NCBI GenBank assembly: GCA_027485915.1
Contig: JAIXQA010000075.1
Location: 120,431 to 184,430 of the forward strand
From: Alphaproteobacteria bacterium
GTDB taxonomy: Bacteria; Pseudomonadota; Alphaproteobacteria; Caulobacterales; Aquidulcibacteraceae
Reading direction: 5' to 3'
Length of the DNA: 64,000 bases
Numbering within the stretch: position 1 is the stretch's first letter; each line of letters begins with the position of its first letter. Positions 1 through 64,000 of the stretch are shown here, one piece after another. Under the pieces are notes generated by a model. It was not told the origin of the DNA. It saw nothing but the letters and a program-made list of their open reading frames with translations, and did not search any database. A program made the position numbers and the translations under genes.

Positions 1-943
1 CTGGACGGGGGTCGTGGCCAGAGACAATGACATCCAAAATGCCGGACTTCACGCCTTCAATTAACGCAAGGCGGTCTTGCTCGCCACGCAGGGGCGGAGA
101 CAGCTTGGCGAACGTGCGATAATCGCCCAGATCGTTCTCATTCAACGTCAAATGATGGACGCTGACTGATGCAGTGACATCGAGGCCCTGTGCTTTGGCG
201 GCTGCGATCCGGGGCAAGGTCGCTTCTGAAGAAATCATGTCGAGCAGAAGCTTGGCACCGGTCAATTCGGCCAATTGGATATCGCGGTTGGCCGCGATGG
301 TTTCCGCAGCACTCGCGATGCCGGCAAGTCCAAGGCGCGAGGCCAACTCGCCCATATTCATCATGCCGCCTTCGCTCAAAAAGGCATCTTGTGGTCGCGA
401 AGCCACTAAAGCGTCAAAGGCCGAGGCATATGACAGGCAGCGTTGCATCGTCCGCGTGCTTACAATTGGGTGATCGCTATTGGTGAACATAACCGCACCC
501 GCGTCAGCCATCAGGCCTAATTCTGCGATGCGCTCGCCTTTAAGACCGACCGTTAGAGCCCCAGCTGCCAAGACACGCGCCAAAGAGCGGTCGCGGCCAC
601 GACGGGTGATAAAGTCCACCAAAGCCGCATCATCAATCACGGTGCTTGTATCGGGTTGCAGCACCATCGTGGTGACCCCACCAGCAACCGCAGCCTTTCC
701 AGCCGTGCTGAGGCTTTCGCGCTGTTCTTCGCCGGGTTCTCCAGTCGATACGTGCAAATCAATCAGGCCTGGCATCAAAGCATGGCCGTCGCAATTGATG
801 GTTATGGCGCTCGGGCCGGCAGCGACCTCTGGCCCGCTAGCAAGAATTGTCTCGCCTTGAACGAGCACTTCTCCTGGTCCATCAAATTGGCTTGCGGGAT
901 CTACCAACCGGGCATTGATAAAATGATAGAGAGGCTCAGACAC
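1..943 (-). CDS. pyrC: Dihydroorotase-like protein (PyrC'/PyrX type), C-terminus truncated by window edge, GTG start
   Basis: Reverse-strand translation [18 protein letters not shown]...[20 protein letters not shown]...TTMVLQPDT...[31 protein letters not shown]...[12 protein letters not shown]. Its start overlaps the pyrB stop. It is absent from the ORF track because it runs off the window. Confidence 0.85.
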
Positions 944-1910
944 CGTCAGCCTCCTCATTTGCGCCATGGCTGGCGAGTGCTTCTAAAACAGCCATGCGCA
1001 CTGCAACGCCTGATTCAACTTGGTCGACAATCAGGGAGACGCGGGGATCATCGGCAATATCAGAGTCAATCTCAATCCCCCGATTCATCGGGCCTGGGTG
1101 CATGACTTTCACATGAGGGGCCGCTACGGCGAGCTTGCGGGCATCGAGGCCGTAAAAGCGGAAGTATTCGCGCGCTGATGGCACATAGGCCCCATTCATC
1201 CGCTCCAGCTGAAGGCGTAGCATCATGACAACATCCACGCCTTGAAGGCCCTCGAGCATATTGTGATAAATCTCACAGCCCCAGCGGTCGACGTCGGCCG
1301 GCATCAGCGTTGGAGGCGCAATTAGGCGCACCCGCGCCCCCAGCATGGACAGCAAGATAACGTTGGAGCGGGCCACGCGGGAATGCAGCACATCGCCGCA
1401 TATGGCCACAACCAAGCCTTCTATATGACCAAAGGAGCGCTTCAAAGTCAGAGCATCGAGTAAGGCTTGGGTTGGGTGCTCATGCGTGCCGTCGCCGGCA
1501 TTTATCACCGAGCAACTGACTTTGCGTGCCAACAATTGAGCAGCCCCAGAGGCAGCGTGGCGCAGCACAAGAATGTCGGGGCCCATCGCGTTCAGGGTCG
1601 CCGCCGTGTCTAAAAGCGTCTCACCTTTGGCAACCGAGGAGCTTTTGACCGCCATATTGACGGTATCGGCACTCATGCGCTTTCCCGCTAATTCAAACGA
1701 GGCCTGCGTGCGGGTGGAGTTCTCGAAGAAGAGATTGACGAGCGTGCGACCCTTCAAGGTCGACAGCTTCTTTTCGCGCGCTTGGGTGAAGGGCAAAAAG
1801 ACTTCGGCGCGCTCGATGAGTTCTAGGGCCTCAAGGCGATTGAGATCGCCAATTTGTAACAGGTGGCGCTTGGTAAAGGGCGCGCGGGGCGGAGGACTTT
1901 CGGGACTCAT
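936..1910 (-). CDS. pyrB: Aspartate carbamoyltransferase catalytic subunit
   Basis: [30 protein letters not shown] and [13 protein letters not shown] motifs. Confidence 0.96.
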
Positions 1911-2527
1911 GTTGTGGCACGCCCCCAGACATTATAACCCGCAAAGCGCGGGGTGTTTGGCAAATACATGTCGTTGATTTCATTGCAAACAAAGCCGCTG
2001 CTTTGCAACATGGTTTGCGTATCGCGGGTGAGGTGACAGCCCCCAGCAATCGCTTTCCAAACCGGCTCAATCCGCTTTTGCAAGCGTGCCACGTCCCCAT
2101 CAGGCGCTAGTCCATGTTCGCAGAATAGGATTTGACCGCCGGGCTTCAAAAGCCGCTTCGCTTCGGCCAAGGCCCCGGCATAGTCGGGGATCGTACATAG
2201 CGCATAGGTGAACAGAATTGTATCGGCGCAAGCATCTGGAAGGCCGGTGGCCTCTGCCCCGGCAATAACTTCTTCGACCACAATGTCGGTCCGTCGCTCT
2301 GCGCGCTTCCAAGCCAGCATACTGGCGGATGGCTCTACAGCAATAACCTTTTCGACTTTGCTTGCGTCTAAAAAGGGTAGGTTGGTGCCCGAACCAAAGC
2401 CCATATCGACGACAACGCCTGTCGCGCGTGGAATCAGTTTGGCCCGCTGTTTGGCAATCGGCTTTGCCCCGCACGCGCAGCCAATAAAGCGCGGCAAGAC
2501 AAAGCGTTCATAGAGCCCAAACAGCAT
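1907..2527 (-). CDS. Class I SAM-dependent methyltransferase
   Basis: [15 protein letters not shown] motif I and [16 protein letters not shown] at 2527 lies just after the upstream NUDIX stop; the ORF track start is 2548. Confidence 0.8.
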
Positions 2528-2528
2528 C

Positions 2529-3002
2529 CTAGCGACGCCCCCGCGCACCCATCAAGCGTTCCCGCAGCCAAAGCAAGATCGCCCAACTATGGGCATCATG
2601 GCGGACCTTTTTCATCGCATCGTCAATCGTAACCCAAACCAGTTCATGATCAGGCTCAATCGGCGTGCCTTCGGTGGAGGTCAGTTCGACTTCAAAGAAT
2701 GAGCAAAGTGAATTGGTGGGCACCCCGTCATTGACCCAGAATTGACCAGCGCGGCATAACTGGCGGACGGGCCAAACAGTCAGACCGGTTTCCTCGTCAA
2801 ACTCGCGCACAACGGCTTCAGCATCGCTCTCGCCCGACTCAACGCCGCCACCTGGCAAATCAAAGTGGAAATTATGGGAGTCACCGACTTTGACGAGGGC
2901 AATCTTCTCATCATTGCGGGTGCAAAGGCCGTAAACGCTGGGCCGCTCTTTATAGGTTTTGCCGTGTTCGGTGCGCCCGAACTGCATCGAAAAATGCGCC
3001 AT
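2529..3002 (-). CDS. NUDIX hydrolase
   Basis: Nudix box GGGVESGESDAEAVVREFDEETGL. Confidence 0.88.
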   Translation of the reverse strand: MAHFSMQFGRTEHGKTYKERPSVYGLCTRNDEKIALVKVGDSHNFHFDLPGGGVESGESDAEAVVREFDEETGLTVWPVRQLCRAGQFWVNDGVPTNSLCSFFEVELTSTEGTPIEPDHELVWVTIDDAMKKVRHDAHSWAILLWLRERLMGARGRR

Positions 3003-3122
3003 AAAGGCCTCATAAGCTAGGATTGCAAAAGCGGAAAGCGCCCTCGGCAGATGGATAGTCTCTAGTCCTGCTTGCAGGATAGGTCGAGAGGGGGTGGCTC
3101 GGAACCTGCACCGCCAATTTGC

Positions 3123-4988
3123 CTATTTCCTGCCAAACAAGCGCTCAATATCGGTTAGTGATAGTTTCACAAAAGTCGGTCTGCCATGGTTGCATTGGCC
3201 AGAGCGCGGGGTGCGTTCCATGTCGCGCAATAGGAAGTTCATTTCTTCGGCACTCAAATGTCGACCCGCACGGACGGAACCGTGGCACGCCATGGTGGCC
3301 AGCACTTCATCGATCCGCTCTTTCAGGGACAAGCCCTCATCATAGGCGGCCAAATCATCGGCCAAGTCTTGCAGCAATTTGTGCGTATTGACCTTGCCCA
3401 AAATCGCAGGCGTTTCGGTGACAGCAATGGCCCCGCGACCAAAATTCTCAATGCCCAAACCAAAGCGGGCAAACTCGTCTGCGCGCGCAAGCAAGCGCTC
3501 ACAATCAGCTTCATCCATCTCAATAATGTCAGGGATAAGGCTAGGTTGGCGCGCGATTCCTTGGCCTTCCATCGCGGCCTTCATGCGCTCCAAGGTTAGC
3601 CGTTCATGGGCGGCATGTTGGTCAACAATTACAAGACCATCGGACGTCTCGGCGATGACATAAGTCGCGTGAAGTTGGGCTTTAGCTGCCCCCAAGGGAA
3701 AAGAGGTTTCATCTTCAACCGGTGCGCCTGTATCGGATGGCACCTCAAAACTGGTGCGCGCCATGGGTTCGGAAAAGCCACTCAATAGCGAGCCTGCTTC
3801 GCGTCCTGCCTCAATTGCACCAGCATGAGGCTGATAGGGCAGATGGCTTGGCTGATAAGGGCTTAAACTGCCACCGCCACCACCGCGTGACCACGGCATG
3901 CCAAAGCCAGTTTGAGCGCCAAGTGCCCCCAAAGTGGCCTGCCCCAAAGCTTGCGGGCTTCGAATGCCGCTCGACCCCAAAGCATGGCGCAGGGCTCCAA
4001 TGACGAGGCCGCGCACCAAGGCTGGGTCGCGAAAGCGTACCTCAGTCTTGGCGGGATGGACGTTCACATCGACCAGTTTCGGGTCCATTTCGAGGAAGAG
4101 AGCCAGAACAGGATGACGATCGCGCGCCAAGACGTCCTGATAGGCCGCCCGTGCAGCCCCCTTCAGAAGCGGGTCCTTCACGGGCCTGCCATTGACGAAC
4201 AAATGCTGGTGGCGGGCATCGCCGCGCGCAGCTGTGGGCAGGCCGGCAAGGCCCGTTAAGCGCACTTCGGCCCGCTCGGTATCAATCACCAGCGCATCGG
4301 CAGCTGCATCGCGACCAAGGATGGCAGCAACGCGCGCCGACCTTTGGCTGGATGCATCAGAGCCTTCGGGACTGACTTTCAGCGCGGTCCGCCCATCGAG
4401 ATCGAGGGTGAAAGCCACGTCTGGGCGGGACAAGGCCAAGCGCTTGACCATGTCGGAAATGGCCAGGCTCTCCGATCTCGCAGACTTCATAAAATTGAGG
4501 CGGGCGGGGGTTGCAAAAAAGAGGTCACGCACTTCGACCCGCGTGCCCGATCGACTATTGGGCCACGGCGCGGGCATAGGGCCTTCCAGAACGCCACCTT
4601 CTACCCGCAAAGTCCAAGCCTGGTCGGCGTCTTTGGCGCGGGACGTGATGGTCAAGCGAGCTATGGCTCCGATGGAGGGCAAAGCTTCGCCGCGAAAGCC
4701 CATGGTGACGATATTGAGCAGGTCTAAATGCCCGTCGGCATCGGGGGCGAGTTTGGATGTGGCGTGTCGTTCTACCGCTAAGGTCAATTGATCCCGTGGG
4801 ATACCGCTACCATCATCTTCGACCAAAAGCCGATTGATCCCGCCATCTTCGGCCAGAATCCGAACGGACTTTGCCCCGGCATCGAGCGCATTTTCCACCA
4901 GCTCTTTAACGGCCGCGGCGGGGCGCTCAATTACTTCGCCAGCGGCAATCTGGTTTATGGCATCAGGGGGAAGACGGGCAATGGTCAT
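3123..4988 (-). CDS. mutL: DNA mismatch repair protein MutL
   Basis: MTIARLPPDAINQIAAGEVIERPAAAVKELVENALDAGA, GFRGEALPSIGAIARL, and C-terminal DQHAAHERL and ACHGSVRAG motifs. Confidence 0.97.
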   Translation of the reverse strand: MTIARLPPDAINQIAAGEVIERPAAAVKELVENALDAGAKSVRILAEDGGINRLLVEDDGSGIPRDQLTLAVERHATSKLAPDADGHLDLLNIVTMGFRGEALPSIGAIARLTITSRAKDADQAWTLRVEGGVLEGPMPAPWPNSRSGTRVEVRDLFFATPARLNFMKSARSESLAISDMVKRLALSRPDVAFTLDLDGRTALKVSPEGSDASSQRSARVAAILGRDAAADALVIDTERAEVRLTGLAGLPTAARGDARHQHLFVNGRPVKDPLLKGAARAAYQDVLARDRHPVLALFLEMDPKLVDVNVHPAKTEVRFRDPALVRGLVIGALRHALGSSGIRSPQALGQATLGALGAQTGFGMPWSRGGGGGSLSPYQPSHLPYQPHAGAIEAGREAGSLLSGFSEPMARTSFEVPSDTGAPVEDETSFPLGAAKAQLHATYVIAETSDGLVIVDQHAAHERLTLERMKAAMEGQGIARQPSLIPDIIEMDEADCERLLARADEFARFGLGIENFGRGAIAVTETPAILGKVNTHKLLQDLADDLAAYDEGLSLKERIDEVLATMACHGSVRAGRHLSAEEMNFLLRDMERTPRSGQCNHGRPTFVKLSLTDIERLFGRK

Positions 4989-5066
4989 GACACGACCATG
5001 CGCTTTCTAGCCTGAGTCGACCAGATGATCCTGCAATCATAAACGGTTTCTGCCAGTGGGTCTGGC

Positions 5067-5621
5067 CTACATGCCCGGCAGCTTGAAGCCGCGCGGCTTA
5101 TTCTGCTGGATGCTAACAGGTTGTCCGCCCGTTGCATTGCGGATGGCAGCCTTTTCACTCCGCAAACGCTCAGCCTCAGCTTCAGCCATGAGTGGATCGG
5201 CTGGCTGGGTAGGGGGCGGAGCCACCAATCCCATGATACGGTCAGAGAGGTTCGTGGGCTTGCGCGCTACGCCGCCAGTCTCTTCATCAATCACAGCTCG
5301 GATACGTGGGTCTGCATTGGTGCCGCCGGCTTTTTCTACCAACCAGCGTTCACCATCGGACGCAGTGGCACCCATTTGCACGCCGAAAACAGCGCTGCGC
5401 GCTTGCAAATCGGCACGCAATTCCATTGGACGGGCCTCACCTGGGCGCGGTGGGCGCAGGTTGAATTCAGGCGGCACCACCAAGGGTGCTTTCGAGACGA
5501 CGCGGAATTCGTCGGGCGCTGTTTTCTCGCTGCCCAAGGCTTGGCGTACGCTGGTGCATCCGCCCAAAGCGATGACGGCCAAACCAGTGACTGCCAACAG
5601 GCCAGAATAGGATTTTTTCAC
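5067..5621 (-). CDS. DUF3035-like lipoprotein, GTG start
   Basis: Lipobox-like LAVIALGGC and conserved FRVVSKAPLVVPPEFNLRPPRPGE. Sits beside lspA. Confidence 0.7.
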   Translation of the reverse strand: MKKSYSGLLAVTGLAVIALGGCTSVRQALGSEKTAPDEFRVVSKAPLVVPPEFNLRPPRPGEARPMELRADLQARSAVFGVQMGATASDGERWLVEKAGGTNADPRIRAVIDEETGGVARKPTNLSDRIMGLVAPPPTQPADPLMAEAEAERLRSEKAAIRNATGGQPVSIQQNKPRGFKLPGM

Positions 5622-5743
5622 AGCAGTCGCTCCATGTCTCTCAAAACCTGTCTCATTTAGGCGGCAATGTAGCGCCTTCACGGCCTCTATAGCCGTCCTT
5701 ACCACTTCTTCTTAGACGCAAGGTCGCCTGTCGGTCCAGTCGT

Positions 5744-6319
5744 TCACGCCGCTGGCGGCCCGGCCTCCCGCGTTGACTCGTTTTTTGAGCCAGAATTTTG
5801 TTGCGATTGTGGCGCGTCGTCAGGGTTCATCAGCATATCGATCGCCAATAAAATTGCGCCAATTGTAATGGCTGCGTCGGCGACATTGAAAACCCAAGGG
5901 AAAAAGAAGCCGGAAAAGTCCAAAAAGTCCGCGACGGCGCCGAATCGCACCCGGTCAATCAGATTGCCAATTGCCCCGCCGATTACCAACGCAAGCGCCC
6001 AAAAGGTTTGGCGACGTTGAGCCTTGAACAGCCAAAAGGCAAAAACGGTTGCGATCACGCCGGACATGGCAACCAGGCCCCAGCGCTGCCAATCAGCATG
6101 GGCCTTCAGCGCACCAAAGCTGACCCCATAATTCCACACCATGGTTAAATCAAAGATGGACGAGATTTCAATCTTGCCGACAGTCAAAAGGTCAAGATGG
6201 TTCAGCACCCAATATTTGCTGGCTTGATCTAATGCGATCACGACCAAGATCAGCAACACACCCCACATTGGGGCCGGTGCGGCCGCTGGCAGTTTTTGTG
6301 TAGGCGTTAATGTTGTCAT
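5744..6319 (-). CDS. lspA: Lipoprotein signal peptidase (signal peptidase II)
   Basis: GGAIGNLIDRVRFGAVADFLDF and FNVADAAITIG catalytic motifs in a multi-TM protein. Confidence 0.95.
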   Translation of the reverse strand: MTTLTPTQKLPAAAPAPMWGVLLILVVIALDQASKYWVLNHLDLLTVGKIEISSIFDLTMVWNYGVSFGALKAHADWQRWGLVAMSGVIATVFAFWLFKAQRRQTFWALALVIGGAIGNLIDRVRFGAVADFLDFSGFFFPWVFNVADAAITIGAILLAIDMLMNPDDAPQSQQNSGSKNESTREAGPPAA

Positions 6320-6383
6320 GGGCGCTCTTTAGTGTGTTTTCATTGGCCAAGGAAATGCAACAAACAGTGAAGTCGCCAGCCAA

Positions 6384-7370
6384 TCAGGACTTGATCATGG
6401 TGCTCGCAAGCTCCAGCGCATTGGCCATGGCCCGCTTCAGAGCTGGCGGCTCCAGAATCTCGAGTTTGCCACCCCAACGGAATAAGCTCCATGCCAGTTC
6501 ATTCAGGCCTCCACCATGCAAATGGACCAACAAAGCCCCATCGTCTTGGTGCTCAAATACCTGTTTGGGATGGAACACCCAGCGGCTGGCTTCATCCGCA
6601 AAGTCGGGAAACACGCGCAAGCATACATCGACCGTATCTTCTTGATAAACGCCAAAAGATCGCTCTGAATAGGCTTGTAATTCAAATCCATCCGGGGCCC
6701 CGCCTGGCACATCCAACATCTGGGGCTGGCCCATTCGGTCGATCCGCCACATGCGTGGGGCGGTTGCTCCATCCATATGGGCTTCACGCGCAATCAAATA
6801 GGCCTCGCCGCCAAACAGGATGCCATATGGGATGAGGTCGCGTTGACGCGGACCGCCTGACCCACCGCGATAGTGCACGCGCACTTGTTTGAGGGCCAAT
6901 AAAGCATCGCGCAGAACTTGGAGAATGTCCTTGTCCACGCTCGCCCGTGGGCCTGGCTGCACGGCGATCGCCTCTGCCTGCATCAAGGCTTCAATGTCGG
7001 TTGCCAAGCGACGTTTCACGTTGGACTTCAGCGCCGACAACATTTTGGTTTCAAGGCTTGCCAAAGCACCAGCGGCTTGAGGATTGGTGCGCTCGAGTTG
7101 CTTTTGGCCGGTGTTGAGGGCTGCCATTTCTTCGCTGGTAGGAGCCAAAGTAAAGCTGTCTAAGCCTTTCGGTAGCCGCCATCTCTTTGTTGGGGGATCG
7201 GAAATCTCCTCTAGGTCCGGATACATCATCACCAATTGATCGCGCATGCGCTCAATCGTGCGGCGCTTTACATCCAGCTTCTCGGCCATCTCATCTAGGG
7301 TCAGGCCATAAGTCGTGGCGGCCAGATGGCGCGCCAATTCAACAAGTCGGGCAGATTTTTCATGTCTCAT
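6384..7370 (-). CDS. WYL-domain, HTH-containing transcriptional regulator
   Basis: MRHEKSARLVELARHLAATTYGLTLDEMAEKLDVKRRTIERMRDQL helix-turn-helix, then a WYL-like RDLIPYGILFGGEAYLIA region. The ATG at 7370 is preferred over the ORF-track start. Confidence 0.8.
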   Translation of the reverse strand: MRHEKSARLVELARHLAATTYGLTLDEMAEKLDVKRRTIERMRDQLVMMYPDLEEISDPPTKRWRLPKGLDSFTLAPTSEEMAALNTGQKQLERTNPQAAGALASLETKMLSALKSNVKRRLATDIEALMQAEAIAVQPGPRASVDKDILQVLRDALLALKQVRVHYRGGSGGPRQRDLIPYGILFGGEAYLIAREAHMDGATAPRMWRIDRMGQPQMLDVPGGAPDGFELQAYSERSFGVYQEDTVDVCLRVFPDFADEASRWVFHPKQVFEHQDDGALLVHLHGGGLNELAWSLFRWGGKLEILEPPALKRAMANALELASTMIKS

Positions 7371-7454
7371 GGGGACTTCTCGCCCTGAATCTGCGTTCAG
7401 GTCAAACGCGAAAACGTGTCGACTTGAAGCCTTGCTGCGGTTAGAGCCGTCTTC

Positions 7455-8687
7455 ATGAAAAATCTGCCTGTTTCCCCGCTTGCCCCAGCTACTTTTCCGA
7501 CTCTGCCGTCTGTTTCTGGCATGCGTGCATCGGCGAGCCGCATCGGCTTGTACGGTGGGACACGCAATGACCTCCTGACGGTGGTATTTCCCGAGGGGGC
7601 AAGCGTCGCAGGGGCATTTACGCGCAGCGCAACCCGCTCTGCGGATGTGGAATGGTGCGCGACGCAGGTCAAACAGGGTCATGCACGGGCCTTGGTGGTC
7701 AATGCTGGCAATTCAAATGCCTTCACGGGCCCTGCAGGCCTTGCAAAAAATGCAGCAACGGTCGCTGAAACCTGTCGCCTTGTCGGTTGCGCTGCCCATG
7801 AAGTCTTTTTGGCAGCGACTGGTGTGATTGGCGCGCCTTTGCCGCCACAGACCGTAGCTGACGCCCTGCCGAATGCGTTTGCAACTTTGGATGTGCCAAA
7901 TTGGGAAAGTTTGGCGCGGGCCTTTTCGACAACTGACACGTTTCCTAAAGGGTCAGGAGCCACGCTAGACCTAGATGGGACCACCGTGAATCTGGTGGGC
8001 CTAGCCAAGGGCTCCGGCATGATTGCACCCAATATGGCGACCATGTTGGTTTTTGTTTTCACCGATGCCGCCATCGCGCCCGAGGTGTTACAGGCCATGG
8101 TCTCTGCCCATGTCGAGACCACGTTTAACGCCATTACAGTCGATAGCGATACCTCCACTTCTGACACTTTGTTGGTCTTTGCAACGGGGGGAAGTGGTGC
8201 TGCCGCCATAACCAGTCACAGCGATCCGCGCGCGGCCCGAGTGTCTGAAGCGCTTCGCGGCGTCTTCCATGACCTTGCGATGCAGGTTGTGCGCGACGGT
8301 GAAGGTGCTCAAAAGCTCATCCAGGTCGAAGTGCAGGGTGGGGCCGATGATCGCTCAGCGCGGACCATCGGCTTTGCGATCGCGAATTCTCCTTTGGTGA
8401 AGACGGCGATTGCTGGTGAAGATGCAAATTGGGGCCGGGTTGTTATGGCCGTTGGCAAAGCTGGTGAGCCGATAGCCCTTGATCGTTTGGCTGTTCGCTT
8501 CGGCGGACAATGGACAGCCAAGGACGGGGGCGCAGTACCCTATGATGCTGAATTGGTTGACGCCCACATGAAGGGGCAAGCAATTAATATCTTAGTGGAT
8601 GTAGGAGTCGGGCAAGGCCAAGCAATAGTATGGACTTGCGATTTAACTCATGGCTACATTTCCATAAATGGAGATTACCGATCCTAA
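7455..8687 (+). CDS. argJ: Bifunctional glutamate N-acetyltransferase/amino-acid acetyltransferase
   Basis: LAKGSGMIAPNMATMLVF autocleavage region; ITVDSDTSTSDT; EDANWGRVVMAVGKAGE. Confidence 0.97.
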   Translation: MKNLPVSPLAPATFPTLPSVSGMRASASRIGLYGGTRNDLLTVVFPEGASVAGAFTRSATRSADVEWCATQVKQGHARALVVNAGNSNAFTGPAGLAKNAATVAETCRLVGCAAHEVFLAATGVIGAPLPPQTVADALPNAFATLDVPNWESLARAFSTTDTFPKGSGATLDLDGTTVNLVGLAKGSGMIAPNMATMLVFVFTDAAIAPEVLQAMVSAHVETTFNAITVDSDTSTSDTLLVFATGGSGAAAITSHSDPRAARVSEALRGVFHDLAMQVVRDGEGAQKLIQVEVQGGADDRSARTIGFAIANSPLVKTAIAGEDANWGRVVMAVGKAGEPIALDRLAVRFGGQWTAKDGGAVPYDAELVDAHMKGQAINILVDVGVGQGQAIVWTCDLTHGYISINGDYRS

Positions 8688-8761
8688 TTGGATTGGATTT
8701 GATCGCGAAAACTTGGGATTATTTAATAATTATGGCCTATGTATGGGGCGGGTAGGGGCTT

Positions 8762-9178
8762 ATGCGACTTTTATTGGTAGCCGCAGCGGCTTTGGTGAAT
8801 AGGGATGGAGCCGTGCTGCTAGCACAACGACCACAAGGGAAAAGTCTTGCTGGGCTCTGGGAGTTCCCCGGCGGCAAGATTGAATCTGGTGAAAATCCAG
8901 AATTTGCTTTGTGCCGTGAATTGGCTGAGGAACTGGGCGTCGAAGTAGACCCCAAAGACCTAACACCACTGACTTTTGCCTCTCACGCCTATGCTGAGTT
9001 CCATCTTTTGATGCCGCTTTGGACCGCGCGCCACTGGCGCGGAGAACCATTGGGCCAAGAGGGACAGAATTTAGCATGGGTAAAGCCAGAGGCGCTTAAC
9101 GCCTATCCAATGCCTGAAGCCGATATCCCGCTTGTTCCGATTTTGCGAGAACATCTAGAACAGAGTCGCATGTCATGA
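8762..9178 (+). CDS. mutT: (Deoxy)nucleoside triphosphate pyrophosphohydrolase, MutT family
   Basis: GKIESGENPEFALCRELAEELGVEV Nudix box; WEFPGGK. Confidence 0.9.
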   Translation: MRLLLVAAAALVNRDGAVLLAQRPQGKSLAGLWEFPGGKIESGENPEFALCRELAEELGVEVDPKDLTPLTFASHAYAEFHLLMPLWTARHWRGEPLGQEGQNLAWVKPEALNAYPMPEADIPLVPILREHLEQSRMS

Positions 9179-9351
9179 TCATAAAAAAATTAAAGAATGA
9201 ACGCGGCGCAACCGCCATTGAATATGGGCTTATCGCAGCCCTGATGGTGCTTGTCATGATTCCGGCGCTGCAGATGGTCGGTGGCAACACCAATGGTATG
9301 TACGATCAGATCACCAATAAGATTGTTGCTGCAATGGCTTCGGCCCGCTAG
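9175..9351 (+). CDS. Flp family type IVb pilin (58 aa)
   Basis: MIIKKLKNERGATAIEYGLIAALMVLVMIPALQMVGGNTNGMYDQITNKIVAAMASAR. Class IV prepilin motif. ATGA overlap with the mutT stop. Below the ORF-track length cutoff. Confidence 0.88.
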   Translation: MIIKKLKNERGATAIEYGLIAALMVLVMIPALQMVGGNTNGMYDQITNKIVAAMASAR

Positions 9352-9356
9352 GCTGC

Positions 9357-10280
9357 TTAGCCAAGAGGCTTTTCCCCGGTCGGGATCTCGCGTGTCCCCA
9401 ACGCATCTGCAAGGCGCATTTTAGCGCTGCCGCGTGGCAGTGGCTTCTGCTGGCTTTCGTGGGGTGCCCAACCCGTCAATGTAATCAGTTCGAAAGTCGC
9501 GCGTACTTTTCCGTCCGCGTCCGAATGATTGGCTTGGTAAAGATCTGCCGCTCGGGCAATGATGCGCCGTGTTAGGCGACGAGGGGGACGAGCGGCGAAG
9601 ACGGCTGTTTCACCCATGGCTTTTAGGTCGCGCAATAGCCCAAACAAATTTGCATAGCGAACCGACACCACATCACTATCCGCCACCGGCAGTGCGAAAC
9701 CTGCCCGCTGCAACAGGTGCGCGCCATCTTGCGCATCGGCAAATGGGGAGACGCGGGCATAGGCTTCACCATAGGCTTCTATCTCAGCCTCCGCCAAACA
9801 TGCCCGTAATTCTTGCAAGGTGCGTCCGCCAAAGAAAGTCAATAATAACAGACCATCAGGACGGAGGGCGAGGCGCGATTGCGCCATAAAGCCAGGTACA
9901 TCATTCACCCAATGTAGGCCGAGCGTCGAAACGATTAAGTCCAAGCTTTGGGAGCCTAAGGGCATATGGTCTTCATCGGCGAGAAAGCTTGTGCCCGGGC
10001 TCAATGCCAACATGGCCGGGCTAATGTCGCACTCGGTAAGGGTGCCAATTTTATCGTGAAGATTGCCATGCCGGGCGATCGCCGCGGCCAGAAACCCGCC
10101 GTGGGAGCCAATATCAAGGGCTTGTTCAAACCGACGATTAATGAAATCCAACCGCTCACACACATCCTCAACCGCCCGCTCTTTCAAAAACGCAACAGAG
10201 CGAAATCCAGTGGCAGCCCGGTTTCGTCGGACAGCCAAAAGCTTCCGATTAAACAACATGGTTGGGTTAGGGCTTTCCAT
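9357..10280 (-). CDS. Class I SAM methyltransferase, BioC/NDUFAF5-like
   Basis: FEQALDIGSHGGFLAAAI, SLDLIVSTLGLHWVNDVPGFMAQSRLALRPDGLLLLTFFGG. Start could be 10259. Confidence 0.82.
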   Translation of the reverse strand: MESPNPTMLFNRKLLAVRRNRAATGFRSVAFLKERAVEDVCERLDFINRRFEQALDIGSHGGFLAAAIARHGNLHDKIGTLTECDISPAMLALSPGTSFLADEDHMPLGSQSLDLIVSTLGLHWVNDVPGFMAQSRLALRPDGLLLLTFFGGRTLQELRACLAEAEIEAYGEAYARVSPFADAQDGAHLLQRAGFALPVADSDVVSVRYANLFGLLRDLKAMGETAVFAARPPRRLTRRIIARAADLYQANHSDADGKVRATFELITLTGWAPHESQQKPLPRGSAKMRLADALGTREIPTGEKPLG

Positions 10281-10328
10281 GGTGATATTTTATGCGCTAT
10301 TTCTGAGAAAAGGACCACAGGTAGAGAG

Positions 10329-11114
10329 ATGAATGCACGATCTCAGCGGCTTTACCGTATCGGAACTACACTTGCCGATCTGATTTGGCCACCTCGCTCG
10401 CTGCTATCTGACGCGCGCGTTGACCGCCTTGGTACCCTTGAACCAGACTTATGGCGCGCACTGAATTTTCTCTATGGGCCTGGTTGTGCGCGTTGTGGCT
10501 TTCCCATCCCAGAAGCGGCGGGACCAGACATTCTATGCCCAGTCTGTCTGGCACAACCGCCTCTCTACGAGCGCGCACGCGCGGCTCTGGCCTATGATGA
10601 TTTATCTAGGCCCTTGGTGCTCAATCTCAAGCATGGTGGCCGCAAGGATGGTCTAACAGCCTTTGCCGGTTGGATGTTGGAAGCCGCCCCTTTCGTCCGC
10701 GATGCCGATCAAATCCTACCAGTCCCTTTGCACTGGTCGCGCTTATGGGGGCGTGGGTATAATCAGGCTGCTTGGCTAGCCCAAGCCATCGCGCGAAGGG
10801 CGCGGCGACCCTATAATCCGATGCTTTTGCAGCGTAAACGCGCAACGCCCAGCCAGAATGGTCTCTCAGCAAGTGGCCGTAAACGCAATGTCAGCGGTGC
10901 ATTCCAAGTTACCCAATCTGTCCGTGGCCAAGCCTTTTTGCTTGTGGACGATGTGATGACTACCGGGGCGACCCTGCAGGCGTGCGCAGCAGCTTTACTG
11001 CGTGCAGGTGCCCTTCGGGTGGATTGTGTGGCCTTGGCACGGGTGGTTCGACCCACTAAGCTCGATGTCCCGACGGAGCCCATCGGTTCGGCGCAGGAGT
11101 TGTTTGATGTCTGA
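10329..11114 (+). CDS. comF: ComF family phosphoribosyltransferase-like protein
   Basis: CARCGFPIPEA...CPVC zinc-finger-like N-terminus; VLLVDDVMTTGATL-type PRPP loop (FLLVDDVMTTGATLQACAAAL). Start re-called at ATG 10329 within the ORF. Confidence 0.9.
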   Translation: MNARSQRLYRIGTTLADLIWPPRSLLSDARVDRLGTLEPDLWRALNFLYGPGCARCGFPIPEAAGPDILCPVCLAQPPLYERARAALAYDDLSRPLVLNLKHGGRKDGLTAFAGWMLEAAPFVRDADQILPVPLHWSRLWGRGYNQAAWLAQAIARRARRPYNPMLLQRKRATPSQNGLSASGRKRNVSGAFQVTQSVRGQAFLLVDDVMTTGATLQACAAALLRAGALRVDCVALARVVRPTKLDVPTEPIGSAQELFDV

Positions 11115-12006
11115 AGAGTCTTTGGCGACTGCCAAACCGGCTGAAACTTTTTTGCAGCTGATGCGCGGCAACCGGTCCAAGACTTGGCGCACCCTTGCGG
11201 GCGGCGTTGGTATTTTTTTGGTTTGGCAGATCAGTATTGTTATCCTTGCCCTTTTTTTCGAGCCGCTGCGCAACATGCTTTTACTGCGCGGGGAAAGTTT
11301 CAGCGCACGAGAAGAAGCGATGGGCGCTTTTGCTCTTATGGTCGGTGGATTTGGTCCCGCGTTTTTGGCCTTAATGGCTTGGCGAAAATTTGTTGAGCGT
11401 GCGCCGATCAGAACCTTATTCACCGGCCTGCCGTCATTTCGGTGGCCCTTGGCCTTAAGCGCCGCCATCACGGTGGTGCTTCTAAGTTATGCGACCTCTG
11501 CAGCCTTTGATCAAGAAAGCATGGGGCCCTTCGAAGCCCGGCTCGCGCAGTTTTCAACACAGGATTGGATGCTACTAGCTGGCGTGTATCTGGCAGGCAC
11601 GCTGGTGCAATCGACTTTTGAAGAAGTCTATATTCGCGGTTGGCTTCTGCAGCATGTACAGCGCTTTATTGCCCATGGTTTGCTCGCGGTACTTGTTACG
11701 GCTGTGATCTTTTCGATCCTTCACATCGGGCATCCGGGTTGGGCAACTTATGTTGTGACCTTTGTCATGGGCATTTTATATGGCTACTCCGCTTGGCGGC
11801 TGAATGGACTGGAAGCTGCCATTGGTGGGCATATTGCGAATAATTTTATGAGTGCCTTGCTGTTGGGCACGATGGTGGGTGGCAATCCCGCCGAAATGGA
11901 CCTGATGCAAGGCCTTGCCTATGCCCTTTACCTGCTTGGCTTCCTAGGTTTTGTGGAAGCTTGGGCGCGTTTTGGACCGTCGCTTGCGCGCCAAGGCGCT
12001 GGTTGA
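11107..12006 (+). CDS. CPBP family intramembrane glutamic endopeptidase
   Basis: FEEVYIRGWLLQ, FSILHIGHPG and GHIANNF motifs in a multi-TM protein. Confidence 0.88.
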   Translation: MSEESLATAKPAETFLQLMRGNRSKTWRTLAGGVGIFLVWQISIVILALFFEPLRNMLLLRGESFSAREEAMGAFALMVGGFGPAFLALMAWRKFVERAPIRTLFTGLPSFRWPLALSAAITVVLLSYATSAAFDQESMGPFEARLAQFSTQDWMLLAGVYLAGTLVQSTFEEVYIRGWLLQHVQRFIAHGLLAVLVTAVIFSILHIGHPGWATYVVTFVMGILYGYSAWRLNGLEAAIGGHIANNFMSALLLGTMVGGNPAEMDLMQGLAYALYLLGFLGFVEAWARFGPSLARQGAG

Positions 12007-13139
12007 GGTTTTCCCTTTGAAGCAGCTCCAGCTTCAGCAGACTTCTTGAAGCCAGCTTTGGGCTTGCCCGACCAGTCTGCTTTGCCTTTAGCCGGTGGTT
12101 CGCCCGCGCCAGCATGGGCAGCGCGGCTTTTAGCCTTACCAGCTTCCCGGCGCATGTTTTCTTCTTCCAGTAAGCTGATGCGTGTTTTGGCAGACTTTGG
12201 AGGTGGCTTTGGTCCACGCCGCCCTGTTTTGGCAGGGGCGGGGGCTTCCACAACTGGCCGTGCTGGGCGGGTAGGCCGGCTTGAAAAGCGCGGCGGCAAG
12301 TCTGGCATCAAGGCACCCAGCATCTCCTTCAAGGCTGATGGGGCCACTTCTTCCACACTGCCGGGCGGCATTTTGCCCAACTGGAATGGGCCATAAGAGA
12401 CCCGGATCAATCGGTTTACCTTGAGCCCAATGGCTTCCAGCACCCGACGGACCTCGCGGTTTTTGCCTTCCCGGATCGAAACCGTAATCCACGCATTTGC
12501 GGTCTCGGCGCGATCAAGGATCGCTTCCATTGGGCCATAACTGATCCCGTCAACCGTGATGCCATCGGCGAGTTTTGCCAGTTCTTCTTGGCTAACCCGA
12601 CCAAAGGCACGCACCCGATAACGTCTCAACCAACCTGTCGAAGGTAGTTCCAGCGACCGCGCCAGCCCGCCGTCATTGGTCAGTAACAACAGGCCTTCAG
12701 AGCTCAAATCCAAGCGGCCCACCGAGATCACTCGCGGCAAATCTTCTGGCAAATGGTCGAAGACCGTTTCCCGCCCCTGCGGGTCCTTGTGGGTGGTGAC
12801 TAAGCCGTCTGGCTTATGATAGCGCCAAAGACGTGTCGGCTCAGGACTGTCGACGGGCCGGCCATCGACGGCGATCCGATCTTGAGCTGTGACGTTAAAG
12901 GCGGGGCTTTCGAGCACCACGCCATTGACGGTGATGCGGCCTTCCTCAATCCAACGCTCCGCTTCCCGACGTGAACATAGCCCAGCGCGCGCCAAGGCTT
13001 TTGCGATCCGTTCACCTGGGCGCTCAGGCGCGGGATCTGAAACAGCAAGAGCAGCACTTACGGCTGCTTTATGCTGCCACGGATTAGCATCTTGCGCGCC
13101 TTTTTTGCGCGGAGGATCGTCGCTTGGGTCAAATGTCAT
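11928..13139 (-). CDS. rluB: 23S rRNA pseudouridine synthase RluB-like, with a long basic C-terminal tail
   Basis: GERIAKALARAGLCSRREAERWI (S4 domain); VGRLDLSSEGLLLLTNDG; EGKNREVRRVLEAIGL. Confidence 0.9.
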   Translation of the reverse strand: MTFDPSDDPPRKKGAQDANPWQHKAAVSAALAVSDPAPERPGERIAKALARAGLCSRREAERWIEEGRITVNGVVLESPAFNVTAQDRIAVDGRPVDSPEPTRLWRYHKPDGLVTTHKDPQGRETVFDHLPEDLPRVISVGRLDLSSEGLLLLTNDGGLARSLELPSTGWLRRYRVRAFGRVSQEELAKLADGITVDGISYGPMEAILDRAETANAWITVSIREGKNREVRRVLEAIGLKVNRLIRVSYGPFQLGKMPPGSVEEVAPSALKEMLGALMPDLPPRFSSRPTRPARPVVEAPAPAKTGRRGPKPPPKSAKTRISLLEEENMRREAGKAKSRAAHAGAGEPPAKGKADWSGKPKAGFKKSAEAGAASKGKPQPAPWRASDGPKRAQASTKPRKPSR

Positions 13140-13335
13140 CGGTCATGCGCCTCGCAGCCCTCACGGGCAGCCTTATGTTCGGCGCACTGATTGCAGGAAT
13201 TGCGTCTAAAGTCGAGTGAGACGCGCAATGCTTGCTCAAATGCGTGTGAAAGCCTGCACCTGACAGGCTTCTTATCGAAATGACAAGACTAATCAGCTAG
13301 GCTCCAAAGAACAAATTTCAAAAGCTAGGCCTCAC

Positions 13336-14427
13336 ATGCTCTATCCCGCAGATATACGCCCACTAACCGGTTTGCGCTTTGTGGCTGCATTCTGGCTACT
13401 GATTTATTTCTTCTGGGAGCGGTTTGATCTTGGGCCACGCGACTCGATCGGGATTGTCCATGCGGGCAATTATGGTGTCGACCTCTTCTTCATCCTGTCA
13501 GGATTTGTGTTGGCCCATGTCTATGGCCCTCAGGTGGAGGCCAAGACCTTTTCATGGCGCAGCTTTGTGTGGGCACGGCTGGCGCGCATTTACCCCCTGC
13601 ATCTGATTTGTTTGGCTGCGATGATCGCCATTTGGGCGGCCGGCTCTCTGATGGGGGCGACTTTCAAAGCCTCTGCCTTTGTGGTGGAGCAAATCCCCTA
13701 TCACCTGGCATTGGTGCATGCTTGGGGTCTGGTTGCGTCAGATGGCTGGAACTTCCCGTCGTGGTCGATCTCAGCAGAATGGTTCGCCTACCTGACTTTC
13801 CCGATCAGCTTTGGCATCGCAGCCGTGTTTGCCAAACGGCCTTTGATCGGTGTTGGCCTAATGGCCCTCATATTTGCAGCCTTTGTAGCCTTGATGCGTC
13901 AGTACAGTATAGAGCTGATGAATATGACTTGGCAGGGCGGCATCGTCCGCATCGTGCCGTCATTTGGTATGGGTATCGCTTTGTGGATTTTAGGCCGCCA
14001 TTTGACCTTACCCAAGGGCGTGGCTGGCTTGGGCGTGGCGATCAGCGCGATTTGGATTGTCATGGCTGCTGCTTGGGGCTGGCCTTCCTATTGGATCTGG
14101 CCGGGCCTTGCAGGGCTTGTCTTCTTTCTGGCCGAAACCTCGAAGACCAACCAAACGCCGCTTTTGGCATCGAAGACTTGGGTCTATCTGGGCGAAATTT
14201 CCTTTGCCGCCTATATGGTCCATTTGCCCGTCGATATTGCCATGTATCAGATTGTGGAGCGCGTCATAGGCGAGCCAAAGGGCACGATCGCGCTCGTCAT
14301 CGGGATAGTAGGTGTGCTTGCTAGCATCGTAGCTGCAGCAATCGCGCATGCATTGGTTGAAAAGCCAGCTCGGAATTGGTTGCGCGCAAATATCCCAAGC
14401 TTTATGTCTGGCAAGCCTAAAGCCTAA
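13336..14427 (+). CDS. Acyltransferase family 3 (OafA/YrhL-like) membrane protein
   Basis: IRPLTGLRFVAAFWLLIYFFWERF, GVDLFFILSGFVLAHVY, WARLARIYPLH. Confidence 0.9.
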   Translation: MLYPADIRPLTGLRFVAAFWLLIYFFWERFDLGPRDSIGIVHAGNYGVDLFFILSGFVLAHVYGPQVEAKTFSWRSFVWARLARIYPLHLICLAAMIAIWAAGSLMGATFKASAFVVEQIPYHLALVHAWGLVASDGWNFPSWSISAEWFAYLTFPISFGIAAVFAKRPLIGVGLMALIFAAFVALMRQYSIELMNMTWQGGIVRIVPSFGMGIALWILGRHLTLPKGVAGLGVAISAIWIVMAAAWGWPSYWIWPGLAGLVFFLAETSKTNQTPLLASKTWVYLGEISFAAYMVHLPVDIAMYQIVERVIGEPKGTIALVIGIVGVLASIVAAAIAHALVEKPARNWLRANIPSFMSGKPKA

Positions 14428-15587
14428 GGTGCATCGGGTCTCTCAATAGCGGCAAAGGGCTGATAGGTCGCAGTTCTAATGCGGCCTTGCGAAAGCTTGA
14501 CCAGCCAAGCACCCAGCTGGCCTTTCTCATCGCGCACAAAGATCACCCCATCATCAGCGTCAAAGATGCTGCGTTCATAGACCGCATTTGTGGGTCCGGG
14601 CCCAACCTTCGCGCCTTGTGTTTGCAACTCAAGCCACGCGAGCCGATCGGTGTCGTGGCGTGCCTTAACCCAAGCTTCAAGCTTGGCGCGCTGGGCGGCT
14701 GCATCAGTCTCAAGCGCCCGACGTCGTGGCCCACCAGCCAAAGAGCGCAGCGCGCCTCGGATCAGGCTGATCTCATTCATGGTGAAGCGGCCACGCACAA
14801 AGGCATTGCGCATGGTTTCTACCATCGTGCCTTTGCGGTCTTCCGGCCAGAAGAAGCGCGTCTCATCTAGGTCTGCGACCCAATGCTCAAAGAAGCTTTC
14901 AAAAGCCGCTCGCGGGGCCGGTACTTTCTCCTCAATCATCCAGCCGGGCGGGGGGCCCTTTGCCTCTGACCAACTGGCCCATTCATAACAGAAACAGGCC
15001 ACCGATTGGGCAAGGTTCAGACTGGGGAAACGGCCATCGACTGGAAACGTCACAAGGAGGTCTGCGCCAATAATCAAATCATTGTCGAGGCCAGAGCGTT
15101 CGGACCCAAATAGGATGACTGGTTTTTCGCCCGCCGCCATAGCTTCACGCATGCGGGCAACCGCTTCACGTGGGCCAATTAGCGGCTTGTCGAGCTGGCG
15201 AGGCGTGCCCGTTGTCGCAATCACAAAAGTCTTTTCCGCCAAAGCCTCTTCGGCGGTCTCAACGATCTGCGCGCTCTCCAAGGGCCACTCAGCCCCGCTG
15301 GCCAATGCCCAGGCCTTTGGATTGGGCCAGACGTCGCGTGGCTTGACGAGAATCAGCTCTGAGAAGCCAAAATTGGCCATGGCGCGCGCGGTTGCACCAA
15401 TGTTTTCGCCCATCTGCGGATGGACAAGGCAAATGGCGGGGGCTTCGCCCCAGCCGGGCAAGGCCGCTTGCTCGGCCTTTGACAGCGGCCCGTTCGGACC
15501 CACGCCTACGGGGCGAGAGCCATCAAAAGCGGGCTTTGGCGGGGCCCAAGCGGTTGGCGCGGGGGCTGGTTCTGCATCTTTACCCAT
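14424..15587 (-). CDS. trmJ: TrmJ-like SpoU/TrmH family RNA methyltransferase with C-terminal extension
   Basis: CLVHPQMGENIGATARAMANFGF, FGSERSGLDNDLI, FPSLNLAQSVACFCYE. Confidence 0.85.
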   Translation of the reverse strand: MGKDAEPAPAPTAWAPPKPAFDGSRPVGVGPNGPLSKAEQAALPGWGEAPAICLVHPQMGENIGATARAMANFGFSELILVKPRDVWPNPKAWALASGAEWPLESAQIVETAEEALAEKTFVIATTGTPRQLDKPLIGPREAVARMREAMAAGEKPVILFGSERSGLDNDLIIGADLLVTFPVDGRFPSLNLAQSVACFCYEWASWSEAKGPPPGWMIEEKVPAPRAAFESFFEHWVADLDETRFFWPEDRKGTMVETMRNAFVRGRFTMNEISLIRGALRSLAGGPRRRALETDAAAQRAKLEAWVKARHDTDRLAWLELQTQGAKVGPGPTNAVYERSIFDADDGVIFVRDEKGQLGAWLVKLSQGRIRTATYQPFAAIERPDAP

Positions 15588-15712
15588 CTTGTCGCTGTCA
15601 CTCTTGTTGAAGACGTCTTTTCCGTGTCGCTGGAGGTGCTATAGCCCACCCAACCGATTTGCGGACATATCACTTACAGGCCGCGACGTTCGTGGACCAA
15701 TAGGGGAAAAAC

Positions 15713-16927
15713 ATGGCGAAGATTAAAGTTGCTAATCCAGTTGTCGATCTTGATGGCGACGAAATGACCCGCATCATCTGGCAGATGATCAAAGACTTCT
15801 TGATCACGCCATATCTGGACCTCGAGATTGAATATTATGACTTGTCGATCGAGAACCGCGATGCGACCGATGACCAAGTCACGATCGATGCCGCTAAAGC
15901 CATCCAAAAGCACGGCGTTGGCATCAAATGCGCCACCATCACCCCAGACGAAGCACGCGTGGAAGAATTCAAGCTGAAGAAGATGTGGAAGTCGCCCAAT
16001 GGCACGATCCGCAACATTTTGGGCGGCGTGGTGTTCCGCGAGCCGATCATTTGCTCCAACGTGCCACGTCTGGTTCCAGGCTGGACCAAGCCCATCATCA
16101 TTGGCCGTCACGCATTTGCCGACCAATATAAGGCGACCGACTTTAAGGTCCCAGGCCCTGGCAAGCTCTCGATCAAATTTGTTGGCGAAGATGGTCAAGT
16201 GATTGAACATGACGTGTATGACTACCCAGGTTCGGGTGTCGCTATGGCCATGTATAACCTCGATGATTCGATCCGCGACTTTGCCCACGCGAGCTTCGCC
16301 TTTGGCTTGGCCCGCAAATATCCCGTCTATCTGTCGACCAAGAACACGATCCTCAAGGCCTATGACGGCCGCTTCAAGGACATTTTCCAAGAAGTGTTTG
16401 ACGCGCATTATGCAGCTCAGTTCAAGGAATTGGGTCTGGTTTATGAGCATCGCTTGATCGACGACATGGTGGCTTCAGCCATGAAGTGGTCGGGCGGCTT
16501 TGTTTGGGCTTGTAAGAATTACGATGGTGACGTCCAGTCCGATACGGTTGCACAAGGCTTTGGTTCGCTCGGCCTCATGACGTCAGTTCTGATGACCCCA
16601 GATGGTAAAGTGCTGGAATCCGAAGCCGCCCACGGCACCGTGACCCGTCACTATCGCCAGCATCAGCGTGGCGAACAAACCTCGACCAATTCGATCGCGT
16701 CGATCTTTGCCTGGACCCGTGGCCTCGCCCACCGCGCCAAGCTCGATGACAATGCCGAACTCATGAAGTTCGCCACCAAGATGGAAGAAGTCGTCATCGC
16801 CACAGTTGAAGCAGGCCACATGACCAAGGACTTGGCCTTGTTGGTTGGCGATGAGCAATCCTGGCTCTCCACCGAAGGCTTCTTGAAGAAGGTTGCTGCA
16901 AACCTCGAAGCGGCGATGGCTGAGTAA
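15713..16927 (+). CDS. icd: NADP-dependent isocitrate dehydrogenase
   Basis: [61 protein letters not shown]. Confidence 0.97.
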
Positions 16928-16994
16928 GAGTCTTTTGGCTCTGCCGGCAGGCCCTTGGTCTGCCGGTGGGGGTTAGATTTTTACATCCCAATCA

Positions 16995-17030
16995 AAAAAG
17001 GCGGCTCCGTGTGGGCCGCCTTTGACTTTT
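16995..17030. terminator. Bidirectional rho-independent terminator between icd and the convergent DUF4345-like gene
   Basis: AAAGGCGGC-TCCGTGTGG-GCCGCCTTT stem-loop, flanked by an A-tract upstream and TTTT downstream. Confidence 0.8.
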
Positions 17031-17084
17031 GGGTAACTTTCGAATTTTTGCAACCTGAAAATGGTTTTCAACGCGCGCTTAAGA

Positions 17085-17438
17085 TTAGGGCCCGACCGAC
17101 AGCCCCACCAACAGCAATGCGGCAATAAGGCATTCAAAGCCAACGGCGATCCAGTTCTTGGCTTCATTGCCTTGATCCATGAAAATCGAAATGACTCTGC
17201 CAATGGCTGCGCCCAGCCAACATAGCCCCACGGTCAGGAATGCCATGTCGTCTTGCGTGACCAAGGGCACCAATCCCAGAAAAATGAAGGTCACGCCAAG
17301 GGTTCCCCGAAACTCTGCCCGTCCGGCTGGGGTGAGGGGAGAAAGACCTGTCAAAGCGGCGGCTTTTTTGGGAAAGAATAATCCCAGACAGCCCATCAAG
17401 ATCGTGATGATCGCACCCAAGCTCGTGAGTAAATCCAC
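17085..17438 (-). CDS. Small multi-TM membrane protein (DUF4345-like), GTG start
   Basis: VDLLTSLGAIITILMGCLGLFFPKKAAALTGLSPLTPAGRAEFRGTLGVTFIFLGLVPL. A GGAGGCGACA Shine-Dalgarno precedes the GTG at 17438. Confidence 0.65.
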   Translation of the reverse strand: MDLLTSLGAIITILMGCLGLFFPKKAAALTGLSPLTPAGRAEFRGTLGVTFIFLGLVPLVTQDDMAFLTVGLCWLGAAIGRVISIFMDQGNEAKNWIAVGFECLIAALLLVGLSVGP

Positions 17439-17496
17439 TGTCGCCTCCTTACTTCTCTTGGGCAGAGAGGCTAATCGTACAATAACCAAAATAACA

Positions 17497-17518
17497 GTAC
17501 GCACCTTTTGGTGCCTAC
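17497..17518. promoter_or_regulatory. Predicted HxlR-type operator (dyad) between divergent genes
   Basis: GTAcGCACCttttGGTGCcTAC: dyad symmetric in arms of 3+5 bp, 21 bp upstream of the HxlR-family start. Confidence 0.6.
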
Positions 17519-17539
17519 ACGAAATTTGCAGGAGACCCC

Positions 17540-17893
17540 ATGGGATTGCCGCCAAATGTGCTGTCGCAACGCTGTGCCTCGCGCCGCTATCTGGCACTGG
17601 TTGCCAGCAAATGGTCGTTGCTGGTGATTAATGCCTTGGACGATGGCCCCGCGCGCAATGGCTTTTTGATGCGCAAGGTTGAGGGCATTTCGCAAAAGAT
17701 GCTGACCCAGACCTTGCGAGACTTGGAGACAACAGGAATCGTCAAACGAGAAGATCACGGCACGGTGCCGCCGCATGTAACCTATGAATTGACGCCGCTT
17801 GGGAAGTCTCTGCGGTTAGAAGTGCACTCGCTGGTAACGTGGGTCGAAAGCCATATGCCCGCTTTGCGTGGGGCAGACCTAAACCAATCCTAG
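17540..17893 (+). CDS. HxlR family winged-helix transcriptional regulator
   Basis: ASKWSLLVINALDDGPARNGFLMRKVEGISQKMLTQTLRDLETTGIVKRE...VTYELTPLGKSL. Confidence 0.92.
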   Translation: MGLPPNVLSQRCASRRYLALVASKWSLLVINALDDGPARNGFLMRKVEGISQKMLTQTLRDLETTGIVKREDHGTVPPHVTYELTPLGKSLRLEVHSLVTWVESHMPALRGADLNQS

Positions 17894-17919
17894 ACAAAGG
17901 CCTTGCGGCTAAGGCTTGC

Positions 17920-18852
17920 TCAATCAAACAGCTTCGAGACGCTTTCTTCATTCGCGATCCGGCGGATGGCTTCGCCGATCAGGGGCGCGACGGAGACGCA
18001 GCGGACTTTGCTGGATTTCGAGAATTTGTCGCCATGGTCGATGGAGTTGGACACCACCAATTCTTTCAAGGCTGACGCATCAACGCGGTCAAACGCCCCG
18101 CCAGACATGACGCCATGCGCCACATAGGCTGAAACCGAGGCAGCGCCCTTATTCATCATGGCGGCAGCTGCATTGCATAGGGTACCTGCCGAATCCACAA
18201 TATCGTCAAACAGGATGCAGGCGCGGCCAGAGACATCGCCGATGATGTTCATGACTTCGCTTTCGCCAGCGCGCTCACGCCGTTTATCAACGATGGCAAG
18301 GTCAGCGCCTAAGCGATTGGCCAAGGCACGGGCGCGAACCACGCCGCCGACGTCTGGCGACACAATCATTAGATCATCGGTCTTATAGTTGCGGCGAATA
18401 TCTTGCTCCATCGTATTGGTGATGAAGAGATTATCAGTTGGAATATCAAAGAAGCCTTGGATTTGGCCGGCGTGTAATTCCATGGTTAACACGCGGTCTG
18501 CGCCTGCTGTGGTGACGAGATTGGCGACCAACTTTGCAGAAATCGGTGTGCGGCCGCCGGTTTTCCGGTCCTGCCGGGCATAGCCGAAATAGGGCAAAAC
18601 GGCAGTGATGCGGCGCGCTGAGGCACGGCGCAAAGCGTCCATACAGATCAGCAATTCCATCAAATGGTCATTGGCTGGCGCGCTGGTGGACTGAATGATG
18701 AAGACGTCTTCGCCGCGCACATTTTCATCAATGGTCGCGAAAATCTCATTATCGGCAAAGCGGCGCACTTGGGCGCGCGTGAGTGGCACATCGAGATAAT
18801 CGGCAATGGAGGATGCCAAGGGTTGATTGGCGTTGCCAGCAAGCAATTTCAT
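17920..18852 (-). CDS. prs: Ribose-phosphate pyrophosphokinase
   Basis: [67 protein letters not shown]. Confidence 0.97.
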
Positions 18853-18954
18853 GATGATCGATCCCCGTCCAAACGCCAATCCGCCTCAAATGGTACGCGA
18901 TTGCCTGAGCGGTCGATTAAGCAGAGAGCGGCCCGCGCGCAACCCTTTATGGTG

Positions 18955-19782
18955 CTATCGAACGATACGAATGGCAGACAAATTTCGTCCGTAGTCGGCC
19001 TCACCCGCCAGATTGCGGCGGCGATTTGAAAAGAAGCGGGATTCTTCGGCACACGTGTCCTGCGGCAGCACATCAACCGCGCCCAAGCCTGCGGCCCGTA
19101 AGCGTGCTGCGCAATAACGCTTCAAGTCAAAGAGAGAGCGATCGTCTTTGCCGGGGATGAAGAATCGCTCGTTTGCGCCATCAGCCTGAACAAAGGTTGC
19201 CACAAACTCTGGGCCAACTTCATAACTGGCTTGCGCGATGCAGGGACCTACTGCAGCAACGATGCGGGAAGGGGAGCCACCAAGCTTCACCATTTTGGCA
19301 ATCGTCGCTTCTAGGATGCCGCCAATCGCGCCCTTCCAACCTGCATGGGCCGCCGCCACAATTCGCGCTGCAGGGTCTGCAAACAGAATGGGCGCACAAT
19401 CAGCTGTTAGGACCGAAGGGGCAATTGAGGGACAGCGGGTCACCAAGGCGTCCACTTGTGGGCGCTCTCCTTGGAAGGGGCCATCCACCATCAATGCGTC
19501 CGCCCCATGGACTTGGTAGGCCGACAAAAGGCGGTCGGGTGAAACCCCAATGTGGCTGGCGATGCGGCGACGGTTTTCCGCGACATTAGCCGGATCATCG
19601 TTGGAGCCAGGGCCAGAATTCAGGCTCTCATAAATTCCGGAAGAAACCCCACCCACGCGACCATAAAAGCCATGTTCGAACCCTGCCAACTGCGATAGCA
19701 TGGCGGAACGGACAGGTGCGAGCGCAAAGATCGCGTCTTCGGATGCGGATTTAGGGCTAAGTGTTGCGGCGACGTCTGACAT
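18955..19782 (-). CDS. pgeF: Laccase-domain protein / peptidoglycan editing factor PgeF (YfiH family)
   Basis: VLTADCAPILFADPAARIVAAAHAGWKGAIGGILEATI; GPCIAQASYEVG; CAEESRFFSNRR. Confidence 0.92.
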   Translation of the reverse strand: MSDVAATLSPKSASEDAIFALAPVRSAMLSQLAGFEHGFYGRVGGVSSGIYESLNSGPGSNDDPANVAENRRRIASHIGVSPDRLLSAYQVHGADALMVDGPFQGERPQVDALVTRCPSIAPSVLTADCAPILFADPAARIVAAAHAGWKGAIGGILEATIAKMVKLGGSPSRIVAAVGPCIAQASYEVGPEFVATFVQADGANERFFIPGKDDRSLFDLKRYCAARLRAAGLGAVDVLPQDTCAEESRFFSNRRRNLAGEADYGRNLSAIRIVR

Positions 19783-19788
19783 GGTCGG

Positions 19789-20886
19789 TTAAAGTCCAAT
19801 GGGTGGACCATGGGCGGGGTTGAGGGGAGACTCAAAAGCCACCACATGGAACAGCCCGCCCATATGCGCCTCTCCGATCAGTCTTTCCACACTCTGAGTC
19901 AGGTCAGATTCGCAGTGCGGGTTTGCGCGAATGAGGGCATCGCGACGCGCCTCAATGCCCAGACTTTGCAGGAATTCGCGCTGTGACACCGGTCCAGAGG
20001 TTTTAAGGCCACAGGCTATCGCCAAGGAAATCAACGCAGCAAAGTCAACATGGGCCGTAAGGTCGGCTTCGCCAACATGGTCAAGCGGATGGGTTTTTTG
20101 GTGACGGAATAAGGCTTGGAAGCTATCGCCCGCTTGACCAGTCGGATCGCCATAATCGATGATGAGCGCTCTGCCAGAGGCGAAACGCAGGCGCTGGGCT
20201 ATGGTTTCGACCAATGCTCCCAGTCCAGGGGCCTGCTCACGGACCGCGCCTAAGCCATCTTCAGCACCGGCGCATGCCGGCGCCTCTGGCAAAACTGGCC
20301 CGAGGCCAAAGGTTAGCCGACCGGTTTGATCGACACCCACAAGCTTCTCATGCCAACCTTGTTCGCCCCGCACGAATTGGCGCACCGGTAGGCAGTCTAG
20401 AAACTCATTCGCGATGAGAAAACTATGACCCTGCGGTACGTCGTCGAGGCTCAGGTGCCAAGATGCGGCGGTGGAACCGAGGGCGGTCCGCTGGGCGTCT
20501 CGCAGCGCGGGGTTTGTTTCAACCATATGCAAGTTAAGTGCAGCTATAAATCCCGGCACCTTTTGGCACACGCGCAACATGTCGGCCATCAGGGTGCCCC
20601 GTCCGGGTCCGAGCTCGATTAAATGAAAGGGGGAGGGGCAGCCAAGATCAATCCAGCTTTGCGCGATCCATAATCCAACCAGCTCGCCAAAAATCTGACT
20701 GATTTCGGGGGCGGTAGTAAAGTCCCCGCGGGCACCCAAGGGCAGGCGTGTTGTATAATAGCCAGCTTGGGGATCATAGAGGGCATGGGCCATAAAGGCA
20801 TCGATGCTAATTGGGCCGAAGTTTTCAATCATGGCCGCCAAACGGGTTTCGAGCCCGGTCGCCGGCGCGCGCTCTGGCGGGCTCAC
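19789..20886 (-). CDS. Class I SAM methyltransferase, MidA/NDUFAF7-like (COG1565 type)
   Basis: ISIDAFMAHALYDPQAGYYTTR; LGARGDFTTAPEISQIFGELVGLW; LIELGPGRGTLMADMLR; NEFLDCLPVRQFV. Confidence 0.9.
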   Translation of the reverse strand: MSPPERAPATGLETRLAAMIENFGPISIDAFMAHALYDPQAGYYTTRLPLGARGDFTTAPEISQIFGELVGLWIAQSWIDLGCPSPFHLIELGPGRGTLMADMLRVCQKVPGFIAALNLHMVETNPALRDAQRTALGSTAASWHLSLDDVPQGHSFLIANEFLDCLPVRQFVRGEQGWHEKLVGVDQTGRLTFGLGPVLPEAPACAGAEDGLGAVREQAPGLGALVETIAQRLRFASGRALIIDYGDPTGQAGDSFQALFRHQKTHPLDHVGEADLTAHVDFAALISLAIACGLKTSGPVSQREFLQSLGIEARRDALIRANPHCESDLTQSVERLIGEAHMGGLFHVVAFESPLNPAHGPPIGL

Positions 20887-20891
20887 AAGCT

Positions 20892-21752
20892 TCAGCCCGC
20901 CTGCTCGGGTTTGTCTTTGCCTGCGCGCAGGCTAGCCCAAACAAAGAGGGCAAGGCCAAATGCGACCATGGGGAGAGAATAGAATTCACCATGGGTGAAG
21001 CCGAGGATCAAGGATGCATCGGGCTCGCGGAATTTCTCACCAATCAACCGCGCGACGCCATAGCCGAAAACAAACAAGCCCGCAGCTTGGCCGGGGCGCT
21101 TCAAAATGCCAAAGCGCGCTACCGCAATTTGCAACATGATAAACAGCACGATGCCTTCAAGCGCGGCTTGATAGAGCTGGCTTGGATGTCGGGGCATACT
21201 CAATATGTCCGTCCGGAATATGAAAGCCCAAGGCACATCGGTGACGCGGCCATAGAGTTCTTGATTGATGAAATTCGCCATGCGGCCAAGGAATAAGCCG
21301 ATAGGTGAAACCACGGCTACCGCGTCGCCCAAAGACAGTATGGACTTCTTTCGACCCAATGCTGTGCCAATTACGGCCAAACAGACCCCGATAAAGCCGC
21401 CATGGAAACTCATGCCGCCTTCCCAGACCCGCAAAATTGACATCGGATCCGCCAACATATCCCCTCGATACAGCAGGACATAGCCAATGCGGCCGCCAAA
21501 CAGCACGCCTAGGGTCGCGTAAAACAGGAAGTCATCGATATCTTCCTCATCCAAGGGGGCTTTGGGTCCCCACAGCGCAGGCTTTCTCACCATTTCCACC
21601 ATCAAGCGCCACCCAAGGATCAGGCCTGCTACATAGGCAAGTGCGTACCAGCGCAAGCCAAAGGGGCCAAGCGCAAACCCAAACAGGTCAAACACGGGCA
21701 GTTGAAACACAAAGGGGGAAATATCGGGAAACGGAATAGCCATGTCGATCAT
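20892..21752 (-). CDS. lgt: Prolipoprotein diacylglyceryl transferase
   Basis: GLRWYALAYVAGLILGW; VWEGGMSFHGGFIG; GRMANFINQELYGRVTD. Confidence 0.96.
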   Translation of the reverse strand: MIDMAIPFPDISPFVFQLPVFDLFGFALGPFGLRWYALAYVAGLILGWRLMVEMVRKPALWGPKAPLDEEDIDDFLFYATLGVLFGGRIGYVLLYRGDMLADPMSILRVWEGGMSFHGGFIGVCLAVIGTALGRKKSILSLGDAVAVVSPIGLFLGRMANFINQELYGRVTDVPWAFIFRTDILSMPRHPSQLYQAALEGIVLFIMLQIAVARFGILKRPGQAAGLFVFGYGVARLIGEKFREPDASLILGFTHGEFYSLPMVAFGLALFVWASLRAGKDKPEQAG

Positions 21753-21973
21753 AGAAGGTCTCTAGCAAAAGAGCGGGGGCATATGCAAAGCTTCTCACAA
21801 TCGCAGGCGCGCCCAAAAACAGCAGCAACCTAAAAGGCCTTGGAAAAAGCTAAGATAAACTTCACCGTAACAGCAAAGGTGATCTTAAACACCTTCTGCT
21901 ATGAGACTGCGTCTCGCGCGGGTGATGTAACTTTGTCATAGCGCAACGGGAATAGACCCGCTAGAAGGTCCTC

Positions 21974-22276
21974 ATGCAAACACGAAATCCTTTCCTCGAC
22001 GAATTTTCTAAATTGGCAACCAGCGCCGCGGGTGTGGCGCAAGGTGTGGGTGAAGAGGCCCGCGCGTTCTGGCGCTCGCAAATGGAGCGCATGGTTGTGG
22101 ACATGGATCTGGTGCGGCGCGATGAATTCGACGCGGTGAAAGATCTAGCTGCGGCAGCCCGCGCAGAGGCTGACAGCCTGAAAGCGCGCCTAGATGCGCT
22201 CGAGGCAGCAATCGGTCAGCCTGCGAAAGCAGCAACAAAATCGGCCACGACAAAAAAATCGGCCAAAAGCAGCTAA
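21974..22276 (+). CDS. ubiK: Accessory factor UbiK family protein (BMFP domain)
   Basis: NPFLDEFSKLATSAAGVAQGV...VRRDEFDAVKDLAAAARAEADSLKARLDALEAAIG coiled coil. Confidence 0.8.
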   Translation: MQTRNPFLDEFSKLATSAAGVAQGVGEEARAFWRSQMERMVVDMDLVRRDEFDAVKDLAAAARAEADSLKARLDALEAAIGQPAKAATKSATTKKSAKSS

Positions 22277-22381
22277 AAGCGTTGGCGCACCGCTTGCAGC
22301 GCGCGCCATTCCCGCCAACCATGCCCAATAGCGGTGCGCGATTCGCGTGCCGTTTGTAAGCGAACCACCGTGGAGGTTACC

Positions 22382-22891
22382 ATGGACCGCCAATTTACGC
22401 TTCGTGACGAAGATCTATTCGAAGATGCGGATACGCTCGATACGGTTGAAGCCGTACTTGCCGCAGATTCTAAGGCTTATGAGCGCCTAGACGAAGAAAT
22501 CCACTTCGCCGCATCCATGACTTATTGTGATCTGCATGGGATCTTTATTGCCCGCGAAGACGCGCCTTCTTTGGCGCTCAGTCTGATTTTTGACTTGAAG
22601 GCCCCACGCATGCGGCGCGGCGATATTGCGTCGCTGCTAGCTTTGTTGAACGAAGCACTTTGGTTGGGTCATTTTGAGCTATCATCTGACGATAACGCAT
22701 TGTCGTGGCGGGCAGTGGTGCCCTTGATTGGCCGCGACACGCCTGAGCCTGCCGAAGTGGCCGCCATTCTGGCAGCGGGTGTCGAAGCCTGCGAGCGGTT
22801 TTATCCAGCTTTCAACTTCTTGCTTTGGGCCGGTAAAACCCCAGAAGAGGCCGCCCAAGCCGCTTTGTTTGAGACTGCCGGAGAGGCTTAA
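22382..22891 (+). CDS. YbjN domain-containing protein
   Basis: MDRQFTLRDEDLFEDADTLDTVEAVLAADSKAYERLDEEIHFAASMTYCDLHGIFIAREDAPSLALSLIFDLKAPRMRRGDIASLLALLNEALWLGHFEL. Confidence 0.75.
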   Translation: MDRQFTLRDEDLFEDADTLDTVEAVLAADSKAYERLDEEIHFAASMTYCDLHGIFIAREDAPSLALSLIFDLKAPRMRRGDIASLLALLNEALWLGHFELSSDDNALSWRAVVPLIGRDTPEPAEVAAILAAGVEACERFYPAFNFLLWAGKTPEEAAQAALFETAGEA

Positions 22892-22896
22892 GCTTT

Positions 22897-23703
22897 ATGA
22901 AAAAGAGAATCGCGCTTGTCGGCGGTGGCCGGATGGGCGGTGCCATGTTGCGCGGATGGGCCCCAATGGCCGATGCGTTCGATTTGGTGGTGTTTGAACC
23001 CTTCCCGTCGGCGGAAGTGATAGAAATTGTCACATACAATCAATGGGACTTGAATCCAGACCCAGCCCAAAGCGCGACCTTTGACTGTGTTGTTTTGGGC
23101 ATCAAGCCGCAACTTTTTGTGGCTGTTGGCGACCAAACCATCAAGCATTTGGTCGGTGAGGCAACCCTTGTGCTTTCTATTATGGCAGGGATCGGCACTG
23201 CCAAAATCGCCGAAGTGCTTGATGCCACGCACGTGATCCGCGCGATGCCCAATACGCCTGGCCAAATTGGCAAAGGTGTGACGGCCTATTGGAATAGCCC
23301 AACAATTCCCGCAGAAGCCGAGGCTTTGGCCGTTTCCCTGTTGCGCCCGCTTGGCACGGTTGAAAAGCTGCAAAGCGAGAAACAGATGGATGCGGTCACC
23401 GCTGTTTCGGGCTCTGGCCCCGCTTACGTGTTTCTCTTGGCCGAGGCCATGGCAGCAGCAGGCGAAGCTGAAGGGCTAGAGCGGGGCCTGGCAGAGCGCC
23501 TGGCTTGGCAGACGGTGATTGGTGCCGCAGCCCTGATGGAAGAGACCGGTCACAATCCACAAGATTTGCGTCGTGCTGTTACAAGTCCTGAGGGCACAAC
23601 TGCAGCTGCCACAGACGCTTTGACGGCAGGTGGTGGCATTATCACCTTGGTACGGCGAGCTGTTGAGGCGGCAATTCATCGGTCCCGTCAATTGGGTAAG
23701 TAG
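22897..23703 (+). CDS. proC: Pyrroline-5-carboxylate reductase
   Basis: IALVGGGRMGGAMLRGW; VIRAMPNTPGQIGKGVTAY; AVSGSGPAYVFLLAEAMAAAG; VTSPEGTTAAATDAL. Confidence 0.96.
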   Translation: MKKRIALVGGGRMGGAMLRGWAPMADAFDLVVFEPFPSAEVIEIVTYNQWDLNPDPAQSATFDCVVLGIKPQLFVAVGDQTIKHLVGEATLVLSIMAGIGTAKIAEVLDATHVIRAMPNTPGQIGKGVTAYWNSPTIPAEAEALAVSLLRPLGTVEKLQSEKQMDAVTAVSGSGPAYVFLLAEAMAAAGEAEGLERGLAERLAWQTVIGAAALMEETGHNPQDLRRAVTSPEGTTAAATDALTAGGGIITLVRRAVEAAIHRSRQLGK

Positions 23704-23735
23704 CCGAGTGGCCAACTCCACCCTATATTCCAGGT

Positions 23736-24404
23736 ATGACCTACGCTAACACCCATTCGAACGCGTCCATCTTGACGGCTTTAGGCGAAGCTGCATTGGC
23801 GCTATGTGCCGAAAAATCATGGGCTGACGTGAGTTTGGTAAGCCTATGCAAAGAGGCAGGACTGAAGCTCGCGGCATGTGCTGAAGCCGGGATCACGCGA
23901 TTTACCATTGCCGAATATCTCGACCAAAGGCTCGATCACGCCATGTTGACCGCTATATCTGACTTGGACGCCGATGCGCCAAGCCGGGATCAGCTGTTTG
24001 ATGTTTTGATGGCACGTTTTGATACGATGGCCGACAATCGGGCGGCATGGGTCTCGATCCTAGCAGCCGATCTCGCAGAGCCTGCCGCAGCCCTTGCCCG
24101 CGCCGCCCGCCGTCTGCGCACGGCAGGATTGGCGTTAGAAGCGGTTGGAATCTCCTCCACGAGCCTTAAATCTAGCGCCCGCGTGGTGGGGCTTGCCCGG
24201 CGCCTACGCAAAATCGAAACGCTTTGGCTGAAGGATGACGCGGACCTGTCAAAGACCATGGCAGGCCTAGATCAGACCTTGCGCGAGAGCGAGGAGTGGC
24301 TCGCACGTGGTGAAAAGCTTGCTGACATTTTAAAGTCTGCGTCGCATCGTTTTACCCGCCCTAAAGCGGCAGCCGCACACTCACCCGAAGACCCCCAAGG
24401 TTAG
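23736..24404 (+). CDS. TetR-like / COQ9-family protein
   Basis: N-terminal HTH-like ILTALGEAALALCAEKSWADVSLVSLCKEAGLKL, then a helical COQ9-like region (DQLFDVLMARFDTMADNRAAWVSIL). Confidence 0.6.
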   Translation: MTYANTHSNASILTALGEAALALCAEKSWADVSLVSLCKEAGLKLAACAEAGITRFTIAEYLDQRLDHAMLTAISDLDADAPSRDQLFDVLMARFDTMADNRAAWVSILAADLAEPAAALARAARRLRTAGLALEAVGISSTSLKSSARVVGLARRLRKIETLWLKDDADLSKTMAGLDQTLRESEEWLARGEKLADILKSASHRFTRPKAAAAHSPEDPQG

Positions 24405-25674
24405 ACCTCGATAGCACGAGACTACCACCATGCGAGCGGGCAGCGTCAGAGGCCAGTGCGAGGCCTAAACCCACACCTTTGCGATTTTGATTGCGGGCAG
24501 GATCAAGCCTCGAGAAGGGCTTCAGCGCCTCTTCATAACTTTCCGGCGCAATACCTGGCCCATCGTCATCGACATAGATATAGACAGCATCCTCGCTCTG
24601 CGACGAACTAAGCACCACCGTCTTCCCAAAGGAGAGGGCATTCTCAACAAGGTTAGAGAGGCAGCGCTTCAAGGCAATTGGGCGGCCTGAGGTAGGCAGA
24701 CTGTCTGCAAGGCCAGAGCCATCAATTTCCCGACCGGCTCGGGCCGCATCTTGGATGACAGCGCGCGCAATTTCCGCAAGGTCTAGGGCTTCAGGCTCTT
24801 CTGACCATTGGCCTTGGGCAAAGGCCAAATATTCTTCCAACATGCCCTCCATCTCAACAATGTCTTTGCGGGCTTCATCGATATCGCTGGAAGGTGGCAT
24901 CATGGCCAATTGCAATTTGAGCCGGGTCAATGGGGTGCGCAAATCATGGCTGACCCCGGCAAGCAAATTTGTGCGCTGTTCAATATGGCGTTGAATGCGA
25001 CCGCGCATCTGAAGGAAGGCTAAAGTCGCGCGGCGCACTTCTGCTGAGCCTGCAGGCTTTAAGCTCACATTTTCCCCGCGTCCAAATCGGTCAGCGGCAT
25101 CAGCCAAGCGCTCCATCGGGCGGACTTGGTTGCGGATGAAGAGGACAGAGACCGTGGCCAAAAGAATGGTCGCCCCAGCCAGCCACAGGATGAAGATACC
25201 GCCGGTGGAGGCAAAAACCCGGTCGCGATAGGCCAGAAAGCGAAGCACACCACCAGGAACCTCCACCCTGATGTCGACATAGTCTGGATAGCGCGTCGTA
25301 TCGAACCAGAATTTTTGCCGCAACGACCCGGAGAGGGCCCGACGCAAGGTCCGGTCAAAAGCAGGGATAACAGCTAAGCGTTCTCGCTCAGGCAATTTGG
25401 CTTGTTTCTGGAGTGCAACCGAAAGGCGTAAGTCGGCCCGCGCATAGCGCGTAATGGCTGCCAAATTTTCCGGCGTTGGATTGTCGGCATAAAGCTGGGT
25501 GACAAGGGCAACATCGCCCGCTGCCCCTTCACTCAAGCGTCGGCTAACCTGTTCCCAATGCAAATCAAAGAATAAATAGGTCACGACCATTTGCATGATC
25601 GCCACCGGTAAGACGATGATAAGGAGCGAGCGGGCAAAGAGGCCGCGCGGGATCAGCGCCTTTAGGTCCATCAT
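24361..25674 (-). CDS. EnvZ-like membrane sensor histidine kinase
   Basis: Two TMs, HAMP, LLAGVSHDLRTPLTRLKLQLAMM H-box, DDDGPGIAPE, GVGLGLALASDAARSHGG. Confidence 0.93.
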   Translation of the reverse strand: MMDLKALIPRGLFARSLLIIVLPVAIMQMVVTYLFFDLHWEQVSRRLSEGAAGDVALVTQLYADNPTPENLAAITRYARADLRLSVALQKQAKLPERERLAVIPAFDRTLRRALSGSLRQKFWFDTTRYPDYVDIRVEVPGGVLRFLAYRDRVFASTGGIFILWLAGATILLATVSVLFIRNQVRPMERLADAADRFGRGENVSLKPAGSAEVRRATLAFLQMRGRIQRHIEQRTNLLAGVSHDLRTPLTRLKLQLAMMPPSSDIDEARKDIVEMEGMLEEYLAFAQGQWSEEPEALDLAEIARAVIQDAARAGREIDGSGLADSLPTSGRPIALKRCLSNLVENALSFGKTVVLSSSQSEDAVYIYVDDDGPGIAPESYEEALKPFSRLDPARNQNRKGVGLGLALASDAARSHGGSLVLSRSNLGGLRVSVRLPL

Positions 25675-25698
25675 AAGCGACCTTCCAGCAAATGAGCA

Positions 25699-26394
25699 CT
25701 ACGCATCATGCATCAACCGATAGCCGAGACCGCGCACGGTTTGCAGATAGTGCGGCTCGGCCGGATCATCTTCGAGCTTCCGGCGTAGACGCGTGACTTG
25801 CACATCGATGGATCGCTCCACGGTGACGCCGGCTTTGCGTGCCAATTCTTCGCGGGTGATCGTAGCCCCTGGTCTTGCTGCCAAAGCGGCTAAAAGATCT
25901 TTTTCGGCATCTGTCAGGCGCACTAAAATGCCATCGCGCCGAAGCTCGCCCTTGGTGGTATTCCAAGTCGCCGCGCCCAAAAGCAGTACGTCCGCAGCTG
26001 GGGCAGGCCGGGCACGTTTGAGAATTGCAGCTACACGCAACGCCAGTTCTTCGGGTTCAAACGGTTTACCCAGATAATCATCGGCACCCGCGGTAAGGCC
26101 TTCAATTCGGTGACTGGGGTCGCCTAATGCGGTCAGAAGGATGATCGGCGTATCGCGCTCGCCTCGCACAGAACGCGTAAGCGAGACGCCATCTTCGCCG
26201 GGCATCATCACGTCCAAAATGACCAGATCAAACATCAAAGCATCCATTAATTTGCGGGCGCTCACGGCGTCGTGGGCTTCGGTCACCGAATAACCAAGGC
26301 CGCTGAGGTAACGCTTCAATAGGCTGCGAATGCGATCGTCATCATCAACGACGAGCAAATGGGCTGGATGATCGGCTTGAGCGCGGGGGGGCAT
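25699..26394 (-). CDS. OmpR/PetR-like winged-helix response regulator
   Basis: LLVVDDDDRIRSLLKRYLSGLGY; LVILDVMMPGEDG; C-terminal DPAEPHYLQTVRGLGYRLM. Confidence 0.94.
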   Translation of the reverse strand: MPPRAQADHPAHLLVVDDDDRIRSLLKRYLSGLGYSVTEAHDAVSARKLMDALMFDLVILDVMMPGEDGVSLTRSVRGERDTPIILLTALGDPSHRIEGLTAGADDYLGKPFEPEELALRVAAILKRARPAPAADVLLLGAATWNTTKGELRRDGILVRLTDAEKDLLAALAARPGATITREELARKAGVTVERSIDVQVTRLRRKLEDDPAEPHYLQTVRGLGYRLMHDA

Positions 26395-26949
26395 TTAAGG
26401 GGCTCTATTCGGTTTGGAGGTTGGTGTTGCCCCAGCTAGAGGGGGCGGAGTAAGACCTGCCGACGACTCAGTTAGGGTTGAAAGAACTTTGTCGCATCCA
26501 GCCACAGCCTCACTCCCCGCAAGGCGGTAAGCAGCGGCCAATCGCGTGCGCATCGCCAAGGCCAATTCGGTTGCCACGGCGCCACCTTCACCTGTCAATT
26601 GAACAATCTTGCGCCGTCCATCCCGCTTGTCCTCTTTACGGCTCAACCAAGCGCGCGCCTCCAGTCCATCCAAGGTTTTCAGCATGACTTGTTTGCTTAG
26701 TCCAAGTTCGGCTGCAAGTTTGAGGACAGGCAGGGGATGGCCCAAAAGCTCGCATAAGCAACGTACTTCGGCCCAAGTAAGCGCATGCTGTCGGCGCTGT
26801 TCTTCAGTTGCGGCTTTGAGAAAATCCCCAGCCTTGAAAATTAAGGACACCCCAAGGTCGAGTTCGTCTTCACGCAAATACAGACGCGGCCCCCCTGCGG
26901 CAGGGCTGCTTGATCTAGCAAATGCATTCGGTAAGGTGTTGACAGTCAT
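26395..26949 (-). CDS. MarR-family (PetP-like) transcriptional regulator
   Basis: LTWAEVRCLCELLGHPLPVLKLAAELGLSKQVMLKTLDGLEARAWLSRKEDKRDGRRKIVQLT. Confidence 0.82.
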   Translation of the reverse strand: MTVNTLPNAFARSSSPAAGGPRLYLREDELDLGVSLIFKAGDFLKAATEEQRRQHALTWAEVRCLCELLGHPLPVLKLAAELGLSKQVMLKTLDGLEARAWLSRKEDKRDGRRKIVQLTGEGGAVATELALAMRTRLAAAYRLAGSEAVAGCDKVLSTLTESSAGLTPPPLAGATPTSKPNRAP

Positions 26950-27044
26950 GGCTGGTCCAAGAGATTGCGTCTCATCGCATTTGGGTTCAAGCCCACCGAC
27001 TGTGAAGCTTTTGAAACTCTATACACCGAACTAGGCAAACACAC

Positions 27045-27920
27045 ATGACTTTCATTCCTTATGACGATCGCGACGGCTGGATCTGGATGGACGGCGAATT
27101 CAAACCTTGGCGCGAGGCGAAAGTACATGTCCTGACCCATGGTTTGCATTATGGCTCGTCGATCTTTGAAGGTGAGCGTGCTTATGATGGGCAAATTTTT
27201 GAAAGCCTGCGCCATACAGAGCGTTTGTTCCGTTCCGCTGAGATTTTGGGCATGAAGCCTGCTTTTACAGTGGCGGACATCGAAGCCGCTAAAGCCGAGG
27301 CGATGGCCCGCAATGGCTTTGAAAATTGCTATATCCGCCCTGTCATGTGGCGCGGCAGCGAGATGATGGGGGTTTCGGCCCAACAAAACACCATCCGGGC
27401 AGCCGTCGCCGTTTGGGAATGGGGCAATTATTTCGCCGATAAGATGAGTGGCATCCGCGTCACTCACGCAAAATGGCGCCGGCCCGACCCAAAGACTGCC
27501 CCCTGCGAGGCCAAGGCTGCAGGTCTTTATATGATCTGCACCGACTCAAAGCATGCCGCGGAGGCAGAGGGCTATGCAGATGCCTTGATGCTGGACTGGC
27601 GCGGCCATGTGGCTGAAGCCACAGGTGCCAATATCTTCTTCATTCAAGATGGGGCTATTCATACCCCTGTAGCGGATTGCTTCCTCAATGGCATTACCCG
27701 GCAGACGGTGATCCGTTTGGCCCGCGACAAAGGCTATGAAGTGGTTGAGCGTACGATTATGCCCGAAGAGCTCGGCAATTTCTCAGAGTGCTTCATAACG
27801 GGCACAGCCGCTGAAGTTACACCGGTGAAAGAGATTGCCGGCATTTATTATCAGCCAGGTCGTGTGTGTGAAGACATGGTCACGACCTATGACGCTTTGG
27901 TGCGCGGTAAACTCTCATAG
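27045..27920 (+). CDS. ilvE: Branched-chain amino acid aminotransferase
   Basis: WMDGEFKPWREAKVHVLTHGLHYGSSIFEGERAY; EATGANIFFI; LNGITRQTVIRLA. Confidence 0.95.
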   Translation: MTFIPYDDRDGWIWMDGEFKPWREAKVHVLTHGLHYGSSIFEGERAYDGQIFESLRHTERLFRSAEILGMKPAFTVADIEAAKAEAMARNGFENCYIRPVMWRGSEMMGVSAQQNTIRAAVAVWEWGNYFADKMSGIRVTHAKWRRPDPKTAPCEAKAAGLYMICTDSKHAAEAEGYADALMLDWRGHVAEATGANIFFIQDGAIHTPVADCFLNGITRQTVIRLARDKGYEVVERTIMPEELGNFSECFITGTAAEVTPVKEIAGIYYQPGRVCEDMVTTYDALVRGKLS

Positions 27921-27928
27921 GAGATGAC

Positions 27929-29155
27929 ATGAAAAAAGGTTTCTTGGCCCCGGCTCTGGGGATCGCGGCGCTCCTAATGGTTGGCGCGGGTGCGTTTGCC
28001 TATAGTGGCTTGGACAAAGAAACCAAAGGTGTCTTGGCGCAATTGCCGACCAATAAAGACGTTCTATTCTGGTCAATCCCACAACGCGATGCGGCGTTTC
28101 GTGCGATGGATCGCTTGGAATTCTTGGCGAAAAGCAACGTCGTTGACGCGGGTCCGACAGCATCGGAGCTGCTTGTTGGCGCGCCCTTAGTAATCCCCAA
28201 TATTGACTCTTATATGCAGAGCCAGCGCTCATCCGGCATTGTCATCATCCAAGATGGCAAAGTCCGGTTTGAGAAATATGGGTTAGGCTTTGATGCAGCC
28301 GGGCGTTGGACCAGCTTTTCTGTGGCAAAGTCCTTCACTTCTACCTTGGTTGGGGCAGCTATTCAGGACGGCTATATCAAGAGCCTGTCCGATAAAGTTT
28401 CAACTTATATTCCGGGCCTCAAAGGCTCAGCTTATGATGATGTGACGGTGGAGCAATTGCTCACCATGTCGTCGGGCGTGGCCTGGAATGAAGATTATGA
28501 AGATCCAAATTCCGACGTGGCAAAATTCAATAATGCTAAGCCTGATGCAGGCTTAGATGCCACCACAAGCTATATGCGCAAACTCCCGCGGGCGCATACG
28601 CCTGGTACCTATTGGAACTATAATACCGGTGAGACCAATTTGGTCGGCATTCTGGTGAGTTCGGCTACCAAGAAACCCCTTGCCACTTATCTGTCTGAAA
28701 AAATTTGGAAGCCTTTTGGCATGGAGCAAAAGGCAACTTGGATTTTAAACAACACGGGCCAAGAGATTGCAGGCTGTTGTTTGCAAATGGCCACGCGGGA
28801 CTATGCGCGAATGGGGTTGTTTGTCCTTGCTGGTGGTAAGATTGGCGATACTCAAGTTGTTCCTGCCGACTGGTTCGCTAAAGCGACCACGAAAAAAATG
28901 AGCTATGGCGAGCCGGGACGTGGTTATGGCTATCAATGGTGGACCTATGACGATGGCAGCGTCTCGGCGCAGGGTATTTTCGGGCAGGGCATCTTTATTG
29001 ATCCCAAGCGGAATCTGGTGATTGCGTCAAACGCCAATTGGACGCGGGCGACAGATGGCCCCGAAGGGGCTGCGCGCGAAGTCTTTTACAAGCAAGTCCA
29101 AAATTTGATTGATGCAGAGGCAGCTGCGCAAGCACCAACCAAGGCTACCAAGTAG
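27929..29155 (+). CDS. Serine hydrolase, class C beta-lactamase-like
   Basis: SFSVAKSFTSTLVG (SxxK), YWNYNTGETN (YxN), N-terminal signal/TM segment. Confidence 0.88.
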   Translation: MKKGFLAPALGIAALLMVGAGAFAYSGLDKETKGVLAQLPTNKDVLFWSIPQRDAAFRAMDRLEFLAKSNVVDAGPTASELLVGAPLVIPNIDSYMQSQRSSGIVIIQDGKVRFEKYGLGFDAAGRWTSFSVAKSFTSTLVGAAIQDGYIKSLSDKVSTYIPGLKGSAYDDVTVEQLLTMSSGVAWNEDYEDPNSDVAKFNNAKPDAGLDATTSYMRKLPRAHTPGTYWNYNTGETNLVGILVSSATKKPLATYLSEKIWKPFGMEQKATWILNNTGQEIAGCCLQMATRDYARMGLFVLAGGKIGDTQVVPADWFAKATTKKMSYGEPGRGYGYQWWTYDDGSVSAQGIFGQGIFIDPKRNLVIASNANWTRATDGPEGAAREVFYKQVQNLIDAEAAAQAPTKATK

Positions 29156-29600
29156 GCAGCGTCGCGCCACCTTTTGCCTCCGCCAAACGCCGATGTGTGC
29201 TTGCCGTTGTGCCAAGGGGCAGATCAGCGAGTGGGAAAAAGCCATGCTCGGCGATTTCGTGAGCACGGTTCGTCGGCTCCAACGTCCAAGCACTCGCCCG
29301 ATACAGCAAAACATGATCGCCTTTAAAATGGGCGAAATTGGTATGGATGGACACAAGATGCAGGTCGTCTGGTAGGATTATCAGGCCAGCTTCTTCCTGG
29401 GCTTCTTTCATTGCCGCCTCCAAGGCATGCTCGCCCCGTTCGACCCCACCGCCGGGCAAGTGCCAGCCCGGCAAATAGGTGTGACGAACCAAGCAGACAC
29501 GGTCTTGGCCATCAATCGCAAGAATCCGCACACCAAGGGTTGCCCCGCGGGTCAAGCGGAACCAATTATGGATCACGGTTTTGCGCAAAAACTTTAGCAT
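29145..29600 (-). CDS. NUDIX hydrolase
   Basis: LPGGGVERGEHALEAAMKEAQEEAGLII Nudix box (R to K at one conserved position). Confidence 0.85.
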   Translation of the reverse strand: MLKFLRKTVIHNWFRLTRGATLGVRILAIDGQDRVCLVRHTYLPGWHLPGGGVERGEHALEAAMKEAQEEAGLIILPDDLHLVSIHTNFAHFKGDHVLLYRASAWTLEPTNRAHEIAEHGFFPLADLPLGTTASTHRRLAEAKGGATLPTW

Positions 29601-29677
29601 GAGGTCTTGTATAGGGTGACTTGGCGAGCCGTGCCAATGCCGCTAGAGAGACACGCAACGATAAAGGAGTTTCCATC

Positions 29678-29758
29678 ATGTATGCCCTTCTTGCTCTCGC
29701 ATTGGCCGTTGGTGCCATGGCATTGTTGAACCTGATTGAGTTCAAGCGTCTCGACTAG
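29678..29758 (+). CDS. Predicted 26-aa single-TM microprotein
   Basis: ATAAAGGAGTTTCCATC-ATG gives a strong Shine-Dalgarno. Translation MYALLALALAVGAMALLNLIEFKRLD*. Below the ORF-track cutoff. Confidence 0.6.
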   Translation: MYALLALALAVGAMALLNLIEFKRLD

Positions 29759-29792
29759 TCACGGGCGCGCAGATTTAACCCTGCGGGCAATG

Positions 29793-31694
29793 TTAGGCAC
29801 TTGAAGCTGAAGGTACTTCGGCAATGGCAGCAGCAATTGAGGCCAAAGCCTCATTGAGTTCTGGTATTGAAATTGGCTTATTTAAAAAGGCATTCATACC
29901 TGCCGCCATGGCCGCTTCGCGTGTTTCCGGCCGCGCGTCTGCTGTCAAAGCGATGATTGGCATGGCAGGGAAATGCTCTGTTTGAATTTCCGCTTCCAGT
30001 TCCCGGATATGGCGCGTCGTCTCATAGCCATCCATGTTGGGCATATGCAGGTCCATCAAAATGGCGTCGAAGCGGGCTTTTTGGATGGTCTCTAGGCACA
30101 TGACACCATCGGCGACGATCACGCAGGAATGGCCCAATTGTTCGAGGATAACTGCGATAATCTTTTGATTGATCAGATTATCCTCAACCACCAATATGCT
30201 GAGTGAACGTGTCGGGTCGATTGCGCCAATTGGTTCGTCGAGATTGCTCGCCACCCGCTCCAGCGGCAGATAAAATTGCACTGCGCCATGCTGCGTCCCT
30301 CGCGTGGCAATTGTGACATCCCCGCCCATGGCCCGCGCCAATTTCCGCGCGAGCGGCAAATCAATACCATTGCTTTGGCTGATGGGATTGTCGGGCGTTT
30401 GAATGCTTGAAAATGGCTCAAACAGGCTGCGTGCTTCATGATTTGAATAGGGCGCGCCCATATCATGCAGAACCATCAGCGCCCCATGACCGTTTTCGCC
30501 AGCACTGAGGCGTAGCCTTATCGTGCCGGGGCCGCTTCGCTCAATGGCATGACGCAAAATAGCCTGCAAGGTTCGCAAAAATAGCTTCTCATCACCGAGA
30601 AAATTGGCTTGAGCCGCGCGGTCAATATCGACTTCTAGAGTGACCTTGCGAGAGTTGGCTCGCCCCCTTAGCGTTTCGCAGGCGGTCAGACACGTTTTTG
30701 CCAGCGGGAAAGAGGTGGTTCGCACATCGATCGTTCCGGACTCAATGCCCGATAGGTCAAGAGCTGAATCCACCAGCGACAAGAGTTGCTCACCTGCCAG
30801 TTCTGAGGCTTCAACCAGGTCGGATAATTCTGGCCTGATTGCTTGCTCTTTCAATAGGCGGGGCAGGGCCATCAGTGCATGAATGGGTGTGCGAAACTCA
30901 TGACTGAGGCCTGATACAAATCGGTTTTTCGCTTCAAGCCCGGCAAGAGCAGTCTTGCGCGCCTCGATCAATTCGCGCTCTTTGAGTTTTTGCTCGCTGA
31001 TGTCGAGGATTGTCCCAGCAAAGCGTAGGACAAGACCGTCGCTATCATGCACACTTGTGCCACTTACTGCGACCCAGCGTACGTCACCGGTTGGACGCAT
31101 GATCCGGAATTGGGCGTTATATGGCGTCCGCTCCCCAAAGGCTTTCGCGCAAGCAGCACGCACCACGGCCCGGTCTTCAGGGTAAATGAGGTCTTCAAAC
31201 ACAGAGATATAGGAGCGCGAATCGGTGTCGTGCAGACCCAGGATTTCCAGACAGGGGGGCGAAAAAAAGTGGGTGTTGGCGACACGATCATGGTCCCATA
31301 CCCCGATTCTGGCATGCCTCAGCGCGAGGGTGTACCGCTCAATCATCGTTTGCGAAGCGGACAAATCTTCGGTGGATTGAAGCGGTGTCTTGAGCATGAT
31401 TTGGACGGCTTGTTGGCCACGAAAATCAATGACGCGCTCTGTCACGTCCGCAAAAAACAGATCTCCATGGAGAGTCGAAAAATAAGCGAAGCGGCGCTCA
31501 GGATCATGTTGGGGCTGGACAAGGGCACCCAATAGAGCCGTTACATTGCGATAATCTGTGAACTCGCGGGTTGAGCCAAATCCGAATGCGGTGGCTGCGG
31601 CTTTGTTCGCATACAGAATTTCTTCACGGCAGCGCACCAAAATGCCGTTTGGTAGGTTGTATAAAATTTCATCAAGGGTACGCAAATAATCCAT
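29793..31694 (-). CDS. PAS-containing hybrid sensor histidine kinase with C-terminal REC domain
   Basis: PAS (RIMRPTGDVRWVAVSGTSVHDSDG), H-box FVSGLSHEFRTPIHALM, REC LSILVVEDNLINQKI...ILMDLHMPNMDGYE. Confidence 0.93.
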   Translation of the reverse strand: MDYLRTLDEILYNLPNGILVRCREEILYANKAAATAFGFGSTREFTDYRNVTALLGALVQPQHDPERRFAYFSTLHGDLFFADVTERVIDFRGQQAVQIMLKTPLQSTEDLSASQTMIERYTLALRHARIGVWDHDRVANTHFFSPPCLEILGLHDTDSRSYISVFEDLIYPEDRAVVRAACAKAFGERTPYNAQFRIMRPTGDVRWVAVSGTSVHDSDGLVLRFAGTILDISEQKLKERELIEARKTALAGLEAKNRFVSGLSHEFRTPIHALMALPRLLKEQAIRPELSDLVEASELAGEQLLSLVDSALDLSGIESGTIDVRTTSFPLAKTCLTACETLRGRANSRKVTLEVDIDRAAQANFLGDEKLFLRTLQAILRHAIERSGPGTIRLRLSAGENGHGALMVLHDMGAPYSNHEARSLFEPFSSIQTPDNPISQSNGIDLPLARKLARAMGGDVTIATRGTQHGAVQFYLPLERVASNLDEPIGAIDPTRSLSILVVEDNLINQKIIAVILEQLGHSCVIVADGVMCLETIQKARFDAILMDLHMPNMDGYETTRHIRELEAEIQTEHFPAMPIIALTADARPETREAAMAAGMNAFLNKPISIPELNEALASIAAAIAEVPSASSA

Positions 31695-31865
31695 CGAGGC
31701 AGCCGGGTCAGAAACTCATATTTAAGATAATAATTTACTGTATATAACCTTTAAATCTTTGCCGAGCGATAAGAAAGTTAATCTTGCAGCGGCAAACGCC
31801 TCTGCAGATTCTGCATCAGGCCAGAGGGCTAGTCCTAAGAGCTAGGGTGCCCTAGTTTACCCCCC

Positions 31866-32633
31866 ATGACGATTTCCCCGAAAACAATTTTGGTAACCGG
31901 TGCAGGCCAGCGCCTTGGGCTCGCCATCGCTGAAAAGCTGGCAAGGGCCGGCCATACGGTGATATTCCACGCCAGCAATTCGATTGCCCAAGCCGATTCT
32001 GCTGTGACCCGACTACGTGCTGAGGGGGCGAAAGCCTTCGCGCTGCAGGCCGACCTATTGGTGGAAGCCGATGTCGCCAGCCTCATCTCTCGGGCGAGCA
32101 CCCTCGCAGGCAGCCCGATCACGGGGCTGATCAATAATGCATCTATCTTTGAAGGCGATGAAGCATCTGACTTTACGCGTGCCAGTTGGGATCGTCATTT
32201 TGATGTGCATGTGCGGGTGCCTTGTGAATTGGCACGCAATTTGGCGGCGGCCTTACCTGAGGGGCAAAGCGCGTCTATCGTCAATTTGATTGACCAACGC
32301 ATCTTCAAACTAACGCCGCAGTTTTTTACCTATACCTTATCAAAGGCCGCTTTGGCCACGGCCACCCATACATTGGCCCAAGCTTTGGCCCCACACGTGC
32401 GTGTCAATGGCGTCGCGCCTGGGCCCACCGCGCGCAATATCCGTCAGTCGGAAGAAGATTTTCAAAAACAAGTCGATGCCACGCTGTTAGGCATAGGTAG
32501 CCCGGTCCAAGCTGTGGTAGACGCAGTTTGCTTTCTCGTAAATGCTGAGGCTATTACGGGCCAAATTATGGCCGTTGATGGCGGCCAAAGTCTGATTTGG
32601 CGGACACCTGATGTCGATGGGATCAACGAATGA
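31866..32633 (+). CDS. SDR family oxidoreductase (pteridine reductase/FolM-like)
   Basis: ILVTGAGQRLGLAIAEKLA Rossmann motif; YTLSKAALATATHTLAQALAPHVRVNGVAPGPT. Confidence 0.88.
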   Translation: MTISPKTILVTGAGQRLGLAIAEKLARAGHTVIFHASNSIAQADSAVTRLRAEGAKAFALQADLLVEADVASLISRASTLAGSPITGLINNASIFEGDEASDFTRASWDRHFDVHVRVPCELARNLAAALPEGQSASIVNLIDQRIFKLTPQFFTYTLSKAALATATHTLAQALAPHVRVNGVAPGPTARNIRQSEEDFQKQVDATLLGIGSPVQAVVDAVCFLVNAEAITGQIMAVDGGQSLIWRTPDVDGINE

Positions 32634-33115
32634 AATCTTCCGGCCCTTCTGAACTGGGCGTTGTGATGCGGCCCGGCGGCATGATCCGCCGTCCCGCCAA
32701 GCCACCTGCAAAGCCGTTTTCCAGCCAAGCCAAGCCGGATGTCGCGGCACCGACCCGCGCCGTCTCTACTAAGATTTTTGTCAAAGGCTTGATGGTGGAG
32801 GCTGAGTGCGGCGTCTATGCGCATGAAAAGGGGCGGCGGCGTCCCTTGGTGGTCGATTTGGAAGTACAGGTCGGGTCTTCGGTGCGGGCTGGCAGTGATG
32901 AATTGGCCGAAACCGTCGATTATGACAGCTTGGTCGCCCATGTGCGCACTGTCGCAGCTGGAGAGCATTTGCATCTGATCGAAACCTTTGCCGAGAAAGT
33001 CTGCGAAGCCGTCCTCACTGATGCGCGGATTTTAAGTGTCCGGCTGCGGGTGGAAAAGCCCGGTGCCGTGCCCGGGGCTGCGTGCTCGGGCGTTGAGCTT
33101 GAGCGGACACGCTAA
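32630..33115 (+). CDS. folB: Dihydroneopterin aldolase (FolB-like) with N-terminal extension
   Basis: IFVKGLMVEAECGVYAHEKGRRRPLVVDLEVQV; ETVDYDSLVAHVRTVAAGEHLHLIETFAEKVCEAVL. Confidence 0.88.
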   Translation: MKSSGPSELGVVMRPGGMIRRPAKPPAKPFSSQAKPDVAAPTRAVSTKIFVKGLMVEAECGVYAHEKGRRRPLVVDLEVQVGSSVRAGSDELAETVDYDSLVAHVRTVAAGEHLHLIETFAEKVCEAVLTDARILSVRLRVEKPGAVPGAACSGVELERTR

Positions 33116-33119
33116 GCCC

Positions 33120-34013
33120 ATGTCTGGCCTGCCTCCCCAGGAAGCGGCGGCGCATAGGGCAGACTTGGTTATTTCTATCGAGCAGGCCCGCGCCATTCCG
33201 TGGCCAGACGCACGTTCCCACAAGCATAGCCGCGGCAGGCTTGCCGTCATCTGTGGCGGCAGGTTGCAAACCGGGGCCGCGCGCCTTGCGGCGGCGGCCG
33301 GCCATCGTATCGGGGCAGGGTGGGTCAGTCTGATAGCTGCAGCCGACGCTGCGACCATTCTGGCCTGCCATGAGACAGAGCGTTTGATTGTTGAGCGCGC
33401 AGCCCTCCAAAGCCTGTCGGGCCTGTGTGCGCATTTTGATGCGGCGATGATGGGTCCTGCATTCGGGCTGACGACCACGCAAGCCGACGATGTTTTAGAC
33501 ATGGTGCAGGGCTTTCCAAGGCCCTTGGTGCTGGATGCCGACGCCTTGACCTTGATGGCAGAGGGAGGTCGTGATGGTCCTTTATGGCAAGCCGTGCAAG
33601 CCCGCACTGCCGCAACCATTCTGACACCCCATAGCGGCGAATTTACCCGCCTTGCCGGCCCTTTTGATCCTGAGGAGAAGGCAGGGGCGACCCTGGCACT
33701 TTCCGGTGAGCTTGGCACAATCGTGGTGCACAAAGGGGCTGAAACATGGGTCGCGTCCCCTGATGGACGCTTGGCGTCGTCAGACTTGGCCACCCCTTTT
33801 TGTGCAAGCGCTGGAACAGGCGATGTGCTTGCTGGCCTGGTCGCAGGCCTCTTGGCGCAATCCATGCCCGCCTTTGAAGCAGCCTGTGCCGCCGTCTGGA
33901 TCCACGCGACCGCCGCCAATCGCGTCGGCCCCGGCCTCATTGCCAGCGATTTGATCGCGGCTTTGCCCGCCGTGCTGAACGACCTTGTGCCAGAGGGTTT
34001 GCGGGCGCGGTGA
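33120..34013 (+). CDS. nnrD: ADP/ATP-dependent NAD(P)H-hydrate dehydratase (stand-alone NnrD domain)
   Basis: KHSRGRLAVICGGRLQTGAARLAAAAGHRIGAGWV; AMMGPAFGL; LVLDADALTLMA; ILTPHSGEFTRL; STGTGDVLAG-type motif (ASAGTGDVLAGLVAGLLAQ). Confidence 0.9.
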   Translation: MSGLPPQEAAAHRADLVISIEQARAIPWPDARSHKHSRGRLAVICGGRLQTGAARLAAAAGHRIGAGWVSLIAAADAATILACHETERLIVERAALQSLSGLCAHFDAAMMGPAFGLTTTQADDVLDMVQGFPRPLVLDADALTLMAEGGRDGPLWQAVQARTAATILTPHSGEFTRLAGPFDPEEKAGATLALSGELGTIVVHKGAETWVASPDGRLASSDLATPFCASAGTGDVLAGLVAGLLAQSMPAFEAACAAVWIHATAANRVGPGLIASDLIAALPAVLNDLVPEGLRAR

Positions 34014-34036
34014 AGGGGCGCTTAGCCGCATAATTT

Positions 34037-34456
34037 GTTATCCCGGACGGCGTAAGCGGAGTCGCGGACCTCCTGCCGGAAAGTCCCATGGGAACCCCGA
34101 TCTCTACGTCGTTCGGGCGGGGATGAAATTGTTGGGGGAAAGACCCCTTTAGTCCCTTCGGGACACATTGGCGTATACGCCGATACCCCGTGAAACGGGG
34201 ACGAGGCACGTGGCAGCAGTTTGGACACGCCGCTTCCCCACTTGTGAGGTCTCGACGCATGCGCCGATGTCCGCCGAAGGCGGTGAAGGGGTGTTGCAGA
34301 AAGCCTAGAAGCGTTCCTGCGACTTCTGGGTCGTCCGTCATGATCCATTTTTGGTGAAACAGGGCTTCCACCAAAATGGGTCTAAACAAGAAAAGCCCCT
34401 TCAATCCGCTTCGAATATCGTGAGCGGGCGATTGGTCGCGTCAAATCGCCCACGAA
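34037..34456. repeat. Hairpin-rich mosaic intergenic repeat, locus 1
   Basis: Modules (34037-34087, 34340-34385, ~34408-34456) recur near 63.7-63.98 kb. It also holds GTCCCttcGGGAC, GGCGTATACGCC, CCCCGTgaaACGGGG and CCGCCgaaGGCGG hairpins/palindromes. Confidence 0.7.
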
Positions 34457-34523
34457 CAATCGAGTTTGGCCTCATGCGCAGGCAGGGCTTGCACCAGAAC
34501 CTTCCAGATATAAAAAGCCACCC

Positions 34524-35336
34524 TTACTCCGCCAATCGCCCGTCCTTGATCGCCTTGGCGCTGAACTTAAACAACAGCTCGCTGGAAGCTTCTGGGATTT
34601 GCTTCTCGAGTTTGGGGCAGGCGAGTTGGTGCAGGACGTGGCTAATGATGGCGAGGCGGGCGTGCTTTTTGGAATCGGCCCGGATGCAATACCAAGGTGT
34701 GCGGGCAGTATGGGTGGCTTTGAGCATTTCATCGCGCGCGGCGCTATATTCATCCCACTTTTCCTGTGCGACTGCATCCAGCGGGCTGATTTTGAGGCGA
34801 GCGAGGGGGTCGGTGCGGCGTTCTTCTAGCCGACGGGCTTGTTCTTCGCGGCTGATATCCAGCCACAGCTTGATGATATGGGTGCCCGATTCACTCAACA
34901 TGGTTTCAAACGGCACGACGTCGCGTAAAAAATCAGCATGTTCTTCCGGCGTACAAAAGCCCATGACAGGCTCCACGCCGCCCCGATTATACCAAGAGCG
35001 GTTAAAGATCACGACTTCGCCGGCGGCTGGTAAATGGGCGGCATAGCGTTGGAAATGCCATTGGGTTTTTTCGCGGTCGGACGGCTTGGGAAGCGCGACA
35101 ACACGGGTGGAGCGCGCACTCATATGCTCAACCATGCGCTTGATCGTGCCATCCTTGCCTGCCGCATCGCGGCCTTCAAAGATGATGAGAACTTTTGCAC
35201 CCGTCTCCATCAACCATTGCTGGGTGGTGACGAGGGCGACTTGGAGAGGCTCGAGCCGTTCAAGGAATTCGGCATCGGACATTTTCGATCTGGTCGGGTC
35301 GCTTGCAGCTTTTGAAGACTTCTTGTCGTTGGCCAT
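34524..35336 (-). CDS. ppk2: Polyphosphate kinase 2
   Basis: VLIIFEGRDAAGKDGTIKRMVEHM; FNRSWYNRGGVEPVMGF; LWLDISREEQARRLEERR. Start ATG 35336 is preceded by a GGAGG Shine-Dalgarno. Confidence 0.95.
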   Translation of the reverse strand: MANDKKSSKAASDPTRSKMSDAEFLERLEPLQVALVTTQQWLMETGAKVLIIFEGRDAAGKDGTIKRMVEHMSARSTRVVALPKPSDREKTQWHFQRYAAHLPAAGEVVIFNRSWYNRGGVEPVMGFCTPEEHADFLRDVVPFETMLSESGTHIIKLWLDISREEQARRLEERRTDPLARLKISPLDAVAQEKWDEYSAARDEMLKATHTARTPWYCIRADSKKHARLAIISHVLHQLACPKLEKQIPEASSELLFKFSAKAIKDGRLAE

Positions 35337-35415
35337 CTTGCTTCCTCCGGCATAAGCTTGAAGTGTGCGCATCACCTGTCGCCCCGCGCAAGGGGTCTAG
35401 CCAAATGAGTGAAAG

Positions 35416-36141
35416 ATGAAGCCGAGCCAACGCCTCTATGTCGCCTCTGATCTGGGCCAAGATCGGGTCGTGGCGCTCGATAGCGGGCAGGCGCATTACT
35501 TGGCCCATGTGCTGCGCTTGCCTGCTGGTTCAGCGGTATTGTTATTCAATGGCCGCGATGGCGAATGGCTCGCGCACCTCAGCCAGATTGGCAAGAAGGG
35601 GGCTGAAGCAGTCTGCGCCGAACAAACCCGCACCCAAACCCCCATCTGCGACCTCGACCTTTTGTTCGCACCGGTAAAAGGCGACCGCACCGATACGATT
35701 GTTGAAAAGGCCACGGAACTCGGCGTGGCGCGCATCCGTCCAGTGCTGACCGAGCGCACCATTGTCCGCAAACTTAATTTGGAGCGCTTGCGCAGTCGGG
35801 CAGCAGAAGCGTCCGAACAATGCGGAACCCTGTTTGTGCCCGAAGTGCACGACGCAATGAGCCTGATGAGCTTACTCGACCCGAAGGCCGAAGTGCGGCG
35901 TATCTTGTTTGCCGATGAGGCGGGCGATGCCATGTCGATCGCTGAAGCCTTGGCCGATAAGCCTGCCCGCGTTGCCCTTCTGACTGGGCCAGAAGGCGGC
36001 TTTACACCTGGTGAGCGCGAAAAATTGCGGGCAAGCCCATGGGTACGCCCCGTCAATCTAGGTCCTCGGATTTTAAGGGCCGATACCGCCACTTTTGCAG
36101 GCCTAACGCTGATCCAAAATGTGTGGGGCGATTGGACTTAA
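35416..36141 (+). CDS. rsmE: 16S rRNA (uracil(1498)-N(3))-methyltransferase
   Basis: HYLAHVLRLPAGSAVLLFNGRDGEW; KATELGVARIRPVLTERT; LTGPEGGFTPGERE; LGPRILRADTA. Confidence 0.95.
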   Translation: MKPSQRLYVASDLGQDRVVALDSGQAHYLAHVLRLPAGSAVLLFNGRDGEWLAHLSQIGKKGAEAVCAEQTRTQTPICDLDLLFAPVKGDRTDTIVEKATELGVARIRPVLTERTIVRKLNLERLRSRAAEASEQCGTLFVPEVHDAMSLMSLLDPKAEVRRILFADEAGDAMSIAEALADKPARVALLTGPEGGFTPGEREKLRASPWVRPVNLGPRILRADTATFAGLTLIQNVWGDWT

Positions 36142-36258
36142 AGCGGCCAAAAGAGGGGCGACATTGCGTCGCATTTTCGTTTTTAACGTCCATCACCATC
36201 TCTTGTTTGGACCTTGAGGCACTTTTGCGCGAAGGGTGCCGAGAAGCAGGAGAGAATT

Positions 36259-36900
36259 ATGAGCACGGCGTCGGGTTATCCCTTTGAAACGGCTAATCCA
36301 TTGGAGTTTCATCAAGCCCCACAAGACCTCTCAGATCGGGTGGCTTTGGGCCTGACCCGCATGTTGCGCTTTTTTGCTGATCGTTTTTTCGCCAAGCGCT
36401 ATGGGCACCGTGCGGTGGTGCTAGAAACGGTGGCCGCGGTGCCCGGCATGGTCGCCGGTATGTTGGTGCATATGCGCAGTCTACGCCGGATGGAAGATGA
36501 CCATGGCTGGATCCAGACCCTGCTGGATGAATCGCAAAACGAGCGCATGCATCTGATGACTTTTGTTGCCATCGCCAAACCAAACTGGCTGGAGCGCTTG
36601 CTGATCCTGTTGGCGCAGGGCGTGTTTTTCAACGCCTTCTTTGTGCTCTATCTCTTCTTCCCCCGCACGGCGCATCGGATGGTTGGCTATTTTGAAGAAG
36701 AAGCTGTCATCAGCTACACGTCTTATCTGGCGGAGATAGATGCGGGTCGGCTTGAAAATGTGCCGGCACCAGCCATCGCCATTGATTATTGGCAATTGGC
36801 ACCCGACGCCCGCTTGCGCGATGTGGTGCTGGCGGTGCGCGAAGATGAAGCCAAGCACCGCGACGTCAACCATCAGTTTGCACACGCCTTGACAGCATAA
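36259..36900 (+). CDS. aox: Alternative oxidase (AOX, di-iron ubiquinol oxidase)
   Basis: Ligand motifs [29 protein letters not shown] and [15 protein letters not shown] at 36259 inside the ORF. Confidence 0.93.
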
Positions 36901-36992
36901 AGACGGCAAAATCCAACCGGCCTTCTTGCGCCTGTCATAAACGCGCCCTAACTCACAACGGCGTGACCGTCACGTCGTATGAGACTTTGTGC

Positions 36993-38357
36993 ATGGCTGA
37001 TTCAAAAGACCTTTCCCGCCCCCTCGAGACATTTGAGGATTTGCTGCCCTATTTCGATGCGGGGCCAAAGCCGAAGTCTGATTGGAAAATCGGGACCGAG
37101 CATGAAAAGTTCGGTTTTTATAAAGCGACGCACGCGCCCGTCCCTTATGCGGGTGAGGCTGGTGTGCGCGCTCTTCTGGACGGGATGAAGACGCTGTCGG
37201 GTTGGGACGGCATCTATGAGGGCGACGATATCATTGGCCTCAAACAGGGGATGGCCTCCATCACGCTGGAGCCCGGTGGTCAGTTCGAATTATCTGGCGC
37301 GCCTTTGGAGCATTTGCACCAGACCTGCACCGAAGTCGGCGCCCATTTGGCTGACGTGCGCACTGTGACAGATACATTGGGAATAGGCTTTTTGGGCCTT
37401 GGCTTTAACCCCTTGCATAGTTTGGAAGAAATTCCGCTAATGCCCAAGGGTCGCTATAAGATCATGCGGGACTATATGCCCAAAGTCGGTCGTCTGGGTC
37501 GGCAAATGATGTTCCGCTCCTGCACCGTGCAAACCAATCTGGACTTTGGTTCAGAGGCGGATATGGTCAAGAAGTTCCGCGCCTCGCTCGCTTTGCAACC
37601 CATTGCCACCGCTTTGTTTGCCAATTCGCCCTTTGCGGAAGGCCGCACCAATGGCTTCTTGAGCTATCGCGCTCATGTATGGAGCGATACGGACCCTGAC
37701 CGGACTGGCATGCTACCTTTTGTGTTCGAGCCGGGCATGAGCTTTGCCCGCTACGCTGAGTGGGCCCTCGATGTGCCCATGTATTTTGCCAAACGTCATG
37801 GCGAATATCTCAATCTGGCGGGCCGTTCTTTCCGTGACTTTATGGCTGGCCGCTTGCCAGAGCTTCCCGGTGAAAAGCCGACGATGAAGGATTGGGAAGA
37901 CCATTTAACGACCTGCTTCCCAGAAGTGCGTTTGAAAACCTTTTTGGAAATGCGCGGCGCCGATGCAGGCCCTTGGTCGCGCCTTTGTGCGCTACCTGCG
38001 CTCTTTGTCGGCCTGCTCTATGATGATGCGGCAACCGAAGCTGCGTTGGAATTGGTCAAGGATTGGACGGCCGAAGACCGTGAAAGCCTGCGCCGCACGG
38101 TGCCGTTCTTGGGCCTCAAAGCGCCTATATGCGGTCGCAGCGCCCAAGATGTTGCCAAGGACGTTTTGGCTATTGCCCGCCAAGGCTTGCGCGCCCGCGC
38201 CAAGTTGAATGCATCGGGTGATGATGAGACAGGTTTCTTAAGCGAACTCGACGAGATCGCGGCCAGCGGCATGACGCCGGCACAACGCTTGCTTGAGCGC
38301 TATCACGGCGAGTGGGGTGGCAATATCCACAAGATCTATGAGACCCACGCTTACTAG
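36993..38357 (+). CDS. gshA: Glutamate-cysteine ligase (plant/alphaproteobacterial type)
   Basis: WKIGTEHEKFGF; GDDIIGLKQGMASITLEPGGQFELSGAPLEHLHQTC; MMFRSCTVQTNLDF. Confidence 0.94.
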   Translation: MADSKDLSRPLETFEDLLPYFDAGPKPKSDWKIGTEHEKFGFYKATHAPVPYAGEAGVRALLDGMKTLSGWDGIYEGDDIIGLKQGMASITLEPGGQFELSGAPLEHLHQTCTEVGAHLADVRTVTDTLGIGFLGLGFNPLHSLEEIPLMPKGRYKIMRDYMPKVGRLGRQMMFRSCTVQTNLDFGSEADMVKKFRASLALQPIATALFANSPFAEGRTNGFLSYRAHVWSDTDPDRTGMLPFVFEPGMSFARYAEWALDVPMYFAKRHGEYLNLAGRSFRDFMAGRLPELPGEKPTMKDWEDHLTTCFPEVRLKTFLEMRGADAGPWSRLCALPALFVGLLYDDAATEAALELVKDWTAEDRESLRRTVPFLGLKAPICGRSAQDVAKDVLAIARQGLRARAKLNASGDDETGFLSELDEIAASGMTPAQRLLERYHGEWGGNIHKIYETHAY

Positions 38358-38368
38358 GGGCTCGCCAC

Positions 38369-39625
38369 CTAGAGCCGATAGCCCAGCCTTAGCGTGATTT
38401 TGTCGACATCGACCAAGGTGTTAATTGTCGTGCCGCGCGTATAGCGCGTCTCGAGCGAGATGTTGGAGCCTGCAGAAGGCCTCAGGCCCGCACCGAGCGA
38501 GAAAATCCCGCCAGAGGCCTTGCGGCTGGTAATGTCATAGCGGCCATTATAGCTGCTGGAGATGGTGATGACGCCAAAGCCGAAGGCCTGCTCAGCACTG
38601 AGGCCTAAATTCATCCCGCCGCGAAAATAAGTATCGAGTTCGGCCAGCTTCTGGCTGTCACCGGGGTCTTGGACGTCTGCATAATCGACCACGATGGACA
38701 GATTGCAACGCATAGCCCAGCCCAGCGCATCGCGCCGGGTACAGGGTCGAACGCGCGGGAAGTCAATCAGCGCATCGCCGACCCAAACGGCTGCTTTCGC
38801 CGCATCATCGGTTTGAAACGCCATGGAGCCAAAGCCAATCGCCCCGCCTGCCTGCTTGGGATTGCGAAAGATAAAGCTATTGCCCAACGTCAGATCATTG
38901 ACCTCTTCGCGGCCCGCTCGCGCTGCGCGGCGGTTATATTGCACAAAAGGTGTCCAGCGCAGTTCAGTGGCCACAGATGGCTTGGCAAATAGGATGGGCT
39001 CAATGGCCAAGGCCAAACTTGCATTTAACAGGCGCGTGTCGGCGGCCTTGTCTTCTTCAAAGCCAAGGGTCGCAAACCCGCGTTCACGCGCCGGCTTGAT
39101 GAAGTCATTCTTGCTGTCGGCCAAGATTAGGCCGCGCTGCCTGGCCGCCGGCTCTTTGGCGGGTACGATCACGGCGGGTACGGCGGGAACCGGCGTTGAG
39201 GCGGCTTTACAGGCTAAGCTAATCCCATCGGTCTCGCCATTGAGGAAGGCAATGGCGCGCGCCCGCACATCTGGGGCTGCTTGGCTCGTGAGCGTCAAGC
39301 GCGACTCGTTCGTACTAGAAGTTGCGAGCACCGAAATCGTCGACGCCAGCAGAGCGGATAAGGCAGGGTCCGTGCTTGCGGCTGCAAATTGACCCAAGCT
39401 TCGGGTTTCAATCGCGCTTAATAGCGCCCCGGTCATGGGGAGGCCCGCTTGGATAATCAGGCGCTGGCGTAAATCGGCCCCGCTAAAGCTTTGTCCAGCA
39501 CTTTCGCAGGCGACTTGCTCATACAAACGCTCCAGCGTGGCTGGCGTCGCCGCGTGGGCTAAACAGGGCGCGAAAGAAAAAAGGGTGGAGAGGCCCAAGA
39601 CAAGGGGCATAAGACGGCGGCTCAT
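38369..39625 (-). CDS. Secreted protein with predicted C-terminal outer-membrane beta-barrel
   Basis: Signal peptide MSRRLMPLVLGLSTLFSFAPCLAHA. Alternating hydrophobic strands, ending in DKITLRLGYRL. Confidence 0.55.
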   Translation of the reverse strand: MSRRLMPLVLGLSTLFSFAPCLAHAATPATLERLYEQVACESAGQSFSGADLRQRLIIQAGLPMTGALLSAIETRSLGQFAAASTDPALSALLASTISVLATSSTNESRLTLTSQAAPDVRARAIAFLNGETDGISLACKAASTPVPAVPAVIVPAKEPAARQRGLILADSKNDFIKPARERGFATLGFEEDKAADTRLLNASLALAIEPILFAKPSVATELRWTPFVQYNRRAARAGREEVNDLTLGNSFIFRNPKQAGGAIGFGSMAFQTDDAAKAAVWVGDALIDFPRVRPCTRRDALGWAMRCNLSIVVDYADVQDPGDSQKLAELDTYFRGGMNLGLSAEQAFGFGVITISSSYNGRYDITSRKASGGIFSLGAGLRPSAGSNISLETRYTRGTTINTLVDVDKITLRLGYRL

Positions 39626-39707
39626 GGCGGCGCTTTAGCCTGAAACGCCAAAGCCCGCCAAGTCTTGAACCAAAAAGCCTACAGTTTCGCCTGCCTCTAT
39701 TGAAGAG

Positions 39708-40577
39708 CTAGGGCCACTTCACCACGGGCGGCATGGACGAGAGAATGCTTTCCACATTGCCACCCGTCTTGAGGCCAAAGGTGGTGCCGCGGTCATATAG
39801 CAGATTATATTCCACATAGCGGCCGCGCTGGATCAATTGGGCTTCGCGCTCATCCTCGGTCCAAGTCTCATTCATGCGACCGCGCACAATCTCGGGGTAG
39901 ACGGACAAGAAGGCGCGACCGACATCTTGGGTAAAGGCAAAGTCCTTATCCCAAGAGCCGGTATTGTGATGGTCATAGAAAATACCGCCAATCCCGCGAG
40001 GTTCGTCGCGGTGGGGTAGATAGAAATAGGTGTCGCACCAGTCTTTGAACTTCGCATAATAGGCCGGATCGTGCGCATCACAGGCCTGTTTCATCGCGGC
40101 ATGAAAGGTGATGGTATCGGGGAAGTCGTCGGTACGTTGGTAGGCCATCAAAGGCGTCAAATCTGCGCCGCCGCCAAACCAGCTTTCGGTTGTCGCCAGC
40201 ATCCGGGTATTCATATGCACAGCGGGTACGCGCGGATTGGTCATATGGGCGATCAAACTAATGCCGGAGGCCCAAAAACGGGGGTCTTCAGCGGCACCGG
40301 GAATGGTCTTGGCGTAATCTGCGGGGAAGCTGCCCATAACGGTGGAGACATGGACGCCGACTTTTTCGAACAAGCGGCCCTTCATGATACCCATCACGCC
40401 GCCGCCGCCGCCTTCTTCCTTGCGGTTCCAAGGGGTACGCACAAATCGGCCGGGGCTTCCGGGATAGAGGGTCGGGTCTGCTTCGTCTTCGAGGGTTTCA
40501 AAAGCCTGCATGATCTGGTCGCGCAAGGATTCAAACCATGCTCTTGCCTGTGCTTTCCGGTCGTCTTGCTCGCTCAT
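39708..40577 (-). CDS. hemF: Oxygen-dependent coproporphyrinogen III oxidase
   Basis: [16 protein letters not shown]-type; [55 protein letters not shown]. Confidence 0.97.
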
Positions 40578-40637
40578 GCTACCCTCGTTTAGTCGTGTTT
40601 ATGCCGGGAATGTGATCCCGGAGACCTCCCTACAACG

Positions 40638-41117
40638 CTAATTCAGCGTCGCCCATCGGCCAGTTTGTCGCATGGCTTCGGTTAAGGCGATAGCTCCAGC
40701 TGTTACCACATTGAGCGAGCGCAGTCCGGCAGCCATCGGAATGCGGACGCAGGCATGACAAGCGGCGATGACATCGGGTGGTGTCCCTTCTGTTTCACGC
40801 CCCAACATCAAAATATCGTTCGGTTCAAAGACGAATTCAGTCAAAGCGGTGCTGCCCTCGGTCTCGATCAACACAATCCTGCTATTTCTTGGCATGGCGG
40901 CGGCTGCAAATGCAGCAAAACTATCGTGGCGTCGCCAGTCGCACTTGTCGCCATAATCGAGGGATGCACGCTTTAACGTCTTGTCTGATAAAGGAAAACC
41001 GCAAGGTTCGATGACATCTAACCCAACCCCAAGGCAGGCGGTAAGACGAATGGCCGCACCGAGATTTGGCGCGATATCTGGTTGAAAGAGAGCTAGGCGC
41101 ACGTTATGCAATCTCAT
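40638..41117 (-). CDS. trmL: tRNA (cytidine(34)-2'-O)-methyltransferase
   Basis: LALFQPDIAPNLGAAIRLTACLGVGLDVIEPCGFPL; LMLGRETEGTP; RIPMAAGLRSLNVVTAGAIALTEA. Confidence 0.93.
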   Translation of the reverse strand: MRLHNVRLALFQPDIAPNLGAAIRLTACLGVGLDVIEPCGFPLSDKTLKRASLDYGDKCDWRRHDSFAAFAAAAMPRNSRIVLIETEGSTALTEFVFEPNDILMLGRETEGTPPDVIAACHACVRIPMAAGLRSLNVVTAGAIALTEAMRQTGRWATLN

Positions 41118-41230
41118 CTTTGGAGGGGGTGCCGCAAGATGCGGCGTTCCGTCGCACGTTCAAAAGGCATTATCGCCCTAGTTTTAGCGGTAAACGACTT
41201 TTGGACGTGTGTGAATGCGGGAGTAGCAAG

Positions 41231-41803
41231 GTGTCAGCCACCAATCATGAAGTAGCCGGCGAGGCCGGAGAACCAACACGGCGTGACATGATTCATGTCG
41301 CGACTGGGGCCGTAGCAGCAGGCGGTGCCGCCATGCTTGCTTGGCCGCTCATCAATCAAATGAATCCAGCAGCCGATACGCGCGCTTTGGCATCGATTGA
41401 GTTTGATGTGGCCAAAGTTGCAGAAGGTTCGCAAACCAAAGTCATGTGGCGTGGTAAGCCTTTGATCATCCGGCATCGGACAGCTGAGGAAATTGCGCAA
41501 GGCAAAAAAGACGACGGTGCAGATCTGAAGGATCCCCAAACCGACGAGCAGCGCACGATGCAATCCAATGAACAGCCCGGCAAGCCCGAGTATCTGATCA
41601 TGGAAGCAAACTGCACGCACTTGGGTTGTATCCCTGTCGGCGTCGCTGAGCCCGGCTATATTGGTGAGTATGGCGGTTGGTTCTGCCCTTGCCACGGCTC
41701 GCACTACGACACCGCTGGCCGGATCCGCAAGGGACCAGCCCCGAAAAACCTCTATATTCCGCCCTATGTCTATACCGGCGGTACAGTCGTAAAGATTGGA
41801 TGA
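41231..41803 (+). CDS. petA: Ubiquinol-cytochrome c reductase iron-sulfur (Rieske) subunit, likely GTG start
   Basis: [31 protein letters not shown] Tat/[12 protein letters not shown] and [11 protein letters not shown] Rieske motifs. Confidence 0.95.
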
Positions 41804-41810
41804 TACGAAC

Positions 41811-43100
41811 ATGAGTGGACCTTCAAGCTATGTGCCTAAGTCCGACCTCGAAAAGTGGTTGGATACACGGCTGCCGATCGTGCGGTTTATGAATGACACG
41901 ATGGTCGATTTTCCGACCCCAAAGAACCTGAATTATTGGTACACGTTCGGTGGTATTTTGGCGGTGTGTTTGGCCAGCCAAATCATCACCGGCATCATTC
42001 TCGCGATGCATTATGTGCCCCATGTTGATATGGCGTTTAACTCGGTTGAGCGCATCATGCGGGACGTCAACTATGGTTGGCTGATCCGCTTCATGCACTC
42101 CAACGGTGCCAGCATGTTCTTCTTGGCCGTTTATATCCACATTTTTCGTGGCCTGTATTACGGCTCCTACAAAGCACCACGCGAAATCCTGTGGGGTTTG
42201 GGTGTCATCATCTTCTTGTTGATGATCATCACGGCCTTTATGGGCTATGTGTTGCCTTGGGGTCAGATGTCCTTGTGGGGCGCAACCGTGATCACCAACA
42301 TCGTGGGTGCTGTGCCATTTGTCGGTGACTCGATCAAAACATGGTTGCTCGGTGGCTTTGCTGTCGACAATGCGACTCTGAACCGCTTCTTCTCGCTGCA
42401 CTACCTTTTGCCCTTCGTCATTGCAGGCGTGGTGGTGTTGCACATCTGGGCGCTGCACGTGCCAGGCAACAACAACCCAACCGGTGTTGAAGTCCAAGAT
42501 GTGAAGAAAGAAACCTTGCCATTCCACCCGTACTACACGGTGAAGGATGCATTCGCGATTTGCGTCTTCTTGTTAATCTTTGCTGGCTTTGTCTTCTTCG
42601 GCCCCAACACTTTGGGTCACCCAGACAATTATATCCCTGCAAACAATCAGGTGACACCAGCGCATATTGTGCCTGAATGGTATCTCTTGCCCTTCTACGC
42701 CATTCTGCGTGCGATCACATTCGACGTCCTGATCATTGATGCCAAGTTTGGCGGCGTGATCGCGATGGGTGGTGCAATCCTGATCTTGTTCGCGCTGCCT
42801 TGGCTCGACTCGTCCAAGATCAAGTCCATGCGCTATCGCCCCGTAGCCCGTATGTGGTGGTTTGCCTTCGTGCTGAACTTCCTGATGCTGGCGGTCTGTG
42901 GTGCCATGCCGGCCGAACCACCCTGGACAGCTATCTCGTTGATCTGCACGATCTACTACTTCGCCTATTTCTTGGTCGTCTTGCCTGTTCTGGGCGTGAT
43001 CGAGAAACCCCAAACCCCTCCGGCGTCAATTGCAGACTCAATCCTGCAATCGCACAAAAAGTCGGCTGGTGTGTCTGCAGCAGCTGTACCGGCGGAATGA
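41811..43100 (+). CDS. petB: Cytochrome b (bc1 complex)
   Basis: [67 protein letters not shown]. Confidence 0.98.
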
Positions 43101-43111
43101 GGAACTTTGTA

Positions 43112-43942
43112 ATGAAACCAACTTTCGCACGCCGCTTTATCGCCGGGGTCTTGGGACTTGTCTCCGTCGTAGCTTTCACCAGCAGCGCCCAAGCTGCTGG
43201 GGAAGCCAAGCACCCACGGGAAGTCAATGGCTCGTGGGAAGGCCCGTTTGGCCGCTTTGATCGGGCCCAGCTGCAACGCGGCTTCCAAATCTATAAGGAA
43301 GTCTGCTCGGGCTGCCATTCCATGAACTTGCTGCATTACCGTAACCTCGGTGATGAACATGGCCCGTTCTATGATCCCAAATATCCAAACCCGAACGAAA
43401 ACCCTGTCGTAAAGGCAATTGCCGCTACCTATACGGTGAAAGTCATTGATGCCGATGGCAATGAGGAGGAGCGTCCAGGTCTGCCTTCAGACAAGTTTGT
43501 TTCGCCCTTCGAAAATGCATCACAGGCAAAAGCAGCCAATGGCGGGGCGATGCCTCCCGATATGTCTGCTCTGATCAAGGCACGTCATAATGGTGGCGAC
43601 TATGTCTACTCACTCTTGACCGGCTATGATCAAGAGCCACCCAAAGGCAAGTCCATTCCGGAGGGCAAGCATTACAACCCGTATATGCCCGGCGGCGTGA
43701 TCGCGATGGGTCCGCCCATGGTTGATGAGCAAGTGACCTATGCCGAAACCGAAGGCAATAAGGGCGTGAAACCAACTGTGGACCAAATGGCCCATGACGT
43801 GGTGGCTTTCTTGAGCTGGGCGTCGGAGCCCCATCAAACCCAACGTAAAATTACCGGCTTTGGGGTAATGGGCTTCTTGTTGATCCTCACGATCCTGTTG
43901 TGGTTCTCATATCGCCAAGTGTGGCGCAACGTCGAGCACTAA
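43112..43942 (+). CDS. petC: Cytochrome c1 (bc1 complex)
   Basis: MKPTFARRFIAGVLGLVSVVAF signal; RGFQIYKEVCSGCHSMNLLHYRNL; YMPGGVIAMGPPM. Start re-called at ATG 43112. Confidence 0.95.
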   Translation: MKPTFARRFIAGVLGLVSVVAFTSSAQAAGEAKHPREVNGSWEGPFGRFDRAQLQRGFQIYKEVCSGCHSMNLLHYRNLGDEHGPFYDPKYPNPNENPVVKAIAATYTVKVIDADGNEEERPGLPSDKFVSPFENASQAKAANGGAMPPDMSALIKARHNGGDYVYSLLTGYDQEPPKGKSIPEGKHYNPYMPGGVIAMGPPMVDEQVTYAETEGNKGVKPTVDQMAHDVVAFLSWASEPHQTQRKITGFGVMGFLLILTILLWFSYRQVWRNVEH

Positions 43943-43965
43943 GCTGAAGCGAAGTCGCTAAAGGC

Positions 43966-43993
43966 AAAGGCCGCCCCATAGGGCGGCCTTTTT
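43966..43993 (+). terminator. Rho-independent terminator after petABC
   Basis: AAAGGCCGCCC-CATA-GGGCGGCCTTTTT. Confidence 0.9.
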
Positions 43994-44132
43994 GCTGTGT
44001 GGTCTGGCAGCTCTTCCGTCCCCTCGGGACAGCGTCCCCATTCATGGCAAAGCCGGTGAAGGGATATTCAGCGAGTAGCCGTCATAGATAGCTGCTTTCT
44101 CACTGTGGTTTATCGGATGATTGTGGCCTCGC

Positions 44133-44570
44133 CTAAGCCCGACGATCTAGCGCAACGGCACTGGTATCGCGGAACGCTTGTGCACCGGGGCCATAGGCCA
44201 CAGGGGTTGGGCGGGCTGCCACAGCTTCCTCTGCAATAGCGCGAACCAAGCCTTCCGCCAAAGCGCGCTGTCGGCCTAAAGCGCGTTCATGGGCTTCCAT
44301 TGCGGCCTTAAAGCGCTCGGTTTCAACGGTTAAAGTGGCCTTGAGGACTGGCGGTACGCCTTCGAGAACCGATGGGTTCTGAGCGATCCGTCGACTTTCG
44401 AGCGCATAGACATTGGCGAGGCGAGCCGATTCCTCGTTCAAGGCTTGTGCCTCCAAGAACCGGCTGCCCTCAAACAAAGCCGCTTGGCGTTCCGCCAGAT
44501 CGGCAAGCCTGCGCGTCAATAAAATCAATTGGTCCATTAAGTCGCTTGGGTCGTTGGCCAGTAGGGTCAT
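44133..44570 (-). CDS. flbY: Flagellar protein FlbY-like (coiled coil)
   Basis: Third gene after flgI and cheL/flgJ. Helical sequence DQLILLTRRLADLAERQAALFEGSRFLEAQALNEESARLANVYALESRRI. Confidence 0.6.
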   Translation of the reverse strand: MTLLANDPSDLMDQLILLTRRLADLAERQAALFEGSRFLEAQALNEESARLANVYALESRRIAQNPSVLEGVPPVLKATLTVETERFKAAMEAHERALGRQRALAEGLVRAIAEEAVAARPTPVAYGPGAQAFRDTSAVALDRRA

Positions 44571-44573
44571 GAT

Positions 44574-44915
44574 TTATACTCCCGCTGCTTGCGCGCGCTC
44601 TTGGATTTTCAACATTTCTCGCTTCACGGCGGTCGCAATCCCAATGCCGCCCTGTTCGCTGAAGCCCTTGGCATATTCCTCGGTCAGAAAGGGGCGAAAG
44701 GCGCGTTCGGCCGCGCCACCGCCAAACATGGAGTCAGACATGTCGGTGTCGGTTTCCATCAAGGACAACATTTGTGCCAGCGCCATGCGCTCAAACTCGC
44801 GCGCGGTCTTGTCCATCTCCGCATTGGATTTCAGCGTTTTTGCGCGCGCGCCCAAAACTTCCACCGAAGCAGATTGGGTCTGGGGGAAGGGCATAACTGG
44901 GGCAATTGAGTCCAT
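44574..44915 (-). CDS. cheL: Rod-binding protein (FlgJ N-terminal / CheL-like), no muramidase domain
   Basis: AREFERMALAQMLSLMETDTDMSDSMFGGGAAERAFRPFLTEEYAKGFSEQGGIGIATAVKREML. Confidence 0.85.
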   Translation of the reverse strand: MDSIAPVMPFPQTQSASVEVLGARAKTLKSNAEMDKTAREFERMALAQMLSLMETDTDMSDSMFGGGAAERAFRPFLTEEYAKGFSEQGGIGIATAVKREMLKIQERAQAAGV

Positions 44916-44929
44916 TTTCTTTCGGTCCC

Positions 44930-46069
44930 TTACATCACTTCGATGTCGGCTTGCAGCGCACCAGAGGCTTTTAGCGCCTGGAGAATTTGAATGAGGTCAC
45001 GTGGGTTCACACCCAAAGAATTGAGCCCTTCGACCAGATCGCGGAGCGGCACACCACCGCGGATAACGGTTAGGTCGCCCTTATCCTCCTCCACCGTGAC
45101 GCTCGAACGTGGTACCACAGTCGTCTCGCCTTGGCTCAATGGGTTAGGTTGGCTGACCAAGGGGGTCTCTTGTACCGAGACTGTCAGGTTGCCCTGTGCG
45201 ACAGCGACGGTGGACACGCGCACATTATCGCCCATCACAACAATGCCAGAGGCTTCATCGACAACAATCTTGGCAACCAGATCGGGGGTCACGGTCAAGC
45301 GCTCGACCCGGCTAATCAAATTGACCATATCGCCTGGATAGCCAATCGGCTTGGACAGAACGACGGTGGAAGGATTGTCGACCGAAGCTGCTGCAACACC
45401 CAGATTGGCGTTAATGGCGTTGGCGATGCGTCGTGCGGTCGTGAAATCAGGGTTGCGCAGGGCAAGACGAAGCTCTGTTTGACCGGCAAGGTCGAAATGA
45501 AGCTCACGCTCAATGAGGGCACCATTGGCGATGCGGCCATTTGTGCTGACACCGCGGCTGACACTGGTGCCGGAATTACCCGTGGCAGTAAAGCCACCTA
45601 CCGTCAGTTGGCCTTGGGCGACCGCATAGACTTGGCCGTCCGCGCCCATCAATGGGGTCACCAGCAAGGTGCCGCCTTCCAAACTCTTGGCGTCGCCAAA
45701 AGCGGAGACGGAGATATCCAGCCGGGTGCCTTGGGTAGCAAACGGTGGCAAGCTGGCGGTGACCATGACTGCGGCAACATTCTTGGTTTGCAGATTTTGC
45801 TCGCGCGTGTTGACTCCCATACGCTCCAACATGGCTTCCAAGCTTTGTTTGGTGAAGGGGGAGTTGCGCAGCCCGTCACCGGTTCCAGCGAGGCCAACAA
45901 CAATGCCATAGCCAATCAATTGGTTGTCGCGCACGCCTTCAATTTGCACCAAATCCTTGATGCGCGATTGGGCCAAAGCTTGCGATGGCAAGACAGAGCC
46001 AAGGCTGAGTAGCCCCAAAACGAGGGCAGCAAAAACAAGACGGAATACGGGCGTAAAAATTTGTGTCAT
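44930..46069 (-). CDS. flgI: Flagellar P-ring protein FlgI
   Basis: RIKDLVQIEGVRDNQLIGYGIVVGLAGTGDGLRNSPFTKQSLEAMLERMGV; DEASGIVVMGDNVRVSTVAVAQGNLTV. ATG 46069 precedes the signal peptide. Confidence 0.95.
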   Translation of the reverse strand: MTQIFTPVFRLVFAALVLGLLSLGSVLPSQALAQSRIKDLVQIEGVRDNQLIGYGIVVGLAGTGDGLRNSPFTKQSLEAMLERMGVNTREQNLQTKNVAAVMVTASLPPFATQGTRLDISVSAFGDAKSLEGGTLLVTPLMGADGQVYAVAQGQLTVGGFTATGNSGTSVSRGVSTNGRIANGALIERELHFDLAGQTELRLALRNPDFTTARRIANAINANLGVAAASVDNPSTVVLSKPIGYPGDMVNLISRVERLTVTPDLVAKIVVDEASGIVVMGDNVRVSTVAVAQGNLTVSVQETPLVSQPNPLSQGETTVVPRSSVTVEEDKGDLTVIRGGVPLRDLVEGLNSLGVNPRDLIQILQALKASGALQADIEVM

Positions 46070-46231
46070 TGAAATCTTGCATGCTAATTTCATGCCGTGA
46101 GGTGGCTCCGTAAAAGCCATTTAAAACAGCATATTAATATGTGGTCTCAAACCGCTTTCGAGGGCTGGATCGGCAAGCTTTGCCTAGTTCTGGTGGCATT
46201 ATGCCGCCCACCCACTCACTTTTGTCACACA

Positions 46232-46246
46232 TTAATCAGGCCTTAA
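46232..46246. promoter_or_regulatory. CtrA-like box TTAA-N7-TTAA between fliX and flgI
   Basis: TTAA-TCAGGCC-TTAA(CC). Confidence 0.65.
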
Positions 46247-46265
46247 CCGGGTCGGCCCATGAATC

Positions 46266-46691
46266 ATGTTTATGAAAGTTAATGCGCCTGCGTCCACATC
46301 CACGGTTTCTGGAGCCCGTCGCGCCACCGGTGGTGCGGCACCCGGCTTTGTGCTGCCTGGCCAAGTGGAGGGGGGACCCGCGCAAGTCAATCGTGCGATG
46401 TCGGCCACGTCCATTGCCAATGTTGGTGCTCTCTTGGCGCTGCAGGGCGAGGATGATGTGGTTGAGCGTCGTCGCCGCGCGACGCGTCGGTCGTCAACCC
46501 TTCTTGACCAATTGGATGAGATCAGAGTGGCAATTCTCGGTGGCGGTGTCAGTCGCGAACAAGTTGCGCGCCTGTCTCAAACCTTGCGTGAACATCGCGA
46601 TGCGGTTGATGATCCATCCCTCAATGCGCTTCTCGATGATGTTGAGCTGCGGGCAGAAGTTGAACTCGCTAAGCTTGAGCGTGCGCTTTAG
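46266..46691 (+). CDS. fliX: Flagellar assembly regulator FliX
   Basis: Gly/Ala-rich N-terminus, then LLDQLDEIRVAILGGGVSREQVARLSQTLREHRDAVDDPSLNALLDDVELRAEVELAKLE. Divergent from flgI. Confidence 0.85.
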   Translation: MFMKVNAPASTSTVSGARRATGGAAPGFVLPGQVEGGPAQVNRAMSATSIANVGALLALQGEDDVVERRRRATRRSSTLLDQLDEIRVAILGGGVSREQVARLSQTLREHRDAVDDPSLNALLDDVELRAEVELAKLERAL

Positions 46692-46871
46692 GGACCTGAG
46701 CTTGTCAATTTGAGCGGTGGCGGTTTCCGTTAGAGCCAATTGTCAATTCTTTTAGCAGTTAAGCGACTAGCCCAATGTTTCTAGCGCCTTGCGAGCCGTC
46801 TCGGGCTTCACTATAGCGCGAAGACATCGTGCGATGCCTTTATCGTTCACATGCAGAAACAGGGGTACGTC

Positions 46872-47306
46872 ATGACGACGATAGTTATGCCAAACACCGG
46901 TGTTCCAAGTGACTATGTGCCTTCCGACGACGAAGAGTTCATGAATGAACGGCAGCGTGAATATTTCCGCAAGAAGCTGCAAGATTGGAAAGAGTCGATC
47001 CTAGCAGACTCCAAAGATACTTTGTCGCATTTGCAAAATGAGACCGCCTCTTTGCCAGATGTGGCAGACCGCGCTTCGGCTGAAACCGATAAGAGCATTG
47101 AGCTTCGCGCCCGTGATCGCCAACGCAAGTTGATTTCCAAGATTGATGCGGCTCTGCGCCGGATCGATGATGGCTCTTACGGCTATTGCGACGAAACCGG
47201 CGAGCCAATCTCTTTGGGCCGCTTGATGGCCCGCCCCGTAGCGACCTTGAGCTTGGAAGCCCAAGAACGCCACGAGCGGTCGGAGCGTATTCACCGCGAC
47301 GACTAA
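46872..47306 (+). CDS. dksA: RNA polymerase-binding transcription factor DksA (cysteine-poor type)
   Basis: MNERQREYFRKKLQDWKESILADSKDTLSHLQNE; ALRRIDDGSYGYCDETGEPISLGRLMARPVATLSLEAQERHE. Confidence 0.93.
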   Translation: MTTIVMPNTGVPSDYVPSDDEEFMNERQREYFRKKLQDWKESILADSKDTLSHLQNETASLPDVADRASAETDKSIELRARDRQRKLISKIDAALRRIDDGSYGYCDETGEPISLGRLMARPVATLSLEAQERHERSERIHRDD

Positions 47307-47326
47307 GTCGCGCGGATCAGAACTTG

Positions 47327-48073
47327 TTAGAAGGGGCTGATGGCTCCCATGATTTGCTGACCTTTTGGTGGCTGCTGATAGGCTGTGATTTGGCCACGTC
47401 CTCCATAAGAGATGCGGGCTTCGGCCATTTGCGTATGGCGAACCTGATTGGCAGAGGTGATATCCTGCGGCCTCACGATCCCTGACACCAAGAGTTCGCG
47501 CAATTCATTATTTATCCGCACTTCTTGGCGCCCAGCCACAACCAAGTTGCCATTGGGTAGAACTTGGGTGACGATGGCGGCAACCGTCATATCGACCTTT
47601 TCATTGCGCGCCACTTGGCCTTGGCCCGCGAACGCCCCATTGGAACTGGCTCCGACCATCGTGGATGGATCAAAACCCTCGGGCAGCACTTTGCCGGGTA
47701 ATTGCTCGAGACCAAAAAAGCTCGTGACGCCGCCATCCATCGTGGATTTACGCGTTCGGCCGGTTGAATTGTTCAATTGCGCTTGGTCATTAATCTGGAT
47801 CAACACGGTTAGAATATCGCCAATGTTAGAGGCGCGAGGATCGTTGAAGAATTGCCGTGAGCCCGCTTTCCATAGGGAATTGGACGAGGCCTGTTGAAAT
47901 TGCTGTGTCGGCATTGGCATAACAACTTGCCGACGCCCAGTTGCAGCATAGGCGGGGTTTTCAATGGGGGTCACTTCTGGCGGCTTACCAGCTGTTCGCA
48001 CTTCTTCCATGGTAGAAGCGCAACCGGTCAAGGCTAGGGCCGCGACAATCATCATGCTCAACTTTTGCATCAA
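47327..48073 (-). CDS. flgH: Flagellar L-ring protein FlgH (lipoprotein)
   Basis: LALTGCAST lipobox; NDPRASNIGDILTVLIQINDQAQLNNSTGRTRKS; LPNGNLVVAGRQEVRINNELRELLVSGIVRPQDI. Confidence 0.95.
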   Translation of the reverse strand: MMQKLSMMIVAALALTGCASTMEEVRTAGKPPEVTPIENPAYAATGRRQVVMPMPTQQFQQASSNSLWKAGSRQFFNDPRASNIGDILTVLIQINDQAQLNNSTGRTRKSTMDGGVTSFFGLEQLPGKVLPEGFDPSTMVGASSNGAFAGQGQVARNEKVDMTVAAIVTQVLPNGNLVVAGRQEVRINNELRELLVSGIVRPQDITSANQVRHTQMAEARISYGGRGQITAYQQPPKGQQIMGAISPF

Positions 48074-48933
48074 TTGACTCCATTCGGATTAGGCACCCGA
48101 GCCGATAGCTGGCTTAGCATCACGCGGGCCGTGCCCGGACCATCGACGATGGCTTCCAGCACTTTGTTGGATTGTGGATTTAGTACTTTCACATTGGCAC
48201 CAATGGCGGCATCGCCCAGCGCTCTGCCGCGCACCGAAAGTTTGAGGCCGTCGGCTTCATAGATCAGGGTCACCGGCTCATTGCGGCGGACCGATGGTGT
48301 CTCCATCACATCCAGTGCGCGCAAAGGCATATTAGCCAGCAGCACGCGCTTCGCGGTTTTGCCAATCAAGGCTTCCGGATCAGCCAAGGCATCACGTGGT
48401 GCATTGGCGGGCGTGTCAATCCAGACCACATCTTCGGTTTGAATAGTCTCGCCGCGTTGAATCGTCCGGCCAAGTACGGCAACAGCTTCGGGGCGGGCAG
48501 GGGTCATCGTCGTGCCTGCCCGCTGACGGATTTCAGAAACGTTGGGCGTTGCAGCTGTCGGTTGAATGGGGATCAAAGGATCTATGCGGCCTGGGCCATT
48601 GACGACAATTTGGCGTACCCCTTCGCGGTTTGGCCAGTTGAGCCCCGCCGCACGGGCACGCGCTTGTAAAGGACCTGCACCAAACACAACCATCTGGCCG
48701 GGGCCCGGCGAGCGTGCCAGTGGTTGATTGGCATATGCGCCCGCATTGTCGAATACATCGCCAAACGTAATCTGCGCTTTGTCGGATCGCGGATTGGCTT
48801 TTAGCGCCAAGACGGGGCCTGCTTGTGCTGTTTGGGCAAAGCCTGGACTGACCTGTACCACCGGGGCAGCTATCAGGCCCAAGGCAAAGCAGGATGTCCA
48901 ACTTAGGCGCAAGAGGGGGCGAAGGGCTTTCAT
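48070..48933 (-). CDS. flgA: Flagellar basal body P-ring formation chaperone FlgA
   Basis: LGRTIQRGETIQTEDVVWIDTPAN; LLANMPLRALDVMETPSVRRNEPVTLIYEADGLKLSVRGRALGDAAIGANVKVLNPQSNKVLEAIV. Confidence 0.92.
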   Translation of the reverse strand: MKALRPLLRLSWTSCFALGLIAAPVVQVSPGFAQTAQAGPVLALKANPRSDKAQITFGDVFDNAGAYANQPLARSPGPGQMVVFGAGPLQARARAAGLNWPNREGVRQIVVNGPGRIDPLIPIQPTAATPNVSEIRQRAGTTMTPARPEAVAVLGRTIQRGETIQTEDVVWIDTPANAPRDALADPEALIGKTAKRVLLANMPLRALDVMETPSVRRNEPVTLIYEADGLKLSVRGRALGDAAIGANVKVLNPQSNKVLEAIVDGPGTARVMLSQLSARVPNPNGVN

Positions 48934-48940
48934 CTAAGCC

Positions 48941-49729
48941 TTACCGGAGGACTTGAGATGTGGCTTGCATCATCTCGTCGGTGGCATTGATCACTTTGGA
49001 ATTCATCTCATAAGCCCGCTGGGCGATAATGAGGGCGGAGATCTCAAATACCGGATTGACGTTGGAAGCTTCCACATAATTTTGGTTGATCGAGCCGAGG
49101 CCCGGTCCCGTTGGGTTGCCAATCGTGGCAGGGCCCGATGCGGCGGTTTCCACCAAGAGATTGTCGCCCAAGGCTTCCAAGCCCGCTGGATTCACAAAGG
49201 CCGCGAGCGTAATCTGCCCTAAATCCTGTGGTGCGGTTTGGCCTGAAATGATGGCTTGTACTTGACCAGAAGGCGAAATGGAGAAGTCGAGCGCACCGTC
49301 GGGGATTTGGATTTCAGGCTGAACGATATAGCCTTCGCCCGTCACGATTTGCCCAGTTGCGGAGGAGGAAAAATTGCCTGCCCGCGTGTATGCCGTCCGA
49401 CCATCAGGCAACAGGACTTGGAAATAGCCGCGCCCATTGATGGCCATGTCATATTTATTGTCGGTGCGGGTCAGGCTGCCTTGCTCGGCAATGCGATAGA
49501 CTGAACCTGTTTTCACCCCATAACCAACTTGAACGCCTGTTGGGTCAATTGTACCGGAATCCGACGTCGTCGCACCAGGCCGTTCGAGGTTCTGATAGAT
49601 TAGATCCTGAAACTCTGCACGTTGGCGCTTAAATCCCGTGGTATTCATATTGGCGATGTTGTTCGAAATGACTTCCACATTAAGCTGTTGGGCCAACATG
49701 CCAGTAGCTGCGATATTCATAGAGCGCAT
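48941..49729 (-). CDS. flgG: Flagellar distal rod protein FlgG
   Basis: MRSMNIAATGMLAQQLNVEVISNNIANMNTTGFKRQRAEFQDLIYQ; YVEASNVNPVFEISALIIAQRAYEMNSKVI. Confidence 0.97.
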   Translation of the reverse strand: MRSMNIAATGMLAQQLNVEVISNNIANMNTTGFKRQRAEFQDLIYQNLERPGATTSDSGTIDPTGVQVGYGVKTGSVYRIAEQGSLTRTDNKYDMAINGRGYFQVLLPDGRTAYTRAGNFSSSATGQIVTGEGYIVQPEIQIPDGALDFSISPSGQVQAIISGQTAPQDLGQITLAAFVNPAGLEALGDNLLVETAASGPATIGNPTGPGLGSINQNYVEASNVNPVFEISALIIAQRAYEMNSKVINATDEMMQATSQVLR

Positions 49730-49750
49730 GTGCTTGGTCCTTTAGTCAGA

Positions 49751-50488
49751 TTAGGATTGAACTCGGGCGAGACGTTCGATCGCTCGGCCACGCAAGTCTT
49801 CGGTTTGTTTCTGCAGGCGGGTTGCGCTTTCAAAGGCACGACTGATTTCCATAATGCGGGTAAGCTCTGTCACGGCAACGACGTTAGAGCCCTCAATCAT
49901 GCCTTGGACAATTTGCGGGTCGGCAGCGACTTGGGCTGCTTCGCCCGTCGGCCGCCATAAATTGTCGCCGACTTTGTCGAGTGCGCCGGGACGGTCAAAT
50001 CGCGCAATGCCAAGTTGCGCCACGGTCACACCATTTTGCGAGATGGAGCCGTTTTTGGCGACCAAGGGTTCGCCTTGGGTTAGATCCAGCGTGATTGGCT
50101 GACCGGCAGTGTCGAGCACGGGGCGACCATCGCCTGTCACAATCCGACCTTGCGTGTCCATTTGGAAACGACCGTCGCGGGTATAGGCATTGCCTTGCGG
50201 CGTCTGTACCGTGAAATAGCCTTCACCAGCTAAAGCGAAGTCAAGCGGGTTATCGGTGCGTTGCAAGGCACCAGGCCGGAAGTCGCGCGCAATTGTATAG
50301 TCGCGGACAAACTCAACGGTCTTGGGTCGTTCAGCGATGGAAGCTGGCCTGCGGATCACCGGCTCAAACAGCACCGATTCTGACTTAAAGCCCGCAGTTG
50401 ACACGTTGGCCATATTGTTTGCTGCGACATCCATTTGGCGTCGCAGGGCATTTTGAGCCGAAAGAGTAATGAGAAGTGTATTGTCCAT
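49751..50488 (-). CDS. flgF: Flagellar proximal rod protein FlgF
   Basis: LSAQNALRRQMDVAANNMANVSTAGFKSE; NPLDFALAGEGYFTVQTPQGNAYTRDG; EGSNVVAVTELTRIMEISRAFE. Confidence 0.95.
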   Translation of the reverse strand: MDNTLLITLSAQNALRRQMDVAANNMANVSTAGFKSESVLFEPVIRRPASIAERPKTVEFVRDYTIARDFRPGALQRTDNPLDFALAGEGYFTVQTPQGNAYTRDGRFQMDTQGRIVTGDGRPVLDTAGQPITLDLTQGEPLVAKNGSISQNGVTVAQLGIARFDRPGALDKVGDNLWRPTGEAAQVAADPQIVQGMIEGSNVVAVTELTRIMEISRAFESATRLQKQTEDLRGRAIERLARVQS

Positions 50489-50560
50489 CTCTATGTCTAC
50501 CTTCTAGGTGAGCTCACGATGCGCTTTGGCACCAAATTCTCTGAGCCAGGCCCATCATCT

Positions 50561-50576
50561 TGCAAGAGACGGGCCA
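50561..50576 (-). promoter_or_regulatory. Sigma54 (-24/-12) promoter upstream of flgF
   Basis: Minus-strand TGGCCCGTCTCTTGCA. GG-N10-GC spacing and TTGCA match the TGGCACG-N4-TTGCA consensus except A to C. Confidence 0.7.
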
Positions 50577-50809
50577 AGAATTAATCATTAAAATTCAATA
50601 TTCTAAAATAGTTGGTTGAGGGCTCCGGCAGATGATGCCGTGAAAAAAGCGCCAAACTAGGCGTTTTCGGTCCCGCTCTCGGCAGTTTTTGCCGCATGGT
50701 TAAGATTTGGTGACATTTCATTAACCACGATTGGCTTAACTCCCATGGTGCAAGAGTGCCTTTGTGCGTCCGCTGAGTCGGGGCCCGTTCAAGCCTGTGA
50801 GAGAATCTG

Positions 50810-51457
50810 ATGGCCGGAAAAAAAGAGAAAAAGGGTGAAGCTCCTCCTGAGGGTGCTGATGGCGCCGAAGGCGAAGAAGGCGCTGGCGGCAAGAAGAAGC
50901 TTGCTGGCAAGCAGCTGATTTTATTCATCGTTCTGCCCGCTATCTTGCTTTTGGGCGGCGGCGGAGCTGCAGCCTATTTCCTCGTTTTCGCGAAGAAACC
51001 CGCCGCGGTTGCCGATGCCCATGGCGAAAAGGGTAAGGAAGGCGAGAAAAAGAAGAAGGACGAAAAGAAAAAGAAGGAAGATGGCAAGCACGACAAGGGC
51101 GGCGACAAGAAAGATGCCGCGGGCGGTGTTAAGCTGGCCGAAGGTCCGAATGGCGAGGGCTTCATGACCTTACCAGATTTGATCGTCAATATTGCCACCG
51201 CGGACTCTCGGCCGGCATATTTGAAGCTGCGTCTAACGCTGCAGGCCAAGGATTTGGAAACCGCTGAGGCGATTGAGCCGCTTCTGCCCCGGATACTCGA
51301 TCAATATACTGGCTTCCTGCGCGAATTGCGGATGGAAGATATCGCAGGGTCAGCCGGCTATTCGCGGCTGCAGCTTGAGCTTCTTAAGCGCGTGAATCTG
51401 GCGGTTGCGCCCGCCCAAGTCGATGCCGTGCTCATCGAAGAAATGTTGGTCCAATAA
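50810..51457 (+). CDS. fliL: Flagellar basal body-associated protein FliL
   Basis: Single TM (LILFIVLPAILLLGGGGAAAYFLVF), then FMTLPDLIVNIATADSRPAYLKLRLTLQ...LPRILDQYTGFLRELRMEDIAGSAGYSRLQLELLKRVNLAVAPAQVDAVLIEEMLVQ. Confidence 0.95.
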   Translation: MAGKKEKKGEAPPEGADGAEGEEGAGGKKKLAGKQLILFIVLPAILLLGGGGAAAYFLVFAKKPAAVADAHGEKGKEGEKKKKDEKKKKEDGKHDKGGDKKDAAGGVKLAEGPNGEGFMTLPDLIVNIATADSRPAYLKLRLTLQAKDLETAEAIEPLLPRILDQYTGFLRELRMEDIAGSAGYSRLQLELLKRVNLAVAPAQVDAVLIEEMLVQ

Positions 51458-52596
51458 TGGCGGATGATCTCGATCAAGATGCAATGGCGGCTGCTTGGGA
51501 AGCAGAAGCCATGGGTGAAGGTGGCGGTGGCGGCGGCGATGACGCCTTTGCTGCTGAATGGGAGGCCATGGTTGGTGGTGAGACCGGAAAGACCATCTCT
51601 GCCTCAGCCATTGGTGCCGAACGGGTTCTAAACCAAGACGAGATCGACTCGCTATTGGGCTTTGACCTTGGCGATGATGACAGCGATGAAAAGAACGGCA
51701 TCCGCGGCATCATCAATTCTGCGCTCGTTTCCTACGAGCGTCTGCCAATGTTGGAAATCGTCTTCGACCGTTTGGTGCGCTTAATGACCACCAGCTTGCG
51801 GAATTTCACCTCCGACAACGTTGAAGTCTCGCTGGACCACATTTCGTCGATCCGTTTTGGCGACTATCTCAACTCTATCCCGCTGCCCGCTATTTTAGCC
51901 GTTTTCCGCGCCGAGCAATTGGACAATTACGGTTTGATGACTGTTGATTCAAATCTGATTTACTCAATTGTGGACGTTCTCCTTGGTGGTCGCCGCGGCA
52001 CAACAGCGATGCGCATCGAAGGCCGTCCTTACACGACGATTGAGCGCATGCTGGTTACGCGGATGATCGAGGTGATTTTGCAAGACATGCAGGCTGCCTT
52101 TGAGCCGTTGAAGCAGGTGGATTTCTCGCTGGACCGGATTGAGACCAACCCGCGCTTTGCCGCCATCGCGCGGCCTGCCAACGCTGCCATCATGATCAAG
52201 ATGCGGATCGATATGGAAGACCGGGGCGGGCGGGTGGAGCTTCTTCTTCCTTACGCAACGCTTGAGCCGATCCGTAAAATGCTCATCCAACAATTCATGG
52301 GTGAGAAATTCGGGCGGGATAATATTTGGGAAGGCCACTTGGCTACCGAACTTTGGTCGACGGATATGCAGGTTGAGGCAGTCCTCGATGAGTTGCCGGT
52401 ACCATTGGGCCGCTTGTTGAACTTGAAGGTCGGTGAAACCGTGTTCTTGAACCAGCCCCCAGATGGCAGCGTGGAATTACGCTGTGGCCAAATCGCCTTA
52501 ACCAAAGGGCGCATGGGCAAAATGGGCCGTGCGATTGCCTTGTCTTTGGATGGGCCGCTCTCAAACTCGGCAAGACGGGAACTGATGAACCAATGA
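51457..52596 (+). CDS. fliM: Flagellar motor switch protein FliM
   Basis: VLNQDEIDSLLGF; YERLPMLEIVFDRLVRLMTTSLRNFTSDNVEVSL; NLKVGETVFLNQPPDGSVELRCG. Confidence 0.97.
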   Translation: MADDLDQDAMAAAWEAEAMGEGGGGGGDDAFAAEWEAMVGGETGKTISASAIGAERVLNQDEIDSLLGFDLGDDDSDEKNGIRGIINSALVSYERLPMLEIVFDRLVRLMTTSLRNFTSDNVEVSLDHISSIRFGDYLNSIPLPAILAVFRAEQLDNYGLMTVDSNLIYSIVDVLLGGRRGTTAMRIEGRPYTTIERMLVTRMIEVILQDMQAAFEPLKQVDFSLDRIETNPRFAAIARPANAAIMIKMRIDMEDRGGRVELLLPYATLEPIRKMLIQQFMGEKFGRDNIWEGHLATELWSTDMQVEAVLDELPVPLGRLLNLKVGETVFLNQPPDGSVELRCGQIALTKGRMGKMGRAIALSLDGPLSNSARRELMNQ

Positions 52597-53027
52597 CCGA
52601 CCTCTACATCCCGATTGCGCAGATCATTTTGGCTGTGGCTATGTTGGCGGTTGCCATTTTGTGCATCCGTCTCGACCGCAAGATTACCGCCCTTCGCGAA
52701 GGCAAAGACGGCGTGGCGGCGGCTGCTGCGGAACTTGCTTTGGCTGTTGGCCGGGCAGAAGCGTCGGTTTCAGCTTTGAAGTCGGTATCAGAGGCAGCTG
52801 GCGAAGACCTCCAACGCAGTATCGAAGAGGCACGTGCTGCGGCAGAGGCTTTGAAATTCCTAGTGACCACCGCCCGCGCGGTAGAGGTAAAGCCAGCCCC
52901 GGCACCAGAACCAGCGCCCGTCCGTCAAAAGCGCGACCTGCGTTGGGATGAAGAAGAAGTAGAAGAAGATTTCCGGTTGGCGCGGCGCGGCCGTCCGCTG
53001 ACCGAGACATGGGGTGGTTTGAGATGA
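52593..53027 (+). CDS. DUF6468-like single-pass membrane protein in fliLM operon
   Basis: N-terminal TM IAQIILAVAMLAVAILCIRL plus a helical region. ATGA overlaps with fliM and with the next gene. Confidence 0.65.
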   Translation: MTDLYIPIAQIILAVAMLAVAILCIRLDRKITALREGKDGVAAAAAELALAVGRAEASVSALKSVSEAAGEDLQRSIEEARAAAEALKFLVTTARAVEVKPAPAPEPAPVRQKRDLRWDEEEVEEDFRLARRGRPLTETWGGLR

Positions 53028-54010
53028 AGTTTAAGCTTCGGCCTTTGACGGCTTTGGCTTTAGGTTTGGGTGTGGTCGGCTTGGCGCAAGTCGGCCGCGT
53101 TGCGTTTGACGCTACCAACGCCATGGCTGCAGGCGAGCCTGCAAAGAAGGAGGCTGCAGCGCCAGCTGCGCCTGCCGAAGGTACGGCCGCCGCTGGTGCG
53201 CCTAAGGCTGGCCCGCCTATGTGTCTGCCTGTCGATTTGGCTAAGGAAGCCGGCATTAGTGCGGCTGAATTCCGCTTGCTGCAAACCTTGCAAGAGCGTC
53301 GCCAGACGCTGGACACGCGCGAGCGCGATATCGTGACTCGTGAAAATCTGCTGGCAACAACTGACGCGAAAATCCAAGAGCGAATGAATGCGTTGAAGGC
53401 CGTTGAAGGCAATCTTCAAAAACTATTGGGCCAAGTCGATGATTTGGAATCTCAGCGCATCACGTCGCTTGTCCGCGTCTACGAGAAGATGAAACCCAAA
53501 GATGCTGCGGCTGTTTGGGAAGGTTTAGACACCGAAGTCTTGTTGAAAATCGCTCAGAAAATGAAAGAGCAGCCACTCTCGCTCATTCTGGCAAAAATGT
53601 CGCCAGAGCGCGCCCGAGAGGTCACGCGGCGTTTGGCAGAAATTGATGCACCAGCTCTGCCTGTGATGGCCGGCAATCCACCAGCCGCGCCCCTTAATGC
53701 AGCTACCCCCGCCGCCCCTGCCGCTACGCCCCCTGCGGCGAAGGCACCCGCGGCCAAGGCCCCCCCTGCGAAGGCACCTGGCCAGCAAGCGGCCTTGAAT
53801 AATCAAGCTAAAGGTGGTCCTACCCCTAAGGGTTCCGCGGCAGCAAATGCAGCCTTGGACGCAAAAGGAGCTGGCCCAGCTGGTGCTGGTCCAACCACAC
53901 CGCGCGCGCCAACCCCTAAAGCCCCCAATAATCCATCAACCCCACAGCCTGCTGCAAAGGCAGCAAGTGGACAGGCCCCAGCAGATCCAGCACAACGACC
54001 AAAGGCCTAA
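53024..54010 (+). CDS. MotE-like protein (MgtE-N-type helical domain) with Pro/Ala-rich C-terminal tail
   Basis: Signal/TM at N-terminus; coiled coil; RVYEKMKPKDAAAVWEGLDTEVLLKIAQKMKEQPLSLILAKMSPERAREVTRRLAE. Start ATG 53024. Confidence 0.82.
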   Translation: MKFKLRPLTALALGLGVVGLAQVGRVAFDATNAMAAGEPAKKEAAAPAAPAEGTAAAGAPKAGPPMCLPVDLAKEAGISAAEFRLLQTLQERRQTLDTRERDIVTRENLLATTDAKIQERMNALKAVEGNLQKLLGQVDDLESQRITSLVRVYEKMKPKDAAAVWEGLDTEVLLKIAQKMKEQPLSLILAKMSPERAREVTRRLAEIDAPALPVMAGNPPAAPLNAATPAAPAATPPAAKAPAAKAPPAKAPGQQAALNNQAKGGPTPKGSAAANAALDAKGAGPAGAGPTTPRAPTPKAPNNPSTPQPAAKAASGQAPADPAQRPKA

Positions 54011-54149
54011 TTTAGGGCCTTTTTGCCTCTGCCACGCACCACAGGCTGGTAAGGGGAACTTAACCGGATTCAGGCATAAGCGGATTTCTCCAAAAACTGG
54101 GCCAGACGTGGCTTAGCGGTGGGAATAAGAGATCTGACTTAGAGACCAG

Positions 54150-57100
54150 ATGGCCAAATTGCGTCGGTTACTTGCTTATGTTGTCTGCGTGGCGCTCGCG
54201 TCACCGCCGATAGCCTATGGCCAAAATGCCGCGCCTGCTGGTGGAAATGCCCCGGTAGCCCTGCAAGGCCTCAAAGGGGTAAAGCTCTCTGCGAGCCAAG
54301 ATGCCACCTATGCACGTCTGTTAATCGCTTGGCCCGCGGGCACTAATCTTTCTGCCACAGTCGTGGCTACGCCCAACAATGGCCTAGCCATGATCCGTTT
54401 GCCACGGGCGATTGAAGCAGATCCAACCGCCTATGCCTCCGGGGCTCCAGAGTTTGTAGCCTCTGCCGCTTTGAGCAATGACAAGCGTACCATACGCGTG
54501 GCGCTTCTTCAGCCCACACGTGTCGTCACCAGCCGCGTTGGCAATGTGCAGGCCTTTGACTTTGTTTTGGCCAACGCCGAAGCGCCGCCGCCCTATGATG
54601 GGGAGCCCAAGGCACTAGCCTCTGCCGACTCGCAAGCTAAGGCAGGCGAGGGTGGGGCGAGCGACGGGTCTGGTCCGCCGAAGAAGATGATCAATGGTGC
54701 CGCGCCAATTGGTGCACCAAAGATACAAGTAGATGTATTTGAAGCGAAAGAATTCACCCGCCTGCGCCTGTCGCGGATCGGGAACCAGTTTCCTTTGCCC
54801 GCTCATGGCTATGCCCGCCGGGGAGATCGACTTGCGATTGCACTGCCTGGCAAGTTTGCTTTTGACACAGCCGCCATTCGCAACCGCCCCCCTGCACGGA
54901 TTGAAGATGCCGCGCGCTATAATTCCGATACAGATTCGTCATTCTTGCTTGACGTGGCGCCGGGCAGTGTCGTGCGACATAGCCGCGATGGTAATGCAAT
55001 TCTGATCGATATTCTGCCGGAGGGGGCAAACCCAGACACGATCGAGGCCTTGCAGCAAGAGGCTGGTGACAAGATCGGTTCACCGGAGCCAAAATCTGTG
55101 GCGGGGAAGGCGGCTTCGAAACAAGCACCCAAGGCAGGTGCGCCAGATGCAGGCGCGCCCTTAGATGATGGCGCGCAAGCTGAAGCCAGTGAAATGGATG
55201 CGGAAGCACTGTTAACGCAGCGACCAGATCCTGCTCCAACGGGCCGCGTCCGTATGAGCAGCGGCATGGTCGGGAAAGAATTGCAGCTCGAATTTGCCTT
55301 TGAAGCGCCAGCGCCCGCAGTCATTTATCGCCGAGGCGATTCCATTTACGCGCTGTTTGCGACTTCCGCTGAAATGGATATTGGCCGGGTCCCAAGCGGC
55401 AAATATGTGACCCGGATGGAGCGAGTCCGTGGCGAGGGCGTATCCGGCGTGCGCATTGTTGCGCCGCCAGAAGTGCAGGTTATCCCGACATCAATTGGGC
55501 CTAAATGGAAACTCGTCTTGTCGCCGCAAAGGCAAACGGCCTCGCGTTCCATCGGCCTCGTTCGCGAGCAGGCCTTGGATGGAACCTCGCGGGTGAAGGC
55601 GTTGGTGCCAGATGGTGCAGCCACTGGCGTGCTGACTGACCCCGAAGTGGGCGACACCATATTGGTGGGGCTCGCTCTTGGACCCGTCAGCAACTTGGCG
55701 GCACAGCGGTCGTACTTGGAAGCTGTCTTACCTGAAACTTATCATGGTCTTGTGGTTGCACCTCGGACCGATGACTTTGAATTACGCCGCGATGTTGATG
55801 GCTTTGTATTGGTTCGGCCCGAAGGTATGGCGTTGTCGGGCCTTACGGGATCGGACGAAATGGAAGCTGGCGCGGCAGTTGCCCCTGGCTTTATTGACTT
55901 CAAGTCATGGCAGTTGGGGCCAAAGGCCGATTTTACCAATAACCTCAATAAATTACGGCGCAAAGCTGCGATTGAACTGGGCGATACCAATAATAAGATT
56001 ACCGCTCGTGTTGATTTGGCGCGCTTCCTTGTGGCTTGGGACTTGGGTGCTGAAGCGTCGGGTGTCATCCGTCAATTGCGGTCAGACGTGCCCGCCCTGG
56101 AGCGCTCGCCAGAGCTTTTGGCCCTTGAGGGCATTGCAACTCTTATGGGTGGACATGGCAAAGCGGCTTTAGATTTGTTGAGCGAGCCCGAAATCGCAGA
56201 AGATCCAGCCGCACAATTATGGGCGGGGCTGGCTGCCCAAATGAGTGGTAATCCCAGTGAAGCCCGTGTCCGCTTTGAGCGCGGCAAAACCGCGTTGCAG
56301 AATTTTGAGCCTGAGTATCGCGCGCGCTTCAATATTGCGAATGGCAATGCGGCTTTGGAGATGGGCGATGGTGCCTTGGCATCAATGGCGGCCACCAGCG
56401 CACAACGTGAAGCCCAGAACAGCCTAACCCAATTGCAGGCCGCCCTTTTGGCAGCTCGGGCCATGGGGGCAACTGGGCGCGTCAATGAAGCGCTGGTCGC
56501 CCTGACAAAATTGGCGAGTGCGCCAGACCGTGAAATTGCTGCGCGTGCTGCTTATGAAAAGGCCAATCTTGGTGAGTCGAGCGGCAAGATCCCCCCGATA
56601 GAATCGATCAAGGCTCTTGATGCGCTGCGTTATAGTTGGCGCGGGGATGATTTAGAGCTCGATATTCTGCGCCGCTTGGGTGGCCTCTATATTCAAGCAG
56701 GCGATATTCGCTCAGGCTTGACCACAATGGCGAGTGCATCGACCTTGCGGCCTGACTTGCCCGCAGCACGGCGTTTGCGTGATGATCTGTTCCAGCAATT
56801 CAAGTTCTTATTCTTGGAAGGTGGTGCGGATGGCATGGACCCAATCCAAGCCTTGGCACTCTTTTATGACTTCCGCAATTTGGCCCCGATTGGCCCGGAT
56901 GGAGACCGGATGGTGCGAGGCTTGGCTGAGCGGCTCGTTGCGCTCGACCTATTGCCCCAGGCAACCCAATTGCTGCAGCACCAAGTCGATAAGCGGTTAG
57001 AAGGCTTCTCGAAGTCTCAGGTCGCAACCGATCTGGCCGCCCTCTATCTGATGGACCGTCGTCCCGAAGATGCCTTACGCGCGATTTGGAACAGCCGCGT

Positions 57101-57926
57101 ATCTCTTTTGCCAGAACCGCTGAACGAGCAACGCCGCTTGATCGAAGCAGCAAGCCTAGCCGAACTCGGTCGCAAAGATCATGCGCTTGAGACGATTGAG
57201 TTTGACGATTCTCCCGATGCCGCCCGGGTGCGGACCGAAATCTATATGCGTGCGGGCGATTGGCCAAATGCGGCGGCGAATGCGCGGGCTTCGCTGCCTC
57301 CAGCCCGGGCTAATTTGACTCCGGAAGATGCCGGTGAAGTTTTGCGGGTAGCCGTGGCCCAAGCCATGGCACGCGAAGATGGCTTTAATCGTGGATTGGT
57401 TCGCACCCACGGCCCTGCCATGAGCAAAAGTGCTTATGCTGAAGCCTTTAAGGTCGTAACCGATACGGCCATTCCCTCAAGCGCTGCCTTGCAATCGGCT
57501 GTAAAAATCGCCACCGGTGGCTCGCCCTATGATGGGCTGATGCGTCGTTTGCGCGACCGATTGAACCAGATCGAAGCGCCGACCGATGCCCAAACTGCCC
57601 AAGCCGCCAACGCCAATGGCCCCACCGATGGCAACCCGAATGGCCGTTTAAGCGCGGCCCTGCTTTCAGTTCTTCCAAAAGCCCTGCAGCCTGACGCAGC
57701 ACCCAAGCAAGAAGCACCACTCTTGCCAGACGTTCGCCCAAGCTTGCCGCCACAACGATCGCCAGCCGTGGCCTCCGCACCACAGCGTGCCCCGGTGCGT
57801 CCGGCCAATGCGGCACCAAAGACGGCGCAAAATCAAACTAAAGCGAAAGCACCGGCCCGACCAGCTGCTCGCGCTGGAGTCGATGCGCCCCGCGATCCCC
57901 CGCCTGCACCTGTTGTCGGTCGCTAG
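54150..57926 (+). CDS. Large (1258 aa) secreted TPR-repeat protein in flagellar cluster
   Basis: Signal peptide MAKLRRLLAYVVCVALASPPIAYG; N-terminal beta-rich segments; C-terminal half of TPR-like helical pairs (e.g. LWAGLAAQMSGNPSEARVRFERGKTAL); Pro/Ala-rich tail. Confidence 0.8.
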   Translation: MAKLRRLLAYVVCVALASPPIAYGQNAAPAGGNAPVALQGLKGVKLSASQDATYARLLIAWPAGTNLSATVVATPNNGLAMIRLPRAIEADPTAYASGAPEFVASAALSNDKRTIRVALLQPTRVVTSRVGNVQAFDFVLANAEAPPPYDGEPKALASADSQAKAGEGGASDGSGPPKKMINGAAPIGAPKIQVDVFEAKEFTRLRLSRIGNQFPLPAHGYARRGDRLAIALPGKFAFDTAAIRNRPPARIEDAARYNSDTDSSFLLDVAPGSVVRHSRDGNAILIDILPEGANPDTIEALQQEAGDKIGSPEPKSVAGKAASKQAPKAGAPDAGAPLDDGAQAEASEMDAEALLTQRPDPAPTGRVRMSSGMVGKELQLEFAFEAPAPAVIYRRGDSIYALFATSAEMDIGRVPSGKYVTRMERVRGEGVSGVRIVAPPEVQVIPTSIGPKWKLVLSPQRQTASRSIGLVREQALDGTSRVKALVPDGAATGVLTDPEVGDTILVGLALGPVSNLAAQRSYLEAVLPETYHGLVVAPRTDDFELRRDVDGFVLVRPEGMALSGLTGSDEMEAGAAVAPGFIDFKSWQLGPKADFTNNLNKLRRKAAIELGDTNNKITARVDLARFLVAWDLGAEASGVIRQLRSDVPALERSPELLALEGIATLMGGHGKAALDLLSEPEIAEDPAAQLWAGLAAQMSGNPSEARVRFERGKTALQNFEPEYRARFNIANGNAALEMGDGALASMAATSAQREAQNSLTQLQAALLAARAMGATGRVNEALVALTKLASAPDREIAARAAYEKANLGESSGKIPPIESIKALDALRYSWRGDDLELDILRRLGGLYIQAGDIRSGLTTMASASTLRPDLPAARRLRDDLFQQFKFLFLEGGADGMDPIQALALFYDFRNLAPIGPDGDRMVRGLAERLVALDLLPQATQLLQHQVDKRLEGFSKSQVATDLAALYLMDRRPEDALRAIWNSRVSLLPEPLNEQRRLIEAASLAELGRKDHALETIEFDDSPDAARVRTEIYMRAGDWPNAAANARASLPPARANLTPEDAGEVLRVAVAQAMAREDGFNRGLVRTHGPAMSKSAYAEAFKVVTDTAIPSSAALQSAVKIATGGSPYDGLMRRLRDRLNQIEAPTDAQTAQAANANGPTDGNPNGRLSAALLSVLPKALQPDAAPKQEAPLLPDVRPSLPPQRSPAVASAPQRAPVRPANAAPKTAQNQTKAKAPARPAARAGVDAPRDPPPAPVVGR

Positions 57927-58741
57927 CCCGGCGGCACGGCCCTAAAACTTTGCACAAGGCTTTCAGCAACCAAGCGCCAGCCATCCACCAGTACGAAGAA
58001 GATTAGCTTAAACGGCAGCGATACAACGACCGGTGGCAACATCATCATGCCCATCGCCATCAAAAGCGATGCCACAACCAGATCAATTACCAAAAACGGC
58101 ACGAACAAGAGAAACCCGATCTCAAAGGCACGCCGCAATTCGGAAATCATAAAGGCCGGCGTGACCACGCGCATCGGTAACGCTTGCGCATTTTGTGGGG
58201 TCGGGATGCGAGCTAGACGGATAAAAAGCTCAAGGTCTTTTTCGCGTGTCTGTGCCAACATGAATTGTTTCAAGGGCTCGGTTGCGCGCGGCCAGGCTTG
58301 CTCCATCGTCACCTCTTGCTTGGTCAGAGGGGCAATGCCCTCATTCCAACTCCGCTCAAACGTCGGCTGCATGATGAAGGCAGTCAGAAACAGCGCGAGC
58401 GAGACCATCACCGCATTGGGAGGCGCTTGTTGTAGGCCGATGGCCGTCCGTAACAAGGACAATACCACGACGATCCTTACGAAGCTCGTCGTCATAATCA
58501 CGACGGAAGGGGCGAGTGAAAGAACAGTGATCAGCGCAACCGTCTGAACAACACGCTCGGTCAACCCAGTCCCAGTTCCTAAGTCCAGATTGATGCTCTG
58601 CGCCATAGCGGTGGCAACCCCCAGCATAGAGGCACCCATCGCGCACACAAAAATAATCAGCCAACGCTGAAGAAGGCGCTTTAGCTCTGCCTTAGATTGG
58701 CCGTGAGCGGGCGAGGCTTTCTGCGGGGCTTTGGGCTTCAT
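57923..58741 (-). CDS. fliP: Flagellar type III export protein FliP
   Basis: LSLAPSVVIMTTSFVRIVVVLSLLRTAIGLQQAPPNAVMVSLALFLT; VVTPAFMISELRRAFEIGFLLFVPFLVIDLVVASLLMAMGMMMLPP. Confidence 0.97.
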   Translation of the reverse strand: MKPKAPQKASPAHGQSKAELKRLLQRWLIIFVCAMGASMLGVATAMAQSINLDLGTGTGLTERVVQTVALITVLSLAPSVVIMTTSFVRIVVVLSLLRTAIGLQQAPPNAVMVSLALFLTAFIMQPTFERSWNEGIAPLTKQEVTMEQAWPRATEPLKQFMLAQTREKDLELFIRLARIPTPQNAQALPMRVVTPAFMISELRRAFEIGFLLFVPFLVIDLVVASLLMAMGMMMLPPVVVSLPFKLIFFVLVDGWRLVAESLVQSFRAVPPG

Positions 58742-59064
58742 TGGGGATTGCCTGTGACTGAAGGAACAGCGAGCTGATCGGGAATGGCAATGTCTGGGTC
58801 GACGGGCTTGGAACTAAGTGTGCTCGCCCCGGTGGGGGAGACCAAAACCAGATGCTCTTGGTCATCGCACTGGATGAGGATGGCACGAGTCCGCCCGGCA
58901 TCCAGCCACAATTGTTCAACCAGCTTCAGTCGCCCCTTGGTCAGGCGGGGCATTTGGCCTTGCATCAACCCATAACGTCGGGCCAACCAGGCTGCTCCAA
59001 GCAATAGGCCCAGCGTAAACGCGAGGGCAGCCGCTGCCCGAACAAGGTCCAAGAAAAATTCCAT
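58738..59064 (-). CDS. fliO: Flagellar biosynthetic protein FliO
   Basis: Single TM, then LKLVEQLWLDAGRTRAILIQCDDQEHLVLVSPTG. ATGA overlap with fliP. Confidence 0.85.
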   Translation of the reverse strand: MEFFLDLVRAAAALAFTLGLLLGAAWLARRYGLMQGQMPRLTKGRLKLVEQLWLDAGRTRAILIQCDDQEHLVLVSPTGASTLSSKPVDPDIAIPDQLAVPSVTGNPQ

Positions 59065-59145
59065 TGGTCAGCCCTCTATCCTAGATGCCATACCACCCAG
59101 TTTGCGCGCGCTTGTGCTCGTGTAATCCCGCGTCACCCGCTCCGG

Positions 59146-59160
59146 TTAATCAAAAGTTAA
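59146..59160. promoter_or_regulatory. CtrA-like box 1 between fliO and flgB
   Basis: TTAA-TCAAAAG-TTAA. Confidence 0.7.
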
Positions 59161-59179
59161 CAAAAGGCCTTCATAGTTC

Positions 59180-59194
59180 TTAATCAGTGCTTAA
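59180..59194. promoter_or_regulatory. CtrA-like box 2 between fliO and flgB
   Basis: TTAA-TCAGTGC-TTAA, followed by CCAT (TTAACCAT half-site). Confidence 0.75.
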
Positions 59195-59243
59195 CCATGA
59201 TCACTTCATCATTACAGATGCGAAGAATCGCAAGGATCAGGTC

Positions 59244-59687
59244 ATGGGCATCACCGACACGCCATTTTTTAACGTTTTGCGCGAACGTATGGGCTTTCTG
59301 AATGAACGTCAGAAGCTTTTGGCTGAAAATGTCGCCAACGCGTCCACACCTAAATATGTGCCGCGTGATTTGGATGGTCGCGCGTTCGCCGATGCAATTG
59401 CGCGTCAAATGCCACAAGCGCGTAGCGGACTAGCAGGGGCGGCACCTTTGGCCCCGGTCAAAATGGCGGCAACGCGGGCAGGCCATCTTGATGGGGGGGC
59501 ACCCGCGGCAGGGTCTGGCCGTGCGATCAAGGCACCTGACAGCGAGGTTACCCTCGATGGCAATGCGGTGGTCTTGGAAGAACAAATGATCAAAGTGGCC
59601 GATACGCGCATGAATTATGACGCGGCTCTAGGTCTCTATCAAAAAGGTCTGCAATTGATGCGCTTGGCATCGCGTAAGCCGCAATAG
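59244..59687 (+). CDS. flgB: Flagellar basal body rod protein FlgB
   Basis: FFNVLRERMGFLNERQKLLAENVANASTPKYVPRDLDGRAF; VVLEEQMIKVADTRMNYDAALGLYQKGLQLM. Confidence 0.94.
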   Translation: MGITDTPFFNVLRERMGFLNERQKLLAENVANASTPKYVPRDLDGRAFADAIARQMPQARSGLAGAAPLAPVKMAATRAGHLDGGAPAAGSGRAIKAPDSEVTLDGNAVVLEEQMIKVADTRMNYDAALGLYQKGLQLMRLASRKPQ

Positions 59688-59698
59688 GAAGATAAGCC

Positions 59699-60112
59699 AT
59701 GTCAGATATGAATGCTGCGCTCAATGTTGCTGCTTCCGGCCTTCGCGCTCAAACCGCGCGAATGAAGGTGATTGCGGAAAACATCGCCAATGCGAATTCA
59801 ACCGCGCCCAATCCAGGGGCCGATCCCTATCAGCGCAAAGTCAGCGTATTTGGCCAAGTTCTCAATCGCGAGAATGGTACCACGGAAGTCAAAATGACGA
59901 AGGTCCAGCGGGATACTTCTGATTTCCGTTTGCGCTATGACCCAACCCATCCCGGTGCCAATGCCGAGGGCTATGTGAAATTGCCGAACGTCAACACGTT
60001 GATTGAAAGCCTCGACATGCGTGAGGCTCAGCGTGCCTATGAAGCCAACCTCAATGTCGTTGAAAGCGCGCGGGCGATGATGTCGCGCACGCTGGATCTC
60101 TTGCGCCGCTAA
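59699..60112 (+). CDS. flgC: Flagellar basal body rod protein FlgC
   Basis: NVAASGLRAQTARMKVIAENIANANST; VNTLIESLDMREAQRAYEANLNVVESARAMMSRTLDLLRR. Confidence 0.96.
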   Translation: MSDMNAALNVAASGLRAQTARMKVIAENIANANSTAPNPGADPYQRKVSVFGQVLNRENGTTEVKMTKVQRDTSDFRLRYDPTHPGANAEGYVKLPNVNTLIESLDMREAQRAYEANLNVVESARAMMSRTLDLLRR

Positions 60113-60140
60113 GCGCGTTTTTTCAGGAGAAACCTGAGCC

Positions 60141-60449
60141 ATGAATTCTGCTGCTCTTCTGGCTGCCAAAGCCTATGGTGCTGCCGCTGGTGGTGCCGCC
60201 CCCAGCACGGGACCTGCCATCGCAGATACCAATTTCAATTTTTCAGCCATGTTGGCCCAACAAGTCTCCTCCACCGTAGAGGCAACCAAGGCGGCAGAAA
60301 CCCAAGCCGCGCAAGCGGTGACAGGCAAGGCTGAAATGGTCGATGTCGTGACAGCTGTTGCCGCTGCCGAAGTGCAGATGGAAACCATGCTGGCTTTCCG
60401 CGATCAGGCGATCCAAGCCTATCAGGAAATCATGCGGATGCCGATCTAG
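60141..60449 (+). CDS. fliE: Flagellar hook-basal body complex protein FliE
   Basis: DVVTAVAAAEVQMETMLAFRDQAIQAYQEIMRMPI. Confidence 0.93.
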   Translation: MNSAALLAAKAYGAAAGGAAPSTGPAIADTNFNFSAMLAQQVSSTVEATKAAETQAAQAVTGKAEMVDVVTAVAAAEVQMETMLAFRDQAIQAYQEIMRMPI

Positions 60450-60516
60450 CTCTAAGTGCCCGCCAAACCTGTGTGGCAAACTTGTATCTCCAGCCAATCT
60501 AGCCCAGATCAGGCGC

Positions 60517-61425
60517 ATGAGCAGAAGTTTGATCTATGGTGATATTCCCACCGGGCTGGTTGATATGCCGCACGATGGCGTGCAGGTTTCGCCGCTGCAT
60601 CCGGGCGCTGTCACCTTGGACGCCCTGAAAGAAGGCTCTTATTCCGGCCTCGTGATGCGGGCACCTTCCAATACGATTGAGCGCCGACATGAAATCGCTT
60701 TGGCACTGCGCGCACTGGCACCGGGTTCCCCCCTCACGATTTTGGCCCCAAAAGATAAGGGCGGCACCCGCCTCGCGAAAGACTTGCAGGGCTTTGGCGT
60801 AAGGGTGTCAGACCAGCCGAAACGTCATCACCGCATCTGCCAAGGCACGCGTCCAGAGGCCATCCGACACATCGAAGAGGCCTTGGCGGAAGGCGGGTTG
60901 CGCCCCTTACCTGACCTCGGCATTTGGGGGCAGCCGGGCCTCTTTAGCTGGGATCGTATCGATGCAGGCACCCAAGCTTTGATGGACGCCTTACCGGCTT
61001 TGTCCGGGAGGATCGCCGATTTTGGGTGTGGGGCGGGGGTGTTATCTCGCTTTGTTTTACAAAGCCCCAAGGTCACCGCGGTAACCGGCTTTGACCTTGA
61101 TCGACGCGCGATTGCAGCAGCCCATAAGACCATAGCCGATCCGCGCTTTTCCAGCGTCTGGGTCGATCTTGTTGCCGAAGGAACAGGCGAGCAAACGTTC
61201 GATGCCATCGTGATGAATCCACCATTTCACCGCGCCGGGATCGAAGATCAGACCCTGGGGATGGCGATGATTGGCCGCGCCGCTGAGGCTTTGCGCCCCG
61301 GGGGCACCCTCTGGCTAACTGCCAACCGTCACCTGCCTTATGAAGCTGTTTTGAAAGCGCGCTTTGCCAGCTTCACCCTGAAATCTGAAGTGCAGGGCTT
61401 CAAAGTTTATCAGGCGATCCGATGA
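60517..61425 (+). CDS. RsmC-like class I methyltransferase
   Basis: GRIADFGCGAGVLSRFVL; FDAIVMNPPFHRAGIEDQTLGMAMI; LRPGGTLWLTANRHLPYE. Start ATG 60517. Confidence 0.88.
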   Translation: MSRSLIYGDIPTGLVDMPHDGVQVSPLHPGAVTLDALKEGSYSGLVMRAPSNTIERRHEIALALRALAPGSPLTILAPKDKGGTRLAKDLQGFGVRVSDQPKRHHRICQGTRPEAIRHIEEALAEGGLRPLPDLGIWGQPGLFSWDRIDAGTQALMDALPALSGRIADFGCGAGVLSRFVLQSPKVTAVTGFDLDRRAIAAAHKTIADPRFSSVWVDLVAEGTGEQTFDAIVMNPPFHRAGIEDQTLGMAMIGRAAEALRPGGTLWLTANRHLPYEAVLKARFASFTLKSEVQGFKVYQAIR

Positions 61426-62171
61426 GCCGACCGGTGCAGACCGCCCGGCTCGACCGCCTATTAGCCAATATGGGCTATGGCTCACGGCGCGATATTGGCT
61501 TGATGACGAAAGCGGGTTGGATTTCATTGGATGGCGAGATCGTGCGCGATGAGGCCGCCCGTGTGCGGCTGGAAGCCGATTTATCAGCTCGTCTCTTGAT
61601 CCGTGGCAAAAGGCTCGATCCCTTACCCGGCATGGTCATCATGGTGCACAAGCCCTTGGGCGTGACTTGTTCGCGCAAAGAGGCGGGCACACTTATCTAT
61701 GACCTCCTGCCCGACCGTTGGCGGGCGCGCGACCCCGCTTTATCTACAGTCGGGCGGCTCGATAAAGAGACCTCCGGCCTCATTCTCATGACCGATGATG
61801 GCGACCTGTTGCACAAAATCATCTCGCCCAAGCACCATGTGCCCAAGCGCTATGTCGTTACGCTGGATCGGCCGCTGAACGGCCTTGAGGCAGCCACTTT
61901 TGCTGCAGGTGGTCTTATGCTTGACGGAGAGACCAAGCCACTTTTGCCGGCAGAGCTCGAGGTGACGGGGGAGCGCTCAGCCACTTTGACCTTGCATGAG
62001 GGACGCTATCATCAGGTACGGCGGATGTTTGCCGCCATTGGCAATCACGTCACTGGCCTTCACCGCGACCAGATTGGCGCGTTGAGCCTGCCAGAAGACC
62101 TAAAGGCCGGCAGTCTGCGCCTGATGACCGAGGCCGATGTCGCAAAACTATTTGCGGTTCCGGCCAAGTAA
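61422..62171 (+). CDS. rsuA: RsuA-family 16S rRNA pseudouridine synthase
   Basis: RLDRLLANMGYGSRRDIGLMTKAG; VGRLDKETSGLILMTDDGDLLHKIISPKHHVPKRYVVTL; EGRYHQVRRMFAAIGNHV. Confidence 0.92.
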   Translation: MSRPVQTARLDRLLANMGYGSRRDIGLMTKAGWISLDGEIVRDEAARVRLEADLSARLLIRGKRLDPLPGMVIMVHKPLGVTCSRKEAGTLIYDLLPDRWRARDPALSTVGRLDKETSGLILMTDDGDLLHKIISPKHHVPKRYVVTLDRPLNGLEAATFAAGGLMLDGETKPLLPAELEVTGERSATLTLHEGRYHQVRRMFAAIGNHVTGLHRDQIGALSLPEDLKAGSLRLMTEADVAKLFAVPAK

Positions 62172-62213
62172 GGTCACGATCGAGAGACAATAAACAAAAA
62201 CGGGAGGTCCGCC

Positions 62214-63539
62214 ATGACCAAGAAATTTATAAAAGCGCGCTGCATATTACTCGCTTTTGCTGGCACATTGACTGCCGGGGCAGCCTTGGCCCAAGCACCG
62301 GCAACGCCACCAGCGCCTCAACCACGCTTAGATTGGCAAAAGTCTGGCTATAATGTTGGCTTCCCAGCGCCAGCCGATAAGCGCGTCACCCGCGACAATG
62401 CCCTTGTTTATCCCTATACAGGCTGGAGCTATCAGCATGTGCGCGAGTTGTTTCCAACCCGCAGCGTGGCGCGCGGTGGCCCGGTAAGCCCATTACCCAG
62501 CCAGCCTATCTCCCTCGATGATCTGACGTTTACTGTGATGGATCTCGGCGGTAATCGCCGTCCGATCAGCTGGGCTGAGTTTGAAGCCGAAACCCATACG
62601 GATGCCATGCTCGTCTTGCATCAGGGCAAGATCGTTTATGAGCGCTATGCCAATGGCATGGCACCAGAAAGTCAACATTTGCTGTTTTCAGTCACAAAGT
62701 CGTTTGTTGGCCTGTTGGCAGAACTTTTGATCTATGATGGCAAATTGGACGAGACCGCAAAGGTCACGACCTATGTGCCAGAGCTTGCAGGCTCAGCTTG
62801 GGAAGCAGCAACGGTGCGCGATCTGATGGATATGCGCGACGGGGTTAGCTTTGATGAAAACTATGCCAATCCCAATGCTGAAATTCACCGCTATGCTTTG
62901 GCTTGGGGCTGGGGGCCGGCCAATATCCCCGCACCCAAGGGCGTTTATGAAGCTCTCCCGACGCTCAAAACTCGCTTTGCAGAGTCTGGTGGGCCATTCC
63001 GCTACCGGTCTGCGGCAACAGATGCATTAGGTTGGGTGATTGTGCGAGCAAGTGGGCAGAGCCTTGCTAGCCTCGTCTCAGAACGGGTTTGGAAGCGTTT
63101 GGGCGTTGACCATGACGCAACCTGGGCAATTGACCCAGCTGGTCAGGAAATCGCGGCAGCTGGCCTGAATGTTACAGCCCGTGACCTTGCACGTTTGGGC
63201 GAGATGCTGCGCCAAGACGGCCGCTTCAATGGTGCGCAAATCATTCCGGCAGCGGTCGTACAAAAGATCAAGGCAGGCGGCGATAATGCTGCGTTTCGGG
63301 CTTCAAACCCCATTCCGGCGCGTCTCAATTGGTCTTATCGCAGCCAATTCTGGATCAGTCATGATACCAACCAAAGCTTCAATCTGTTCGGAGTGGCGGG
63401 ACAGCGCGTCTATATCGACCCCAAGAACCAAATCGTGATCGTCCGCTTCGGCAGCCACCCCGTTCTGTCTAACCTCTACACCGCCGCCATTCATGATGCC
63501 GCCTTTGGGGCCTTGACGACAAAACTAACGGGACGGTGA
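62214..63539 (+). CDS. Serine hydrolase, class C beta-lactamase-like (paralogue of 27929..29155)
   Basis: LFSVTKSFVGLLAE (SxxK); FRYRSAATDALGW; DATWAIDPAGQEIAAAGLNVTARDLARLGEML. Confidence 0.88.
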   Translation: MTKKFIKARCILLAFAGTLTAGAALAQAPATPPAPQPRLDWQKSGYNVGFPAPADKRVTRDNALVYPYTGWSYQHVRELFPTRSVARGGPVSPLPSQPISLDDLTFTVMDLGGNRRPISWAEFEAETHTDAMLVLHQGKIVYERYANGMAPESQHLLFSVTKSFVGLLAELLIYDGKLDETAKVTTYVPELAGSAWEAATVRDLMDMRDGVSFDENYANPNAEIHRYALAWGWGPANIPAPKGVYEALPTLKTRFAESGGPFRYRSAATDALGWVIVRASGQSLASLVSERVWKRLGVDHDATWAIDPAGQEIAAAGLNVTARDLARLGEMLRQDGRFNGAQIIPAAVVQKIKAGGDNAAFRASNPIPARLNWSYRSQFWISHDTNQSFNLFGVAGQRVYIDPKNQIVIVRFGSHPVLSNLYTAAIHDAAFGALTTKLTGR

Positions 63540-63574
63540 GGGGACTTTGTACCAGATCTTGTGCCGCAGACCGG

Positions 63575-63976
63575 CGGAGGTCCCCGCTCTCCACCGCGTT
63601 CCGGCGGGGATGGCGGCGGTTTTGAAGGGCTATCTAGTCTCGAAGCGGTTTTGGTGATCCCTTTGGTCCACCAAACCGCAAATGAAATTGTTTTGACGAC
63701 CCAGATGTCGCGCTCATCCTCGATCATCCATTTTGGTGAAACAGGGTTTTCACCAAAATGGGTCTAGATGGAAAAATCCTCAAGCAATGTCATCCCCGAT
63801 GGCGTCAGCCAATCGGGGATCTCCTGCCGCAAAGTCCCCTGAGGCCCCCGCTTTCCAGCGGGGATAGCGGTGGTTTTGAAGAGCTAATTTGTCTAGAAGC
63901 GGTTTTGGAGATCCCTTTGGTCCACCAAACCGCTTTGAATAGCGTGATCGGGCGATCTGACGAGTCAAGTCCGCTT
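63575..63976. repeat. Hairpin-rich mosaic intergenic repeat, locus 2
   Basis: Perfect hairpin CCATTTTGGTGAAA-CAGGGT-TTTCACCAAAATGG (63728-63761); ATCCCCGAT...ATCGGGGAT (63792-63820); CCCCGCTttccAGCGGGG (63846-63863); two copies of GAAGCGGTTTTGGwGATCCCTTTGGTCCACCAAACCGC (~63642-63679, ~63896-63933). Confidence 0.8.
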
Positions 63977-64000
63977 CGCGCCGCTGCGCGGCAGATTTCC

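Follow-up and report, generated by a model that had tools for sequence, protein, structure and literature searches.

The genes that follow fliL and fliM at this locus raise the question of what they encode together, and whether they form a flagellar motor module that had escaped description, as a sequence-only reading of the same DNA had proposed. The window, i.e. the whole stretch of 64,000 nucleotides that was analysed, belongs to a 3.3 Mb assembly of the Caulobacterales that is nearest to Aquidulcibacter; its large TPR protein, which we refer to as the spoke protein, has 92% identity to the copy at locus L048. We find that the window very probably carries the Aquidulcibacter copy of the flagellar-motor E-ring/spoke module of Alphaproteobacteria, a reading that is supported directly by family membership, domain make-up, gene order and co-occurrence with FliM-type flagella. 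Thus understood, the module is not a new machine: it is a somewhat larger member of the E-ring/spoke system that has been proposed for Caulobacter, and its parts, i.e. PflI, the MotE/FlgY E-ring protein, MotK and CC_2058/FssB, have been published (PMC10954123, PMC13023049, PMC11870540, PMC7885107). The claim that the module is undescribed has to be given up, while the function that had been suggested for it is essentially a hypothesis already published between 2024 and 2026.

Table 1. Features of the locus, with positions counted from the first letter of the window.
Feature	Positions	Strand	Basis or remark
fliL	50810..51457	+	PF03748, E=3.6e-15
fliM, C-ring switch protein	51457..52596	+	PF02154, E=1.4e-69
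pflI (DUF6468): single N-terminal TM helix and short helical domain	52593..53027	+	PF20072, E=1.5e-11
motE / flgY-type E-ring protein	53024..54010	+	NCBIfam FlbB and MgtE_N
Cys67 codon of the MotE-like protein	53222..53224	+	sole cysteine; candidate inter-chain disulfide
CtrA-box-like block GGTAAG-N3-A-N2-TTAACC (GTAA-N7-TTAA)	54048..54066	+	conserved, in the gap between motE and the TPR gene
fssB / motK / pflA-type periplasmic spoke protein, 1258 aa	54150..57926	+	
Signal peptide, residues 1-25	54150..54224	+	RR, hydrophobic core, AYG; hydropathy peak 7-25; cleavage point approximate
AMIN-like domain 1, residues 41-140	54270..54569	+	AlphaFold2 beta domain; matches domain 2 by profile
AMIN-like domain 2, residues 191-289	54720..55016	+	AlphaFold2; matches the N-terminal domain of MotK by profile
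AMIN-like domain 3, residues 366-458	55245..55523	+	AlphaFold2; matches domain 2 by profile
Fourth all-beta domain, residues 469-555	55554..55814	+	AlphaFold2; profile-unrelated to the AMIN-like domains
TPR superhelix, residues 584-1154	55899..57611	+	AlphaFold2, all helical; TPR families of relatives; MotK profile
Pro/Ala-rich C-terminal tail	57627..57923	+	long form confined to Aquidulcibacter, Phycosocius and close relatives
fliP	57923..58741	-	convergent with the spoke gene; stops overlap by 4 nt

The open reading frames that had been named beforehand are all present, and FliL, FliM, DUF6468 and, below threshold, MgtE_N are seen by Pfam. The four genes from fliL to motE overlap stop to start by 1 to 4 bases, as had been described (an alternative start of motE at 53009 is possible), but the overlap does not run on to the TPR gene, which follows motE after a gap of 139 nt. 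Downstream, fliO is also convergent and lies together with fliP 3' of the spoke gene; fliP is found downstream of the spoke gene in the same orientation in 45 of the 45 loci that show both genes. The stator genes are located elsewhere in the genome, with one MotB_plug match (contig C15) and three MotA/ExbB-family matches on other contigs. A phage or horizontally acquired origin of the locus was considered and dropped, because this arrangement of genes is ancestral in the order, and so was a role linked to TonB, as a TonB receptor neighbour was identified at locus L045 only.

Within the gap between motE and the spoke gene, the CtrA-box-like block is kept in the diverged Phycosocius loci L052 and L053, where the remaining gap sequence is not kept; the count of CtrA boxes in the window (one genome) is not above chance, and conservation in the gap is the sole support for a block that may provide the spoke gene with its own promoter in this genus. 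A scan for terminators and promoters from 53800 to 58000 gave results near chance, and a terminator-like hairpin 3' of motE was not accepted as one, because its stability is mild (z -1.67) and L050 does not have it.

The small protein encoded between fliM and motE has its TM helix at residues 7-25. In PMC10954123, the protein located between fliL and motE is PflI, which is tied to flagellar positioning in Caulobacter, and the PflI of C. crescentus is likewise a DUF6468 protein placed between fliL/fliM and motE; judging from that gene order and from its DUF6468 match, the protein of the window is PflI. DUF6468 was also detected in the Caulobacter vibrioides control genome and in 60 of the 62 FliM-bearing genomes of the order.

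The MotE-like protein consists of an N-terminal signal or anchor, a helical region, an MgtE_N (ARM-like) domain and a Pro/Ala-rich tail. Its residues 86-205 match positions 66-192 of the 193 positions of the NCBIfam FlbB profile (E=9e-7), far below the equivalog cut-off of the model (110 bits), which allows an assignment at the level of the family only; MgtE_N is matched at residues 144-204 (E=2e-4, below the Pfam cut-off). Both matches recur in the MotE-like family, with 19 of its 20 members matching the FlbB model and 19 of 20 matching MgtE_N (best 2e-7), the domain that defines the FlgY homologues in PMC13023049. By these profiles, the protein is a member of the MotE/FlgY/FlbB E-ring family; a search of PDB sequences with the MotE profile returned chance-level and MgtE matches, with no FlgY or FlbB chain among them. 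Cys67 is invariant (20/20 family members), and a disulfide dimer is predicted from it: in Cereibacter MotE, the single cysteine (C20 of the mature protein) forms a stabilising disulfide dimer, with the same effect seen on loss of the equivalent C53 of S. meliloti MotE (PMC10954123). Export of both the MotE-like protein and the spoke protein is supported at the level of sequence.

Taken alone, the spoke protein of the window has no match in Pfam, NCBIfam or the PDB sequences. The stacked TPR helices that had been read into its C-terminal half are not found there by Pfam, but they are clear in its relatives, where TPR families occur in up to 14 of 19 proteins, and in the AlphaFold2 model (50 relatives), where residues 584-1154 form a helical superhelix with a pLDDT of 85.5. 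The third-best PDB match of this half is the Campylobacter periplasmic flagellar scaffold 9hmf, at a low TM-score (0.31) that is possibly to be expected between any two TPR superhelices.

The N-terminal ~550 residues, in which the sequence-only reading had recognised no domain, contain three AMIN-like domains in tandem and one further beta domain: the AlphaFold2 model of this half (58 relatives, pLDDT 82.7) consists of four separate beta domains, of which the first three are joined by disordered linkers. In profile-to-profile comparisons, domain 1 matches domain 2 at P=4e-14, domain 2 matches domain 3 at P=2.5e-11 and domain 1 matches domain 3 at P=3.5e-4, while the fourth beta domain has no profile match to any of them; the reversed and column-shuffled controls were all at background. 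At the profile level, the three AMIN-like domains are repeats of one domain. The best Foldseek match of the N-terminal half, itself weak (E=9e-4), is 3jc8_Qa, a PilQ chain from the model of the type IVa pilus machine (3JC8 serves as the PilQ AMIN reference in PMC11870540), followed by further weak matches to the PilQ B2 domain (0.012) and AmiC (0.13). The scores of small heat-shock/CS beta-sandwiches come close to these. According to the model, the N-terminal half is built of tandem AMIN-like domains, a fold that in AmiC and PilQ is associated with the binding of peptidoglycan.

The occurrence of the spoke protein has been compared with that of FliM. Among 100 genomes of the order, the spoke protein is found in 61 of the 62 with FliM (one of them, G084, with a match at E=1e-3 only), versus 0 of the 38 without it; FlgI is found in 96 of the 100, and the spoke protein is absent from all 34 genomes that are flagellated without this FliM. 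The spoke protein thus tracks one type of flagellum, the FliM-bearing one, and not flagellation as such. Across the class (191 genomes), it is found in 102 of 110 genomes with FliM versus 5 of 81 without it (Fisher P=2e-37, a statistic that ignores shared ancestry), and three of these five are less than 90% complete. The best spoke match lies at most 10 kb from fliM in 73 of 97 genomes, and motE is located directly 5' of the spoke gene in 58 of the 66 testable named loci, including Caulobacter, Phenylobacterium and Maricaulis (the figure counts L113 as adjacent after re-reading; the script figure is 57); the other cases come from Robiginitomaculum-like MAGs, in which the spoke gene has moved out of the fliLM operon. 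Because the frame is kept open and the gene order is kept in these loci, the module is not a product of chance. The pattern that had been named as grounds against it, i.e. a spoke protein in non-flagellated genomes with no link to fliL/fliM, was looked for and is not what the genomes contain.

By sequence and gene order, the spoke protein is an orthologue of Caulobacter CC_2058 (fssB): orthologues in the order fliL-fliM-pflI-motE are found in Caulobacter, Phenylobacterium and Maricaulis, and the Caulobacter MAG loci L115, L119 and L123 carry spoke copies at about 36-38% identity. With respect to MotK and PflA, the spoke protein could be a distinct, undescribed scaffold that is only analogous to them, having arrived at the architecture of AMIN plus TPR independently; MotK and the Caulobacteraceae proteins show no resemblance in BLAST, the case for their kinship having been made from the N-terminal fold (PMC10954123), and the number of AMIN domains differs. 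We have compared profiles with a MotK-type set of relatives from the same order, two of which were read in fliL-pflI-motE-motA operons: AMIN-like domain 2 matches the MotK N-terminal domain at P=3.5e-10, and the TPR regions match at P=2e-7 over 436 columns (436-441 across the comparisons), in the same domain order and with negative reversed and shuffled controls. The AMIN match and the shared domain order carry most weight, because TPR families resemble one another generally. As the spoke protein and MotK also share the setting of fliL-pflI-motE operons, an independent origin is very unlikely, and the spoke protein is, at the level of profiles, a homologue of MotK; this match provides sequence-level evidence for a homology of MotK and CC_2058 that was previously based on predicted structure. 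New here are this profile-level homology, missed by BLAST, the co-occurrence with FliM-type flagella and the lineage-dependent number of AMIN domains.

We give almost no credence to the spoke protein being a general periplasmic TPR/AMIN protein, i.e. an organiser of the cell wall or the pole that has flagellar neighbours by chance. AMIN domains do serve in amidases and PilQ too, and the Robiginitomaculum gene is not beside flagellar genes, but the rarity of the spoke protein in FliM-less genomes speaks against it, and so does the deletion of the orthologue fssB (CC_2058), which leaves filaments that are present but do not rotate, i.e. a paralysed flagellum (PMC7885107); this reading is close to refuted. 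FssB acts in the stator pathway, and its deletion blocks stator-dependent surface signalling (PMC7885107). It is also quite unlikely that the two proteins are a chaperone and its client, with MotE doing no more than stabilising the periplasmic spoke protein and not being part of the motor, although the genes are adjacent here and, according to PMC13023049, deletion of motE in S. meliloti leads to loss of MotC. In Cereibacter, MotE-sfGFP is found at the flagellated pole even when MotK is absent, and the unstable partner is MotE and not MotK, which is stable without MotE (PMC10954123, PMC13023049); FlgY and FlbB, which are related to MotE, have a structural role in rings; and in the order, FliM-less flagella (L032-L035) have MotE but no member of this spoke family. 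The sequence-only reading had cast MotE as a dedicated chaperone, which these observations disfavour, while its broader proposal of a MotE partner with a PflA-like periplasmic TPR scaffold for the stators fits all the evidence and the published work.

For the E-ring/spoke module, a working arrangement can be drawn from the homologues. MotE would be exported and form a dimer with a disulfide at Cys67, its MgtE_N/ARM-like domains would form the E-ring round the MS-ring, and its coiled coils would point outward; the TPR superhelix of the spoke protein would provide the binding surface for MotE and the stator side, the tandem AMIN-like domains are predicted to anchor the spoke to peptidoglycan, and the anchored spoke may then recruit or activate MotA/MotB units at the right radius, with PflI as a probable inner-membrane partner from the same operon. 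In Cereibacter, rotation needs both MotE and MotK, which interact with each other and with MotB2 (PMC10954123), and CC_2059/CC_2058 have been proposed as the Caulobacter E-ring protein and its spoke partner in PMC13023049 and PMC11870540.

Among the known systems, Caulobacter CC_2059 (MotE)-CC_2058 (FssB) shares the gene order after fliLM, and both proteins are orthologous; compared with the Caulobacteraceae copies (~970 aa), the 1258 aa of the spoke protein include an added N-terminal AMIN-like domain and longer linkers and tail, both of them Pro/Ala-rich. The MotE-MotK pair of Cereibacter sphaeroides shares the fliL-pflI-motE operon, the succession of AMIN-like and TPR parts and the single disulfide cysteine of MotE; unlike the spoke protein, MotK (652 aa) has a single AMIN domain, its gene follows motA, and the flagella that it serves do not have this FliM family, the Caulobacterales MotK copies that we used being ~750-820 aa long. 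Campylobacter jejuni FlgY-PflA, compared by description (PMC11870540) and by the 9hmf fold match, likewise combines a coiled-coil and ARM-like ring protein with an AMIN and TPR spoke, whereas PflA has one AMIN domain, and the PflB rim and cage proteins are extra. The link to the FlbB-FlcB collar of Borrelia is the match of the MotE-like protein to the FlbB model; the spirochaete collar has additional proteins. Sinorhizobium meliloti MotE-MotC is similar by description, with a MotE family member and a TPR-type periplasmic partner, whereas motE is located between flgI and flgH and MotC is without an AMIN domain (PMC13023049).

The number of AMIN-like domains varies across these lineages: three occur in Aquidulcibacter, Phycosocius and Maricaulis-type proteins, two in the Caulobacteraceae, whose spoke copies (about 970 aa) are without the first domain, and one in MotK. 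One AMIN-like domain has been published for the Caulobacter protein (residues 36-132; PMC10954123), and three in tandem are a fresh detail relative to the single one of the published text; a figure in PMC11870540 counts beta-sheets per homologue and may already show the additional domains. The tandem AMIN domains offer a concrete, testable handle on how spokes hold the cell wall. As a tentative idea that is rather unlikely to hold, the spoke might act as a modular ruler, in which the lineage-specific number of AMIN domains sets the grip on peptidoglycan, and hence the radius or load response of the stators, with the fourth beta domain providing a new interface, a role of a kind not described for PflA. 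Short spoke forms of about 590-690 aa (L038 and L039, one family), which have too little length before the TPRs for all the beta domains and, as TPR-only forms, possibly have no AMIN domain, adjoin FliM-type flagella as well.

The motE-spoke gap contains a conserved block that resembles a CtrA box, and the spoke gene, which encodes the exported AMIN-like/TPR protein, may have a promoter of its own; the three TTAA-N7-TTAA sites listed with it indicate that the flagellar operons are likely under CtrA control, as in Caulobacter.

CtrA-box-like sites, with positions in the window
Site	Position	Location	Conservation
GGTAAG-N3-A-N2-TTAACC block	54048-54066	motE-spoke gap	kept as far as Phycosocius
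Pair of perfect TTAA-N7-TTAA sites at a spacing of 34 bp	59146-59194	between fliO(-) and flgB(+)	
Third TTAA-N7-TTAA site	46232-46246		

The spoke gene has moved out of the fliLM operon in the Robiginitomaculum-like loci (L045, L059, L063, L067, L068, L079, L086, L100 and L125), for example in L045 (4374-9952), where it follows a gene for a TonB-dependent-receptor plug, with dnaK/dnaJ-like genes nearby. Of 100 genomes in the order, 34 have the flagellation marker FlgI and no recognisable PF02154 FliM; in all four of the loci inspected from such genomes (L032-L035, from genomes G016, G090, G001 and G011), fliL-(PflI)-MotE is retained and the spoke gene does not adjoin it.

Two genomes with a divergent FliM encode an exported TPR protein of about 560 residues (L046:11346-13037 and L047:1773-3455). 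Its gene lies close to flgF/flgG and to one that resembles motA or motB, and the protein may represent one more reduced form of the spoke, or else one of the MotC type. Lastly, three genomes (G020, G035 and G074; loci L038, L137, L135 and L133) each carry two FlgI genes, together with both the FliM-type spoke and a MotK, the spoke's homologue described in Cereibacter, which suggests two flagellar systems side by side.
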